From positions 201,766,208 to 201,830,207 of the forward strand of contig OV884058.1 in the NCBI GenBank assembly GCA_930367215.1: a stretch of DNA of 64,000 nucleotides, read 5' to 3'. The stretch is from Pollenia angustigena (Eukaryota; Arthropoda; Insecta; Diptera; Polleniidae). The notes beneath the pieces are model-generated. The model was not told where the DNA came from. It saw nothing but the letters and a program-made list of their open reading frames with translations, and did no database searches. Both the position numbers and the translations under genes were made by a program. This document shows, piece after piece, positions 1-64,000 of the stretch (position 1 is its first letter; every line of letters starts with the position of its first letter).

Positions 1-1482
1 ATGAGTTCTTAAGAGTTTTATTCAAACTTTTATTCCACAACTGAGAAAAAATAAAATTCCTCAAATGAGTTTTATTTTATAACAACTAATTAAAACTCTC
101 CCAATGCCCAATTTTTTTTTTTTTTTTGATAAATACACTGCAATTTGTTGTTGAGGGAAATCTAGTTTCTATACGCATTTCACTGATTGCTTAGGCCAGA
201 GCACCAGAAAATCTTTTTCCATAGATTTTAGAAAAGCTAGAAATATTATACAAATCGTGATCAAATCAAATCAAATCAAAAAAGCGTTAAGTTACATTTT
301 CCAAATTTTACAATAGAAGCAAAAAACATACTTAAATGAAAATAAACTGCTTCCATCAAGAAAGATATTTTATTAGAAAAACAACGCTAAAACTTTTTAA
401 AAGCAACAAAACCAAAAATATGACGTTCTTCTCTTGTATTTGTTATTTATTTTTGTTTTGAAGGGCGTAAGTTACTTTTTTGGTTTATGTTTTTTATTTT
501 TGCTTGCACTTAAAGCTTTTAGAATTTTGTAAATAAAATCGTCGTTTTTAGTTGTTAAATTTTGCAGGAGTATGTATTTTAATACGGAGCATCATAATCT
601 ATCGAAAAGTCGTTTTTAAATTTGTACGGCTTTTTTAAGCGAATAAGGCTGGGTTTTTGAGATCTCAGTTAAACTTGGTTTAGTTAATCTGAGAACATAT
701 TTGTGCCGCCATTACCTAGATTATATACAAAATTTTGACGGAACAGTTTAGTTTTGCTTAAAATGTTGGTCTTTAATGAAATAATAACCAAAACGCCACA
801 TTTCGCCGGAAAATCCGAGTTGCAGACTGTGTTAAAATATGTCCACATCTTAAAAACCGGGCCTAAGGGCTTAAAAATCAGAGCAAGATAAACTCTCTTT
901 TTGGTTTTAAATAAATCACCAAACATATAAACCATCTTTAAACACATAAAAATGGGCATTTAAACTACCAATATTTTTTTCACAACATATAACACATGGG
1001 ACACTGATTTATAGTTGTTTTTAAACTACATATAAATTCAAGTTTAGTTCAGCTTAACCAGCGTTTAAACTATCAGTTATTTAGTAGCCATAAGAATTAT
1101 AAACACTTGTTTTCCTTATAACCATATCAAAGCTTTTACACCAACAATGAACAGTAAGTTTATTTTTTCTTACATTCCCCACAATTGGTTGGCTTTTTTA
1201 ATTTTTTTAATTCGACCTTTAATTTTTACGTTGAAAAATAACTTTTTAAAATGGATTTGTTTGTTATTAATTCACAAAATAACTGTTATAAAAGAATTTT
1301 AGGTATCACTTTTAACTGTTACGGTCCCTGCATTTTGAGTTTAGTTATTAGAGAATTCGTTATTACAAAATTTTTTATTCTTAACTTAGTAGATAATGTC
1401 TTAATTACGAAAATTCCAAAATCTTAATAATTACATACATATGTATTTTAATAACATTTTTTTTTTAAATTAATTTTAACAG
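1..1482. repeat. 5' flank with a degraded interspersed repeat (family Z, copy 1)
   Basis: No exon was recognised here. Positions about 110-265 and 1095-1185 match the two halves of a repeat seen again at 12180-12470 and, inverted, at about 47520-47640. Shared words include GTTGAGGGAAA, GCATTTCACT, TTGCTTAGGC and ATATCAAAGCTT. Copy 1 carries about 0.8 kb between the halves that copy 2 lacks. The small open frames here look like chance or repeat sequence. The upstream exons of the neighbouring E1 gene must lie outside the window or across a longer intron. Confidence 0.5.
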
Positions 1483-2592
1483 AGGCATTGAACGCATTTT
1501 ACAAGCGCGCCAAGAAATGGTAGATAATAAAATTGCCGACTGGGCTTTAGGTGAAGCGTTTGCCTTCGGTACTCTATTAAAAGAAGGCATACACGTGCGT
1601 CTTTCAGGCGAAGATGTCGAGCGTGGTACGTTCTCTCATCGTCATCATGTCTTGCATCATCAAACCATCGATAAGGTCACCTATAATGTGATGCAACATT
1701 TGTATCCCGACCAAGCCCACTATACGGTTTGTAACAGTAGTTTATGTGAATTTGGTGTTTTAGGTTTTGAACACGGTTATTCCATGTGTAATCCTAATTC
1801 GCTAGTATTGTGGGAAGGACAATTTGGTGATTTTTGTAATACAGCCCAATGTATAATAGATCAGTTTATATCAAGTGGCGAAATGAAATGGGTAAGGCAA
1901 TCTGGCTTAGTAATGCTGTTGCCGCATGGTCTAGAAGGTATGGGGCCAGAACATTCCTCTTGCCGTCCAGAACGTTTTCTACAAATGTGCAATGATGATC
2001 CAGATACTCTGCCGTCAAATTGTGAAAATATGGCGCTGCAACAATTAAATGATATTAATTGGATTGTGGCAAATTGTACAACACCAGCTAACCTTTTTCA
2101 TATTTTAAGACGCCAAATAGCTTTGCCGTTTCGCAAACCCCTTATTTTATGTACACCCAAGTCGGGTTTGAGACATCCAATGGCTAAAAGTCCATTTAAA
2201 GATTTTATGGAATGTAGTGAATTTAAACGCATTATTGAGGAAAATGGTCCTGCTACGCAAAAGCCAGAAGATGTCAAGAAACTAGTGTTCTGCTCTGGAA
2301 AAGTATATTTTGAATTATTTAAAGCTAGACAAGATAAAAAAGCTGAAAAAGAAATTGCCTTGGAAAGAATAGAACAGGTATAAATATTAACTTTTAATTT
2401 TTTGACATACAACAATCACATATTCTTTTATTGTTTATAGATTTGCCCATTTCCATATGATTTAGTGAAACAGGAAATGGACAAATATAAAAATGCTGAA
2501 ATATTATGGGCACAAGAGGAACACAAAAATCAGGGCTGCTGGGAATATGTACGACCACGTTTTACTACTGCCATGGATGAAGAAGCCGAATA
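1483..2592 (+). CDS. 2-oxoglutarate dehydrogenase E1-like protein, 3' exons only (partial)
   Basis: This encodes the C-terminal third of a thiamine-diphosphate-dependent 2-oxoglutarate dehydrogenase E1 subunit, the mitochondrial TCA-cycle enzyme that decarboxylates 2-oxoglutarate and acylates the E2 lipoyl arm. Exon 1483-2377 starts after a TTTTAACAG acceptor, in frame upstream of the first ATG (1517), so that ATG is not the start. Family blocks are visible: [13 protein letters not shown] with its histidines, [45 protein letters not shown], and [13 protein letters not shown]. Exon 2441-2592, after a short intron (GT 2378, AG 2440), gives FPYDL and [10 protein letters not shown], the usual C-terminal block. 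The final GAA-TAG overlaps a strong donor (GTAAGT at 2593), so either the protein stops at 2593 after EEAE or the exon splices onward. The usual ending (GR....ATG.K) was not found. Substitutions such as LHHQ for the usual LHDQ suggest a diverged paralogue, perhaps like the second OGDH-type gene of Drosophila (inference). Catalytic regions toward the N-terminus lie outside. Confidence 0.9.
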
Positions 2593-2678
2593 GTAAGTAA
2601 AAGCAGTTTTTCGTTTTTCTATATGCTAAATTTGTGCAAGCACATGCTGATTAAATCTTAATGTACATACATACATAT

Positions 2679-2928
2679 CGCACTTGATCATTAAGAGGGT
2701 ATTAACTCAAAATTGTTATTTTTTCACTATTTTGAAAAAATTTACACGAAAGATTCATACCAACCCGCTGTAAAAATATATCGCTATTTCGTCTACTTTT
2801 TGACATAAAACGGTTGGCTTAAAAATATTTTTTCCATATGCATGCCTTTAATATTAAATTAAAAACTTTCTAGCTTCTACTAAAAATGTTCAAATTTTGA
2901 GGTAATACCCTCTTTATGATCAAGTGCG
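2679..2928. mobile_element. MITE, 250 bp, 26-bp terminal inverted repeats
   Basis: Left end 2679-2704 (CGCACTTGATCATTAAGAGG...) and right end 2903-2928 are inverted copies with one mismatch. There is no open frame and no clear target duplication. It lies just 3' of the E1 gene, and could sit in its last intron if the donor at 2593 is used. Confidence 0.75.
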
Positions 2929-2973
2929 TTAATATTAACAGTGATATGTTCATTTCTTTCTCATCGTTTAAAC

Positions 2974-3121
2974 TAAGTGCCAGCTCACACACGGCAAGTT
3001 TGACTCTTCAAGTCTTGAGCTTTTAGGGAAGAAGGTAAAAGAGAATGCCATTTCTTTTCTCCTCTCTCTCAAAAACTCAAGACTTGACGAGTCAAACTTG
3101 ACGTGTGTGAATCAGCACTTA
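2974..3121. mobile_element. Short foldback MITE, about 148 bp
   Basis: The arms TAAGTGC..., CACACACG, CAAGTTTGACTC and the mirrored GAGTCAAACTTG, CGTGTGTG, GCACTTA make an almost complete hairpin with a pyrimidine-rich loop. It is noncoding. Confidence 0.7.
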
Positions 3122-3159
3122 CATGCGAATTTCGTTACAAAATTGAAAAAATGAGATGT

Positions 3160-3708
3160 CAATTGAAGCACAGCCGCGAATAACGTTTTAAGTTACAAAA
3201 TAATTATTTTTGAGGAGAGCAAAAAAAAATGTTTTTAACAGGCAAGATTATTAATTTTTTACTTTTTTTTTAGATTATTAAAAATAATGATATTAAAAAT
3301 TTTATGCAAAATATCAACAAACTTAAAATTTAAATTACATGCAAATTTACAGTTTATAACTTTTTTTTAATGGAAAAACGTTTAATATCCACAATCACGA
3401 TGTCATTTAAAACGTTCTTCCACTACGCAAAGCATCATGACTGGTGGCTTTTAAAAGTTATTCCACGTTTCAAAACCATTTACTTTGTATCATTTGTAAG
3501 TAACTTACAACGTTCTTCCACTAGCTGACTCTTTGTATGTCATTTTTAAGGGCTTTAAGTTGCATAATTTTGGGTGATTTGAGGTTTAAACGGTGTACCA
3601 GAGTAATGTTAACGGTTATCTGCAAAAAAAAAAACAGTTTTTGCAAAAAAAAAACAGTTTTTGCAAAAAGTGGTTTTTACAACGTTATTCGCGGCTGTGC
3701 TTTAATTG
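3160..3708. mobile_element. MITE family M1, copy 1 (549 bp)
   Basis: The ends read AATTGAAGCACAGCCGCGAA and its inverse (TTCGCGGCTGTGCTTTAATT). The internal word AGTTACAAAATAAT and the A-rich track AAAACAGTTTTTGCAAAA recur in copy 2 at 21005-21393. Copy 1 holds about 150 bp extra, including a partly repeated block (TACAACGTTCTTCCACTAG twice). Small open frames inside are not genes. Confidence 0.7.
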
Positions 3709-3709
3709 A

Positions 3710-4419
3710 TTCTCACAGTTGTTTTGGCTGCGTATGAGATGAAATATACTGATTGTACTGTGAACTCGCGACCTAAGGACAACAAGGTTGTATGTGCACA
3801 AACAGTTCTTTTAAGAAAACAAAGGTTGAATGTTGTTAATCGGTTTACTAAGTTCGTTTCTACTTAACTTAAAACCGTTTTTGAATAATTAAGTCCTGAA
3901 ATATTATTATCCTTTTAAATATATTCACGCTACTTTATTCGTTTTTGCACAAATTGAGTCTCGAAAAACCGATAGAACTCTGTTGCTCAACGATGAGGCA
4001 CATGCATTTGGGACAATATGGCTCTAACTACCAAATAGAACTTTGTGTTACGGCAAAAAATAATTTTTGTAGATAGAACCATCTATTATTGAGAAAGTTC
4101 AAATTCAAAAATAATGAAATAAGAGTGCCATTTTTTTAATAAACCAACAAATTTTTTGATTTATTTTGTATTCTTCAAAATGTTTTTTTTTTTTTAATAA
4201 ATAGTTTTTCTTTTTAATAAGACTAACTTTTGGCATGACAATATGTAATAGGATTTAAAGGCCTAACCAAAGTCAAAAATTAACGAAAGACCTCTAAAAT
4301 TAATTTGAAAAACGTTTTTTTGCCTAAAATTTAAGTTTTTGGCGAACAATTTAAGTTATAATGCCAGGGTATCTCACAATTTTTGAAGCTTCACCCACAA
4401 GTCCTCGTTCGTCGTAATC
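3710..4419. other. Noncoding AT-rich stretch, no gene seen
   Basis: No exon-like frame or strong repeat boundary was recognised. A word near 3776 (CTAAGGACAACAAGGTTGT) recurs inverted near 8825, suggesting old repeat debris. Confidence 0.4.
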
Positions 4420-4556
4420 CGCTCCAGAGTATTTTGGTCTCCACCAGTAAACGTCTGAGTTATTTCCTTGGTACACCACCAGTAAAACCTCTGAGTTATA
4501 TATGGTTCTCCATCAGTCACTTTGAGCTATTTTTGGTTCTCCACCAGACATACACA
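4420..4556. repeat. Degenerate tandem repeat, about 40-48 bp units
   Basis: Three to four imperfect copies of a unit containing GGT(C/T)(C/T)(T/A)CCACCAGTAAA followed by CTGAGTTAT follow one another. The 61-residue frame across it reflects the repeat and is not a gene. Confidence 0.5.
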
Positions 4557-4765
4557 TTAAAACATTGAGGTTAAAAACGATTGAATATAGTTAATGTTGA
4601 ACAACCGCAAAAACTGTAACTCGGTACAGGTCTACGACGCTGAAACACTAACCAATGCGGGGTGACAACGCAAAACACACGAAAAGCAGACAAACAAGAA
4701 CGACCTGTTTGTCCTTAAGAAAAAATAACAAAGAGCGCGCGCGAGCTGCTTCTCCAATCAGAGCT

Positions 4766-4998
4766 GGGGTCTAATCACCGCATTCGATACTATCGTATCG
4801 AATAAACTATCGAATGTTTTTGCATACGACAGACCCGGACGTATCGAATGAAAACTCGATAAATGTAATGTCGATTTACTCGATAACGAATGCTATTTTT
4901 TCAAATTCCATAATTTTTATTCGATATCGAGTTTCATGATACCAAAATAAATAATTTCGATAAATTTTGCTCGATATCGTATGCGGTGATAAGACCCC
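4766..4998. mobile_element. MITE, about 233 bp, ATCGATA-rich
   Basis: GGGGTCTAATCACCGCAT at the left end mirrors ATGCGGTGATAAGACCCC at the right end with one mismatch. The interior is packed with TATCGAAT/ATTCGATA words that can pair with one another. If the ends are taken as GGGTCT...AGACCC, both sides are flanked by CTG. Confidence 0.7.
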
Positions 4999-5505
4999 TG
5001 TTTTACGAGTGAATTTAAAAATCAAAATAAAAAACATTGATTCCGTATGGAATGTGCGATCGGTTTCGCACTTTGCTTTAGCAAATGATAATTTCTCAAA
5101 ACTTAATAAAAAGTTTCTTCAATGTATTCGCACATTTTAGTTAGGCCTCTATTCATGGAAATGATGTTAAATGTGTTTTTTTTAGATCAGGAACCTTGTC
5201 TTCAGAACAAGGATTTCAACCTCTTATTACATCTTTCAGCTACGCCAGTAACATTATTTTTATTTTCGTGTGCGTTGTAAACATATTTTTGGAAAATCCA
5301 GACAATTCTGCATAGTAGCTTTAAAAATTAGTTTCGTCGCGAATTTCTCGATTTATTCGTTTTCGAACACTTTTAAATCCCTTATTTGATTTCAAAACAT
5401 AATTTGACTTTTCTTCTTAATCGAAAAAGTAAAAATCCCTAAAGAATTCGAAACGTTCGTTTTGTGAATCAATTTGACATTTTTACAGCTCGTAAAGCAA
5501 TTTTG

Positions 5506-5742
5506 TTAATTCAAAATTACTTTTCGTGTTAGGTCTTTTAATAGAGAGCTTGTATAGCTTTCCCCTGCCTGCTGTTTTCTTCGTCGCACTTTTCGGTTCC
5601 AAAATTTTTGGTTTAAGGCCCGTTTTTGCGTTCTTTCAGAGGTTAATGCAACATCTGGTTCATCCTCTACCGCATGGTTTTCATTGGTTACCAAATAACT
5701 GACTGCGTGTAATGTTGAATAACAATCTGACCACCAATTCAA
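5506..5742 (-). pseudogene. Possible exon or remnant with a basic WxRKVRRRKQxxGExY motif
   Basis: An open minus-strand frame carries the basic stretch FWNRKVRRRKQQAGESYTSS after an acidic lead EDEPDV. From memory, a similar W-K-x-N...G-x-x-Y basic module occurs in many uncharacterised insect and transposon-related proteins; this resemblance is inferred. A possible splice acceptor (GCGGTAG) lies just before the EDEPDV codons, near 5670, so this could be an internal exon. No flanking exons were found, so a remnant is as likely as a gene. Confidence 0.3.
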
Positions 5743-7385
5743 AGAAAAATTTTGTTATTCCGCGAAGCACTAACAGTACCATTAAAAATGAAAGCGCACA
5801 TTAATACGCTACGGAATAAGGCAAAATTTATATAAAAAAATTTTGCATTTAAAGAGCCACAGCATTCTCTTACTACGAAACCGGTTTGTAACAGAAAATA
5901 TTAAAGAATAACTGTAACAGCAAACAATTCAGCGTGTAAACCTGATTGTGATCCTCGCCAGTTTTTATATGCGTTGAACAGTGTTGCCACTTTGTGGGTA
6001 ATTACCCGAATTTGGTATAATTTTTACAGTCGTGGGTAGAGCGTGGGTAATTTCTCTTAGGTATAATTTGAAATTATTCCTTCATATACCCAAATAAAAC
6101 CAAGATTCGATTTCAATTTTTAAATATTGTTGATAATAAGATTTAATTTTTTAAAAAAAATTGTAAAATGCTTTTTTTAGCCGCCTTTTACTCAACGCAA
6201 ATGGATGCAAGATTTGATGCTCCGAAGTGAATTCGAAGTTAAGAAAAGCATTTGACAAAAAAAAAAAAAAAAAAAAATTCTGCCACCTCCTTGATTACTC
6301 GGTTTCTTTTTAAGAAAAGACTTCAATCATTAAATGTATATTTTCAAAAGTTTGGTAATGAATTTCGCAAGATGGACTCTTAGATGTGGATAAAGATGGC
6401 TATCATAGTGATTTAGAACCTGAAGTTTATGGAAAAAAGTTATAAATGTTTCCATATTCCAACATATAACTAATTTTATTTTTATCTTGCAACTTTAAAA
6501 TGCTTAAGTGTGAAGAATATTTAAAGCCCTTAGCAGTTGTAAAACTGAATTACGAAAGGGATAGTTATATAAAACCCTGCATGCATTTTGTTTACTAAAT
6601 AAGGTATAAAAGGTATATTTTTAAGACCATGAAACTTGAAATGGTAGACAACACAAAAAAAAAAAATTTTAATCGCAACCATTATACACTGATTTCAAAC
6701 AAATGTTTTCAATTTTGTCAATTTTGTTCTTTTTATTCGAGCATTGCTGGCTGCATGTCACAAATAAAATAAATTATGTTGACCTCCAAGACGTCACTTG
6801 TTGCGGATATATCAGCATAAACCGGTGACTTCACAGCCTTACGGAGAACAATCATGAGGTGTCACATCGCACATCCTTGAAGTCTAATTGACAGTTTATT
6901 TTCTCTAAATCAACACATCACCTTCATTTGTGTAAAAACAGGTTGCGTCATTTTAATCCTGAAGTCGCCTATAAGTTGCGAAAATCGATGGCTGATTTTC
7001 AAAGTAAATTTGGATAGTTTGGTGGCGTTGTTCAAGAATGAATATATTCATGACGATGTGCCTGAGCAAAAAGTGAGAGCTGTATGACAGTTCGTTTGAC
7101 AGCTAACTTTTCGTAAGCTCTATCGGGCTTAAAAACACCCATTATAATAAATGGCAATGAGCATTTTGAACCTTCCCTAGTTATATGCAATTAAATGTGT
7201 AAGTTAGACTCATTATTTTAGGATTTTAATTTTATGTTTTATTAACTGATTTTAAGTCGTTAATGTTATTTTTGTTATTTTATATGAAATTACATAAAGA
7301 ATCTTAACAGTTTGATTAATTTTAATATTCTTTCAATGAGTTTGTTATGTTTTGCTTCTTTATATTAAATAAAATTTAAATTTAA
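5743..7385. other. Noncoding stretch, nothing recognised
   Basis: AT-rich sequence with homopolymer runs (A at about 6258-6277). No exon, RNA gene or well-bounded repeat could be supported. Confidence 0.4.
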
Positions 7386-7665
7386 TATGGAGGGTTCAAA
7401 GCTGAACCAAACCAAGTCATAAAATAAGATGCATATATCGTCGGTTGATTATTTAATTGTCGTATGTCTTATGTAATTTGTATCCACATTCGACAATTAA
7501 ATAATCAACCGACGATATGTATTTCAAAACTGTAACGGACTAAATCAAAAAGTTTTTCGTTCCAAAGGTAACGGTAATAAACCCATGTCAATGGCTCCAG
7601 AAGTTAATGGAAATTCACTTATTTTCATTTTTGACTTGTTTCGCTTCAGCTCTGAGCCCTCCATA
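7386..7665. mobile_element. MITE with a second internal palindrome, about 280 bp
   Basis: The outer ends TATGGAGGGTTCAAAGCTGA and inverted CAGCTCTGAGCCCTCCATA match imperfectly for about 45 bp. Inside, 7434-7519 is a nearly perfect hairpin (TCGTCGGTTGATTATTTAAT and its inverse). Either one element has two nested dyads, or a small element inserted in a larger one. Confidence 0.7.
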
Positions 7666-8031
7666 TCAGGTGTAATTTCGCTTAAATCAGGTAATTTTGC
7701 TTCATCTCAAGTGTAATTTTCAATATTGCCGGTGGTAACACTGGCGTTGAATATAGTGGTTTTTGTGTGGTACTCGCCATATAAAATTTATTTCTTCCTT
7801 GAGCGAGATGGTAAGCGAAACTTTTTCATTTCTCCTTTGCAAACCTGCTAAGTTTGAAGCTTCATTTTTATTGTGTTGGTTCTTTGGGCAATTAAAATCG
7901 TGGTAAAACTAATTAACAATATAAAAGTTGATAAGCTGATCAAATCTATTTTTTAAAACTCAAAGTAATAACATATGTAAGTCACTGAAAGAACGTACAA
8001 TCTTGACCACTACTGAAAATACCACTAGGTA

Positions 8032-8503
8032 AAGGTAGAAGTACATAACACGAGTTAGTGCGCGCGCGCTCTGTCGTCTTCTGTCAAAAAAAGTTAAACT
8101 TGTGTATTTTCATAGAACAAGCTACATGCAAAATATTTTGACGCGTTTGCGCCAGAAAGTTGGTTAACTTTGAACTTTTTAACGCGTTGTGTATTTTTGA
8201 CAAGTAATCAGCTGACAATAAAAAGAATATATTAACAAATTTGTGAATCATGAAAGAAAAACTTATTGAAGAGCTTAAAAAACATACAATATTTATAAAA
8301 AAAGAATAAATTCAATAAAATAACAAAATCTTGATAAACTTACGAACCCGTTTTTAATGCACAAATAAGTAAAACAAATAAAAACAGCTGACAGGAATGG
8401 CTTTTGTAACGCGTGTTGTGTAACTTGCAATTTTTAACGCGCTAAAGTTTTTAAACGCACGATACTCGTCGACGAACTAACGCGTGTTATGTACTTCCAC
8501 CTT
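8032..8503. mobile_element. MITE family M2, copy 1 (472 bp)
   Basis: Left AAGGTAGAAGTACATAACAC and right GTTATGTACTTCCACCTT pair, with three mismatches in 28. It holds a (GC)n tract at about 8059-8070 and the subterminal words ATACTCGTCGACGAACTAAC. A longer relative with the same ends spans 44353-46057. Confidence 0.75.
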
Positions 8504-9360
8504 AAGGGAACCGTTTTGAAAAAGTTCTAAGACAATTGGTTCTAATTGTGAAATATACAATTTTTAATCTGGGCCACATGGTTCTATTTGCAATAAAAGT
8601 TTCAACATATTAGCTTTCTAAGTAAACAAGCTTCTATCAGCCAGTTAGAACCTTTTTAACTGAATCTCAAACCAAAAATATGTAGTTAGAACCTAGTTAT
8701 AAAAAATATCTTAGAAGCTGTAAGAGATAGACAAAAACTGAGAACGCCAATCAAAATACCGTAGTCGACTTATAGCGGTGTGATATATAACTCTTTTTTG
8801 AAAAAAAAAAATATCAGATAGAACCTTGTTGTCCTAATGTATAGTCTGGCGAATGAGCCCCAGGTAGAGTCTTAAGACTTAATCAAATGCTTTTCCCATT
8901 ACAAATAAATTAAATGAAAAAATTCGTGTTAAAAACACGGGAGAATAATATACTCGGATAACAAAAACTTAAAAAAATATGACAAGAAACACTTGCAGCT
9001 TAATATTTTTGCGGAATGCGCTGAAACAATAAATCATGTCTGCTGTCTTTGATATGAAAACAAAAACTGTAAAAGCAGGGTTCCCAGTTTTATTTTATAC
9101 CTTATCCCCAATTTGCGGTTTTTTATCCCCCAAAATAAATTTGTTCTTATTCTCAAAAATCCACACAAATCCCTAACAATAAAATAATATTATGTCAAAG
9201 AAACAGTTTGCATACATTTATTTATTTAATAAGATCCATTTGTGGAATTTTTAAACCTACACAGCGGTAAATATTGATAGGACCGCTCTATTTACGGCAT
9301 TTTGGCCCTTTCAAGTCGTTAATTTGACCCGAAGCAAAAAATTCAAAATGCATTTTCGAT
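8504..9360. other. Noncoding stretch, nothing firm recognised
   Basis: No gene seen. It includes TTATCCCC-type words near 9108-9130 of the kind found in decayed repeats. Confidence 0.35.
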
Positions 9361-9377
9361 GTGAAATTGATACAATC

Positions 9378-9615
9378 AGGCATGTTCTGAAAATCACTTT
9401 TTGTGAAAGTGATTTGAAATCACAAGAAAGGTGTTCTGGAAGAAAAACTTTTTTCATAATTGTGATTTTAAACTGGTCGGTCAAGTGGTCGCCAATCAAA
9501 GATTTCTTGCTTATATTTTTCCACCATTTTAAAACAAGTTAAAACTTTTGTGGTTTCCAAAACACCCTTAAATCACAATTGTGATTTTAAAATCACATTT
9601 GCCTGAAAACCGTTT
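9378..9615. repeat. Diverged copy of the GTGATTT-rich MITE
   Basis: The left end GCATGTTCTGAAAATCAC resembles the inverted right end of the element at 13045-13280 (GGCCTGTTCTGAAAATCAC). The right side is a worn mirror (AAAATCACATTTGCCTG). The two small overlapping open frames are artefacts of the dyad. Confidence 0.45.
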
Positions 9616-9840
9616 ATATCGTAAGATTAATGACCTGTCATATATCCAGTTTTATGATGTTACGGTTAAGATTTCAAAATTTTTATAATACTTAATTGGT
9701 TGGTCAGGTTTTGTCAAACTGTGGACACCCACACTAAAACTCATTTGAATTAAATTCTGATATTGGTACTCCTCGCTATAAGGTTTGTTTTTATAACAAT
9801 TTAGCTTTTTAAAATTACATCAAAGAAGAACACAGTTAGG

Positions 9841-9964
9841 CAATTCACAATGTGTTCTATTGTGTCATATTGGTTGTATTTGCTATACATTCATAAAATT
9901 ATACATACATTCATAAGTATAGCAAATACAACCAATATGACACAATAGAACACTTTGTGAATTG
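9841..9964. mobile_element. Near-perfect hairpin element, 124 bp
   Basis: CAATTCACAATGTGTTCTAT...TATTGGTTGTATTTGCTATA is mirrored almost base for base, with a short ACATTCAT-type loop. A fragment of one arm (ATAGAACACTTTGTGAATTG) recurs at about 62216-62236. Confidence 0.75.
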
Positions 9965-10342
9965 TCTATATATTTTTCATTTTCATATTAAATAAATGTA
10001 TATAAAAAATTTCTAATTCGTTACACTGTTCAACATCCAGTGTGCAAATTTTTCGCTTTTAATAACCCATTATCATCATACATATAGACAACTTTACAAT
10101 TTTGGCATGAAATACAACAACGAAAACCTTCAAAATATCTATACTCATGTTTTTGTAAGTGATGACAACAACAGCAATAAAGCAAAAATATTTATAACAA
10201 CAAACAATCTACCTATACATTAACAGATGACTTCAGACCAGGGTTTCTATGCTGCAAAAAATTCTCGGGGAGAAATTCTTAAAAAATTGTCGAAGAAAAA
10301 TTTTACGAAATTTCCTTCCAAAGCTTTTGTCTTTACATTAAG

Positions 10343-10601
10343 CATATCGTCGGCTTAGAGTGTAAACCTGCTAAATGCACCTTTTAAGTAAATTGAGATT
10401 TAAATGCCGTATGGTAAAAAAGATATGCCTCGTAGACCAGCATCTAGTTTTTCTTCAATTGGAGTGCTAAAGTGTGTCAAATCAACCGTATTTTTAGTTT
10501 TCGTCTCAAGCAGCAAATAGGAAACATAAAAATTTTTTTGTCTCTCCTGTAAAATTTGTTAAAAGGGAGTTAGCAGGTTTACGCTCTAAGCCGACGATAT
10601 G
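10343..10601. mobile_element. MITE, 259 bp, 32-bp inverted ends
   Basis: CATATCGTCGGCTTAGAGTG...AACCTGCTAA at the left is mirrored at 10570-10601 with one mismatch. The interior is noncoding. The end sequence CATATCGTCG resembles the inner dyad of the element at 7386. Confidence 0.8.
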
Positions 10602-11942
10602 TGATGTGATTGATAGTTAAGGCCATTTTAGACTATAATACTTTGTGTTAAGACATGTCAAAAACTTACAAATAATTCATAATGTATAATAGTGTAAAAA
10701 CATTTTGTAATGAAATGTCAAAAAATACGTAAAGAAATTTGGCAGTCGTATGGTTCTCTCTATTTTTTGAAATTTTTCTAAACGATTAGATTTTTCATTT
10801 TATCAGAATTGTGTTTTTACAAAAGCACAAGAAGAAAATCAGGGATGGAAAATTAAAATTTTGTGCACAAATATTCACCATTATTTTTTCTAATAAAAAA
10901 TTGCAAAACGATAAAAAAAATATAAAATTTAAATAAATCACAAATATTTGTTGTAAAAAATCGTTAAATACGGTACACAGACGAAAAAAAAAATATGATT
11001 GTATCAACTTTTCCACCCTAGAAGAAAATAAAAAAACAGATGTTGAATAATTTGCCGGCCACATCAAAATAAAAATTATTAAATATTAAAGAAATATTAA
11101 AAATAAAGCAAAAATATATCTGAGGACCAAGGTGCAAGTTTAAATGTGCAAGTTAGTGAATAATACGCCAGCTAACAATGTTCCAATGATTAATAAAATG
11201 TTTTTTCGTCTTTATTTTGTAATCTAAAGTGGATCTCATAAATCACAAAGATTTTACTTTTTATTTGAAGTGTGATAGTGTAGAAGCAAAATGTAATGAA
11301 AAAAAATTTCTCTTTGATTTTTTGACAATCAGACCAAAAATCATTTCATTTTGTAAGACCAAAAGTCTTAAGACTTGTGTGATAGTGTAAAACAGCTCTG
11401 GAGAATATTTAAATTCCGGGAAGTAAGAAACCCTATTCAATACTAAGACATTTTCCCAAATCACACACTTTTTGCATGGGGCTAATAAAAGAAACTGTGC
11501 CAAATTTTTTTTTTAATGGCCAGAGCAAAACCATTTTTTTTTTATTTAAAATGTGCGTAGATGGCATGTGGCTGTTATATTGTCTGAATGTCAAGAAAAA
11601 TTTTAAGTGAAACATCAAAATACCACAAAGTTATTCAAAATTATTTTATGCCGACCTAAAACAATTTTTTTTTTTTAAATACAGAATAAATAATTTTTCT
11701 TTTTCGTTTTGCTTTCTTAACTTTGAAAAATATTAATTTAGCGTTAAATTTTGGTTGATGATATTTAAAATATATATTAAAAATTATTGTCGGTTTTGTT
11801 ATTTTTGCTGTTTTTTTTTTTTTTTTTTTTTGTTTCACTCGTCAACAAAATAAATGATAAGCCTTTGAATATCCGGTTAACATTTTGATTATTATAAGAA
11901 ATATATGAAAAATATATGTATATTTAAGTACCTACACTTAAC
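10602..11942. other. AT-rich noncoding stretch
   Basis: Contains oligo-A/T tracts and short open frames with biased composition only. No gene or bounded element could be supported. Confidence 0.35.
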
Positions 11943-12498
11943 CATATCGTCACCTTAAATGCAAACGGGCGTATCTACACAAAAATTCAAAATCTTAACA
12001 TTCACGCAAGTTTTTAGACCCCTGCAGTCAAAAATTGCCACTTTTTTTAAAGAAATTTAAACGCAAAGAATATTATTATTAATTTTGTAAACAATTTTAA
12101 ACAAATGTATTATAATGCATTAATAATTAATAATACATTAATAATTAATAATACATTAATAATTATTAAAACGATTTCCGTATGACGTGCTAAATTCCCA
12201 ATTTTTCATATTTGATAAATACACTGAAATTTATTGTTGAGGGAAAGCTAGCTTCTAGGCGCATTTCACTAGTTGCTTAGGCGAGCTCATCAGGAAACCT
12301 TTTCCAAAGATTTTAGAAAAGCCAAAAATATTAAACAAATAAAACCTTAAGCGAATAAGAGTTATAAACACTCTAAGTCTTACCTGTAACAATATCAAAG
12401 CTTAAACAAAACACCAACAATAAATAGTCAGTTTATCTTTTCTTATATCCCCCTACAATTGGGGGAAAACGTCCGTTTTCATTTAAGATGACGATATT
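11943..12498. mobile_element. Inverted-repeat element, CATATCGTCACC ends, containing family Z copy 2
   Basis: Left end CATATCGTCACCTTAAATGC and right end inverted (ATTTAAGATGACGATATT) match over about 30 bp with roughly five differences. The same left end occurs at 44224. The interior holds family Z (12180-12470) and an 18-bp AT-rich tandem repeat at about 12114-12168. Confidence 0.65.
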
Positions 12499-13044
12499 AA
12501 AAAAAAAAAAAAACAATTTATATTTTTTGCAATATTATTTTCGGAAATTCCCTAAGTATGATACATTTTATAAAAAAGTAGTTTGTTTGCAATAAATATA
12601 CAGTATATGTACATTTCTGTGGCAATAAGGAAAAAGTGCTTAAGTCTGTTTTTCTTTTTTTTTTTTGACTTTTGAAAATTTACTCATATTCTAAAACAAT
12701 CATCCTGCTACGTCGTGTAACATAGTCTGCAACACGACATTAAATATTTCTCTACTATGTATGCAGTGTAAAACGACCGTGCATCTACCTTAAAATGCAC
12801 CAATGTAACCGGGCTTAAAGGCAGCTGATGACATTTTTTGACAACTTTTTTTCCTTTTTTTCTCTCGTGATAGAAAGTCACATATCTCGTACAACTATTA
12901 AGTAAAAAATATTAATTACCAAGTAATTGTACCAAATACTGTTCACCTGTTAGTTTATGCTTAAGGAAAAACACAAGTGTATGTGTAAAAATATAATCAA
13001 TATAAAATATAAATTATATACATTATATAAAATATACAATTATC

Positions 13045-13280
13045 GGGCCTGTTCTGTAAATCACGTGATTTCAAACCACGTGCTTTTGAAATCACACATA
13101 TGATTTTGTGGTGTTTTGAAAGTCATACCGTTGATGTGTTTCTCGGTGTGCCATCTGCAATTAAAGATCACACCAAAATACATAAAAACGGGACGCTAAA
13201 ATGTCACACGTGTGAGTTTAGTAGGCACATGTGATTTGAAATCACGTGATTTGAGTAAAAGTGATTTTCAGAACAGGCCT
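13045..13280. mobile_element. MITE, 236 bp, CACGTG/GTGATTT-rich
   Basis: GGGCCTGTTCTGTAAATCAC at the left and GTGATTTTCAGAACAGGCCT at the right are inverted copies with two mismatches. Subterminal GTGATTT/AAATCAC words repeat in both orientations. Confidence 0.8.
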
Positions 13281-13677
13281 GTATATAAAATTGCAGATTT
13301 TAGCTGCCGTAAATCATCAGCTCAAGATACGTGTTTTATTTACGCTCGTTTAAATCAAACGACCGAACACATCCCTTCTCTGAAGTTATAGTTTTTTTTT
13401 TAAGAAGTAAACTTACGTTTTAATTCCAAAGCTTATTGCACATTGAAAAATGATAAGCAAAACGTCATTTTGCTATAATTTCCTGCAACATCGTAAAAAA
13501 TAATTTAACCTTTCCCATGTGTACTTTTGATCGTAAAGATCATTAACTCAAATTAAGCTTAAGTCAACTTATGTTTTTTATTCCTTTTTTCTACAGTTAT
13601 TTTCTGGTCTATTTGCTGAAATTGTTTGGAAAATATATTAATGATTTTTTGTAGTAAAATCTTGCACACAAAAAAAC

Positions 13678-14250
13678 AAGTAAGAAAGTATAGTCGGTTA
13701 AGCCCGACCATATGATACCCTCAGCACAGTATTAAAAAACACATCATGCTTATATGTCCATATAAATATGGATTTATCTATGTTTATAAACTTCATTAAA
13801 ATGGGTTTGAAAGTTTGTGAGAGGCAGAAATTTCCCCCTACCTCCCCTTGTGGTCCTATTTTTGAAAAACTGTATAGCTTATGTGTCCATATAGATATGG
13901 AAATATCTATGTTTTGAATTTCATTAAAATCGGTTTGAGAAGCAAAAATTGCCCCTATCTTCCCTCGTGGTCCTACGATTTGGCCCATTTTCAATAGGCT
14001 TGGTCCAATTAGAACCTATGCCCCAAATTTGATAAAATTATCTCCAAAATTGCGACCTCTACCTTGTGCACAAGGTTACATGGACAGCCAGCCAGCCAGC
14101 CGGACGGACATCGTTAGTTCGAATCAGAAAGTGATTCTGAGTCGATCGGTATACTTTAAGGTGGGTCTAAGACAAATATTTTAAGGCGTTATACACATCA
14201 GCACAAATGCATAACACCCTCTCCACTATTGTGGTGTGGGTATAAAAATC
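13678..14250. mobile_element. mini-me/DINE-like element, copy 1 (about 570 bp)
   Basis: It starts with AAGTATAGTCGGTTAAGCCC near 13686, carries the (GRAC)n-type tract CCAGCCAGCCGGACGGACAT at 14091-14110, and ends with TGGTGTGGGTATAAAAATC. Two sub-repeats of about 110-120 bp (TTATATGTCCATATAAATAT... and TTATGTGTCCATATAGATAT...) lie inside. Dipteran mini-me elements are known for such GTCY proto-microsatellites; assignment is by that feature only. The 98-residue frame is not a gene. Confidence 0.6.
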
Positions 14251-14382
14251 AATGTTAAATCGACGAAAACAAGGTTGATTTTACATTTTTCGGTAGTGAT
14301 TTTGCTTCATAGTTACTTCATGTTAATTTAACAAAATTTCACACTCATAAAATTATTACAGTAACTGAATGTGGGTTAATAA

Positions 14383-15934
14383 CATAGCTGGGGAATTTGG
14401 ATTAGAATAAGAAATCATAACGATTAGAGAAATAAAATAATCTAATGATTAGAATTGAAGTTTGATAAAAATTTCTGATTACTAATTGATTTGATTAGAA
14501 ATAATCAAAAATCTAATCACAATTATTGACGATTAGCATTTCTAATCAAAACTAATCCAAAATATAATTGATTAGATTTCTTGATTATTTTTGATTAGAT
14601 TTGATTAGAAATGCTAATCGTCATTAATTGTGATTAGATAAATAATAGAAAAAAAACCGGGAATTTTTACTTACCAATAATTTTGAACACTTTAATTTGA
14701 ATAAAACTAAAATTACAATCTTACAAAACAAAGATTTTACTTTCAATGTTAAGTAAACAAAAAAATTATACTTGTACTTCCACAAAACACGTTGAAAATT
14801 AAAATTAATAATAACACAACAACAAAGTGAACCAGTACCCATGCTCTGTAACTTTAGTGAGAACTTTTCGCATCGAAAAGATGTGAAACAAAATTTTCAA
14901 TCGTTTCTCGAAAAGTGAGAAAAAATTGTGTCTGTAACTCATGTCGAAAAATATCAAAAGAGATTACGTCGTTACGTCATAAATATGATAACATTGCACC
15001 CGAAGCCGATGTGACATTGCAGACGTTGAGAACGCCAGTAACACATATTATTGACGGCGACCAAAATTTACAAAAATTGAAAAATGTTGAACGACGGATA
15101 TACCAAATAATGTGAAGTGCGACTTCAATGTTTGTTGTTTGCAAACGAGCTTTGAAAAAATTTGTATATTTTATAAAAATGTAAAAATCAAAATAATTAA
15201 ACAATGAAAAAATGTGCCCAGAACAAAATGTTATTTTTATTTGTCTTTGCATTTTGCTTTTTTAATTGTTTTTTAATGTTAAAATGTTTTCTCGCCCCAT
15301 TTTTATTCGTGAGTTATTTTGACAGGTCAAAGCGGGAACTTATCTCACTAAAATGTTACAGATACACTTTTTCTGTAAATTGGCGAGTAAGTTCCTTACG
15401 TGACAGCTAATACTCGCCAAAAAAGTTGCAGACACAGTTTAGTGAAAAAAACAGCTGTTTGTTTCAATATATGGCATTTTTGTTTCATTTCACACATTTC
15501 AATCGAAAAGTTTCTCGACGCGAGAGTTACAGAACATAGGCACAGCTGTGTCAAGTGTTTAGTTAAAGAACAGGGTGCACCGTATGCAGTTTTATGCAAT
15601 ATTCAAAAACTGTTACATTATATAAATACATGTAGCAAATGTGATAAATAAATATTTTCTTTTCACAAAAATAGTTAAAAATAGTTGGTCTAATCAAATC
15701 TAATCAAAAATAATCAAGAAATCTAATCAATTATTTTTTGGATTAATTTTGATTAGATTTGTTTAGAAATGCTAATCGTCACTAATTGTGATTAGATTTT
15801 TGATTATTTCTAATCTAATCAATTAGTAATCTAAAATGGCTGACTAATTATAATTAATCAATTTTTCAGCACAACTGAAATTTCTAATCCAATTACTAAT
15901 CATTAGGATTTCTAATCATTATTCCCAAGTTATG
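14383..15934. mobile_element. Foldback element with TAATC-rich arms and a nested MITE
   Basis: Arms of about 250 bp (14383-14640 and 15680-15934) are filled with CTAATCA/TGATTAG words and end in CATAGCTGGGGAAT and ATTCCCAAGTTATG. The centre (14841-15538) is another inverted-repeat unit with ends CTCTGTAACTTTAGTGAGAA and CGAGAGTTACAGAACAT. Open frames at 14915-15651 lie in the nested unit and match nothing recognised. Confidence 0.7.
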
Positions 15935-18209
15935 GTTAATAAATTCGTTTTCCGTACTGTTAAAATTGAATAAAAATATAGTTATTTTACGTTTTTTTTT
16001 ATTTTTTAACATTTATGTTTGTTATTCAAAAAACAAACTACCAAAAAATAATGTTTTTTCGTATTTATTTTAATATGTAGTTTGATTTTTGTCGGTTAAA
16101 ATTTATTTTTTTAAAGTAAAAACTATTCATTTATTTTAACGAATATGCTGTTTAATAAATAAAATATTTAAAAATGAATGTAAAAATCATTTGTTTTAAA
16201 TGAAATGTAAATGATCCGTTTTTTAAATGAATTTTAAGTTGTTGAAAATGAATTTTTATTTGAATTTAACTACATAATATTTTGAGTGTACAATAACTTG
16301 CGAACAACATCATTATTTTTTAAAATAACTATAATTCATGTTAAGTTAACATTCCTGTCAAGTTAGAGCAAAATTACATTGATATTGAAATAACAATCCG
16401 AATCACGTTGAATGATAGTTATTTCAAGTTGAAACAACGTAAATTTCAATTAGAATCAAATTGGTTTAAGTGATAAAGAAGCTTTAGAGACATCATATAC
16501 ATTCATTTATTTAAGAATAATTCTAAACACTTACACGTGGAACGAAATAGAGAGAGAGAGGATATAATAATAAATGTTCCCGTGACACATGCTTCACTTT
16601 TTTTGTATTTCCCTCTTTGTTAACAGAAGCACTCTTAACTAAAAGAAACCAGCAGAATGGCCCGATACAGTTTTCGAAATCATTCTGCTTTGAACATTTG
16701 AAGAACTATTTCACTTAATAGTTTTGAAAAAAGTAATACGGGAATTTTTCTTCTTTTTATAAACTATTTTTAACATGAAAATACCCTAGAGGGAAGCGAA
16801 CTGACACGAAAGTAGTATCGTGATATGTCTTTGGTGGTAGATACCGGTTCTAGTTTGAACATTTTATATGAATAAGACCTAATACTTTTACATGGGGTTG
16901 TCATTGCAAGGGGCCAGTTGACACCATTTAACCAGTCACAAATCTATTCTCAATGACTGTGTTTAGTGTCAGTTAGTACAATTTAGTTTTATTTCAATAC
17001 AATGTAGTATTTTTTCAATAAAACAAGTCCTAGACTTAAATTCAAGAACCAAATTTTAGAAAGTCTTAAAAAAATGTGTCACACCACCGCGTGCACCGGT
17101 GCACCGATGAAGGCTGTACTGCAATTCATTACTTTTCCTACCTTTTTGTTCTTCAGAAACCAGTTAAATTATTGGTTCCCCTTTCACTGGTCACGAGTTC
17201 TTTCTTTTTGTACTTGTTCTATTTTCACACATCCCAGGACCAGTCTGATAGACCAATTGACACAAATTTCCCACAGGGTAAAAAATGTATGTGTTTCTTT
17301 TTATTGTTGTTGTTGTTGTTTCTATACAAAACAAGTTAAACAGGATTTTATGAATTCAATATTGGATAATATTTTTTTTTTTACATTTTTTATTTAAAAT
17401 TAACATAAACAAAGATAATTTAAAAATAAGTCCATAATTTTGCAGAAATTAACCATGATTTTTAATCAACATTGCGCCATGTTAATTTAACATTGATATT
17501 TTTTCTGTGTGTATGGAATTAAATTGTTGAATTGTTATTTTAATAAAGCTGTAATAAATAATCGTTTCGGTCAAATTGTTCCTAAAGGTTTTCGCAATAA
17601 TAAAGTACTTGTGGATTTTATTAAAACAAAAACTAATTTAATTCTAAAACTTTGAGCCATGCATTATAAGCTTTATGAAAGCCTTAATGACCTTTTTGGA
17701 AGACATTATGACGGAAAACATTCGATGGATATCTAAACTTATAGGAGTTTTTGTAAAAGATATAAAATAAAGTCAATTCAAAGCCACCTTTGAAAAGGTT
17801 CGCATTGTTTCTCATAAGACAATACATAATAGATTATATCGAGCTTCGATTATATCTTAAGCGACATAAGGCAAATTTTACAGGAGAGTGTTTTTATCAT
17901 TTTTTTTTCTTAAGTAGTGCATGACTTTATTTGGTTTCACGTTCTGCATTTTTTTTTTTTTAATTATAAAAGCGCATTCAATAGTTTTCAAGAGCAAGCT
18001 GAGATTCAATCGATCAAAGTACCTGTCGTTTACGATAGTATAATGGTGTCGTTAACGATCAATAGGCAATTGGTCCTTCGTAGGTACTAATTTTTTACAG
18101 TCTTTTCGGTAACTACATATATCGATTAAATTAAAATGTATTTGAAAATAAAACTATCAAAAAGTTAACATTTTTCGTTATTCTTTACTAGCGATGACAA
18201 CTTTTTAAA
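15935..18209. other. Noncoding stretch, nothing firm recognised
   Basis: About 2.3 kb without a supported exon. Two overlapping open frames at 17074-17397 are in T-rich sequence and have no recognisable domain. Confidence 0.35.
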
Positions 18210-20030
18210 TAAAAAGTATAGTAGGTCAAGCCCAACCATTTAATACCCTACACTACAGTATTTAAAAACAAATTTTTTAGAGTGTTCCCTATTTGGGACC
18301 CATGGGCAATCATGAACCCGCCAGAACAATTTTAAGCTATGGGGTTAAGATTCATGCAAAAGTTCTTTGTGTCTATGTATATTCATCCATATGAGATTTG
18401 CTTGCCTTATGTGACCTATGGCTAGTTTCGGACCTACCAGAACAACATTTTGTCATGACATTGTAGCTATCGTAAAAGTTATTGCCGCTTAAGTTTATGC
18501 CAATACCAACATTTAAAGAAAAGTTATGCCATAAAAAGCTTTTTTCGAGAAAAGTATTTGTATGTGATCAATGATCAAATATTGACCGATTCCAATAACA
18601 TTTGTTAAGATTGTTGGGATTGCAATCAAGGTTCAAATGGAGGCCCAGTCCGCTTGACGAGCTTCGTTAGATCGACTCAGAAAGTAATTGGTATACTTAT
18701 TTTATTTTTATTTGATTAAATCTATGGATATGAATCCTTACAGTCTACTATATATTACAAGATTTTATATAAATTAACGAAAAAAATTTATTAAGACATA
18801 TTAAGTGTTTAAAAACACAATAATATTGCGTTTAATTACATTTACAATAATAGAAAAATCGATTAAGCTATACAATTCATTGAAATTTTTGCATATTCTT
18901 CTCAAAGTATCAGCATCAGCATAATTTATTTGAACAACAGGAAGGTGTCGGGTAAAACGGCGTGGAATATTAAAATTTATGTTACGAAGAAGGAAGTCGG
19001 AGAGGACATCGCCAATAATCAAATTAATTAGAAATGCCACACTTAGTATAGTCCTTCGGCTTTTATAATAAGGTAGTTTAATTATTGATAACCTCGCAGT
19101 ATACGAAGGAAGATTCCCAGCACAACGATCAAATGAACTCCTCAGGCAGAAGAAGAGAAACTGCTTTTGAACAGATTCAATTCGGTCTATGTGCATATTA
19201 ATTTCAGGATCCCAGACAATAGACCCATACTCCAAAATTGGCCTTACAAGGGATGTGTATAGTTTTTTCGTTACATTAGGATCTATAAACTCTTTAGACC
19301 ATCGTTTTAAATAAGCAAGCACATCACGAGCTTTATTAATCGTCATTGTAATATGTTTGCAGAAATCTAGCTTAGAATCAAGTAGAATACCAAGATCAAG
19401 AAATTCTCCGACTAACTCTAGTTGATACCCGTCCAGAAAATAGTGCAGCATTCATGTGCAATTTCTAGAAAATCGCATATGCTTGCATTTTTTTAAGTTA
19501 AGCTCCATTTGGTTATATTTACACCATGCGTAAAAACTATTTAAATCCTGCTGCAAATACGCCCCATATGAAGATAATTTGTAGCTGAGAAACATCTTAA
19601 CATCATCAGCATACATTAAAATATTACAATGCTTCACTACAAGCGGCAAATCGTTTATGAAAATTTAAAATAGCAAAGGGCCTAGGTTACTTCCTTGGGG
19701 GACACCGGAGCTAACAGAAATTTCTTTGGAGGTGGTATTATTAAAAAGAACACACTGTGTCCTGCAGGTTAGGTACGACCGTAACCAGCACAAAGCGTTG
19801 CTAGTAAACCCTAATAAATTCAGTTAGTGAGAAGTAGGCTATGGTTGATTTTATCAAAAGCTTTGCTGAAGTCAGTATAAATAACGTCCATAAGTTGGCC
19901 ATCCTTAAAAGCTCGATTTGTTAGAGTTGTTAGTTGTAAAATATTTGTTGGTCTAGGACCAATATTTTAAGGTGTTATAAACATCAGAACGCATATAACC
20001 TTATCCACTCTTGTCTTTTGGTTATAATAT
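18210..20030. mobile_element. mini-me-like element split by a LINE insertion
   Basis: 18216-18700 (AAGTATAGTAGGTCAAGCCC... to ...GGTATACTT) and 19948-20030 (GGTCTAGGACCAATATTTTA...) align with consecutive parts of the element at 13678-14250, where GGTATACTTTAAGGTGGGTC is continuous. The intervening approximately 1.25 kb is the LINE fragment described separately. The long GTCY tract is missing in this copy. Confidence 0.6.
18801..19945 (-). pseudogene. Non-LTR retrotransposon reverse transcriptase fragment, broken
   Basis: Reading on the minus strand, the fragment encodes the palm of a LINE reverse transcriptase: VIYTDFSKAFDKI (first catalytic Asp), then [21 protein letters not shown] and YADDVKMF (catalytic Asp pair), then a thumb/C-terminal region including LDLGILLDSKL, RPILEYGSIVWDP and SVQKQFLFF. 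The motifs fit the Jockey/CR1-like group; the clade is an inference. The frame is cut by an in-frame TAA (about 19665), an in-frame TGA (19452-19454) and at least one frameshift upstream of SSGVPQG. The endonuclease part is absent (5' truncation). The insertion splits a mini-me-like element, so it is younger than that copy. Confidence 0.85.
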
Positions 20031-21004
20031 AATCGGACTTAGTCATTCAAAAATCTTTAAAATCATGCAGTTTAATAAAAATGAACTTAAAAATACCAAA
20101 AAAGAACATTCACGATTTAAACAACAAAACATAAATTTGGTTTACATTAAAACTGTATAAATCTTTAATATTTTAATTAATAACAAGTATACGACTCCTA
20201 AAATTGATATTTCAAATTCATATGGTACGTATACTTATTAATAATTGAAATATTTATTTCTCATACGTACATTTTCATTATAAATATTTGTTATGGTAAA
20301 TTCGTGGTTATTTGCTGTTGTGTATATTTTTTTATCAATTAAACTTAAATTGCGGACAGTCACTTTACAAAATTTTAATATTCCCTTACAAAAAAAAAAC
20401 ATCATTTTTGTTTCGATCAAAACAAAAAATTACACTTTACAATTAATCAGTAGCATTGCGCTTTTTTTTTGTATTCTAAATTTGTTTAACAGATCAGGGC
20501 CGTTCAAATATTGTGAAAAATCAATTGAAATGCCATTTGGCACACTTTTCCAATGAAGCAACCCCCCACACAAAGATTCGAAAACAATCATTTTCATACA
20601 AACCCACACACACACACACACACAAACACTTAATCAAGCACAATTAAAGGACACTTAATTATTTATTAATGAAATTTGTAGTTTTGTGGCAAGATCTTCA
20701 AAAGAATTGAACAAAATTAATATAAAGCAATTATAGCAAATACATATTATAAACATACATATGTATATATGAATGTATGTTTGTTGAACTGATAACAAAT
20801 TCTCAATAGATTCTTAAAGAAAGTAAAAAAGGTTTTTACAATAGACAATTAAAATAAAATGTAATTACAAGCAACTTTGGCATTTTTAAAAGGCACGTAT
20901 ACTTAACAGATAAGTCAAAGAATTTTATCGAAAATTTAAAGTCATGGTCGGTCTAAAGATGGTTCCATTATTCAACAAAAGAATTTTTCAGATAATTAAA
21001 ATAT
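20031..21004. other. Noncoding stretch with a short CA repeat
   Basis: (CA)n at about 20607-20626. Overlapping frames on both strands at 20293-20621 share no known domain. Confidence 0.35.
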
Positions 21005-21393
21005 AATTGAAGCACAGCCGACAATAACGTTTTAATTTACAAAATAATAATTTTTCAGGAGAGCAAAATAACGTTTTTTGACAGGCAGCATTATTTGTAA
21101 AAAAATTTTGTTTTTCTATTAATTTAAAGATAATAAAAACTTTAATGCAAAAGGCTTTTAAAACATTATTCCGCACTGCAAAACCATTTCGGTTTCATCG
21201 TTTTGTTAGTAACTTGCAATGTTCTTCACTAGCTGACACTTTGTACGCCATTTTGAAGGCGTTAAGGTGCATAGTTTTGGTTGATTTGATGTTAAAACTG
21301 TGTAAGAGAGTAAGGTTAACGGTTATCTGCAAAAAAAAACAGTTTTTGCAAAATGTGGCGTTTACAACGTTATACGCGGCTGTGCTTCAATTG
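21005..21393. mobile_element. MITE family M1, copy 2 (389 bp)
   Basis: The ends AATTGAAGCACAGCCGACAA and inverted GCGGCTGTGCTTCAATT match copy 1 at 3160-3708, as do GGAGAGCAAAATAACG and the AAAACAGTTTTTGCAAAA tract. The 119-residue frame crossing its right end is a repeat artefact. Confidence 0.75.
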
Positions 21394-21663
21394 ATCATGT
21401 CTTGTTTTAAGCCGAACATGCATCATAAAAATGTTAACATAAAGGGAAATCACGACGGTCATTGTGAAAATTTGCAATTTGTAAACTTGCAGTGCATATC
21501 ATGATTGATCATGAGCATACAACTTTTATTTTTGTGCAAATGTGCTATTTTTTAAAAACTTATTCTGGCAGCACTGTAAAAAATTTGCATTTGTTTACAA
21601 TGATACACAAGCAAATTAAAATAAATGTTTTCTGTTGAAATAATTTAAATTTAATTCTCTTTT

Positions 21664-22920
21664 TATACCCTCCACCACAATTAGTTGTGAAGAGGGTATA
21701 TTCAGTTTGTCATTCCGTGTGAAACTTTTTTACTATTCATCTCAGACCCTATAAAGTATATATATTCTGGGTCCTTGAGTAATTTTAAGTCGATTTAGCC
21801 ATGTCCGTCTGTCTGTCCGTCTGTCCGTCTGTTGAAAACACGCTCACTTTCGAAAAACTCAAAAGAAATCAACAAACTTGGTGTCAAATTGCTTGTAGTT
21901 ATCCTAAGCAGTTTGGGATTGAAATTCAGCAAAATCGGTTCAATAGGATCTGAGCTATGAATCAAAATGTGGAACCACCACCTAAAAAAAATTGATAATT
22001 TTGTTACAAAAACTAAAATAAATGGTGGAAAAATGCACAGAATGATATAAGATTTAGCAACAATTCGTTTTATTCAACTGAAAATCACGCTGTGAAATTT
22101 CGTGAAGATCCGTCAATAATTTACCCTAGGCCCCATATAAGCCCTACTCCCGGAAAACAGTATATTAAGCCTAAAACCCCAACTAACAATGCTATCATTA
22201 CAATTTTTGGCAAGTCACAGTTACATAGGACTAGAAATTAAACTGTTAAGTTTCGTAAAGATCGGTCCATAATTTACCATAGGCCCCATATAAAACCTAC
22301 TTCCGGAAAACAACTTAGTACGCCTAAAAACGTAAAAAATAATGCTATCATAACAAAATTTGGTACATCAAAGTTTTATTGGACAAGAAATAATATTGTG
22401 TTATTTCGTGAAGATCGGTCCATAACTTACCCTGGGCCCCTTATAAACCTTACTCCCGGAAAACAGTTTAGTACGCCTAAATCCGTAAAAAATAATGCTA
22501 TCATAACAAAATTTGGTACATCAAAGTTTTATAGGGACAAGAAATAAAACTGTGTAATTTCGTGAAGATCGGTCCATAATTTATCGTGGGCCCCATATAA
22601 ACCCTACTTCCGGAAAACAGTTTAGTACGCCTAAATCCGTAAAAAATAATGCTATCATAACAAAATTTGGTACATCAAAGTTTTATAGAACTGGGAAGAA
22701 GACTGTGAAATTTCGTGAAGATCGGTCCATAATTTACCCTAGGCCCCATATGAACCCTACTACCGGAAAACAGTTTAGCCGCCTAAATCCATAATTAATA
22801 ATAAATCGTCATAGTTTAAGATAATAATAACATCATACAGATATTACTCCTTAAACATTCGAACTGTCGGTGGAGGGTATCAAAGATTCGGCACAGCCGA
22901 ATATAGCACTCTAACTTGTT
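21664..22920. mobile_element. DINE/mini-me-like element with internal tandem array
   Basis: It begins ACCCTCCACCACAATTAGTT and ends GGTGGAGGGTATCAAAGATT...CAGCCGAATATAGC. GTCY repeats lie at 21801-21831 (TGTCCGTCTGTCTGTCCGTC). From 22094 to about 22800 there are five copies of a roughly 154-bp unit, each containing TTTCGTGAAGATCGGTCCAT, GGCCCCATAT, CCGGAAAACAG and AAATTTGGTACATC. A related copy lies inverted at 46849-48327. It is noncoding. Confidence 0.7.
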
Positions 22921-22982
22921 TATATTAAAACCCACAAAAATGTTCAATTAATAAGTTTCATTAAAAAAAATTAGGGCGCTTA

Positions 22983-23228
22983 GTCTGAGTTCATACGGCT
23001 CATGTCTTATTGACAAGATTCTTCCTTTTTCCTCTTTGAACATGTTGACGACATGTTTTTTATTTTGTTTTATTTGATATTGAAAACAAAAGCAAAATTA
23101 AACAACGAATAAGAAAGCAAAACGTAAAGACAGTACATGCATCCGTGTACTCGTTTCTTTTCCCGTCGTCCCTCTCGCCTATAAAGTAGCAATCTTGTCA
23201 ACAAGACATGAGCCGTATGAACACAGAC
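22983..23228. mobile_element. MITE, 246 bp, flanked by TTA duplications
   Basis: GTCTGAGTTCATACGGCTCA at the left and TGAGCCGTATGAACACAGAC at the right are inverted. TTA is present at 22980-22982 and 23229-23231. The empty site can be read from the mirrored host arm (GCGCTTAAGATGTC), which supports a true 3-bp duplication, as in PIF/Harbinger elements. Confidence 0.8.
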
Positions 23229-23231
23229 TTA

Positions 23232-23628
23232 ATATGTCAAATGTTATTGTTTATATTTGTTTGCAACTGAGCAAATATGCAGTTCTAATTTTGCTTATGG
23301 TTTTTTTAGTGCAAATAAAATAAATAGAATAAATTGCAAATACGTACATTTTTTTGTTGTTGTTGCGCAAATGTGTGAATTTTTGCAGGCATTTGCATCG
23401 TTTGCACACTTTTCCCTTAATAAGGGAAATCACGATGTGTAGTTCAAAGTGTGCAAATGCGTCCAAAAATACACACATTTGCACAACATAACAACAAAAT
23501 GTACGTTTTTGCAATTTGCTCTTTTTTACTTCGTTTACACTAAAAAATACCATGAGCAAAATTAGTAGTGCATATTTGCTCTGTTGCAAACAAATGTAAA
23601 CAATAATATTTGACATCTTAAGCGCCAC
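23232..23628. mobile_element. Long palindrome hosting the TTA-flanked MITE
   Basis: The left arm (GGGCGCTTA | ATATGTCAAATGTTATTGTTTA...) and right arm (...CAATAATATTTGACATCTTAAGCGCC) mirror each other around AAGGGAAATCACGATG near 23430. The first nine bases of the left arm lie at 22973-22982, beyond the inserted MITE. The 125-residue minus frame is a shadow of the palindrome. Confidence 0.65.
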
Positions 23629-23786
23629 ATATTGGTTTTAAGAAAACTTATAAATTCAACATTTTCGTGGATTTTCATATAAACTAGATAATTAAATTTA
23701 AAAATTTATTTAAATATGCTTGCGTATAATTGTAAACAAATGCAGATTTTTTACAGTGCTGCCAGAAGTTATTTGTGTTGCCAGAA

Positions 23787-23970
23787 TAAATTTTTAGAAA
23801 AATAAGTCTGGGTTCACACTATGAAAGTTTTCTTTCAGAAAGTTTGAGTTTATGGGTGAGAGGGGAGAGAATAATAGCCTGTTCTCTTCCCCTCTTACCT
23901 ATAAAGTCAGACATTCTGAAAGAAAACATTCATTGTGTGAACCCAGACTTATTTTTCTAAAAATTTACCC
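23787..23970. mobile_element. Hairpin element inside the right arm, about 150-180 bp
   Basis: AATAAGTCTGGGTTCACACT is mirrored by GTGTGAACCCAGACTTATT, with a GAGAGGGGAGAG / CTCTTCCCCTC stem inside. It interrupts the right arm of the 21438-24085 element. Confidence 0.7.
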
Positions 23971-24144
23971 AGACTAACATATTTGCACAAAATATTAAAG
24001 TGGAATGCTCACGATCAATCATAATTGGAACTGAAAATTTTTAAATTGCAAATTTGCACAATGACCATCGTGATAACCCTTATTAAAAGCATAATCGCAA
24101 ATGCACTATCGCGCTAAAAATTAAAATTTTAATAACCTTAACTA

Positions 24145-24490
24145 TCGGGTGATTTTTTAAGAGCTATTGGAAAGTTTAAAAAAATCACATAAAATTCAGA
24201 AAAATTCATGAAATCTTTCTTTGAATCGATAGTACGGTCCATATAATTTAATGTTTGAAGACTATTTCATGCAAATGTTGACCGTGACTGCGCCTCAAAT
24301 GGTCCATCCGCTTAGTCCAATTTTGGCATACTCTTTCCAACATTTCGGCCGGTATCTCATGAATAAATGCTTCAATGTTGTCTTCCATGCGTCAATTGAA
24401 GCGGGCATTAGACTTTAGACTATTTTTTGTCTAAAGGCGTTAAATCGTACGATCTAGGCGGCCAATTGACCGGTCCTGAACCGAACTCCG
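24145..24490 (-). pseudogene. Tc1/mariner-type transposase, C-terminal remnant
   Basis: On the minus strand, pieces read IHEIPAEMLERVCQNWTKRM and MDHLRRSHGQHLHEIVFKH, the typical end of a DDE-type Tc1/mariner-like transposase, with an upstream remnant where R-I-R...GRLD can be glimpsed. Stops and frameshifts are present. A terminal repeat-like end (ATCGGGTGATTTTTTAAGAG) lies at about 24146-24165. The other end was not found, so only the 3' part of the element remains. Confidence 0.7.
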
Positions 24491-25921
24491 AGTCAGCTGA
24501 TTTAAAACATATCTAAAAAATGTTCACCTAAAATAAAAATATATTTTTTAATTCTAAATTATGAATTAAAAAATTAAATTAGATCTTACCTGACCATTTT
24601 TCAGACGCAAATCACAAATAAATTTCATTTTGTTTGTTTATCAAATAGCAGAGGCCTAAGCCGATCTAATTTGACGCCGAAAGTGATTTGTTGCAAAAAT
24701 TGCTAGCCGCAGGTTGAATTCGGATGTTAAGGCGACCGTACACGACATGTTATTGCCATCTGACATATCAAATTTTCCACTGCAAAATACCTTTTACCTT
24801 TTTGTTACCTTTTTAACTTTGCTTCTGTAAAAGTCAGATGCAAAGTCATCTGACAAAATTTCAATAAGAGCGTGCTCTATTTTCTTCTGACAAAACATCT
24901 GACATCAGAAATCAATTACGAAAAGAAACCGGCAGTGGCGTCCAATATTGACGGAATCATTAGCCGGCTGAAGTTAACATTTTACAATACCGAGATATGT
25001 TTGATCATCGCACCATTGAATAGAATTTATGTAAATATATATATAAAAACCGTTTCATTATAATATCCTAAATTGGTATCTTTGAATTAAATGAAAAAAA
25101 TTTTAAGATGGTTAAACTTTTTTACGGCGTAAATAAAAATTTTCGTGGCGGCATTTTTATTTTGGGTTTTGCAATAACTATGCGAAAAAAACCGAGACAA
25201 TGTCAGAAGCAAATTACATGTAACTTTGTGACCGAAAATTATAAACCTTCTGTAAAACAACAATTTTGACAGACATGCACAATAACATGTGATTTAAGAA
25301 CAGTGACGGGCACATTTGCAAATCCTATCTACGCGTGCATAGGAATAAAAATGCTGCTTGTGTGACGTCGACACATATACACTATAAACATCTACGTGTG
25401 GTCTGTGACAATGTACGTTCGGCTGTTGCTTTGTTGTTATTTCGTCAACACAAGCATAAATGTGATAGTATGTGTGTGCCCTTCACTGCTTTAGAAGTTG
25501 ACAAGTCAGATGTAAAAAACAACAAGCCGGAAAACTAATACGGCTCAGCTCAGCCGCTCAGCGCATGTCTCTTCTGATTAGTTACGACAGCACAATAAAC
25601 AAAGCAAGCAAAGTTCTATTCATTTAAACTTTTTGCTTACAAAGTAACAACAATATTTTAAACAATTGTAAAATGTTAGAACATTAGAACATTATGACAA
25701 TATAACATTAATTTTGTTTTAAATGTAAGTTAGGCGAATGAAGTTTTCGTCCGAAATCTTGAGACAGGTAGTAAGAAAAGTCAACCAATGCAACGATTAA
25801 CACTTTAAAACAACAGATATATTCCGGGTCCCTATGATTGACGAAGTTGATTAAACGAGTCCAAGTATCCGTTGAAATTAGTTTTCCGAAGATCTCCGAT
25901 ATATTTATATCATATATACAG
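24491..25921. other. Noncoding stretch, nothing firm recognised
   Basis: Possible faint inverted words (CACGACATGTTATTG near 24750; ACAATAACATGT near 25280) hint at an old element. Frames at 24872 and 25335 lack recognisable domains. Confidence 0.35.
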
Positions 25922-25923
25922 TA

Positions 25924-27308
25924 GAGCGACTCAAGTTGTATGGAAGCAAAATTCGTACTCGATGTACCCTCCTAAAAATGAACCTTGGACATTTTTAAGA
26001 TGACATTTTAAATATTACGGCTCCAGGGTTGACCTCTCGTGAGGGTCTATTTTTGCATGTTTTGTTACTTTAAGAATCTGTGTCCTTACCAACATATACA
26101 AGTTGGGTATCGTAAGAAAGGTTTTTTTAAGGCGCGTCTAACTGTATATAAAATTTGTCCACGGACGATCATCCATGTCCTTTTTTTTAAGGATTTTCTG
26201 TAAAAAAAACGGTTTTTGAATTTTTTGTTCGGGGTTGTTTGTAATAATAGTGCCAAATTAACATATTTTAATCTTCAGTCGATTTAATTAAATACGTGTC
26301 TCAGCTTTTTTTGAAATTCGTGCTAGTTCGCGTTTTGACAAAAATGCAATGGGATGGTAGCCCTTTGTTTTAAATAGGGAAATATGGGTATCAAATTTTT
26401 TCTTTTGCCAAGTACATCAGCTTTGTATGTAAATAATATGGATTTTTGCAAATTATATGCATTTTACACGGTGCTCTGGAATATATAAAAATGCAATTTT
26501 TAGTAACTCTTATATGAATGCGGGTTAAGTTTCTAGATCATGTATAAATGAAAATAGGACTAAAGAAAGAAAAAAAGAAATGATCCACTACTTAAATTTT
26601 TTTTAATTTGCGAAAAAAAATATGCCGCCAAAAAGTCGTGGATCGTTTCTTTTTTTCATTCTTTAGTCCTATTTTCATCCATACATGATCTAGAAACTAA
26701 GTCCGCTATCATATTAGAGTTACTAAAAAATTGCATTTATATATATTCCAGAGCACCGTGTAAAATGCATCTTATTTGCACAAATCAAAATTATTTACAT
26801 ACAAAGATGAAATACTTGGCAAAAGATAAAATTTGATACCCATATTGCCCTATTTAAAACAAAGGGTTACCACCCCATTGCATTTTTTTCAAAACGCGAA
26901 CTAGCACGAATTTCAAAAAAAGCTGAGACACGTATTTAATTAAATCGGCTGAAGATTAAAATATGTTAATTTGGCACTATTATTACAAACAACCCCGAAC
27001 AAAAAATTCAAAAACCGTTTTTTTTACAGAAAATCCTTAAAAAAAAGGACATGGATGATCGTCCTTGGACACATTTTATATACAGTTAGACGCGTCTTAA
27101 AAAAACCTTTCTTACGATACCCAACTTGTATATGTTGGTAAGGACACAGATTCTTAAAGTAACAAAACATGCAAAAATACCCCTTTTTCAAATTGGTCCA
27201 GCTCACGAGAGGTCAACCCTGGAGCCGAAATGTTTAAAATGTAATCTTAAAAAAGTCCAAGGTTCATTTTTAGGAGGGTACATCGAGCACTTTTTTGGTG
27301 AGTCGCTC
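25924..27308. mobile_element. Giant foldback element, 1385 bp, flanked by TA
   Basis: The whole element is a palindrome. GAGCGACTCAAGTTG... at the left is mirrored at the right end, and arms of about 650 bp meet near 26600 (GTCCTATTTTCAT / ATGAAAATAGGAC). TA flanks both ends, as with Tc1/mariner-type insertions. Arms differ by scattered changes, so the copy is not brand new. There is no transposase frame. A single-arm copy lies at 56302-56884. Confidence 0.8.
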
Positions 27309-27310
27309 TA

Positions 27311-28960
27311 ATATACAGCCTTGTCACAGTGTAAAATTCCGTTCGGAACCGAAGAAAGCATATTTGTTTATTGCTAGAAAGTGTTTTTTGATAGTTTTGT
27401 GGCCTTTTAGATGCAAAAACTCCCAATCCGCTCCTGAAAACAAAATTAGTTTTATTTCGAAAATTTTTTTATTTTTCTGAAACACCAAACTACGGAATAA
27501 ATTCCGAACGTTACCGAACGTACTCTGTACTCTGTGGCATGGCTGATAGTCTAGAATATTGAAATTCAGCCAGTTCGGCCCATAAATAACTGAGATTTGA
27601 GCGAAAAACGAACGCCTCTAATTATAAACCAGAAAAAAATCCCGTATTGTTGTTGTTTTTTATTTAATTTTTTAAGTTTTAATGTGCCGACCTTTTTAGT
27701 AATATGATGACGGGTACTTAAGGGGCGACAGGAATATAGCACAGCACTCCTACTAGTTTTTATATGCAGTTTGACATTCAATATTTACCATAGTGACGGG
27801 CATAATATTCTAACTTCAATAGATAAACTTTATACAAGCAATAAATAAACAGCTACCTTATCAACGCCACCTTCGAATAATAACACCATGACTAAAATCT
27901 TTCCAATTTTTTTACTCACTCTCATCTAAAATCACAAACTTGCGTAAATAAACTTAATGATTCAAGCTATTCAAAGCTATTTATAATTTTAAAGAATTTA
28001 TTCTTTCTCAAATCTGTTTTTTGTTGTTGTTTGTATTTATTGATCAATGAAAACATGCCACTTTGAATTTGAACGTAATTATTTTATTCGATTTTCGATT
28101 TATTTTTCGTTTCAACAAACTCTTAAGCAATTGAAAACGCATTAATCAAAGTCAATAATTTTCCGAATATTTGTGCCATTTCAAAAAAAAAAAAAAAATA
28201 GAAGAAAAGGTAATTTTCGTGACTAATATAAAAATTTTTGTAAATAAATTTTAAAATTTTCAATAGTTTTCTTATTTTTATTTTGTTAACAAGGTTAATG
28301 TCAACTTTTGTGCTGGTTTTTTTTTTTTTTGTTGTCTGGGTTTTATTTAAAACAAAAATGCCTTTGGCATTGAACTTTTTTGTGTCTGTTATTTTTTTTA
28401 TTGTGTTTGTTTTAGTTTTTCTTAAAGAAACAATAAATTTTTATTGTTTAATTATTTAATTTTTTTCTATTTTTTCAAGCATTTATAAAAAAAAAAACAT
28501 TTACTTGTCTCGTTAGTTAGTAATTTTGGAATGTTTTTTTATCTAAATAAATAAAAAAAATTTAAAAAAATTCAGGCCTGGGAAAGGCCTTAAGAATATA
28601 ATAAATTAATGTTATTTATTAGTTTGGATTTATGACCTTCAAGGAAGAAAAAAATTAACGAAGACGTTAAAAGTAATTGACCAATCAAGTAAAAATCGAA
28701 TAATTTGTGTGCTAGACGTTTAAAGTGTAAGTTAGTCTTTGTATGACTAAAGAGATTTTTTAAATCACACGTGGAGGTATTTAGATTTTTTTGTATCTAG
28801 AACATTTAAGTTACATCATGTCTTCACAAGCCATACATTTACTATGTATTATTAATACTAAGATAGTGCTAGTGTTAGGTGTCGACTGCCGAGGTAAAAG
28901 TGTTGGTGTTTTAACAGCTTTTTTAAGCAATCTGTCTTGAAAACTCTTTTTATAATATAA
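27311..28960. other. Noncoding AT-rich stretch
   Basis: No exon or bounded repeat seen; several poly-T and poly-A tracts around 28180-28500. Confidence 0.35.
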
Positions 28961-29406
28961 CTAGCTGACCCGACAGACGTTGTCCTGTCCAAATTAGGAA
29001 AAATGTTTGCGTTCGATTTTTAAAATCCGTTAAAAAGATACGAACATTTGAAAGAAAATCGAAAAAAGTGAGCGGGGCAAAATTATCTTTCCGTTAAAAC
29101 CTAAGTTGAACCATGGCGATAATTTTTAATAAAAAATCGTCCAAATTATATAGATGTCATTGTTGGTGCAATATGAAAATTGGATTTTGCCACGCCCCTC
29201 CGCCCGCAGACCGAAAATCAAAAATCAGATTTCACAGTGTTACCCGCCTAAATATTCTGAAGATTTCCTGAAAATTTCATCAAAATCGGCCCAGCCGTTT
29301 TGGAGTCCATACGTTAGGTACATACATACATACACACATACATACATACATACATACATACATACATACATACATACATACATACATACATACATACATA
29401 CATACA

Positions 29407-29440
<34 letters not shown>

Positions 29441-29470
29441 CATACATACATCCTGTTTTATATATAGAAA
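28961..29470 (+). mobile_element. Retroelement-like 3' end with (TACA)n tail
   Basis: It starts CTAGCTGACCCGACAGACGT, runs through AAAATTTCATCAAAATCGGC and CCAGCCGTTTTGGAGT, then a (TACA)n array at about 29317-29451. This design (degenerate end, simple-repeat tail) is like the 3' ends of RTE-type LINEs in arthropods; the class is inferred. The YIHT-repeat open frames over it are translated microsatellite. Confidence 0.45.
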
Positions 29471-29549
29471 GATAGATAGATATATTGATTTTCTAACCTG
29501 GTTTTTACACATGAAAGTGCAATTCCAAAAAACTCAATACACTAACGGC

Positions 29550-29658
29550 CGTATTCATAAAAATATTTTATATTTAATAAAGGTTTACAAAACAGATTTT
29601 CTATGAAAAAATTCCTTAATAAGCGTTTGTTAAATTTAATAATCATTTATGAATACGG
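29550..29658. mobile_element. Small hairpin, CGTATTCATAAA ends, 109 bp
   Basis: CGTATTCATAAA at 29550 is mirrored by TTTATGAATACG at 29657. Inner words AAATATTTTATATTTAATAA also pair partly. Confidence 0.55.
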
Positions 29659-30295
29659 GGGTTACTCTTTTTCACTAATTCTATCACAGTTTTCGTATTT
29701 GCAGCTTCACTTGCAAGATATTGCTAAAGACAGTGATTTTTTGACACGTGTCAAAAATGTAAACGGTGTTACCAAATTTACTTGATTGCGGTTACAATAA
29801 TCATAGTTCAAGGCGAATTCAGTACAGTTAAACTTAGCAGCCCTGCTGATAACTTTGTGTCTAACTTTATAATTGTTGGATGTCAAAATTTTGCTTTTTA
29901 TCTTCTGTTTTTGACGTTGTACAGTGATGTTACAAAAAGAAGCTGAATGTGGTTTTTGTACTTGTTTTAGTACCGAGATTACCTGAAATGAATTCGCTTT
30001 GTTATAGTTAAATCTTTTTTTAAATACCCTGCAGGAAATGTCACTAGTAAATCTGTACTGATTCACTATTGATAAAGTCACCAGTACAAGTGACTTAGTA
30101 TACCCCAGACAATGTTATTTACTATAGACATTTAACATGTGCGTGTCATTGAAAATCTTCTACTGACGTTGGTACTTTTGACTAGGTAGTTCTTTTGGGA
30201 ACATATGTAGACATTGGAACCTGAGAATCACTAGTACATTTTAGTAAATCTCTTCTACACTTTTGGTACGAATTCGTAACAATCTTTTTTTATAA

Positions 30296-30614
30296 TTGCT
30301 TAAACTTTTATAGAAGTTTTACTTCTCAGTTGTTATCGATAGAATTTTTTCGTATTAAAGGCGAATATTTTCTGCACCTAATTTCACTAGGGGTCTTCTA
30401 AGACAAAAAAATCGTGCAATGTATGTAAAACGGGTTTTCGAAAACTTCAAAAATTTCAAGGCCCGGAATTTTGAAAATCCGTTTTATATACTTTGCACGA
30501 TTTTTTGGTCTTAGAAGACCCCTAGTGAAATTAGGTGCAGAAAATATTCGCCTCTAATACGAAAAAATTCTATCGATAACAACTGAGAAGTATAATTCCT
30601 ATAAAAGTTAAACC
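30296..30614. mobile_element. Almost perfect palindrome, about 320 bp
   Basis: ACTTCTCAGTTGTTATCGAT, AGGCGAATATTTTCTGCACC and AGGGGTCTTCTAAGAC are each mirrored on the other side of a centre near 30455. Very few mismatches separate the arms, implying a young copy or arm correction. It is noncoding. Confidence 0.75.
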
Positions 30615-32491
30615 ATTCCAAAAAAATATCTTATTCTCCTTACAAAAGCAAAGGAAATGTTAGCAAAACATGTTTAACATAACACGATAAACTTGTATGT
30701 TAATGTTGAAATTGCTTTTAATATGCACGTAAAAAAACACTATGGAAATATTAAGCCATTAATTGAATTTTTTGAACTGCTTAAGAGAAAAAGCGCATCA
30801 TCGTGCTTTCCAATTAAAGAGCTATTACAGTGCAGTAAATGCTATTTTAGTGCTGACACCAAAGAATGCTTTAAGCAAGGCGAATTCACTACAGGTGGCG
30901 GCAACACTAAAAAATTTAACAACAACTGAGGTTTTTTGCATCGAATTTTTAATGTAACGGTTTGAAATGTCAACCCGCTTTTTTAAGCATAAAGCAGTCC
31001 TCCATAAAGAACTCCCCATACAAAAATCATTCATCAGAAGGTTTGTAAGCAATTATTTGTCATATTTATAGCAACAACCTGCTTTTTTGGAGCATATTTT
31101 TTGTAAGTGTTATGCAAAGCCTTATGTTTTTGCAAAAGTGCCCCTTTGCATACCGTCTAGACTAGCCATCGCTATGTCAAACAACAAACAATTACAAGTG
31201 CACAAATAAACGCCCTCTTTATTGTTAGCGTTACTTTTTATATGAGCTGACTCGCCATACGTATTCCCAACATCAAACAACAAGAACAATTGTGCGTCGG
31301 TAATTCTTCCAACGTTTTGTCCATGAACACACATAACAATGGATAGTCTGGACGGATTGTAAGGTCGTAGCTCTGAAAAAAGTTCAATAGCACTGAATTT
31401 TCCATGTCTGAAATTTCCACTTGAATTGAAATTAAAACAAAAGTACACCAAGTTTAATAACTTTCCTTCAACTGTTTATACCATGAGCCTTTTATACGGC
31501 CTAGACGCTATTAAAAGTAAATTTGTGTACTTTCATCAATAAATTATAATTGCTTTAATTTATTTTGCACTTTATTAATGAATTTATGAAAATAATCATT
31601 CACGTTTAACTTATAAAGAAAAAATTAATAAATTAAAATACCTCCAACGCTTTTAGTTTTAAAAACATTTCACAAAATTTCCACGTTATTAGTCATTTTT
31701 ATTAGTGCATATTTCTTTTAATAAATATTTCTTATTTTAAATATTTTTTAAAAATTAACCTATAAATAGAGTTGTAAATCTTAAAATAAACAATTCGACC
31801 GACGCATTCCATTTTGATGGCCATTTAAAGAAAAAGTGTGAGTGAAACACTAGCAAAAGCAAATAAAAGCGAAAAAAGCTCAAAAGGCGTTTCTAATCAA
31901 AAAAGCTTTAATTTTTTGCATTGAACATACAAATTTATGTTTTTTTTTTTTAATTTTTTTTATATGTTTGCTTAAAAACAAAATATGTCTTTTATTAATT
32001 TAGTAATCAGTAGGGAAACCGTAAAAGTGCAATTGCATGTTTTTCCTTGTGCGACCAATACAGGCAAAAACAATTATCCTTATAACGGTACTCGATCTCG
32101 TAAACGTTAGTCGTTACGTCGTTGTTAAGTAACTCACAGCATGTGTTCTTTAATATACTACAAAAAACAACTCGTTTACGAGAACTATAACCGTAATATG
32201 GCTGAATATACATATTTATCCGTTTTAGACGTTTTTATGAATTTGGCATCAATTTGTGTGTGCATATTTTTACATATTTTACACTTTGCAGCATATTTTA
32301 CTCAAAAGAGCATTAAACAGAATTTTTAAGTTCTTAGAACTTATTCGACATTTTTATAGCATATTTCGAGCATTTTAATTTTTTGTTAATACTTACAAGT
32401 GCTTTTGCAGCAAGAAGAAATTTTTGTAATCAAAGCTATTTTTGGGAGTTACTTTTGGTTAACAGATGGCTTTTTTTGTCTGTTTGCCTAA
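30615..32491. other. Noncoding stretch, no supported gene
   Basis: Several short overlapping frames (30693-31451) show no domain. GGCGAATTCACTAC near 30880 echoes words at 29811 and 45840, probably shared repeat sequence. Confidence 0.35.
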
Positions 32492-33012
32492 GGGCACTGC
32501 TACACGTTCAATAAATATCGTGATATTTCTAGTATCACGATATTTATTGGACGTGTAGCATGTAATATTGATGGATCGCATTCCATATTGCAGAATGGCC
32601 TAAAATATGAAATCCAGATCGCGGATCGTGGATCGCGTGATTAATATTAAACGTGTAGCATTTTCATGATAATAAATCATGATACCTCAGTAAAAACTGG
32701 CAAATAAAAGAAAATACGCAGTGAAAAAAATTAAACAAATGAAAAGTAAAACACAATTGACAAAATTTGTGTATTTTTTGCTCCACATTTTTCTTTCCAC
32801 TTTTTTCTTCAATGAAAAAGCAAGCAAACTAGCTAAATAGGCTTCCTTTTGGGTTTCTCGCGACATTGATCAACGACCCGCACAGAACAAAAATAACATT
32901 AATACTGACGCGATAAATATTGAACATGTAGCATACGCCCGTGATCCATCAATATTTTAAAATGGATCGCGATCCAAATATCACGATATTTATTGAACGT
33001 GTAGCAGTGCCC
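32492..33012. mobile_element. MITE, 521 bp, flanked by TAA duplications
   Basis: GGGCACTGCTACACGTTCAA at the left and its inverse at the right are perfect over more than 30 bp. TAA lies at 32489-32491 and 33013-33015. The subterminal block ATATCGTGATATTT with CACGTGTAGCA-like words is repeated inside near 32560 and 32655. The 3-bp TAA duplication fits PIF/Harbinger-type non-autonomous elements. Confidence 0.85.
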
Positions 33013-33015
33013 TAA

Positions 33016-34515
33016 CGTGTTGCTTCAATATTGACATCTACACTTTATTTTGTCTCTAAATATCAATGTTCTATGTAACATTTTTTATTTACAGTATGCA
33101 CTATTTTAGGGTTGTATGGGACAATTTACAACTTAAACAGCCTGGGGCACTCATTATCGTTCTTAAGCGCCCACTAACTATCGACTTTTCGGTCGTCTGG
33201 CTTTGCGTTTCTAACGTAATCCATTTATTTTTTTTTTTTTCAAATTACTATAATGCCACATCAACTATTCCACAAATTAAACGCTAGTTTGGAAATGAAA
33301 ATCGGCTAAACATTTAAATTAACCCTCTAATGCCAAGTTTCAGAATAAATGGAAATATATAATGTCGATAATTTGTTAAGGGTATTTTTGGGCCTCTGAG
33401 TACAAAAAATAAAATGTTTAAGCCCGTACAATAAGTCGTTTACGTTCCGGGTGAAAACATATCAAGGAGTACCTTGAGGAACCCTTGGGGCATCTGGTAA
33501 TAGAAACACATTTAATTTGTCAGAATTCTATTTGTTAGTTTGTATTGAAAATAACAATTTTATTATTTGAGCAGCATGAATGAAGTTTGCATTTTGAACA
33601 AAAGCATTGTGTTCGAGATTGTTTACAATGCTTTAAGAGCTTTTAATAGCTCTCGAAGCTTCTACAAATATTTTTCTAGATCTTCAAGCAATTGTAAAAA
33701 ACGGAAATTGATATAAGTTAATTATGTATTGGTCGTAAGTAGAAGTTTTGTAAAGCATGCCTTGAGGCACTCTTAGGCATTAGAGGGTAAAGGCATAAAA
33801 ATACAAATCTGTGCTACTTGATTTGCTGCGAATGACAAGAAAGCAGTAAACAAAGTCCTAGGATGGCGCAAATTTTTATGAAAACTATTACGTTATCATT
33901 TGCTTGCATTGTTGATCGACTTGTCGTGGTAAAAATTTTAATAATGGGTCATATCAGTAGTTTGTCGGAAGCGGCCGACATCGTGGGCCAGGCTGTAAGT
34001 GTTGATCCAGAGAAGGCAAAAAGCTCTTGGCAACCTTGTTTAACTCAATTTTGTAACTTTACTTTATTTGGAAATAGTAGAATAGAAATAAGAGGCTATA
34101 AACTTGATTATCTTCATATTTTTGTTGTTTAACATACAACCCTGTAATATTGAGCCAGCGATATTTTAATCCAATTCAAGTTCTGGTTTAAGAGAAATGC
34201 TATTCAAAACTGTCAAATTTTATACATAAGGGAAAATTCCAGAAAAAGCCATTATGTTTATGAGTTTGGGCTACAAGTTTGTGTTGTCAAAAGGGTGATA
34301 CATAGCCTCCACCCTTTTGACAACTGATGAGAGAAAGTCTATAATTTTAAATATAATAACGTCTTTGTGCCTATTTAGCCATTTAGTTTTGTTCGAATTT
34401 AGATTTAATACGGCTTTCTTACTACAAACTTTATTACCAAACTTTTTCCAAATTTGGTTGTAATCGTTCCATATTTGGGCGTAGCTCTTATACAATTATC
34501 CATCCCAAAAATAGC
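33016..34515. other. Noncoding stretch, one doubtful short frame
   Basis: A frame at 33863-34132 has a codon-like look before a GCTGTAAGTG donor-like site at 33991, but no recognisable domain or partner exon. Otherwise nothing seen. Confidence 0.3.
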
Positions 34516-34523
34516 TTCTAATG

Positions 34524-35621
34524 TAGGGCTGCCAGAAGTTTGAACCTATCAACCAGGACACATAGAAAAAATGGATAAAAAATTACACCAACAAAAAAAT
34601 TTTTTTTACATGTGTATGTATATGTAAAAACCATCCATTTTTAATTTTTAAATCCAAAAATATATGAGGCTATTAGCGCAGAAGTGGTGTAACCCACAAT
34701 TTAATTTGGTTACGGTTCTGGTGTAAGAAATGTTCTTTACAGTGCAATAGTCGAGTTAGTCAACTGTTTGTATCCGAAACAGATGGCACTAGAAACATTG
34801 TGTTGCAAACCAAGAACAGTGCAAGAGTAGTGTTAACTCCTAATTATCTCATAGCCTCATATACAAAAAAAAATTACGTGTACTTCATGTACATAAAAAG
34901 ATGAAACATAATAAAAAGTTGAGCTTAAAGTGTTCTAAACTAAAATACTGTTCAGAAGATTGCACTTTTTCTAGAACTTAATTTCTGTCTTTGATATAGT
35001 TATAAAACAGGCAGCATGTCATTTTAAAATAAAACTTACATTGAATAATACTCTCCAGTGTTTCAGTCTTTAACGAGTTTATTTCTTTAGTCCATTGAGC
35101 AGACTAAGTACTCAACTTGAAAAAATCAAAATCATTTGATTTTTCTTCAACCAATTCGGCAACTGTCAAACTCATCAATTGACAAAGCCATACACGCTTT
35201 GATTTGGACAACAACCGACGCAGTTGACAATTGAATTGAAACGTTTATGGGCTGCTTTAGAGAAAGCCATTTGTTGTCGGTTTCCGATTACTTATAAAAG
35301 TTGTTTACACGGTATAACTTTTTACAGCAACTAGTTGAAACAACATTTGAAAGAGGTTCGAGTCTCATCTAATATCATTGCAAGCTTTTAATTAAACGAC
35401 GTTTACACCACATAACAGTTGAATTTAATTAAAATTCTTTATGCAATTGCCCTAAGTTAGCAGAAATCTTAAACTTTGTTAACAACTAAAACCAGCAAAA
35501 AACAAATTTTTTGTCTTGACCTGTTCAAAAAACCAGGACAATTTAATAGTGGACCAGGACACCAGGACAAGTAGTCTAAAACCAGGACAATCCTGGAAAA
35601 CCAGGACGTATGGCAGGCCTA
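34524..35621. mobile_element. hAT-type non-autonomous element, 1098 bp, 8-bp target duplication
   Basis: TTCTAATG is duplicated exactly at 34516-34523 and 35622-35629. The ends are TAGGGCTGCCAG and inverted TGGCAGGCCTA, resembling hAT termini. Subterminal CCAGGAC words are repeated about six times at the right (35531-35608) and once at the left, possible transposase-binding sites. No transposase frame remains. A smaller inverted-repeat unit (TATGAGGCTAT ends, about 34661-34862) is nested inside. Confidence 0.8.
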
Positions 35622-35983
35622 TTCTAATGCTATTACTTCATTATAATAGTTTATTTTGATCTAAAATTCAGTGACCATCCCTAAAATCACTTTAAGACTT
35701 AAAATATGTCTAATAGATGTTGATAAAGGCCGTTATAAACTATCTCACAAAGTGTTGAAAATAAATAAACAATAATTAGATCAGGGAAGCATTTTCATAA
35801 AATACGAAAGACTTTGTGGGATAGTGTGTAACGGCCTTAAGAACTATTGTTATGTAAATCTTAACCTTATAACAATTTTGTTCTTGTGGGTCCATAACTG
35901 CCTAGTAGTTCTAAAAATGGTATACTTTCGAAAATTCGTGTAAACACAATCAATTTAATTGCAATCACATGATTTCTCCTTAA

Positions 35984-37628
35984 AGCCTGGTACTATGTTC
36001 AACATTTCACGTGAAATGCTGTCAAAACGCATATGAAAAGAACTTGTGCGGAATATCTATGAAATAATGTTGATAGAGTTGTACTCTGTTCATTTTGTGA
36101 AAAAGTTCCGAAATGTTTCAGGCAACATTTTTTTACTACTGCGAAATAAAGTAAGCTGCACTTATTTCACGTGGAATTTTAAGCAAAAGCAAAAAAGGAT
36201 GAACTGATTATTTAATAAGAAAAAAAAATTAATATAACACAACCGGTAACATTTTTTTATCCATATTTACTTTCTTTTTTATTAAATTTTTTATTAAAAA
36301 AAATTATTTTTTAGTAAAATACATATGGGGTTTGTTTACATACGCAAAACAATGTCGCATACTTTGCAGGAATAAAATCGGCAAATTGTACAAACTCGCA
36401 TGATAGGTAACATCGATACATGTCAAAATTTTCGTGTGAAATAATAAATGTTGCTCAACATTTTTTTGTTTGTACAATGTATGTAAGCAAATCCTAAAAT
36501 TAATTTTTTTTAATAAAAAAGAAATAAATATGGATAAAAAACTGCCACCGGTTGTGGTATTTAAATTTTTTATTTCTTATTTTATAATTGTGTGGTATTA
36601 TTGATTCCGTTGCGCAAGTGCGGAAAGCAATTTTTGTGCGGAAGCCAAATTTGTAATTATTCATTCCGTTTGTGCGGTATCCTTCCGTTGTTGCGGTATC
36701 ATCTCTACCATTGCGGTATTGCCAAATTATTGAAACCGCAATATAGATATTTTTTGCCATTTTGCTTACGTTAAAATTTTACAACGAGAAGCTAACGGAA
36801 GGAATAAAAATGTAAGTAAAAATATTTAAAAAAATAAAATTTAGTTTTGTTATTTAAAAAAATGAATTACAGGAATAATAAAAGAGATAAATATACAAGC
36901 AACCTACAATTAGAAGCAATGGTTAATTAAATGAAATTAAATCGAGACGTTGCTGCCTTATTAACCCAAAATTCTTTTGAAAGCTGTGACAAATAAACAA
37001 AATATTTCTTGCCTAAAAATGTCTTGAAATTCTTATTCCAACTAACTCCCTATCATTCATGTGTAACACATCTTCAGATTTATATCTTAAAACTCTTCTT
37101 TCTACCCGAAGGTCTAAGCAATCATCGTCACTGCTACCTTCAAAAATGCTATGGTATCCATATAACACTTATATATATTATTCGCGTTTGTATATTTTAC
37201 GGAAATTAATTTATTTTAATTTATTTAAAATGTTTTTTACCAACAGCTGACACAATATCAACTCAGAAATAATTAAAACAGGGATGTTAAAAAGTTATTG
37301 CGGAAAGCTTATACCGCAGGAATGAATAATTACAATTTGCATATCGATCGATATTTATTTCCGTCGAATTTTCCTTTCCGTGCGGAATCAATAATTCCAC
37401 CCATTAGTTCATACTTTTTTTCCTTTTGCTTAAAACTCAACGTGAAATAAATGCAGCTTACATTATTTCGCAGCTGTAAAAAAATGTTGCCAGAAACATT
37501 TCGGAACTTTTTCACAAAATAAACAGAGTACAACACTATCAACATTATTTTATAGATTTTCCGCACAAGTTTTTATCATATGCGTTTTGACAGCATTTCA
37601 CGTGAAATGTTGAACCGAGTACCAGGCT
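35984..37628. mobile_element. Inverted-repeat element, 1645 bp, TAA duplications, nested insert
   Basis: AGCCTGGTAC...GTACCAGGCT ends have arms of about 200 bp (CATTTCACGTGAAATG, AACATTTTTTTAC, ACTTATTTCACG and mirrors). TAA lies at 35981-35983 and 37629-37631. A second dyad (ATTGATTCCG...CGGAATCAAT; about 36590-37400) with GTGCGG/CCGCAC words is nested within. No transposase frame was recognised. Confidence 0.8.
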
Positions 37629-37631
37629 TAA

Positions 37632-38913
37632 TACATAATTGCTAATTTTTTTATTGTATTCAAAATCGGAAAATTTATTTAATGATTTTAATTCGAAATC
37701 ATAAAATCGATTGCAATAAATTTTTTTTAAATCAATACATATATTAATTGATTAAAATCAAATTTGATTGCAATTGATTTGTATACAATACTTGAATAGT
37801 AATTAATTCAAGTTTTTGTAATCAAGTATATGCAATTAAGTTTTGTTTACAACCGCTAGGCTCCGTTTGACTTTCACTATAATTGTGATTTTAGAGGAAT
37901 TGATTGCATTCGCATGAATTAAATAAAAATTTGATTGCAATTTAGTTAATTGCATTCAATGTTTTCTAAAAAAAAATATTTTAAAATGATTTTAATCACA
38001 AAATATTGCAATTTTGACAAACTTTCATTTTGAAATGTGAAGTAGTTTTTAAATCAAAGAATCAAATTGAATTGCAGGTTTTTGCAGCAATGGAATGGAC
38101 TAACTATAATATTTTATTTGTTTATTATATGCAGATACTAGCATACACCCGCTACTTCGTTAGCGTCTCCTTTTTCTTCGTGGACATATTTTTTGCCAAA
38201 GTTTATTTTTCTAGGCTTAAACTTGTTTAAATTCTAGCATTTAACCTGCTACTTTATTAGAACCAAAAAGCTAAAGAAAAATATTAAATTTCCCGTATTT
38301 CCTTTTAGGTACTATATTTTCCCCGATTAAAGTATCAAAAATTTCAGTATTGTAGTGGTAGCCCATAATTTAGTACGAATATGTCAATGAATGGAGGAAA
38401 ATGTTTTGTAAAAAAAGTACCAAAAATAGTTACGATTTTCACCCCTTCAATGTTCGAATTTCGAAAAAGTACCAAATTATTATACGTATTTTTTTGATAA
38501 GTTTCGAATGTGGTATCTACTTTGTTTCTATGTTAATTGGTTAAAAAAATGGCAAAAAGTACTAAAATTCAGATTTTACCCGTTTACTCCCTAATAGGGC
38601 CGAATTTCAAAAAAGTACCAGACACCTGCCTGCTTATTTTTCTAAAGAACAACGATAAGTATTACCTTTATTTTGCATCTCTTTAAGTTTTGGAGATATA
38701 AAGTTACCGAATTTTCCCCTTTTTACCCCCTAAACATTCGAATTTCGAAAAATCGATTTGGAGTGTGACCAATCGGTAGTCCAAATTTCAAGGTTTTAGG
38801 GTCAGCGGTTAGGGCTGGGCGCTGATGAATGAGTCAGTCACTCACGCAACTCTTTTATATATAAAGAAGATAATTAAATTGTTAAATGTTTTGTTTTAAA
38901 ATAATCTTTTTTT
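37632..38913. repeat. Noncoding stretch including a shared repeat at 38145-38870
   Basis: 38145-38870 (CCCGCTACTTCGTTAGCGTC ... TGAATGAGTCAGTCACTCAC ... CTCTTTTATATATA) matches a shorter copy at about 61770-62047, which lacks the middle. The family is not named; the ending in TATATATA suggests a retroelement or Helitron-like remnant. Confidence 0.5.
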
Positions 38914-39374
38914 GGTTCCTATTATGAACTAAATTCGATTTTCGACAGCAGTCGACGAATTTTCATTTGGGATAATGGTGCGCATTCGATAAAAATTTAC
39001 TATTGTGATTTTGTTAATTCACAGTAGTACATTTTCGATCAGCTGTCACTTAAAATAAAAAATTTTTGTTTACAAATTTAAAAAATAAAATTAAAGTTAA
39101 ACGTGATTACGGCGGAATTATGGTTGTTTTCAAATAATTTAGCTTCAGTGGGGTTTCATCCCATTTTTTTAAATGCTGAACTTTGCTGCAAATCATTTGG
39201 TCAAAAAAGAATTTTGTTCCATACGGAATATGAGCATTTTCAGTTACTGTTTACGACGTTGGACTTGCATAAAATGAACAAAACTGATAAAAAAAAATAT
39301 GGTATTTGGTATACGAACACAAAAATATTTACAAATAGTGAAATTTTCAACAAGTTTTTTACATTTATTTGCAC

Positions 39375-39379
39375 CGTCG
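39375..39379. repeat. Target site duplication CGTCG (left)
   Basis: Direct copy of 43266-43270. On the right, CGTCG is followed by a second CGTCG (43271-43275), so the original target was a CG-rich patch. Confidence 0.9.
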
Positions 39380-40068
39380 CACATAGGGGTTTTTTGCCAA
39401 TCTAGCCGGACATTACTTTTTGTTTTAGCTTATATTGCTTCTTAAAAGTTATTGAGTGCCCCTAGATCGATGAAACTTGGCAGAAATATGTGATATTGTC
39501 ATAGGCAGGTAAACCTAAAAAATAAATAAAATCGGACCAAGGAGGAAAATGTTCCCCCTAGAAGAACTAATCCAACCTCTGAAAAATGCAATTTTTTTTA
39601 AACTTTTCCCATACTTTTGTTTGGCAAATGCAACTTTTAACGTCGGCGAAAGTTAAAAAACCTAAAATAAGACCCATGAGATCGTAAAATTACACTTTTC
39701 GCCCCCCGCCCCCTTTTGAGGGCGGTTACATAAAATAATATTTAAAAAAAATGTAAATATTAAAAGAAATAGATTACTAACGCCTTAATACTATAAAAAT
39801 TAAATTTTTGAACTTTAATGGGTAGGGGGAGATATCCCTCCAAACACCCCCCCCCCCCGGAACGACCCTGTAAAAATTTTTTTTTTTTTTGCTAATTTCC
39901 AAAACATATTAATTTTTAAGATTTTATGTGACTTTTATATATTTTATAGTATTTAATTTATCTGAAAATAATTAATATATTCGTAATAATAACTTATTTA
40001 TAATAGTAACAGCAAATTTTATTTAAAATAATAACAACTAATTTATTTAAAATAACTTCTCTTTTGCA

Positions 40069-42105
40069 CTAAGATGATGATGAGTGCCATGGTTCTTCTT
40101 CGTCTGCTTCTTCAAAATCCTCTTCTGAATCTGAATTCTCTTCAGAGCCAAGTACAGGTGGAAGCATAAAAGAAATTGCTTCTTTCGTAAAGGGTAGTGA
40201 CTTTTTTTTTGGAGTTGGTCTTATACTAGTAATCAGTGGGTCAGAACTGAGCAAAAGTCTATTTATAACATCTTTGTTACACTGAACCCTCGAAAACTTT
40301 CTAGCAAAATTCTGCCTGTAAAGCCGAAAATGTTTATTTCGTGCCTCAGACGCTTCTTCTGATAATAGCCCGATAGGCAACAATGCCTCACTCATTACAG
40401 TTGCGCCATGTACTAAAATCTTGTGCATTGTAGGTGTCATAGGATGCCAGGGATATAGAGTAACGTAAAGTTTTGCAGTGTCTAAGCAATAATTGGCAAA
40501 CTCGTGCAAATGGATTTTGTGACCACTTGTAATTACTTCAATAATAACTTTGATCCGGTAGATGAAATCCAATGCAATTCCAGTTATTTCTGCAGCTAAT
40601 TCAGGATTGGAAAAAAATCGTCTGCTGGTGTTACCATCGTTGCTGTTTCCAAATCCAGTCTTCGGTACATCCACTATTAGCCCTAATTCACTTCTAAATT
40701 TTTCTTGGATAGTTTTTTTCCTCTCATTAACAATAGTTTTGTCCTCATCCGATCTTAATTGCCACTTTTTTACTGTGAGTTTATACGATAGGTGTAATAT
40801 GCTCTCAAATAGACGAATTCTGGCGTGCAAAGTAGATAATCCGAAAGAAAGTGCATCTACGTCTATATCCCTTTTGATTTTCAAATTGTTAAATTCTTTT
40901 GAAGTAGCCCCACAAATATAGCACTTCATTGTGGACGTAGTTTGTGTTGCGGCATTACATACTTTTGCATCTATCATTGTAAATACCATTGTATGTTTTA
41001 TGGAATATAACTTTCCTTCCATTAAAAAATTAGTGTTTTGTAATGTAGTAATGGCATCTTGTACATAATTAATTTCTTCTTGGATTACATCTACAGTTTC
41101 TTTAACAAATCTGATGCGAATAGGTCTACAATATCGCGGTGATGAAGGAGTTGGATTTTGCCATAATATTTTCTCCTTTTTTGCACCATATATTAGTCGA
41201 AGCGGTACGAAACTACTCTGAAAAATATGAGAATCAGAAGCATCATTTTTCATCTTTTGCTTAAATTGTGCCTGGTGTGATCCATCGCAGCCCCATTTGC
41301 TTATTAGTTCGAGGGAGTTGCATTCTTCTATTTGTGAATCACATAAAACATCTTTTAAATATGTAAGTAATCTACTTGCAGTATGATTAAGCAAATCCTG
41401 AAGATTTATTTGAGCACATGTTTCCGTTACTTCAAATGATTCTTTTGGAGGATAGCATTCACTTTTCTCTCTCTGCAGAATTTTGTAGCTAGGATAAACC
41501 TTCTTAGCGGCACTTCGGATTATTTCATATTGTTTTCGAGAAAGATCAGCTTCTACAAATATAGAAAGAGCCTTTAGAGGGGTTAGCTGTTTTACTTTAT
41601 CCTCTTGTGCAGCTTTGTATGCTTTTTTTATTTTTGTAGCTCTTGCCGGAGAAGACACAATTTCTTTAAGCAGACCTGAGGCATCTTTTTTTCCAGACGT
41701 TTGTAGTTGTGTTTGGGTAGCGTGCATCAATAAATCAGCATCGGTTTGAGTTCGCAAGATTTCAGTTTTTCTTCTCTTACTTCTTTCGGTCAATTCAACA
41801 AACGGCTTTTGTAGTCGTTTTGAAGACGAACTCCCAAAAAAAGGTATTGTCACTGTTCCTTCCAGCCATTTGGCATGCATGCTTACAAATCGATCCTTTT
41901 TTCTTTGTGCTGAATGCCAAAATATTTTAAAAAAATATTTGAATTTCTTTAAGCATTGATTTACTACTGATATGTCACTATCTCTTTGACATTTTGAAAT
42001 TTCGCACAATTTTCTAACTAAAAATTGTAATTTCTCTTCAACGAGTTTAGAACTACATTCTTGTATAATTTGGAATAACTCTAAATTCGTATACACTTTT
42101 TCCAT
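40069..42105 (-). CDS. Transib/RAG1-like transposase, intact, 678 residues
   Basis: A DDE transposase related to the RAG1 core, expected to cut at the element's CAC ends. An in-frame stop precedes ATG 42103-42105. Matches to RAG1: CDG (D274, cf. D600), MIDAK (D379, cf. D708), CYIC (C395/C398, cf. C727/C730), LHARIRLFE, NDGNTSRRFF (cf. NGNFARKL), HKILVH (H561/H566, cf. H937/H942), and SEEASEARNKHFRLYR with E587 best placed for E962. Spacings are close: D-D 105 (RAG1 108), second H to E 21 (RAG1 20). Residues about 1-260 are basic and helical-looking, without the RAG1 RING. The tail is acidic (EENSDSEEDFEEADEEEP). No stops or frameshifts. It could be active; domestication is unlikely because terminal repeats and target duplication are intact. 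No RAG2-like gene lies in the element. Confidence 0.93.
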   Translation of the reverse strand: MEKVYTNLELFQIIQECSSKLVEEKLQFLVRKLCEISKCQRDSDISVVNQCLKKFKYFFKIFWHSAQRKKDRFVSMHAKWLEGTVTIPFFGSSSSKRLQKPFVELTERSKRRKTEILRTQTDADLLMHATQTQLQTSGKKDASGLLKEIVSSPARATKIKKAYKAAQEDKVKQLTPLKALSIFVEADLSRKQYEIIRSAAKKVYPSYKILQREKSECYPPKESFEVTETCAQINLQDLLNHTASRLLTYLKDVLCDSQIEECNSLELISKWGCDGSHQAQFKQKMKNDASDSHIFQSSFVPLRLIYGAKKEKILWQNPTPSSPRYCRPIRIRFVKETVDVIQEEINYVQDAITTLQNTNFLMEGKLYSIKHTMVFTMIDAKVCNAATQTTSTMKCYICGATSKEFNNLKIKRDIDVDALSFGLSTLHARIRLFESILHLSYKLTVKKWQLRSDEDKTIVNERKKTIQEKFRSELGLIVDVPKTGFGNSNDGNTSRRFFSNPELAAEITGIALDFIYRIKVIIEVITSGHKIHLHEFANYCLDTAKLYVTLYPWHPMTPTMHKILVHGATVMSEALLPIGLLSEEASEARNKHFRLYRQNFARKFSRVQCNKDVINRLLLSSDPLITSIRPTPKKKSLPFTKEAISFMLPPVLGSEENSDSEEDFEEADEEEPWHSSSS

Positions 42106-42267
42106 TTTACTCTCGAAGCTTCAAAATGGTTCTGATAACAATTTTATGCAAAAACCACAATATATATTTAAAAAAACTAAGTACCTAGACCCCAGATTTG
42201 ATTTTTTATTATATATTATTTTTGTTGTTAATGATTTTAAAAGTTATGCAAAACAGGTACATTTATT

Positions 42268-42707
42268 TTGCTCTATTAAATAACGTCCTTTAGCGGCCGC
42301 ACAGGTGGTTAAAACCCGTTACTTACTGTTTCGCACATCCCTTTTTTTACACAGGTAATATTAGGCTTATATGTAATAATTTAAATAAAAACCATCTACG
42401 TACAACCAAAACATTTTATGACTGACGAAAGGGTTTCTATCATATGTACCTATGCAAGATGAGCAAAAACAGAAAAAAGGTAAAAAAATTTGTTTGCTCT
42501 ATTAAATAACGTCCTTTAGCGGCCGCACATGTGGTTAAAACCCGTTACTTACTGTTTCGCACATCCCTTTTTTTACACAGGTAATATTAGGCTTATATGT
42601 AATAATTTAAATAAAAACCATCTACGTACAACCAAAACATTTTATGACTGACGAAAGGGTTTCTATCATATGTACCTATGCAAGATGAGCAAAAACAGAA
42701 AAAAGGT
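42268..42707. repeat. 226-bp direct tandem duplication inside Transib
   Basis: Two copies start at about 42268 and 42494 and share GCTCTATTAAATAACGTCCT, TTAGCGGCCGCAC and ACTGACGAAAGGGTTTC. They are nearly identical (e.g. ACAGGTGG versus ACATGTGG). Lying upstream of the transposase start, they may belong to its promoter or 5' leader. Confidence 0.9.
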
Positions 42708-43275
42708 GAAATTTTCAAAAAATCATAAAAAAAAATGGCGCAACAACGCGCAACGTTTTTTTTTTGAATTTAAAAGTAGAGATTTCAAATTTTATCGTGA
42801 TGTACAAAATTTTTAAGAACTCAGCGGAACTCACCTTCAAAAACCTTTTAAATTTTTTTTTTTTACAAAAAAGTGAACAAAAAAATCGTTTTTTTTAATT
42901 TCGTACTAATTTTTTTATCATAAAAAATTCAAATAAAATTTTTCTAAAAATTTTCATAATTAGCTGTTTATATAGTCTTTCACAGAAAAAAAAAATTCAA
43001 TGTAAAATCTTTATTCGTTTATCTACAAAAAAATATATTGTAAACCTCCCAAAACCGTAAAAAGTCAATGAACACGCATGCAATTTAATCAACTTTCCTG
43101 GTTTTAACAGTGTCCCAAAACCACAAATCTCAAGCAAAAGACTTGAAAATTCACTATACGATGCAGAACTTTGTTGTCTGTCGAGCTGCGTACTTAAATT
43201 TTTCCATTTCTTAAAAAAAATTTTTTGCTTAATGTCCGGCTAGATTGGCAAAAAACCCCTATGTGCGTCGCGTCG

Positions 43276-44223
43276 AAAGTAAATTTGTTTTCGTTGAAAA
43301 ATTCGATACACAACGAAATTTTCGACAGTGCTGCCAAGTCATAATACCAAATTAACATTCGATAGTGGATGTTCGATGGCCAGAGAAAATCAATTATCGA
43401 ATGTAACTCATAATAGGGGCCTTTGTTTTTTAAGACATATTTTTACCAATTAACGGGCTATTTTTAAGTTTTAACCGCATAACCCTGAAAATCGAATTTA
43501 TCAATAAATAAAATGATTCAAAACTACAGCGAGAAACGGTGGAAAAACAAATTTTTATTTGACTTATCCTAAAGTGCTTGTAACTCGAAAAAAGTGGTAC
43601 TAATCTCTTAAAGTCTTGTCTTTTATTTACAAAAAGTCACGATGTCTTTTTACGGTTAAATGTATGTATGTATGTTTGTACAAAAATATGAATGAAATTG
43701 TTTTGTTTCTTCTTAACGTTATTAATGATGTCATTTTCATTAAAAATAAAACCAATAATGTGTTTTGTTTTCTTTTAAATATTTATATATTTTTGTTTTT
43801 AATTTTATTGTGAAGATTTGTCAAGGATAGTTTTAAATCTTATTTACAATATAACAGGATGCTTTTAACGTTAATAGTAGTAATAAATTAAAAATATAAA
43901 ATAAAAAACTACTAACTACTTTCTAAAGTTTCTTACTAAAAGAAGGATATACGACTTAATATTTACATAAATTAGTTTATTTAATTCAGAGAACAACAAA
44001 AAAAAAATATTACATATTTACACACAATATACACGATTGTTAAAGAGATCATTAAAAAATTTTATACAAATTAAAATTTTTTAATTAAGCTCAAAATAAA
44101 TTACAGCTTAAAGTGGTAAAAAAAAAATTAAGTTAAAATAAAAAATTAAATAAAAACTATTTACACTCTCAATAATTCGTAAGGAATTTTAAATTTTGTA
44201 AAGTAAAAAATATATTTAAGCTC
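43276..44223. other. Noncoding stretch, AT-rich
   Basis: Up to 43422 it is the right part of the host MITE. Beyond that nothing was recognised; small frames near 43616 are in low-complexity sequence. Confidence 0.35.
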
Positions 44224-44461
44224 CATATCGTCACCTTAAATGCAAACGGACGTAAATACACTAAAATTTATATTCGAGAATTTTTTTAATGGATTATGCT
44301 CACGCAATTTTTAAACCTATGAGTTCAAAAACAGAAATTGAAATGATTTTATAAGGTTGAAGTACATAGCACGCGTAAGTACGCTAGCGCGGTGAGGACT
44401 TCTGTCAAAGAAATTTAGCTAGTGCTTTTTCATAGTACAAAATACATAAAAAAAATTGACG

Positions 44462-44766
44462 GAGGGAGTTTACACGGTGTCTTTCCAGACATATCTGTTT
44501 TTGACATTCTCTTTTATACATGCTTCCAAAAACCTATTGTCTTTTCACAATGTCTTTCCAAATACATACGTCTGTTTTCACGTATAATAGTCTAATATAC
44601 ATATACATACATACAAATTAAAAACATGGAAATTCATATAAACAAACATGAAAACTCGTTTCGTGTCTGTTTGGCAACCCCTTCTTTCTTTTCTACCCCG
44701 ATCGCCTACAAACAAAGCAAACGTGTTTGTTAGACATGTCTGAAAAGACACCGTGTAAACTCCCTC
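44462..44766. mobile_element. MITE with GAGGGAGTTTACAC ends, 305 bp
   Basis: GAGGGAGTTTACACGGTGTC and TGTAAACTCCCTC are perfect inverted ends; the match runs about 29 bp (TTTCCAGACAT versus ATGTCTGAAAA). A TACATA-type simple tract lies in the middle. Confidence 0.75.
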
Positions 44767-45220
44767 TTACTTTGAACTTCTAAGCGCGTTGAGAATTCTT
44801 GACAAGTTACACTTTTTCACTTCCCAGCTAACATAGGCTTTTTTTAGACGAATATGTTTAATAAACAACTCCTAAAAGAATCTTTTGATGATTATCTGAT
44901 AAGTAATAATAACAAAAACATCTAAATTCTCAAACAGGATGGCCTTAAATTCGCGATCTTCAGGTTTGTTTCGTATAAATTGTATGAAAATTAAAAGTTT
45001 TGACATGAAAAAGGCGCTTGATCGTCTTATTTAGGTGGTTCAGTTATACGACTCAGCATTACACGAGCTGTAAGATAAATCCTACACATGAGTCTCAAAC
45101 GATTCTAGGAGTATTTCACAGAGGAATCACCTTGTGTAACCAATTCACCCGTGCGAGGAATCTTCTACGATTAAAAAATGCGCTCGTCGACGATTAAAAA
45201 CACTCTTCATGAGATTCTTA

Positions 45221-45402
45221 AGGGGTCTGTACATGGTCAAAATGCTTGAGTCACTGTACGTGTGCTGGACGTAATATTCGCCGTCATATCTAAATTTTTG
45301 GATTTTCCATCCATCATCGTCGGAGTCACACATACAAACATATTTTCAGTATAAGTGATGAGAAATGCTTGATGAGAAATGCTTGACCGTGAACAGACCC
45401 CT
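45221..45402. mobile_element. Small MITE, 182 bp, flanked by TTA
   Basis: AGGGGTCTGTACATGGTCAA and inverted TTGACCGTGAACAGACCCCT form the ends. TTA is present at 45218-45220 and 45403-45405. Part of its interior (GTGTACGTGTGCTGGAC...CATCGTCGG) is repeated at about 45425-45545, a second truncated copy. Confidence 0.75.
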
Positions 45403-46247
45403 TTAGTAGTAAGGCCAAAAACTTGTTCACTCGTGTACGTGTGCTGGACATAATATTTTTGGATTTTTCATCCAGCATCGTCGGTGTGACACATACAAAC
45501 ACATTTTCACTAATATTACCACAATGCTTGATGAATATTTCGATCAAAGTATTTGGGCCTTTACACGATTGAAAATGCTAGCTGGGTTATACATTCCTAC
45601 TTTCAATATTTGAAAAGAACTTGTTTTCAAGAAAATAGCTGACTGCAATTAATAAGCAGATTTTCGCGTATCTTTATAAATATTCTGCCTCTATAATTCT
45701 TGATGACATCTTGAAAATATATTGTTTTAAAATTGCATGCAGCCTACGTCACAGCTTTCAATTTCCGTGAATATTGACAAGCAATATGTGTATAAGACTT
45801 GAGAACAAAACTTGAACATATGACTGCAACGTAATTTCAAGGCGAATTCACTAGAAGTTGAAAAAAGGTTTATTTACATAAAAGACTCTAGTTTGTACAC
45901 AAACTTTGACAGTACGACCACCGAAAAAAACCATATGTTGATTTCGAAATCTATTTTTCAATGTAAAAACAGCTGACTTGACATTTTTAATGCGCAAAAG
46001 TTTTTAAACGCACGATACTCGTCGACGAATTAACGCCTGCTATGTTCTTCTACCTTCATTTATTTTGTAGCGTTTTTTGCTTCTCCTGTCAACAAAAAAG
46101 TGGAGTTACGTCCGTTTGTATTAAAGGTAACGACACACTTTTAGTAAATAAAAATTTTATGGTGAAATTTTACAACTTATAAAAGGATATAAAAATTTTC
46201 ATCTTTTTAAATTTAAAACTTAACGAAAGTTTTTTGATGTAATCACC

Positions 46248-46358
46248 CCTATCGTGAATAAAATTTCCATCGAAATTTGTTCCCTTTTCCCTAAAAATTT
46301 TTTGGGGAAAAAGCAAAATTTTGTGGGAAAAAACTGTTCCCATTTTATTCACGATAGG
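46248..46358. mobile_element. Small hairpin element, 111 bp
   Basis: CCTATCGTGAATAAAAT is mirrored exactly by ATTTTATTCACGATAGG. A second internal stem pairs TTCCCTTTTCCC with GGGAAAAA. Noncoding. Confidence 0.65.
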
Positions 46359-46409
46359 CGAAAATAATAAGTATTAAGTTTTAAATAGGCTGATTGATGA
46401 TATTGAGCT

Positions 46410-46480
46410 TGTCAATCAGAGCAAGCGATGCGGGTTCGATTACCGCCAGAGACATTGGTCTCTTTCACTACAATGGGCTA
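46410..46480 (+). repeat. Possible tRNA-derived SINE remnant (B-box-like)
   Basis: GCGGGTTCGATTACCGCC contains a good match to a polymerase III B box (GGTTCGANNCC). No convincing cloverleaf could be drawn, so a real tRNA gene is not claimed. The surrounding 85-residue frame is not recognised. Confidence 0.25.
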
Positions 46481-46848
46481 AAGTTCAAAATTGCTATAAA
46501 TTTTGATTATAGCAACGAAGTAATGGCTCAATTAAAATTTTTCATTAAAAGCATAACTAAATTAAATTTGTATTCCCAAAAATTGAAATTACTTTTTGAT
46601 AAATTAAATTTGTCACAATCATTTTATGATTGTCTGTTAATGTTTATATGATTGTTGCTTATAACTACAAACATGTTTATCTTGAATTATGATTAATAAA
46701 AAACATGTTGTATGATTTATTGTAATAATTTAAATGATTGCGGCAATAAGTCAAAAAATTTCTGACATGGTATAAATATTAGAAGGTGGCCTCGGTAAGC
46801 CAGCTGTCCATTGTTTGCTTGTATGTGTTTATGTATAAAGTGTATTGA

Positions 46849-48327
46849 AGTTAGTATATTCGGCTGTGCCGAATCTTTAATATCTCCTCCACCGAGAGTT
46901 GGAATATTTCAGGAGTGGGCTTTATATGGTGTCAATAAATTGTAATGTGACGTTTTCACAATACAAGTGATTGAACGTGTAGTAAAATTTTTATGAAAAG
47001 CACTCAGTTTTTTGAGCCAATCTTTATAAAAGCCGACCTCGCAATTTTATAATTCGTCGCCTTAATTAAATAAAACATCTTGATTTGTTTCAGAAATATT
47101 GTTTCCTGAAAGTAATTATCAGTACGGGATTTTATATGAGAGCTACCGTAAATTATAGATCGTTCAGTACAAAATTCGGTAGAGTGATTTCTAGTACTAC
47201 AAAAACCAAATTTTAATACAGTAATGTATTTGTTTAAGAATTTTATGTTTCTTAAATTAATTTTCAGAAAGCCGCTTTATATGGGACCTGCGGTTAAATG
47301 AATTTCCAAAGTAGGCTTAATATGTGACCTTAGTCGTGAACCGATCTTCACGAAAAACGATGAATGTAAGAAAAGATATACTCACTGTTTAGTGTTGGTG
47401 TTTTGTCTAAGCTTTGATATCGTTTGCAAGTAAGACTAGAATGTTTGTAATTCTTATTCGTTTTACAGTTTTATTTGTATAATATCTTAAGTTTATTCAA
47501 AGTCTTTCGAAGCAGGTTTTCTGATGATCTGGCCTAAACAAGCTGTGAAATGCGCATAAAAACTAGCTTTCCCTCAACAATAAATTTCAGTGTTTTTATC
47601 AAAAATAAAAATTGGGAATTAAGCACGTTAATGAGAAATCTTTTTAAATATGAAATACTAAATTTTGCTCCAATACCTTAATCGTTACGCTATTAGGCGT
47701 ACTAAAGTGTTTTTTCGAAAGTGGGCTTTATGCAGATCATATGGTAAACTATGGACCAATCTTTTCCAAATTAGGTTGAGTTGTTTCTCATCGTATTGAA
47801 GAATGACTGAACAAATTAAACTGCAATACCAGTATTCGTTACGGTTAAAGACGTACTAAAGGTTTTCCGATAGTGGGTTTTATATGAGCCCTATGGTAAA
47901 TTATGGACCGATCTTTATAAATTTATTAGTATGATTTCCATTCATATAAAACGAATTTGTGCAAAATTAAATGAGAATCGGTGCATTCTTTCAATAATTT
48001 GTGCTGGTTTTTTTTTAAACAAAAATATCAATTTTTTAGTTTTGTGTTCATAATTTTTTTCCTGCAAAACCGATTGTGCTGGATTTCAATCAAACTGCTT
48101 AGGAGATCTCGAAAGAGTTTGACATCAATTTTGTTCTTCTCTTTTAATTCGTTCGAAAGTGAGCGTAATTTCAACATACGAACGTGGCTAAATCGACTGA
48201 GAATTACCCAAGGACCCAGAATAAATATACTTAATGGAGCCTTAGATAAATATTCAAAAATGTTTCTCACGGAGTAACAAACTTAGTATACGCTTATTCA
48301 CCACTAGTGGTGGTGAAGAGTATAAAA
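46849..48327. mobile_element. DINE-like element, inverted copy (about 1.48 kb)
   Basis: It opens with TATATTCGGCTGTGCCGAAT and CTCCACCGAGAGTTGGAAT and closes with CCACTAGTGGTGGTGAAGAG, the reverse of the element at 21664-22920. Degraded 154-bp-type units (GACCGATCTT, GGGTTTTATATGAG) can be traced. Family Z sequence interrupts it near 47520-47640. The 98- and 80-residue frames at its end are not genes. Confidence 0.6.
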
Positions 48328-49033
48328 AATACACAAATTATATTTGTTGGAATACAGAGGCAACCTTAAGTAATTATACCATGGATGTCGACTTTAAAAA
48401 GTAATATTTAACACGAACTTTCTATATGACTTTAAAATGTATATTTTTAAAGCAATAATTTTTTTAAAAATTATTTTTTTGATTTGTTTTAACCGTTTTC
48501 GTTTCTGTAATAAATTATAAACTTCCTGTACTAAAGTCTCAGGACAACTCATAGGGATCTTAATTAAATCCTTATGTATGCATTAACTCGATTTTTTTTA
48601 TTCTTTTTTTATAACACCTTCAATTAAAAAAAAGGAATAAATTCGCTTTGTGTTCAAAGCTTTAAATTAAATTTTTAAATGAACTGAATTTTAGTTCAAG
48701 GTTTTATAAATACTTAATTGCCCTTATTACATTTTTTTTTTAATAACTAAATCACTTTGAAAGTTTACACTTTGTATTAAGTTTAACTGAATGAGCGTTT
48801 TCTGGTATAAAATTTCACCATAAAATTGAAAGTAGCCTTTTTAAGCTTTATAAACTAAGCACTTTAAAATATTAATAAGATTATTTAAAGATTTAATTAG
48901 CTTTTTAACATTATTCTTCCAATATTTACTAACACTTGATTCACTTAAGTTATGGGATTTTTGAGTTTTGAGAAGTCATTTCTTCTGGTTTTTTTTCAAT
49001 TCTTCTATATATAAAGGAAAAAATTAATCCAAC
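48328..49033. other. 3' flank of the large minus-strand gene
   Basis: AT-rich, no exon recognised. If the donor at the end of the large exon is used, this is the beginning of an intron; otherwise it is 3' UTR or flank. Confidence 0.35.
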
Positions 49034-52000
49034 TTACACCATATTCCATATGCTATAAGAACGTCTTTGTAGTCTTTCTGCTTTTTCCTCCTCCTCCGCT
49101 AATTGTTCATAATCAATTTCCAAATACTCTTTACCACCAAAACTCACTTTACGTCCGGTAAACTTTTTCAAATAGTTTATGTGTGAGGACACATCTTTGC
49201 CATCGATGTCCAAGAGATAAGATATACTAGTTATACGTTCCTTAATACGCCCACGTCTCCACTTGATTTGAGTCTTTTTAAAGCGTTCTGCATACAGGAC
49301 TTCATCACCAATGTTATACTCTTTGTGCAAGATGCAAGACTTTAAAGGTTTCTTTTCTTCTTGTTGCTCTTGAGCCTTTTTCGCCTCCTCATCTGTCTCC
49401 GCGTCGACCACGTCATCTTCATCTTCACTGACATAAGCGATGGGTTTTTCTAAAGTTTCAATTTCAGCATTTTGTTGTTCTTCTGTGGTGCCAGGCTGGA
49501 AAAAGCTGTCACTTATGGAAAGTCTACGTTTTTGTCTTTTAATTATAACTTTCTTTTTTACTCTGCGTTCTTTTTTGGGAGTTTGTGTAGCTGTCACTTC
49601 CTCAGAGCCCAAGGAAGTAGAAGATTCTGATATTTCCGTAGATTCCGAACATTCTTCAGTTAATTCCTCTGGAACGAGTACCGAGGGCTCATCAACTGTA
49701 ATTGTTTGTTCAGTTTCTGATGGGGGTTTTTCAATTTCTAGTTCAGGCTTTTTGTTTTTTTCTGCCAAATTATGCCGTACAATTTTTTTTATAATAACTT
49801 TCTTTTTATGATGTTCTGTAGATGGAATTATTTCGGCCGTTTGAACGGGTGCGGGAGCCAATTGTAATTCAGGCATTGTGCTCTGTTGCTGATTTGCTGA
49901 TGGTTCAGCTTTTTCTACGACTAGTGACTCAGTAGGTAATAGTGACGATATTGATGTTTCAGTTGTTGTTTTTTGTATGAGGTCTGATGTGCTACTAATG
50001 GAAATATGTGGGGAGCTAATGGTTTTTGTACCAGCAGCGTTCGTTATTGATTGTTCGTCTTTTTCAAGCAACTGATGACGAGTTTGTTGTTGTTGGTGCT
50101 GCTCTGCCCCGACGTGGGTTGAGGTTGCTGTTTTATCTTGACAAGGCTCTTTTAAAGATATTTTATTTTTGACGTCTTCGTTTCTGTTGTTTTCGTTGCC
50201 GATTTTACCGTGTGCGACATCCGTTGTTACAATCACTTGTTGATCTTGTGTTGCTGATTTTTGTTGTGGTTCTTTCGGTTTTAATAAAGTGGTTTGTGGA
50301 ATTTTTAAATTTTCGTTAAAATTTTCATTAGATTCCTGCTTTAAAAGAATATCATTTTTAACCGCCAACAAATTATTTTCAACTTGTTTCACCTCTTTTA
50401 GTTCATTTTGTTTGATTGCTGTTGTGGAAGGTTTGATTATAGTTGTTTCTAGTTGCAAAAGATCATGTAAATCTTCTGCAGGCACCGCTTTTTCGCGTTT
50501 TATTTGACTGTTTGCTTCGCTGTCTGTGGATGAACTTAACACAGTTGTTAGATTTTCTAACATAGCGCTTTTAGGTTGTAAATCGTTTGATTTGAAATTT
50601 GTAGTTGTAGATTTAATTGTCGCTTGCTGTTCTTGCTCCCCTTGTTCTTGTTGTTTTTGTTGCTGTCTTGGCGTTAACACTGAATTTTTAATTGTTTTTA
50701 CATTTAATGACGCCGCCTCATCGATCACTAATTGCGTTGGCAGCAATATATTTGTTTGGCTAGTGATTGCATTGTTAATTTGTTGTTGTTGTTTCTGCTG
50801 TTGTCGTTCTGGTTGTTTTGGCATTACAACATCCTTGTTTGTCGCATTGTGTATCGATTTATTCTGTTCATCTAACGATTTAACAAAATCATCACTTTTA
50901 TAGTTTTCGGCTGTCATTGTAGTCTTTTCTTCTTTTAGTTTCGTTTGCGTTGTTGCCAATTCCGAGTTTGTGTTGTTGCTTTCGTTTTTGAAAGAGGATC
51001 TTTTAACTTTTACAATTTTCGGTTTTGGCGTCACTTCCTCAACTATACCGGAAGTATTCAGTTTGGCGGTAATTAGTTTCTTTTTTACCAAAGCCTCTGA
51101 ATCCGAAGGTCGTCTGTGTATCTTAGCAGGTATGGCCACTTTTACAGGAGGTTCAATTTTTGAACCCTCCACAGCCGCCAGAGATGCTCTTCGTGATAAA
51201 TCTTTGGATTTAATAATTATCTTCTTCTTCGTTTTCTTATCATCATTTTCGGATGTTGTTGTTTTATTTTTAACGGCTGGTTTGGGAATTGCTCCTTTGG
51301 ATTGCTCCTTAAGAGCTGGAAGTTCTTTTTGGAGAGTACAATTTTTATCATTTGGTTCTTCCTTAAGTTTTTGTTGCTCATTTTTAAAAGTTTGAGATTT
51401 ATCTTTTGAAATTTTATTAACTTCATTTTGTTCTAATGTCTTAGTTTCTAGAGCATGCTCCAATGATTCTTGAACTTCTTCCTTTAATGTATATAAATTG
51501 TCTTGATTTTTAATTTCACTAGATTCCAAAGAGACGTTTAAAGAACTTTGATTCTTAATTTTATCATTAGCTTGTTCTTCTATTGTTTTTTCTTGAGGAA
51601 CCTGGACAATTTCAGAACGTTGAGTGGGCAGTGCTGTTCTATTTTCTAACTTACAATTAACCCTTTCATCTTTTATTTCTGTTTGGTTTTCGATCGTTTC
51701 TTTTGATATTGCATCGGTTTTTTCTAGTTCCTTGTCCTTTTTTCCATCTTCATCTTCTTCTGCGAATAGACTTCGCCTGCGTACTTTTTTAACAAATCTG
51801 AATGTTACTGGGCCTTCTTTTTTCTCATTTTCATTATCTTCTTTTATACTACTTAGCGTTGCAGCAGTTTGACTTTGATTCTCATTCTCATTTTCATCTT
51901 CAGTGCTGTATTGCTTTAAAACTCCTTTAACTTCACTAAGAGAAGCCGATATGCGGGCTTTTAAAAGATTCAGACGTTCTATGGGGTCTTCGGGTTCATC

Positions 52001-54784
52001 TTGAGTACGTAAGCGCCTTTGGCGACGAAAACGTGTTCTTTCTGGCAAAATATTTTCCAATGAAGAATCAATTGATACGGCTCGATTAAGTGAAGAAGTT
52101 CGATCAGGTTGATTCAATGTTGACAGGGGAGTATAGTGAGGTAAATCTACCGAAAGCAGGGAAGTTGATTGAGTATTTCTTAAAGCACCTAAAGAAGGAC
52201 GTCGGCTGGATAAAGCTTCAGTTTTTGGATCATTTGAGGTTTTTAGGAAACTCGGGGCAGCGCGGCTTGTAACGGATTCTTTTAAAGCAGGAGCTGTTGA
52301 AACGGACCGATTTGTTATTCCTTCTTGTGGTAGATGAGTAGTTAATGTAGAACGCTTCGATATCGTAGTGGGCAAGGTACTGCTTTCTTTTTTTAATGAC
52401 AATGACGGTCTTGGTGTATGCGAGCTGTCATTGTAATTTCTTGTTGTTGTAAATGAATACGGCAATTGGCTGCTACTTAAATTTGGATCTGTAGATAATC
52501 TTGTTGGATTAGTCACACTATGACGATTATAATTGCCTTGGTCGTTGCTTGCTATTAAATTTTCGTGTTTAACGGGTGAACGTTTCGATACCGAACTCGG
52601 AAATGCACCTTTTACTCTATTCATTTCGAACTTCATTTCATCGATTTGTATATCGTTACATAAAATATTGTTTTTGTTTTCGAGGGCTTCATTAAATTCT
52701 AAATGATCATTTTCATTAGTATTTTCTGGTTCGTTTTCCGAAAAATGTGTAACTGTCATTTCACACACGCTTTTATTTGTCAAGTTTTTTTCACGCGAAT
52801 TTGTTTGCAAATTTTCCGTTTCGCTTGTTTCAAGTTCAATTATCTTGCTTAATTTATTTGGCGTATCAATTGTCTTAATTGGATCGTATTCCAAATTATC
52901 TTTTACATCGACACTGATTTCTTTATTCACTGCGAACACATTATATTTTGGCAATAATTCACTGGCATTTGTATTATCTTCAAGTGACGTAGTATAAGCA
53001 GATTCATTTAACGGATTGGGGTTAGGGGAAATTGGGGAAGCAGGTTCTTCACTTTTCACTAAAAAACTACCCGTACTCTTGATTTGTTCTTTTGTGACAC
53101 CGTAATCGACCGCTTTAAATAACGTTTCGCGTACATCTGAGCATTCCACAATTTGGCCAACCTCACGATCACAGAGATCATCACCATAATCATATTTGTT
53201 GTATAGAACCTCTTTATTATTATCGGTTCTCTCGGTATTTCGAACACTTGTTACACTCATTGGGGGTGTTAATGCGAAACGAGTACTTCTAGTATTGCTA
53301 ATGCCATTGTCATGATCATGATTAGCTGCGTTTGTGCTCTCATGTTCACTATTATGATTAGTTTTTAAAGAATTTTTAATTCTTTCAAAGAGAGCAACAA
53401 TTGCGTCTTGTACGAGCTCTATTTTTTCCGCATAATATCCCACTTCGTTTGGTTGAGTATTATTTATAGAATTTATGGCTTTTAATATACATATTTCTTT
53501 ATCGTCGTCGCCGCCGCCACGATCGTCACATATTGTATTAGTCATTGTTGTTGTTGCTTGTGGAGGCGGCTGTATGTTTTCGCTCGTTGCTAATGGTCGA
53601 GTTATTTTCTCTACATGAACTTGTGCGTCTTGAACTTGAGGCACATGTTCATTATCAATAATTTGAGACACATGTTCATTATCAATACTTTTCTTTTTTT
53701 CGCTATTCTGCGTCATTAATAATGATGGCAAAATAAAAGATGTTTGTGAATTATTAGAATTGTTTACGTTATTCCAATTGCTAAGATTTTGTCTATATTG
53801 TTGTTGTAAAGGGAATTTTAAAAGAATGCGTTGTGTTTCCAATTGGTTTTTCAAATGTGACTCACAAGGAAATATTGTTATTAAAGTTTGATTATTTTGA
53901 ACAGATTTTAAAATTTCTTTAGTTGAAAATTGTTGTCGAAAATTATGAAAATTTCCAACTGTTTGACTTTTAAAATTATTTTCAAGAGGAAACTGTCCAA
54001 AATTTTGTGTTAATTTTGTAGGAAACTTTAAATTATCTTCTATTTGAATATTAAGGGAATTGGAATTATGTTTAAAAGAATTTTTTTTAGTTCGTTTGCG
54101 ATTTATACTGCTTGCCTCGTTATCTCTTGGTATTTCTTTAAAACTCCGCTTAACTCTTGATAATGGTTTGGACTTTAAGTCTAATTGATGTATTTGATTT
54201 TTTTTTACTTTTGCAAAATTTTTAATTTTCTCTTTTAATTGTTTGCTTTTAAAAGGAAATGTTTCATTTCCTGCAACTAGTTTTAAGGGAAACTTTGACT
54301 TTTTTGATCTTATTTCCTTTTGTTTAAAACGAGCGGGAGTATAAGCATTAAAATTACCCTCCATAATGTTTAAACAGGGAAAATCTTCTTTTTGCCTGGG
54401 TCTTTCTACAAACGGAAATTGTTGACTATTTTGCTGGTAAGAGTGATGCTTTCTTTTTAATTTATTAAAAATTTCAATATTATTAACAATTCTTTGAGAT
54501 TTTAAATATTTAAGTAAACTATGCCATGACATTTTCTGAGAATGTTTCTTGGCATTTTGATTTTCTTCTGCCACAGGAAATGATAGTTTTCCATTTGTGT
54601 TGGGTTTCGTTTGGCAGGTAAACATTTGCTGAGTTGACGTAGTTTGTAAAATATTACATGAATCATCAATCGATAATTGCGTTAATAAATTAACGCTATT
54701 AGAACTGCTAAAATTTTGTTGAGCAATTGACTCAAGACGTTGCAAAGAAAGGGGCTTGGTTTGAGGTTGGGATGTCATAGACAT
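49034..54784 (-). CDS. Large unrecognised low-complexity protein, single long exon, about 1916 residues
   Basis: I do not recognise this gene. From the first ATG (54782-54784) an unbroken 5.75-kb frame runs to TAA 49034-49036. The frame stays open 13 codons plus a few more upstream, to a TAG at about 54845, without another ATG; that TAG also fits a splice acceptor (CTCAATAG), so the exon may be internal. Visible parts: an N-terminal region with nine FP dipeptides (residues about 69-325); long Ser/Thr/Glu/Lys-rich, probably disordered sequence; a helical block IERLNLLKARISASLSEVKG (about residue 950); three KKK(I/V)IIK motifs; poly-Q tracts; an acidic stretch (SEDEDDVVDAETDEE); and a C-terminal block of about 100 residues starting IGDEVLYAERFKKTQIKWRR that looks folded (Tudor/chromo-like strand pattern; inference). 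Codon use and complete openness show it is real and constrained. No membrane segment or signal peptide is seen. A donor GTAAGT overlaps the stop. Confidence 0.85.
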   Translation of the reverse strand: MSMTSQPQTKPLSLQRLESIAQQNFSSSNSVNLLTQLSIDDSCNILQTTSTQQMFTCQTKPNTNGKLSFPVAEENQNAKKHSQKMSWHSLLKYLKSQRIVNNIEIFNKLKRKHHSYQQNSQQFPFVERPRQKEDFPCLNIMEGNFNAYTPARFKQKEIRSKKSKFPLKLVAGNETFPFKSKQLKEKIKNFAKVKKNQIHQLDLKSKPLSRVKRSFKEIPRDNEASSINRKRTKKNSFKHNSNSLNIQIEDNLKFPTKLTQNFGQFPLENNFKSQTVGNFHNFRQQFSTKEILKSVQNNQTLITIFPCESHLKNQLETQRILLKFPLQQQYRQNLSNWNNVNNSNNSQTSFILPSLLMTQNSEKKKSIDNEHVSQIIDNEHVPQVQDAQVHVEKITRPLATSENIQPPPQATTTMTNTICDDRGGGDDDKEICILKAINSINNTQPNEVGYYAEKIELVQDAIVALFERIKNSLKTNHNSEHESTNAANHDHDNGISNTRSTRFALTPPMSVTSVRNTERTDNNKEVLYNKYDYGDDLCDREVGQIVECSDVRETLFKAVDYGVTKEQIKSTGSFLVKSEEPASPISPNPNPLNESAYTTSLEDNTNASELLPKYNVFAVNKEISVDVKDNLEYDPIKTIDTPNKLSKIIELETSETENLQTNSREKNLTNKSVCEMTVTHFSENEPENTNENDHLEFNEALENKNNILCNDIQIDEMKFEMNRVKGAFPSSVSKRSPVKHENLIASNDQGNYNRHSVTNPTRLSTDPNLSSSQLPYSFTTTRNYNDSSHTPRPSLSLKKESSTLPTTISKRSTLTTHLPQEGITNRSVSTAPALKESVTSRAAPSFLKTSNDPKTEALSSRRPSLGALRNTQSTSLLSVDLPHYTPLSTLNQPDRTSSLNRAVSIDSSLENILPERTRFRRQRRLRTQDEPEDPIERLNLLKARISASLSEVKGVLKQYSTEDENENENQSQTAATLSSIKEDNENEKKEGPVTFRFVKKVRRRSLFAEEDEDGKKDKELEKTDAISKETIENQTEIKDERVNCKLENRTALPTQRSEIVQVPQEKTIEEQANDKIKNQSSLNVSLESSEIKNQDNLYTLKEEVQESLEHALETKTLEQNEVNKISKDKSQTFKNEQQKLKEEPNDKNCTLQKELPALKEQSKGAIPKPAVKNKTTTSENDDKKTKKKIIIKSKDLSRRASLAAVEGSKIEPPVKVAIPAKIHRRPSDSEALVKKKLITAKLNTSGIVEEVTPKPKIVKVKRSSFKNESNNTNSELATTQTKLKEEKTTMTAENYKSDDFVKSLDEQNKSIHNATNKDVVMPKQPERQQQKQQQQINNAITSQTNILLPTQLVIDEAASLNVKTIKNSVLTPRQQQKQQEQGEQEQQATIKSTTTNFKSNDLQPKSAMLENLTTVLSSSTDSEANSQIKREKAVPAEDLHDLLQLETTIIKPSTTAIKQNELKEVKQVENNLLAVKNDILLKQESNENFNENLKIPQTTLLKPKEPQQKSATQDQQVIVTTDVAHGKIGNENNRNEDVKNKISLKEPCQDKTATSTHVGAEQHQQQQTRHQLLEKDEQSITNAAGTKTISSPHISISSTSDLIQKTTTETSISSLLPTESLVVEKAEPSANQQQSTMPELQLAPAPVQTAEIIPSTEHHKKKVIIKKIVRHNLAEKNKKPELEIEKPPSETEQTITVDEPSVLVPEELTEECSESTEISESSTSLGSEEVTATQTPKKERRVKKKVIIKRQKRRLSISDSFFQPGTTEEQQNAEIETLEKPIAYVSEDEDDVVDAETDEEAKKAQEQQEEKKPLKSCILHKEYNIGDEVLYAERFKKTQIKWRRGRIKERITSISYLLDIDGKDVSSHINYLKKFTGRKVSFGGKEYLEIDYEQLAEEEEKAERLQRRSYSIWNMV
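49036..49040 (-). promoter_or_regulatory. Splice donor overlapping the apparent stop codon
   Basis: The minus strand reads ATG GTG TAA GTT, which contains a full donor consensus GT|GTAAGT. Splicing after GT (exon end 49038) would skip the stop and keep a valine codon whatever follows. Confidence 0.4.
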
Positions 54785-55800
54785 GTCCAAATTTTTCTTA
54801 ATAAATACACTACTCTCTTCCAAAAAAAATCTCTTGTTCTATTGAGTTTTTTAAGTTCTCACTCTCTCGTTTGTCCTTATTTTCTTCTCAGTTTTTTTTT
54901 TCTCTAATTAACTTGAGTTCTAATTTTAATTTATTTACTCTTTTATTTTTTTTTTAAATATGTATATACGTATGTATATATTTTGTCGTTAAAATACACA
55001 AAATTTTATTAAAATTCCTTTAGTTTATTTAATATAAAATAAAAATAATTTTGAACTTGTTTTCACAATTAGATGCGAGAAATATTTTCGTATTCACTTT
55101 TCCGTCAACAACAAAAGCTGTAACAGCTCGCGCGAATTTGTATGATCATGGTGTTCAACGTTAAAAAAATGCCACTAAATTTTAAATATTTATTTATAAA
55201 CATTTGTTTTTTTCTACATTTTCTTAAATTTTTTTAGTTTTAATTCAATTAATTTTTATTCTAAATTCAAATGCATTACCAATAAATTTTAGTTACAAAC
55301 ATTTGCATAGCTTGAGTATATATTTATGTATGTATGTATATCTATGTACATATTTATTTTTTTATTTATACATAAATATGTTCATACATATGTAAGTACA
55401 TATGCATAGATCGGTATATACTATATATTAAGTTTTCGTGTGTTTTAAGTTTTCCTCCCCGCCATTTTAATTGTTGTTTTTTTGTTTGTTTTGCAAATGC
55501 AAAAGATGATTTTCTGCCAAAATATTTTTCGTTTTTTTTTTAACAATTGGGCAAATCACAGATTGAATTAATAAATATTTATAAAAAATAAATAAATAAA
55601 TAAATATTTATAAAATGAAAAAATGTTTAATATAATATAAAGTAACCTTCACAAGGAAATAATTCCCAGTTTCTAATTATTTATAAAAAGTTTACCATAA
55701 AATTATTCCTTACATACCGTCCAGACTATTGATTGTTACTTGTGCTCAAGAACAAAACAAATGCAGAATTACCGTAGCGCAATTGTTTGTTCTTTGCTAC
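54785..55800. other. 5' flank or intron of the large gene
   Basis: Contains pyrimidine-rich tracts, ATGTATGTAT-type simple repeats (about 55325-55400), and TAAATAAATAAATA near 55584. No TATA box or start site can be chosen with confidence. Confidence 0.35.
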
Positions 55801-55979
55801 GGAACACAGGGTTGTCAGATTTTTTTGAGCTCCATCGCCAAACCGGATGTCAAAAATCGCCAAACGTCAATTTTGTTCAGTTTTCGAAAATTTTTTTTTT
55901 AATTAAATTTTGCAAAAAAAAAAAAAAGCTGCTATAATATTACAGTAAAAAATCGCCAAAAAAACTGAATTAAACAATG

Positions 55980-56180
55980 TTTAAAAAACTGCAGTCGAAG
56001 TTGAAAAACTGCAATTTCTTCCACTTCTTCATTTGTCATTGGCTAAAAAAACTTTTGCTTTTACTTCTAATTCAATAAATGTAAAAAGTCGCTGTCAAAC
56101 AAAAGCAAAAAGCGAAAAATTGTAAACAAATTTTCGTTTTTTGATCGACAGGTTTTCGCTTCGACTGCAGTTTTTTAAAC
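55980..56180. mobile_element. MITE, 201 bp
   Basis: GTTTAAAAAACTGCAGTCGA and inverted TCGACTGCAGTTTTTTAAAC are perfect inverted ends. It sits in a larger decayed repeat with ATCGCCAAA words (about 55810-56290). Confidence 0.75.
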
Positions 56181-56301
56181 CCTAGAATTAAAGAGTGACT
56201 GAATATAAAATTTACTTAAAACGATAATAAAACAAAGATCATGTGAAAAAAATTAGCCAAAAAGTGGCAAACTATTAAAAAAAATCTGTAAGTATGTATA
56301 T

Positions 56302-56884
56302 TAGAACGACTCAAGTTGTATGGAAGCAAAATTCGTGCTCGATGTACCCTCCTAAAAATGAACCTTGGACTTTTTTAAGATGACATTTTAAATATTTCGG
56401 CCCCAGCTTTGACCTCTCGTTAGCTGGACTAGTTTGAAAAAGGGTCTATTTTTGCATGTTTTGTTAATTTGAGAATATGTTTCCTTACCAACATATACCA
56501 ATTGGGTATCATAAGAAAGGTTTTGTTAAGGCGTGTCCAACTGTATACACAATTTGTCCATGTCCTTTTTTAAAGGATTTTCTGTAAAAAAACGGTTTTT
56601 GAATTTTTTGTTGAGGGTTGTTTGTAATAAAAATGCCAAATTAACATATTTTAATACGTGTCTCAGCTTTTTTTGAAATTCGTGCTAGTTCGCGTTTTGA
56701 CAAAAATGCAATGGGATGGTAACCCTTCGTTTAAAATAGGGCAATATGAGTATCAAATTTTTTCTTTGGCCAAGTACATCAGCTTTGTATGTAAAAAATA
56801 TGGATTTTTGCAAATTATATGCATTTTACACGGTGCTCTGGAATATATAAAAATGCAATTTTTAGTAACTCTAATATGAATGCG
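56302..56884. mobile_element. Single-arm copy of the giant foldback element
   Basis: TAGAACGACTCAAGTTGTAT through GTAACTCTAATATGAATGCG matches one arm of 25924-27308 with about 60 bp of small deletions. The second arm is absent and the sequence runs straight into the 56921-57897 inverted repeat. Confidence 0.75.
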
Positions 56885-56920
56885 GTTTTAGCTTCTTTGA
56901 AGTTTGAAGTTTCTTTGAAA

Positions 56921-57897
56921 TTTCAGCTTCCTATGTCATCAGATGGCTTCAGAAAGTTGCGGAAAGAATAGGACATACATGCAAACATCCTGACATACTA
57001 AGAAATTATATATTGTATAGATAGATTAAAGTATTTGCTGTTTAATATTTAAGTATGATACGAGCGAAAGATTTTTAACCAAATTCGGGGTCGCTGAATC
57101 CAGCGCCATATAAATCAATTTTTTATGAATTTTTAAAAACAAAAATTCCGAAATTTTAATATAAAAATTATTTTTTTTTCCAGAAAAAAAAATTATGTTT
57201 CTAAAACGACTGCGCATATAAGAAAAACGTTTTACCTTTCTTAAAGTAAATTTTATTGCGGAATTTCGGTTTTTTTTAGTTTTTCAATAAGCTAAAGCGT
57301 TTTTGAGTTACGCGAACATATCTTATGCAACCTCCTTAATTTTCGAAATAACGGTATATCTCGAAAACCAAAGCCAACATAAAGAAAAAAGTTTTAACTT
57401 TCATAAAGTAAATTTTTTTGCGGAATTTCGGTTTTTTTTTAGTTTTTCAATAAACTAAAGCGTTTTTGAGTTACGCGAACATATGTTGTGCAACCTCCTT
57501 AATTTTCGAAATAACGGTATATCTCGAAAACCAAAGCCAACATAAAGAAAAAAGTTTTAACTTTCTTAAAGTAAATTTTATTGCGAAATTTCGGTTTTTT
57601 TTAGTTTTTTAATAAACTAAAGCGTTTTTGAGTTACGCGAACATATGTTGTGCAACCTCCTTAATTTTCAAAATAACGGTATATCTCGAAAACCAAAGCA
57701 AACATAAAGAAAAAAGTTTTAACTTTCTTAAAGTAAATTTTATTGCGGAATTAGGGTTTTTTTAGTTTTTCAATAAGCTACATATGTTAATCTATCTATA
57801 CAATATATAATTTCTTAGTATGTCAGGATGTTTGCATGTATGTCCTATTCTTTCCGCAACTTTCTGAAGCCATCTGATGACATAGAAAGCTGAAATT
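56921..57897. mobile_element. Inverted repeat enclosing a tandem array
   Basis: Arms 56921-57028 and 57787-57897 (TCATCAGATGGCTTCAGAAA, GGACATACATGCAAACATCC, TATTGTATAGATAGATTAA and mirrors) are about 110 bp and nearly identical. Between them lies a tandem repeat (57230-57785). Confidence 0.75.
57230..57785. repeat. Tandem repeat, about 162-bp unit, 3.4 copies
   Basis: AAAGTAAATTTTATTGCGGA-type words recur at 57243, 57405, 57568 and 57730. Each unit includes AAGCGTTTTTGAGTTACGCG, GCAACCTCCTTAATTTTC and GGTATATCTCGAAAACCAAA. It is satellite-like and noncoding. Confidence 0.85.
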
Positions 57898-58353
57898 TGG
57901 CACACTTGAAGTATTTTCTCTGCGGAAGATCGTAACGAAGCCATATTTTTGATTTTTGGCTTTTCAACTAGTATAACTATAAAGATCTGATAGAAAAGAT
58001 TTTTTTTTATAATATTGGGAACTTTGGGCCCCACCCGGTACGGCTAGGCACCGTCGGATTGACCTGAAAAATTAGATCATGATTTCTTACACCAAACCTC
58101 ATATTTTAAGCAGCGCAATCAATTAAATTTAAAAAAAAAAAAATTGCGACCAGTCTAATATACATACATATTTACAATACTTAAAACTTCATTATAAATG
58201 AAATTTAAAAAGCGAAAACTGGTAAATATTTTTTTTAAATCGTTTTTAGTTTCTATTTGTTAAAATTATTTCGTTAAATATATGAAATAATAAAAGAGGG
58301 TGATAACGAAAATCATATTGGGCATTATGCTAGTATATGTAAACAAATACGAA

Positions 58354-58367
58354 GGGGGGGGGGGGGG
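58354..58367 (+). repeat. G14 homopolymer run
   Basis: Fourteen consecutive G followed by TGAGGGG, at the start of a short DINE-like tail (CCTAAGGACCCAGAATATAT...GGTGAAGGGTATAAAA, about 58418-58476). It can form a G-quadruplex in principle. Confidence 0.6.
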
Positions 58368-58711
58368 TGAGGGGATTGGAAGAAGAGACGACAACCGGAT
58401 TTGAACTTCGCTTTGCCTAAGGACCCAGAATATATGTACTTTATAGGGTGTAGGACCTTCGGTGAAGGGTATAAAAAAACAAACTTCCCTACAAGAATAG
58501 TGACGGTCATTTGACCAATCATATGACCGACATTGCTGATACAGATGTCGGTCATCGCGTAGAACAAAGTTTCTATCATTTTCTTAAGGCCAACGTGAAA
58601 AAAATGACCTGAACTTTTGTGTACGTGTGATTTTGCATCCTTCTTTAACCTATGAATTTTGTGGTAGATAAAACATATATCTGATCTGTTTACTCTTATA
58701 CTCTTTACATA

Positions 58712-58817
58712 TCAGTACTGATGTATAAACCGGACACAGCTGACTAGTCAGTACTGATGCATATACCGGTCCCAGCTGACTAGTCAGTACTGATGCATAT
58801 ATTCGTCACTACTGACG
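58712..58817. repeat. 36-bp tandem repeat, three copies
   Basis: Units start at 58712, 58748 and 58784 with the perfect palindrome TCAGTACTGA, followed by ATGCATATACCGGTC and CAGCTGACTAG. The third unit is degraded at its end. Confidence 0.8.
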
Positions 58818-58972
58818 TATTTTTAGCTTAAATAAAACACGATTAATTTTATTAAATTCTCACACATATTTTTGTTTTTTATTTTAAATAAAATTCAATA
58901 TTTGTTCGTTTTACACAATAAATAAATTAAATAAATAAATAATTGTTTTTTGTCCTATGAGGTAATTTAAAT

Positions 58973-59236
58973 TTAATAAAGCTTTTTTGCAATGGTCCCA
59001 ACTTCAATATTTCACTTGGGTTTTGCTTAAGTCAACCTTTGGTTAGCATTGATGCTAAAGATAAGTACATATACTAAGGAATGATCCTACACTACCAGAA
59101 TATCTCATAGTTTCATTAGAATCATTCCTAAGTATATGTTTACATCTATAGCATCAATGTTAACCAAAGGTTGGCTTTAGCAAAAACCAAGTGAAATATT
59201 TAAAGAATGGGAATATTGCAAAAAGGCTTAATAAAA
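58973..59236. mobile_element. Foldback element, about 260 bp
   Basis: TTTTTGCAATGGTCCCAACT, CAATATTTCACTTGGGTTTT, GTCAACCTTTGGTTAGCATT and ACTAAGGAATGAT are mirrored around a centre near 59103. It lies directly beyond the 3' end of the captured gene fragments. Confidence 0.75.
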
Positions 59237-59379
59237 CAGGGACCGATACAGTTATTCCTCCTTTCATAAACGTCAGATGATAACAGTTTTTTTTATTAAA
59301 TATTAGACGTTGCTCGTAACCATTAGTTTTATTAAAAAGTTATTGGTTTTTGCAAAACGTTTGGCTAGATCAAACACCA

Positions 59380-59754
59380 TTTAACTGCTTTTAAATATCA
59401 TTGTACAATTCTGCTACATATTGTATCCATTCGAAACGTTTGCTTTGTTTAGTTTTTACTAAAAACTTTTTAGACCATAAAGAGTGTCTGATTCCTCACA
59501 ATTGTAAAGAGCACACACTAAAGAGGTTACTGTGCGATCAAGAAGTGCTAGATTTGTGTTTTTCGCTACAATTTGCAAAATACTGTAAAATACAAAAAAA
59601 AGACGACTTAATTTTGTTTAAAAACAAATTTTCATGATAACATACCTCTGAATATCGTATAACCAACTCTGGCTCCTTATAATGCAACCAAATCAAGTTG
59701 ACTGCTGTACGTATGCGTTTACACCATTCACTGCAGGTGGAAGAATTAACACGG
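59380..59754 (-). pseudogene. Fragment resembling Smg1 (PIKK kinase, nonC), with a retained intron
   Basis: On the minus strand, FRVNSSTCSEWCKRIRTAVN and LIWLHYKEPELVIRYSE end at a GTATG donor near 59652. After an intron with a TTTTACAG acceptor (about 59590), the sequence continues with ALLDRTVTSLVCALYNCEES and, after a shift, KQSKRFEWIQYVAELYN. The pattern (C..W..RIR......EP..V.R..; later W...VA) resembles the helical-repeat region of the nonsense-mediated-decay kinase Smg1; this identity is from memory and moderate. At least one frameshift and no flanking exons mark it as a fragment. It is joined directly to the AsnRS fragment. Confidence 0.45.
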
Positions 59755-60330
59755 AAAAATGTTTTCGCCTCTAATCATAATATGACGATTATCCAACCGA
59801 ACATCGGGATGAGCCTGTTCATTGAGAATACTTTCACCACCACCAGCAGGAGCCAAACCAATTAATTCCCAGTAATCTACATGCAATTCGTGTCCGCCTG
59901 GTGCATAAAACAAATAAATGAGTTTCTACAATATTGTTCACGAAACGAAACTTACCGATTTGCCTTCTGGCACAGGTTTTAGTGTACCAACCATTGTAAA
60001 AATCCGTGATGTAAATAAAAGATTAAACCTTTGTCTTGACGTCTTAAACGATGTGTACCAACCATTGTAAAAATCCGTGATGTAAATAAAAGATTAAACC
60101 TTTGTCTTGACGTCTTAAACGATGTGTCCATCATAGATTTTAACGTTTCTGTTAATTTTCGACACATTCAAATATGCACCTGGCCAACTGGGATCTTCGG
60201 ATATGAGTACTTTTTGGCTTCATCCAAATTTTGTTTAGGCTTTTCCGCATCTTCAGCTTCGCGTTTTTCTTTTTCGCATTTTTTTAACTTACTTACCCAA
60301 ATCCTTTGGATTTTCTTTATTTATTTTAAT
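59755..60330 (-). pseudogene. Asparaginyl-tRNA synthetase fragment, broken
   Basis: The minus strand encodes pieces of cytosolic asparaginyl-tRNA synthetase in order: a Lys/Glu-rich N-terminal stretch (KREAEDAEKPKQNLDEAKK), EDPSWPGAYL, VKIYDG, the anticodon-binding OB-fold segment HRLRRQDKGLIF and FLQW, LKPVPEGKS, an intron (donor GTAAGT at about 59955), then APGGHELHVDYWELIGLAPA and NNRHIMIRGEN-like DNRHIMIRGEN, stopping before the catalytic domain. Frameshifts separate the pieces, an exact 71-bp duplication breaks the OB fold, and the acceptor before GCACCAGG reads AT instead of AG. It cannot make a working enzyme. The intact gene should be elsewhere in the genome. Confidence 0.85.
59982..60123. 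repeat. Exact 71-bp tandem duplication in the AsnRS pseudogene
   Basis: 59982-60052 and 60053-60123 appear identical (GTGTACCAACCATTGTAAAA...CTTAAACGAT). Because 71 is not a multiple of 3, it shifts the frame. Confidence 0.9.
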
Positions 60331-60479
60331 AATTTAATAATAATTTCAAACATACATAATAATTTAATAATTATTAAAATATTTTGCAGTATTTAATTTA
60401 AACAATTCACAAATTTTCACAAATATTAGCCAGTATGTATAACAAAAATTAAAAAAAAAATTGGCATTTTTGTGGTGTT

Positions 60480-61420
60480 TTCAGTTGTTCTACTCTAACG
60501 TATATGTTAGAGTGGTACAACTAATGTAAAATTGTTGCAAGTGTGTTAGTAAAAATTTTTTTTTTTTAGTTTAGGTCATCCATTTCTTGTAGGGTTAATT
60601 ATAAAAAAAAAAGAGTAATTTTTGGGATTTCAGTATTTTGGTCATAACTCTGCTATTTCTCAACCGATTTGACAGATTTATATACCGACGTGTTAAAGAA
60701 AAAATTTTGTTATTTTGGCTATAAAACTTGGACTCGGGAAAATCTATGGTTCCTGAAAATGGGTATTTTTCAAAAAAAAATTAATATTTTGGTCATAACT
60801 TTTTCGTATTTGGACCGATTTTCCCGAGTTTTTCAGAAAATATTTTCTATTAAAAATTTTCGATCTTCTGATATATAAGGCGTAACCATAGGTCATATTA
60901 CAGTCAAAAAATTCAGGTTTTTATACAATTTTTAATACTTTTTGTATGAGAGGTACCACGCTTACTTCTCCAATCCCGCCCACATTTTGTAGGCCGGTGT
61001 GTTTTTATAACCTAAATGTTTGTACCTAATTTTAAAGCTTTGGCTCTTGCCGTTCTCCAGATATACAGAAAAAAGTAATAAAAATACAACAACCACAAGT
61101 GATTTTTTGGAAAAATTAGAGGCAGACGTGGTTTTTTGGTCATATCTCAGCCATTGTTGGACCGATGAACTGGCTGAATTTCAATAGCAAGAAATGGTGG
61201 ACTATATGTGACATAAATGTAAAACAACGTAGCCGCTATCATTTCTGGAGTCTCCGGAAAACACATATCAAACGTAAGACGGACAGACGGACGGACGGAC
61301 GGACGGATATCGTTAAATCAACTTCTCTCCTAAGAAGTCTAAGATCAATATTGTAGAAATTACAAACGGAATCACAAACTTATATATACCCTTTTACACC
61401 TGTGGTGAAGGGTATAAAAA
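60480..61420. mobile_element. mini-me-like element and flanking hairpin
   Basis: A small hairpin (TTCTACTCTAACGTATATGTTAGAGTGG, 60487-60514, shown here as a 28-base dyad with arms CTCTAAC/GTTAGAG) precedes sequence with ATTTTGGTCATAACT repeats. It ends in AGACGGACAGACGGACGGAC (GRAC tract, about 61278-61308) and ACCTGTGGTGAAGGGTATAA. The GTCY/GRAC tract and tail match the other mini-me-like copies. Confidence 0.5.
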
Positions 61421-62977
61421 TATGGGCCAAGTATTGTTTCGGATTATTACCGCCCCAGCAAGTACACTTAAGTTTACCTACTTGCCGAGGTGACGTATTA
61501 CTGATGAACTGCTCCTTGATTCTCTGCCACCCAATCCTGCAGTTTTGCTTGTTGACGTACCCAGTTTATAGGAAATGCAATTCATTGCTCATTATTAAAT
61601 TGTGAATAAAGTTTGGGTTTTCTCTATTAATTTAAAAATGAAAATTAATTGTTTTGGTACGCTGTGCGATTGTGTAGTTATTTATATTTAAATTTCCCAA
61701 CTTTTTTTTACAAAATGTTAAAAAAAAAGAAAGAAAAATAAAAATTTTATAAAGTACATAATATCATATACCCGCTACTTCGTTAGCGTCTCCTTTTTCT
61801 TCGAAGACATATTTTTATGCAAAAGTTTAATTTTCTTGGTTTAAACTTGTTTAAATTCTAGCATTTAACCTGCTACTTTAGTTGAACCAAATAGCTGAAG
61901 AAAAACATCAAATTTCCCGTATTTCCTTTTTTGGGTACTATATTTTTCCCCCATCGCTAGTCCAAATTTCAAGTTCCTAGGGTCAGCGGTTTGGGCTGGG
62001 CGATGATGAATGAGTCAGTCACTCACGCAACTCTTTTATATATATAGATTGAAATCATTTAGTTCATTTCGGGCCACCCTGTATAAACTTAAGAATTGTC
62101 TAAGAAAACTTGTCGTGTGTAAATAGGGTTCAAAGTATTTCAACAAATTCTTGAAATTCTCAAACTAAACTTTATTTGCTATGATACGTATCTGCAGTTT
62201 TATATTTCTATTGTAGAATAGAACACTTTGTGAATTGCCGAAATATTTTTTTAAAACCCGGCACAAAATGTCCCATTGTACACAAATATTGTTTCTATTG
62301 TTTAGATTTTGATTTTATTTAGTGTCATTTTATTTCTTGGCATTCATTATTATTTTATATAAACATAATAGAAGAAAATAATAACATATGTTTTTATATA
62401 AATATTTATACATGTACATACAAATAGGTTAAAATGAAAAAGAAATACTTTTTAAGGTGTTAAATGATTATAAATAGTTTTTGTTGTATTAGGCCGAAAA
62501 TAGACATTAAGTTTTGTCGTTGTTTTAATTTTAACCTTTTTAGGGCCATTATTACAACTTGAAGTTAGCTAAAGTTAAGTTTAAGTTGACAGATACTAAT
62601 GTTTTCATGAAATAGCTTAAAATTGTAATTTGTGCAAATGGGCAAACTTACGAGACTCGTTTCATAAAACACCTTTTTAAATTCTGTGTAATTTTAAATA
62701 ATTAATGTCAGTTTCAAACAAACGTCAATACAAAAATTAATTAAAAAAAAACAATATCAGGTAAAATTGTGTCAAAAAGTCTGCAAAAAAGAATTTGTTG
62801 TTTTAACTTTTTACACTTAAAAGTTTCGTTAAAAACGATGATAGTCATAAGAAAATCTGTTTCTATAAATTTTCAAATGAACTGCAGTAGTTAACGTGTC
62901 AAAATTGTTACGCAAATTTACGAAATTCGTGTAATAAAATCGATTCAACGAAAACTGAAAGTGTAAAGAGATTATAT
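61421..62977. repeat. Noncoding stretch with shared repeat at 61770-62047
   Basis: 61770-62047 (CCCGCTACTTCGTTAGCGTC...TGAATGAGTCAGTCACTCAC...TATATATAGA) is a shortened copy of 38145-38870. 62216-62236 repeats one arm of the 9841 hairpin. Nothing else was recognised. Confidence 0.5.
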
Positions 62978-63532
62978 TGTTACGAAAGTAACTTTAGTTA
63001 ATTGTTATTATTGTTTAAGAATTAGTTGTAATTATTATTTATCTTGTATTGATTAGTTTACATTGTTATTAAAGATTGTTATAATTTAGTACACTTCAAT
63101 CCCAATGTGCAGAAAGCCCTAGAAATTACCGTTAAAAAAGCTTAAGTATAAGTGGTGAAATTATGTACCGCCATAAATCATAATTGACGATAGAGTGGTG
63201 AATAAGTAAAGCCTCGAACGTTCGAGTAACATTTCGATTGTTCTAGATGGCTGAATTACAGTATAAATACTTGCGGCGGCTAGCATCAAAAAACAATGTT
63301 AGTTCAGACTTGGTCAAGTTTACTATAAACATTGAAGTGTGTTGATTACAATAGTGAGTTGTAAATAAAAGCTGTAAATTACGGTTGTAAAAGTTCTTAA
63401 GTAATAAGTGTTATACATTAAAGTGTTGTGTTTATTTGGTTTTTTTTTTTTTTTGAATTGCAATTTAAGAGCTCAAGAGGTTTATTATAAAGGAAATAAA
63501 CCAAAACGTTAATGAAAGGCAGTAACGTAACA
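62978..63532 (+). mobile_element. Solo LTR, 555 bp, with 4-bp target duplication
   Basis: It begins TGTTACGAAAGTAACTTTAG and ends GCAGTAACGTAACA, so the termini are TG...CA with short inverted TGTTACG/CGTAACA. ATAT is duplicated at 62974-62977 and 63533-63536. A TATA-like GTATAAATAC lies at 63261 and AATAAA at 63364, spaced as in LTR promoters and poly(A) signals, giving plus orientation. A palindrome TCGAACGTTCGA at about 63213 lies upstream of the TATA box. A 4-bp duplication fits Gypsy-type elements. No internal retroviral-like genes flank it. Confidence 0.8.
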
Positions 63533-63536
63533 ATAT

Positions 63537-64000
63537 AATGTTCTTTTCACTATGTTTTCTCGTTGACATGATTCTTCTTGATTAAAAATAGAAAAAAGCT
63601 GTCAAACGATTCTGTAAATGCTTATTATGCACAAAAATCCTATTTTCAATCAAATATACTTACGTTGTTTACATGATTTGACTTTTTTTGGTTTTATATC
63701 AATGCTGTTGGCTTTGCAATAAATATAAGCTGTTGGTGCATTTTTAAACTTAACCAATTGATCTCATGAATTGTTATTAGTTTTTTGTTCAAATAAATTT
63801 AATTGAATAACATTTTATATCGTTTTGCATTAATCGGAAATTACCGGGATTTCCCGGGAAATTCAAAAATAAATCCCATTTTACAAGGAAATGAAAAAGT
63901 CCGGGAAAAGAAAAACTCTGTTATAAATTGAAATTATTCGTGGGCTATTAAAAAAAAAAAAATTTTATAATGGTTGGTTATAATTATAAGCGCACATGCA
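63537..64000. other. Noncoding end of window
   Basis: No gene seen; the dyad-rich word CCGGGATTTCCCGGG at about 63846-63860 may belong to a decayed repeat. Confidence 0.35.

What the first reader, a model, noticed from the sequence alone, without database searches (positions are those of the whole stretch)
39380..43265. Intact Transib/RAG1-like transposon with perfect ends and CGTCG duplication
The sequence shows 36-bp perfect inverted ends starting CAC, a 5-bp CGTCG duplication on both sides, and one uninterrupted 678-residue transposase. It carries the RAG1-type acidic triad (D274, D379, E587) and zinc ligands (C395/C398, H561/H566) at RAG1-like spacings. Transib is the known relative of the V(D)J recombinase. 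A full, apparently young copy in a fly could be an active source family.
Basis: partly seen in the sequence, partly recalled or inferred. Interest (0 to 1): 0.92.

Follow-up and report, generated by a model that had tools for sequence, protein, structure and literature searches.

The report
Young, multiplying fly Transib jumping gene
The genome of what is likely a blowfly relative carries a young family of the jumping gene Transib, a relative of the enzyme that rearranges vertebrate antibody genes, with at least 84 near-identical copies of its complete transposase gene, so it probably moved recently and may still move.

Summary

Whole-genome searches turned "could be young" into evidence. Near-identical transposase genes lie at 85 or more places, at least 84 with the full 678-aa frame. 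The 38 copies read differ by 0.23% on average and form a star tree; 34 of 38 have exact 5-bp duplications, with a CGNCG preference. The genome holds 1,573 matching ends, including deletion derivatives. The site is empty in repeat paralogues.

The kind is known: Transib is the recognised RAG1 relative, and a Transib invasion of Drosophila melanogaster has been reported. Two points are less ordinary. The protein keeps a conserved ~170-aa N-terminal part (a helical domain plus a RAG1-NBD-like segment) that is missing from the solved HzTransib. Its GRP motif, present in 111 of 113 relatives, reads KRL or RRL in all 38 copies. Movement itself was not shown.

The parts
39375..39379 (.). left target-site duplication CGTCG
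   Evidence: sequence; single CGTCG or CGCCG in four of five fetched unoccupied paralogues of the site
39380..39415 (+). left terminal inverted repeat, 36 bp, CAC start
   Evidence: 1,573 matches to its first 28 bases (up to two mismatches) in the genome, reversed-pattern control 0
43230..43265 (-). right terminal inverted repeat, 36/36 identical to the left
43266..43270 (.). right target-site duplication CGTCG (followed by a second CGTCG)
40069..42105 (-). transposase gene, 678 aa, single uninterrupted frame
   Evidence: HzTransib 5.2e-116; 587 relatives at E<=0.001, 120 listed
41836..42105 (-). N-terminal helical domain (aa 1-90), conserved W63, F73, W80, L81; absent from the HzTransib structures
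   Evidence: no PDB fold match at E<=0.001
41596..41823 (-). segment equivalent to the RAG1 nonamer-binding domain (aa 95-170)
41812..41820 (-). K96-R97-L98 in place of the GRP motif of relatives
   Evidence: 111 of 113 relatives that cover it have GRP; KRL or RRL in all 38 copies read
41284..41286 (-). catalytic D274 (RAG1 D600, HzTransib D126)
40969..40971 (-). catalytic D379 (RAG1 D708, HzTransib D225)
40345..40347 (-). catalytic E587 (RAG1 E962, HzTransib E436)
40912..40923 (-). C395/C398, predicted zinc ligands
   Evidence: 120 of 120 relatives; HMMER puts C398 on RAG1 C727, a three-residue shift
40408..40425 (-). H561/H566, predicted zinc ligands (RAG1 H937/H942)
42267..42711 (.). 226-bp tandem duplication in the 5' leader of the transposase gene
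   Evidence: two units in 37 of 38 copies read, one in L040; one unit in L051

Best explanation
Window 39380-43265 is a complete copy of a cut-and-paste DNA transposon of the Transib superfamily, whose near-identical transposase gene lies at 85 or more places in this genome, and its transposase is predicted to cut and rejoin DNA by the nick-and-hairpin chemistry known for HzTransib and RAG1. Shown here: the two ends, the duplication, the intact gene, the aligned catalytic and histidine residues, the copy number, the low divergence, the target preference and the unoccupied paralogous sites. Inferred: the transposase would bind the 36-bp ends as a dimer, nick next to the CAC ends, form hairpins on the flanking DNA, release the element with blunt ends, and join it across 5 bp at CGNCG-like sites, which gives the 5-bp duplication. 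Also inferred: the family expanded recently from one or a few source copies. Deletion derivatives that keep both ends are probably moved in trans by the same enzyme.
Against: No movement, transcript or protein was observed. ORF changes among copies look neutral (49 nonsynonymous, 11 synonymous distinct changes), so the intact frames reflect youth and do not show selection for activity. The 38 copies read are those scored best against the window copy, so the divergence estimate is biased low; two derivatives differ by about 3.5-9%. For 47 of the 85 places only the transposase gene was seen, not the ends. The GRP motif is lost in all 38 copies read. Pfam gives no Transib or RAG1 match for the query. 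The three CGTCG at the site are one more than a simple insertion into the commoner paralogue sequence would give.
Confidence: 0.95

Rival explanations
1. The family was active until recently but is now silent, for example through piRNA control or because the fixed KRL change weakens end binding; the window copy is a young fossil. (This concerns activity today and does not exclude the best explanation of what the element is.)
For: Copies carry on average 4.4 substitutions from the majority letter. Changes among copies look neutral. The GRP motif is lost in all 38 copies read.
Against: Some copies differ by no substitution or by one in about 3.88 kb, including the window copy and L009. At least 84 frames are intact. 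HzTransib is active in vitro (PMC6941560, passage), and its solved form has no GRP segment.
Confidence: 0.35
2. A RAG-like (RAGL) transposon or a domesticated RAG1-like host gene, not a Transib.
For: Clear RAG1 fold and active-site similarity.
Confidence: 0.01
3. The copies are segmental duplications or assembly artefacts and not separate insertions.
For: Near-identity of the copies.
Against: The 300-bp flanks of the 38 copies show no similarity at E<=1e-10 except two short stretches between L021 and L033. The places are spread over contigs C1-C6. Thirty-four copies have their own 5-bp duplications, of many different sequences.
Confidence: 0.01

Closest known systems
HzTransib (Helicoverpa zea; PDB 6pqn, 6pqr, 6pqx, 6pqy)
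   Different: About 37-42% identical. HzTransib was described as 489 aa and its solved form aligns only from residue ~171 of this protein on, so it lacks the N-terminal ~170 aa that this protein and most listed relatives carry.
Transib1 of Drosophila melanogaster
   Same: Transib DNA transposon in a fly with a documented recent spread (2013-2016) by horizontal transfer from D. simulans (PMC12230796, passages)
   Different: 3,030 bp and a different host. Here 85 or more places with near-identical transposase genes, plus deletion derivatives, in a 1.37-Gb genome; the two sequences were not compared.
Vertebrate RAG1 (mouse, PDB 9jpu, 6xnx)
   Different: About 15% identical; no RAG2 partner gene here; this one is part of a mobile element with its own ends.
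Close relatives P0002 (95% over 78%), P0001 (77%), Euphydryas editha P0022 (78% over 67%), Brassicogethes aeneus P0026 (77% over 68%)
   Same: Same transposase clade (tree)
   Different: Hosts of other insect orders or unnamed sources; no DNA at hand, so their ends were not compared.

Membership tests
Transib superfamily | Transposase homologous to known Transib transposases | tested here: met
Transib superfamily | RAG1-type D, D, E triad in an RNase H fold | tested here: met
   Alignment to HzTransib and RAG1 and predicted fold; geometry read through the alignments, not measured
Transib superfamily | 5-bp target-site duplication with CGNCG preference (PMC4735498, passage) | tested here: met
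   34 of 38 copies exact 5 bp; 17 of those 34 CGNCG, 85-87% agreement at each outer position
Transib superfamily | Terminal inverted repeats starting CAC | tested here: met
   36/36 in the window; 1,573 ends in the genome
Transib superfamily | Only a RAG1-like gene, no RAG2-like gene | tested here: met
   Only the 678-aa frame and a 119-aa antisense frame reach 80 aa from ATG; a gene split by introns was not looked for
Transib superfamily | Nick-hairpin cleavage and strand transfer by the protein | not testable with these tools
   Needs a biochemical assay
Transib Subgroup II (PMC9435367) | Loss of the alpha11-alpha12 region and a CTT2 tail | not tested
   Only kinship to HzTransib, which that paper lists among its Transibs, was seen
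RAGL transposon (ProtoRAG type) | RAG2-like gene in the same element | tested here: not met
   No frame of that size besides the transposase; intron-split genes not looked for
RAG1 NBD (segment 95-170) | NBD fold with a GRP motif | tested here: inconclusive

The most novel reading that the evidence does not exclude
[quoted passage not shown] The only Transib with a solved structure lacks this module. The family multiplied after replacing the GRP motif, so nature has already run the test that this motif is dispensable for transposition.
Probability: 0.35. Interest if true: 0.55.

Novelty: new member of a known kind. Interest (0 to 1): 0.33.

Why it matters
Transib is the accepted relative of the V(D)J recombinase, yet the only Transib that turned up among solved structures is the shortened HzTransib. 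A family with dozens of intact, near-identical, full-length copies is a good source of a complete, probably working enzyme. It makes two questions testable: what the N-terminal part does, and whether the RAG1-like GRP motif matters. In its host it is a probable cause of recent insertions and, with its deletion derivatives, of genome growth. None of this changes the known classes of transposon.

Tried and rejected
Viral contigs: no relative was confirmed in IMG/VR (with the single protein, 78 with alignment A1), so no viral carrier was found there. RSS-like nonamer in the left end: the best match was 7 of 9 letters in reverse orientation, reached by 428 of 2,000 shuffles, so not meaningful. Pfam for the query: only a sub-threshold KIF21A match; of nine relatives scanned, three show RAG1 PF12940, one of them above cut-off. 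N-terminal model against the PDB: no Foldseek hit at E<=0.001; four RAG1 chains appear at E 7-9. This does not show that the fold of residues 1-90 is new. Papers: the listings shown held none that describes this family in calyptrate flies (15 of 1,244 and 12 of 288 papers listed) or the N-terminal 90-aa domain (15 of 219, 7 of 7 and 10 of 333 listed). These lists are capped and most subscription papers are not held. The 2005 Transib paper is not held; the HzTransib structure paper is recalled, not seen. Excision footprint: L052, unoccupied and 82 kb away, carries the same doubled CGTCG as the joined window flanks. Pattern counts that would tell an excision footprint from a doubled repeat variant were asked for and never answered, so this stays open. 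A search that might have shown a sibling Transib with GRP in the same genome did not complete, so help in trans from such a sibling is not excluded. The age estimate of roughly 4x10^5 generations or less uses a recalled Drosophila mutation rate (~2.8e-9 per site per generation) on 4.4 substitutions in 3.88 kb; sequencing errors would make it an overestimate, the choice of best-scoring copies an underestimate. The DNA alignment of four derivatives mixed two orientations and was not used.

Full report
What is there. The window holds a 3,886-bp element at 39380-43265. Its ends are 36 bases long, identical and inverted. It is flanked by CGTCG on both sides. It has one long gene, 40069-42105 on the minus strand, 678 codons without a stop. 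A 23-base piece of the end, allowing three mismatches, finds only these two places in the window, and none in 100 shuffles. The leader between gene and right end holds a 226-bp tandem duplication whose units agree at 217 of 219 overlapping bases. The rest of the window gave no match to the element by blastn (E<=1e-3) and none to 24 of the 240 listed transposases by tblastn (E<=0.01).

The host. The neighbouring 1,934-residue frame (49034-54838) has its best relatives in Lucilia (53-54%), Calliphora (61% over 81%) and Cochliomyia (51%). A 2-oxoglutarate dehydrogenase exon lies at 1469-2383. The host is therefore likely an oestroid or other calyptrate fly, probably outside the genera listed. Its held assembly is 1.37 Gb in 31 contigs.

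Copies in the genome. A DNA search with the element scored 38 of 1,988 first-look candidates: 36 near full length, one truncated and one in two pieces, all 99-100% identical as listed. I read all 38 (the window copy and L009-L045). 37 keep the 678-codon frame; L012 stops three codons early. 34 have exact 5-bp duplications. Of the other four, L025 differs by one base, L009 has an eroded right end, L040 lacks part of its right end and L044 its left end. Mean pairwise substitution is 0.227%, the largest 0.438%. There are 112 singleton substitutions against 29 shared variable sites, and the tree is a star with 30 of 35 inner branches unresolved. The 300-bp flanks of the copies show no similarity at E<=1e-10 except two short stretches between L021 and L033. 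A protein search listed 65 hits (65 of 12,670 candidates scored), all 678 aa long without stops. The union of the two lists is 85 places, 18 shared, so at least 84 intact frames; for the 47 places seen by protein only, the ends were not read as such. These numbers are lower bounds, and the copies read are those most like the window copy.

Ends and derivatives. The first 28 bases of the end, with up to two mismatches, occur 785 + 788 times; the reversed-pattern control gives 0. Of the 100 places that the tool listed, 35 facing pairs of exact ends lie within 10 kb of each other. 16 of these are 1.8-2.3 kb long, 13 are 3.5-3.95 kb and 6 have other lengths. Six of them were read (L046-L051), and all six have exact 5-bp duplications. 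L046 and L047 share one internal deletion joint and are about 3.5-9% diverged from the window copy, so they belong to an older non-autonomous subfamily. L049 is a fresh deletion at 99.4-99.5%. L051 is a nearly complete copy with one 226-bp unit and a 675-aa frame. The family thus has an older layer and a young autonomous burst.

Target choice. In the 34 exact duplications, read in both directions, the five positions are C 58/68, G 59/68, any base, C 59/68 and G 58/68; 17 of 34 are exactly CGNCG. CGNCG is the reported Transib target (PMC4735498, passage). The window element sits in a dispersed host repeat: the joined flanks match 40 uninterrupted paralogues at 90-92% (40 of 770 candidates scored). 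Four of the five that I read have one CGTCG or CGCCG at the site. The fifth, L052, has CGTCGCGTCG with no element, exactly as the window flanks read when joined. It is either a doubled target variant shared by two neighbouring repeats, or the trace of an earlier insertion and excision. The counts that would decide did not complete.

Activity. ORF differences among copies are 49 nonsynonymous and 11 synonymous distinct changes, as expected without selection. The intact frames therefore mean youth and do not prove function. The window copy and L009 differ by one substitution and L015 and L017 by none, which points to recent insertions. On a recalled Drosophila mutation rate the mean age of the copies read is at most a few hundred thousand generations. 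Movement today was not shown.

Spread between insects. In a tree of 46 transposases the fly element groups with P0002 and P0001. Just outside lie the butterfly Euphydryas and the beetle Brassicogethes, and insect orders are mixed throughout. Its 77-78% identity over two thirds of the protein to a butterfly and a beetle sequence, against 51-61% of a neighbouring host gene between fly genera, fits horizontal transfer, which PMC9435367 proposed for Transibs in general. It was not tested on DNA.

Verdict. It is a new member of a known kind. A recent Transib invasion is already documented in D. melanogaster (PMC12230796, passages), which limits the surprise.

Noticed in passing
G000:C3:201723548-201723761 (L052) and window 39375-43275: An unoccupied paralogue of the insertion site 82 kb away carries CGTCGCGTCG, the same doubled motif as the joined window flanks, while four other paralogues have one CGTCG or CGCCG; possible excision footprint or doubled target variant.
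   Followed up: partly
window 25955-27290, and 56293-56896: A 1.3-kb palindromic (fold-back) repeat, about 90% self-complementary; half of it recurs at 85% at 56293-56896.
   Followed up: no
window 56918-57898: A 981-bp element with 112-bp inverted ends (99%) enclosing a 162-bp tandem array (3.5 units); no clear flanking duplication seen.
   Followed up: partly
window 22090-22802 and 47685-48180: A 153-bp tandem array (4.7 units) with a diverged relative (71%) near 47.7-48.2 kb.
   Followed up: no
window 18801-19451, minus strand: A 216-aa frame that, by recall, resembles the tail of a non-LTR retrotransposon reverse transcriptase; no Pfam match at E<=0.01.
   Followed up: no
window 29319-29451: A (TACA)n microsatellite of 33 units.
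   Followed up: no
L046, L047 (G000:C1:20176195-20178349 and C1:38782095-38784222): Two 1.9-kb non-autonomous derivatives share one internal deletion joint and are about 3.5-9% diverged from the window copy, pointing to an older amplification of a deleted form before the young autonomous burst.
   Followed up: partly
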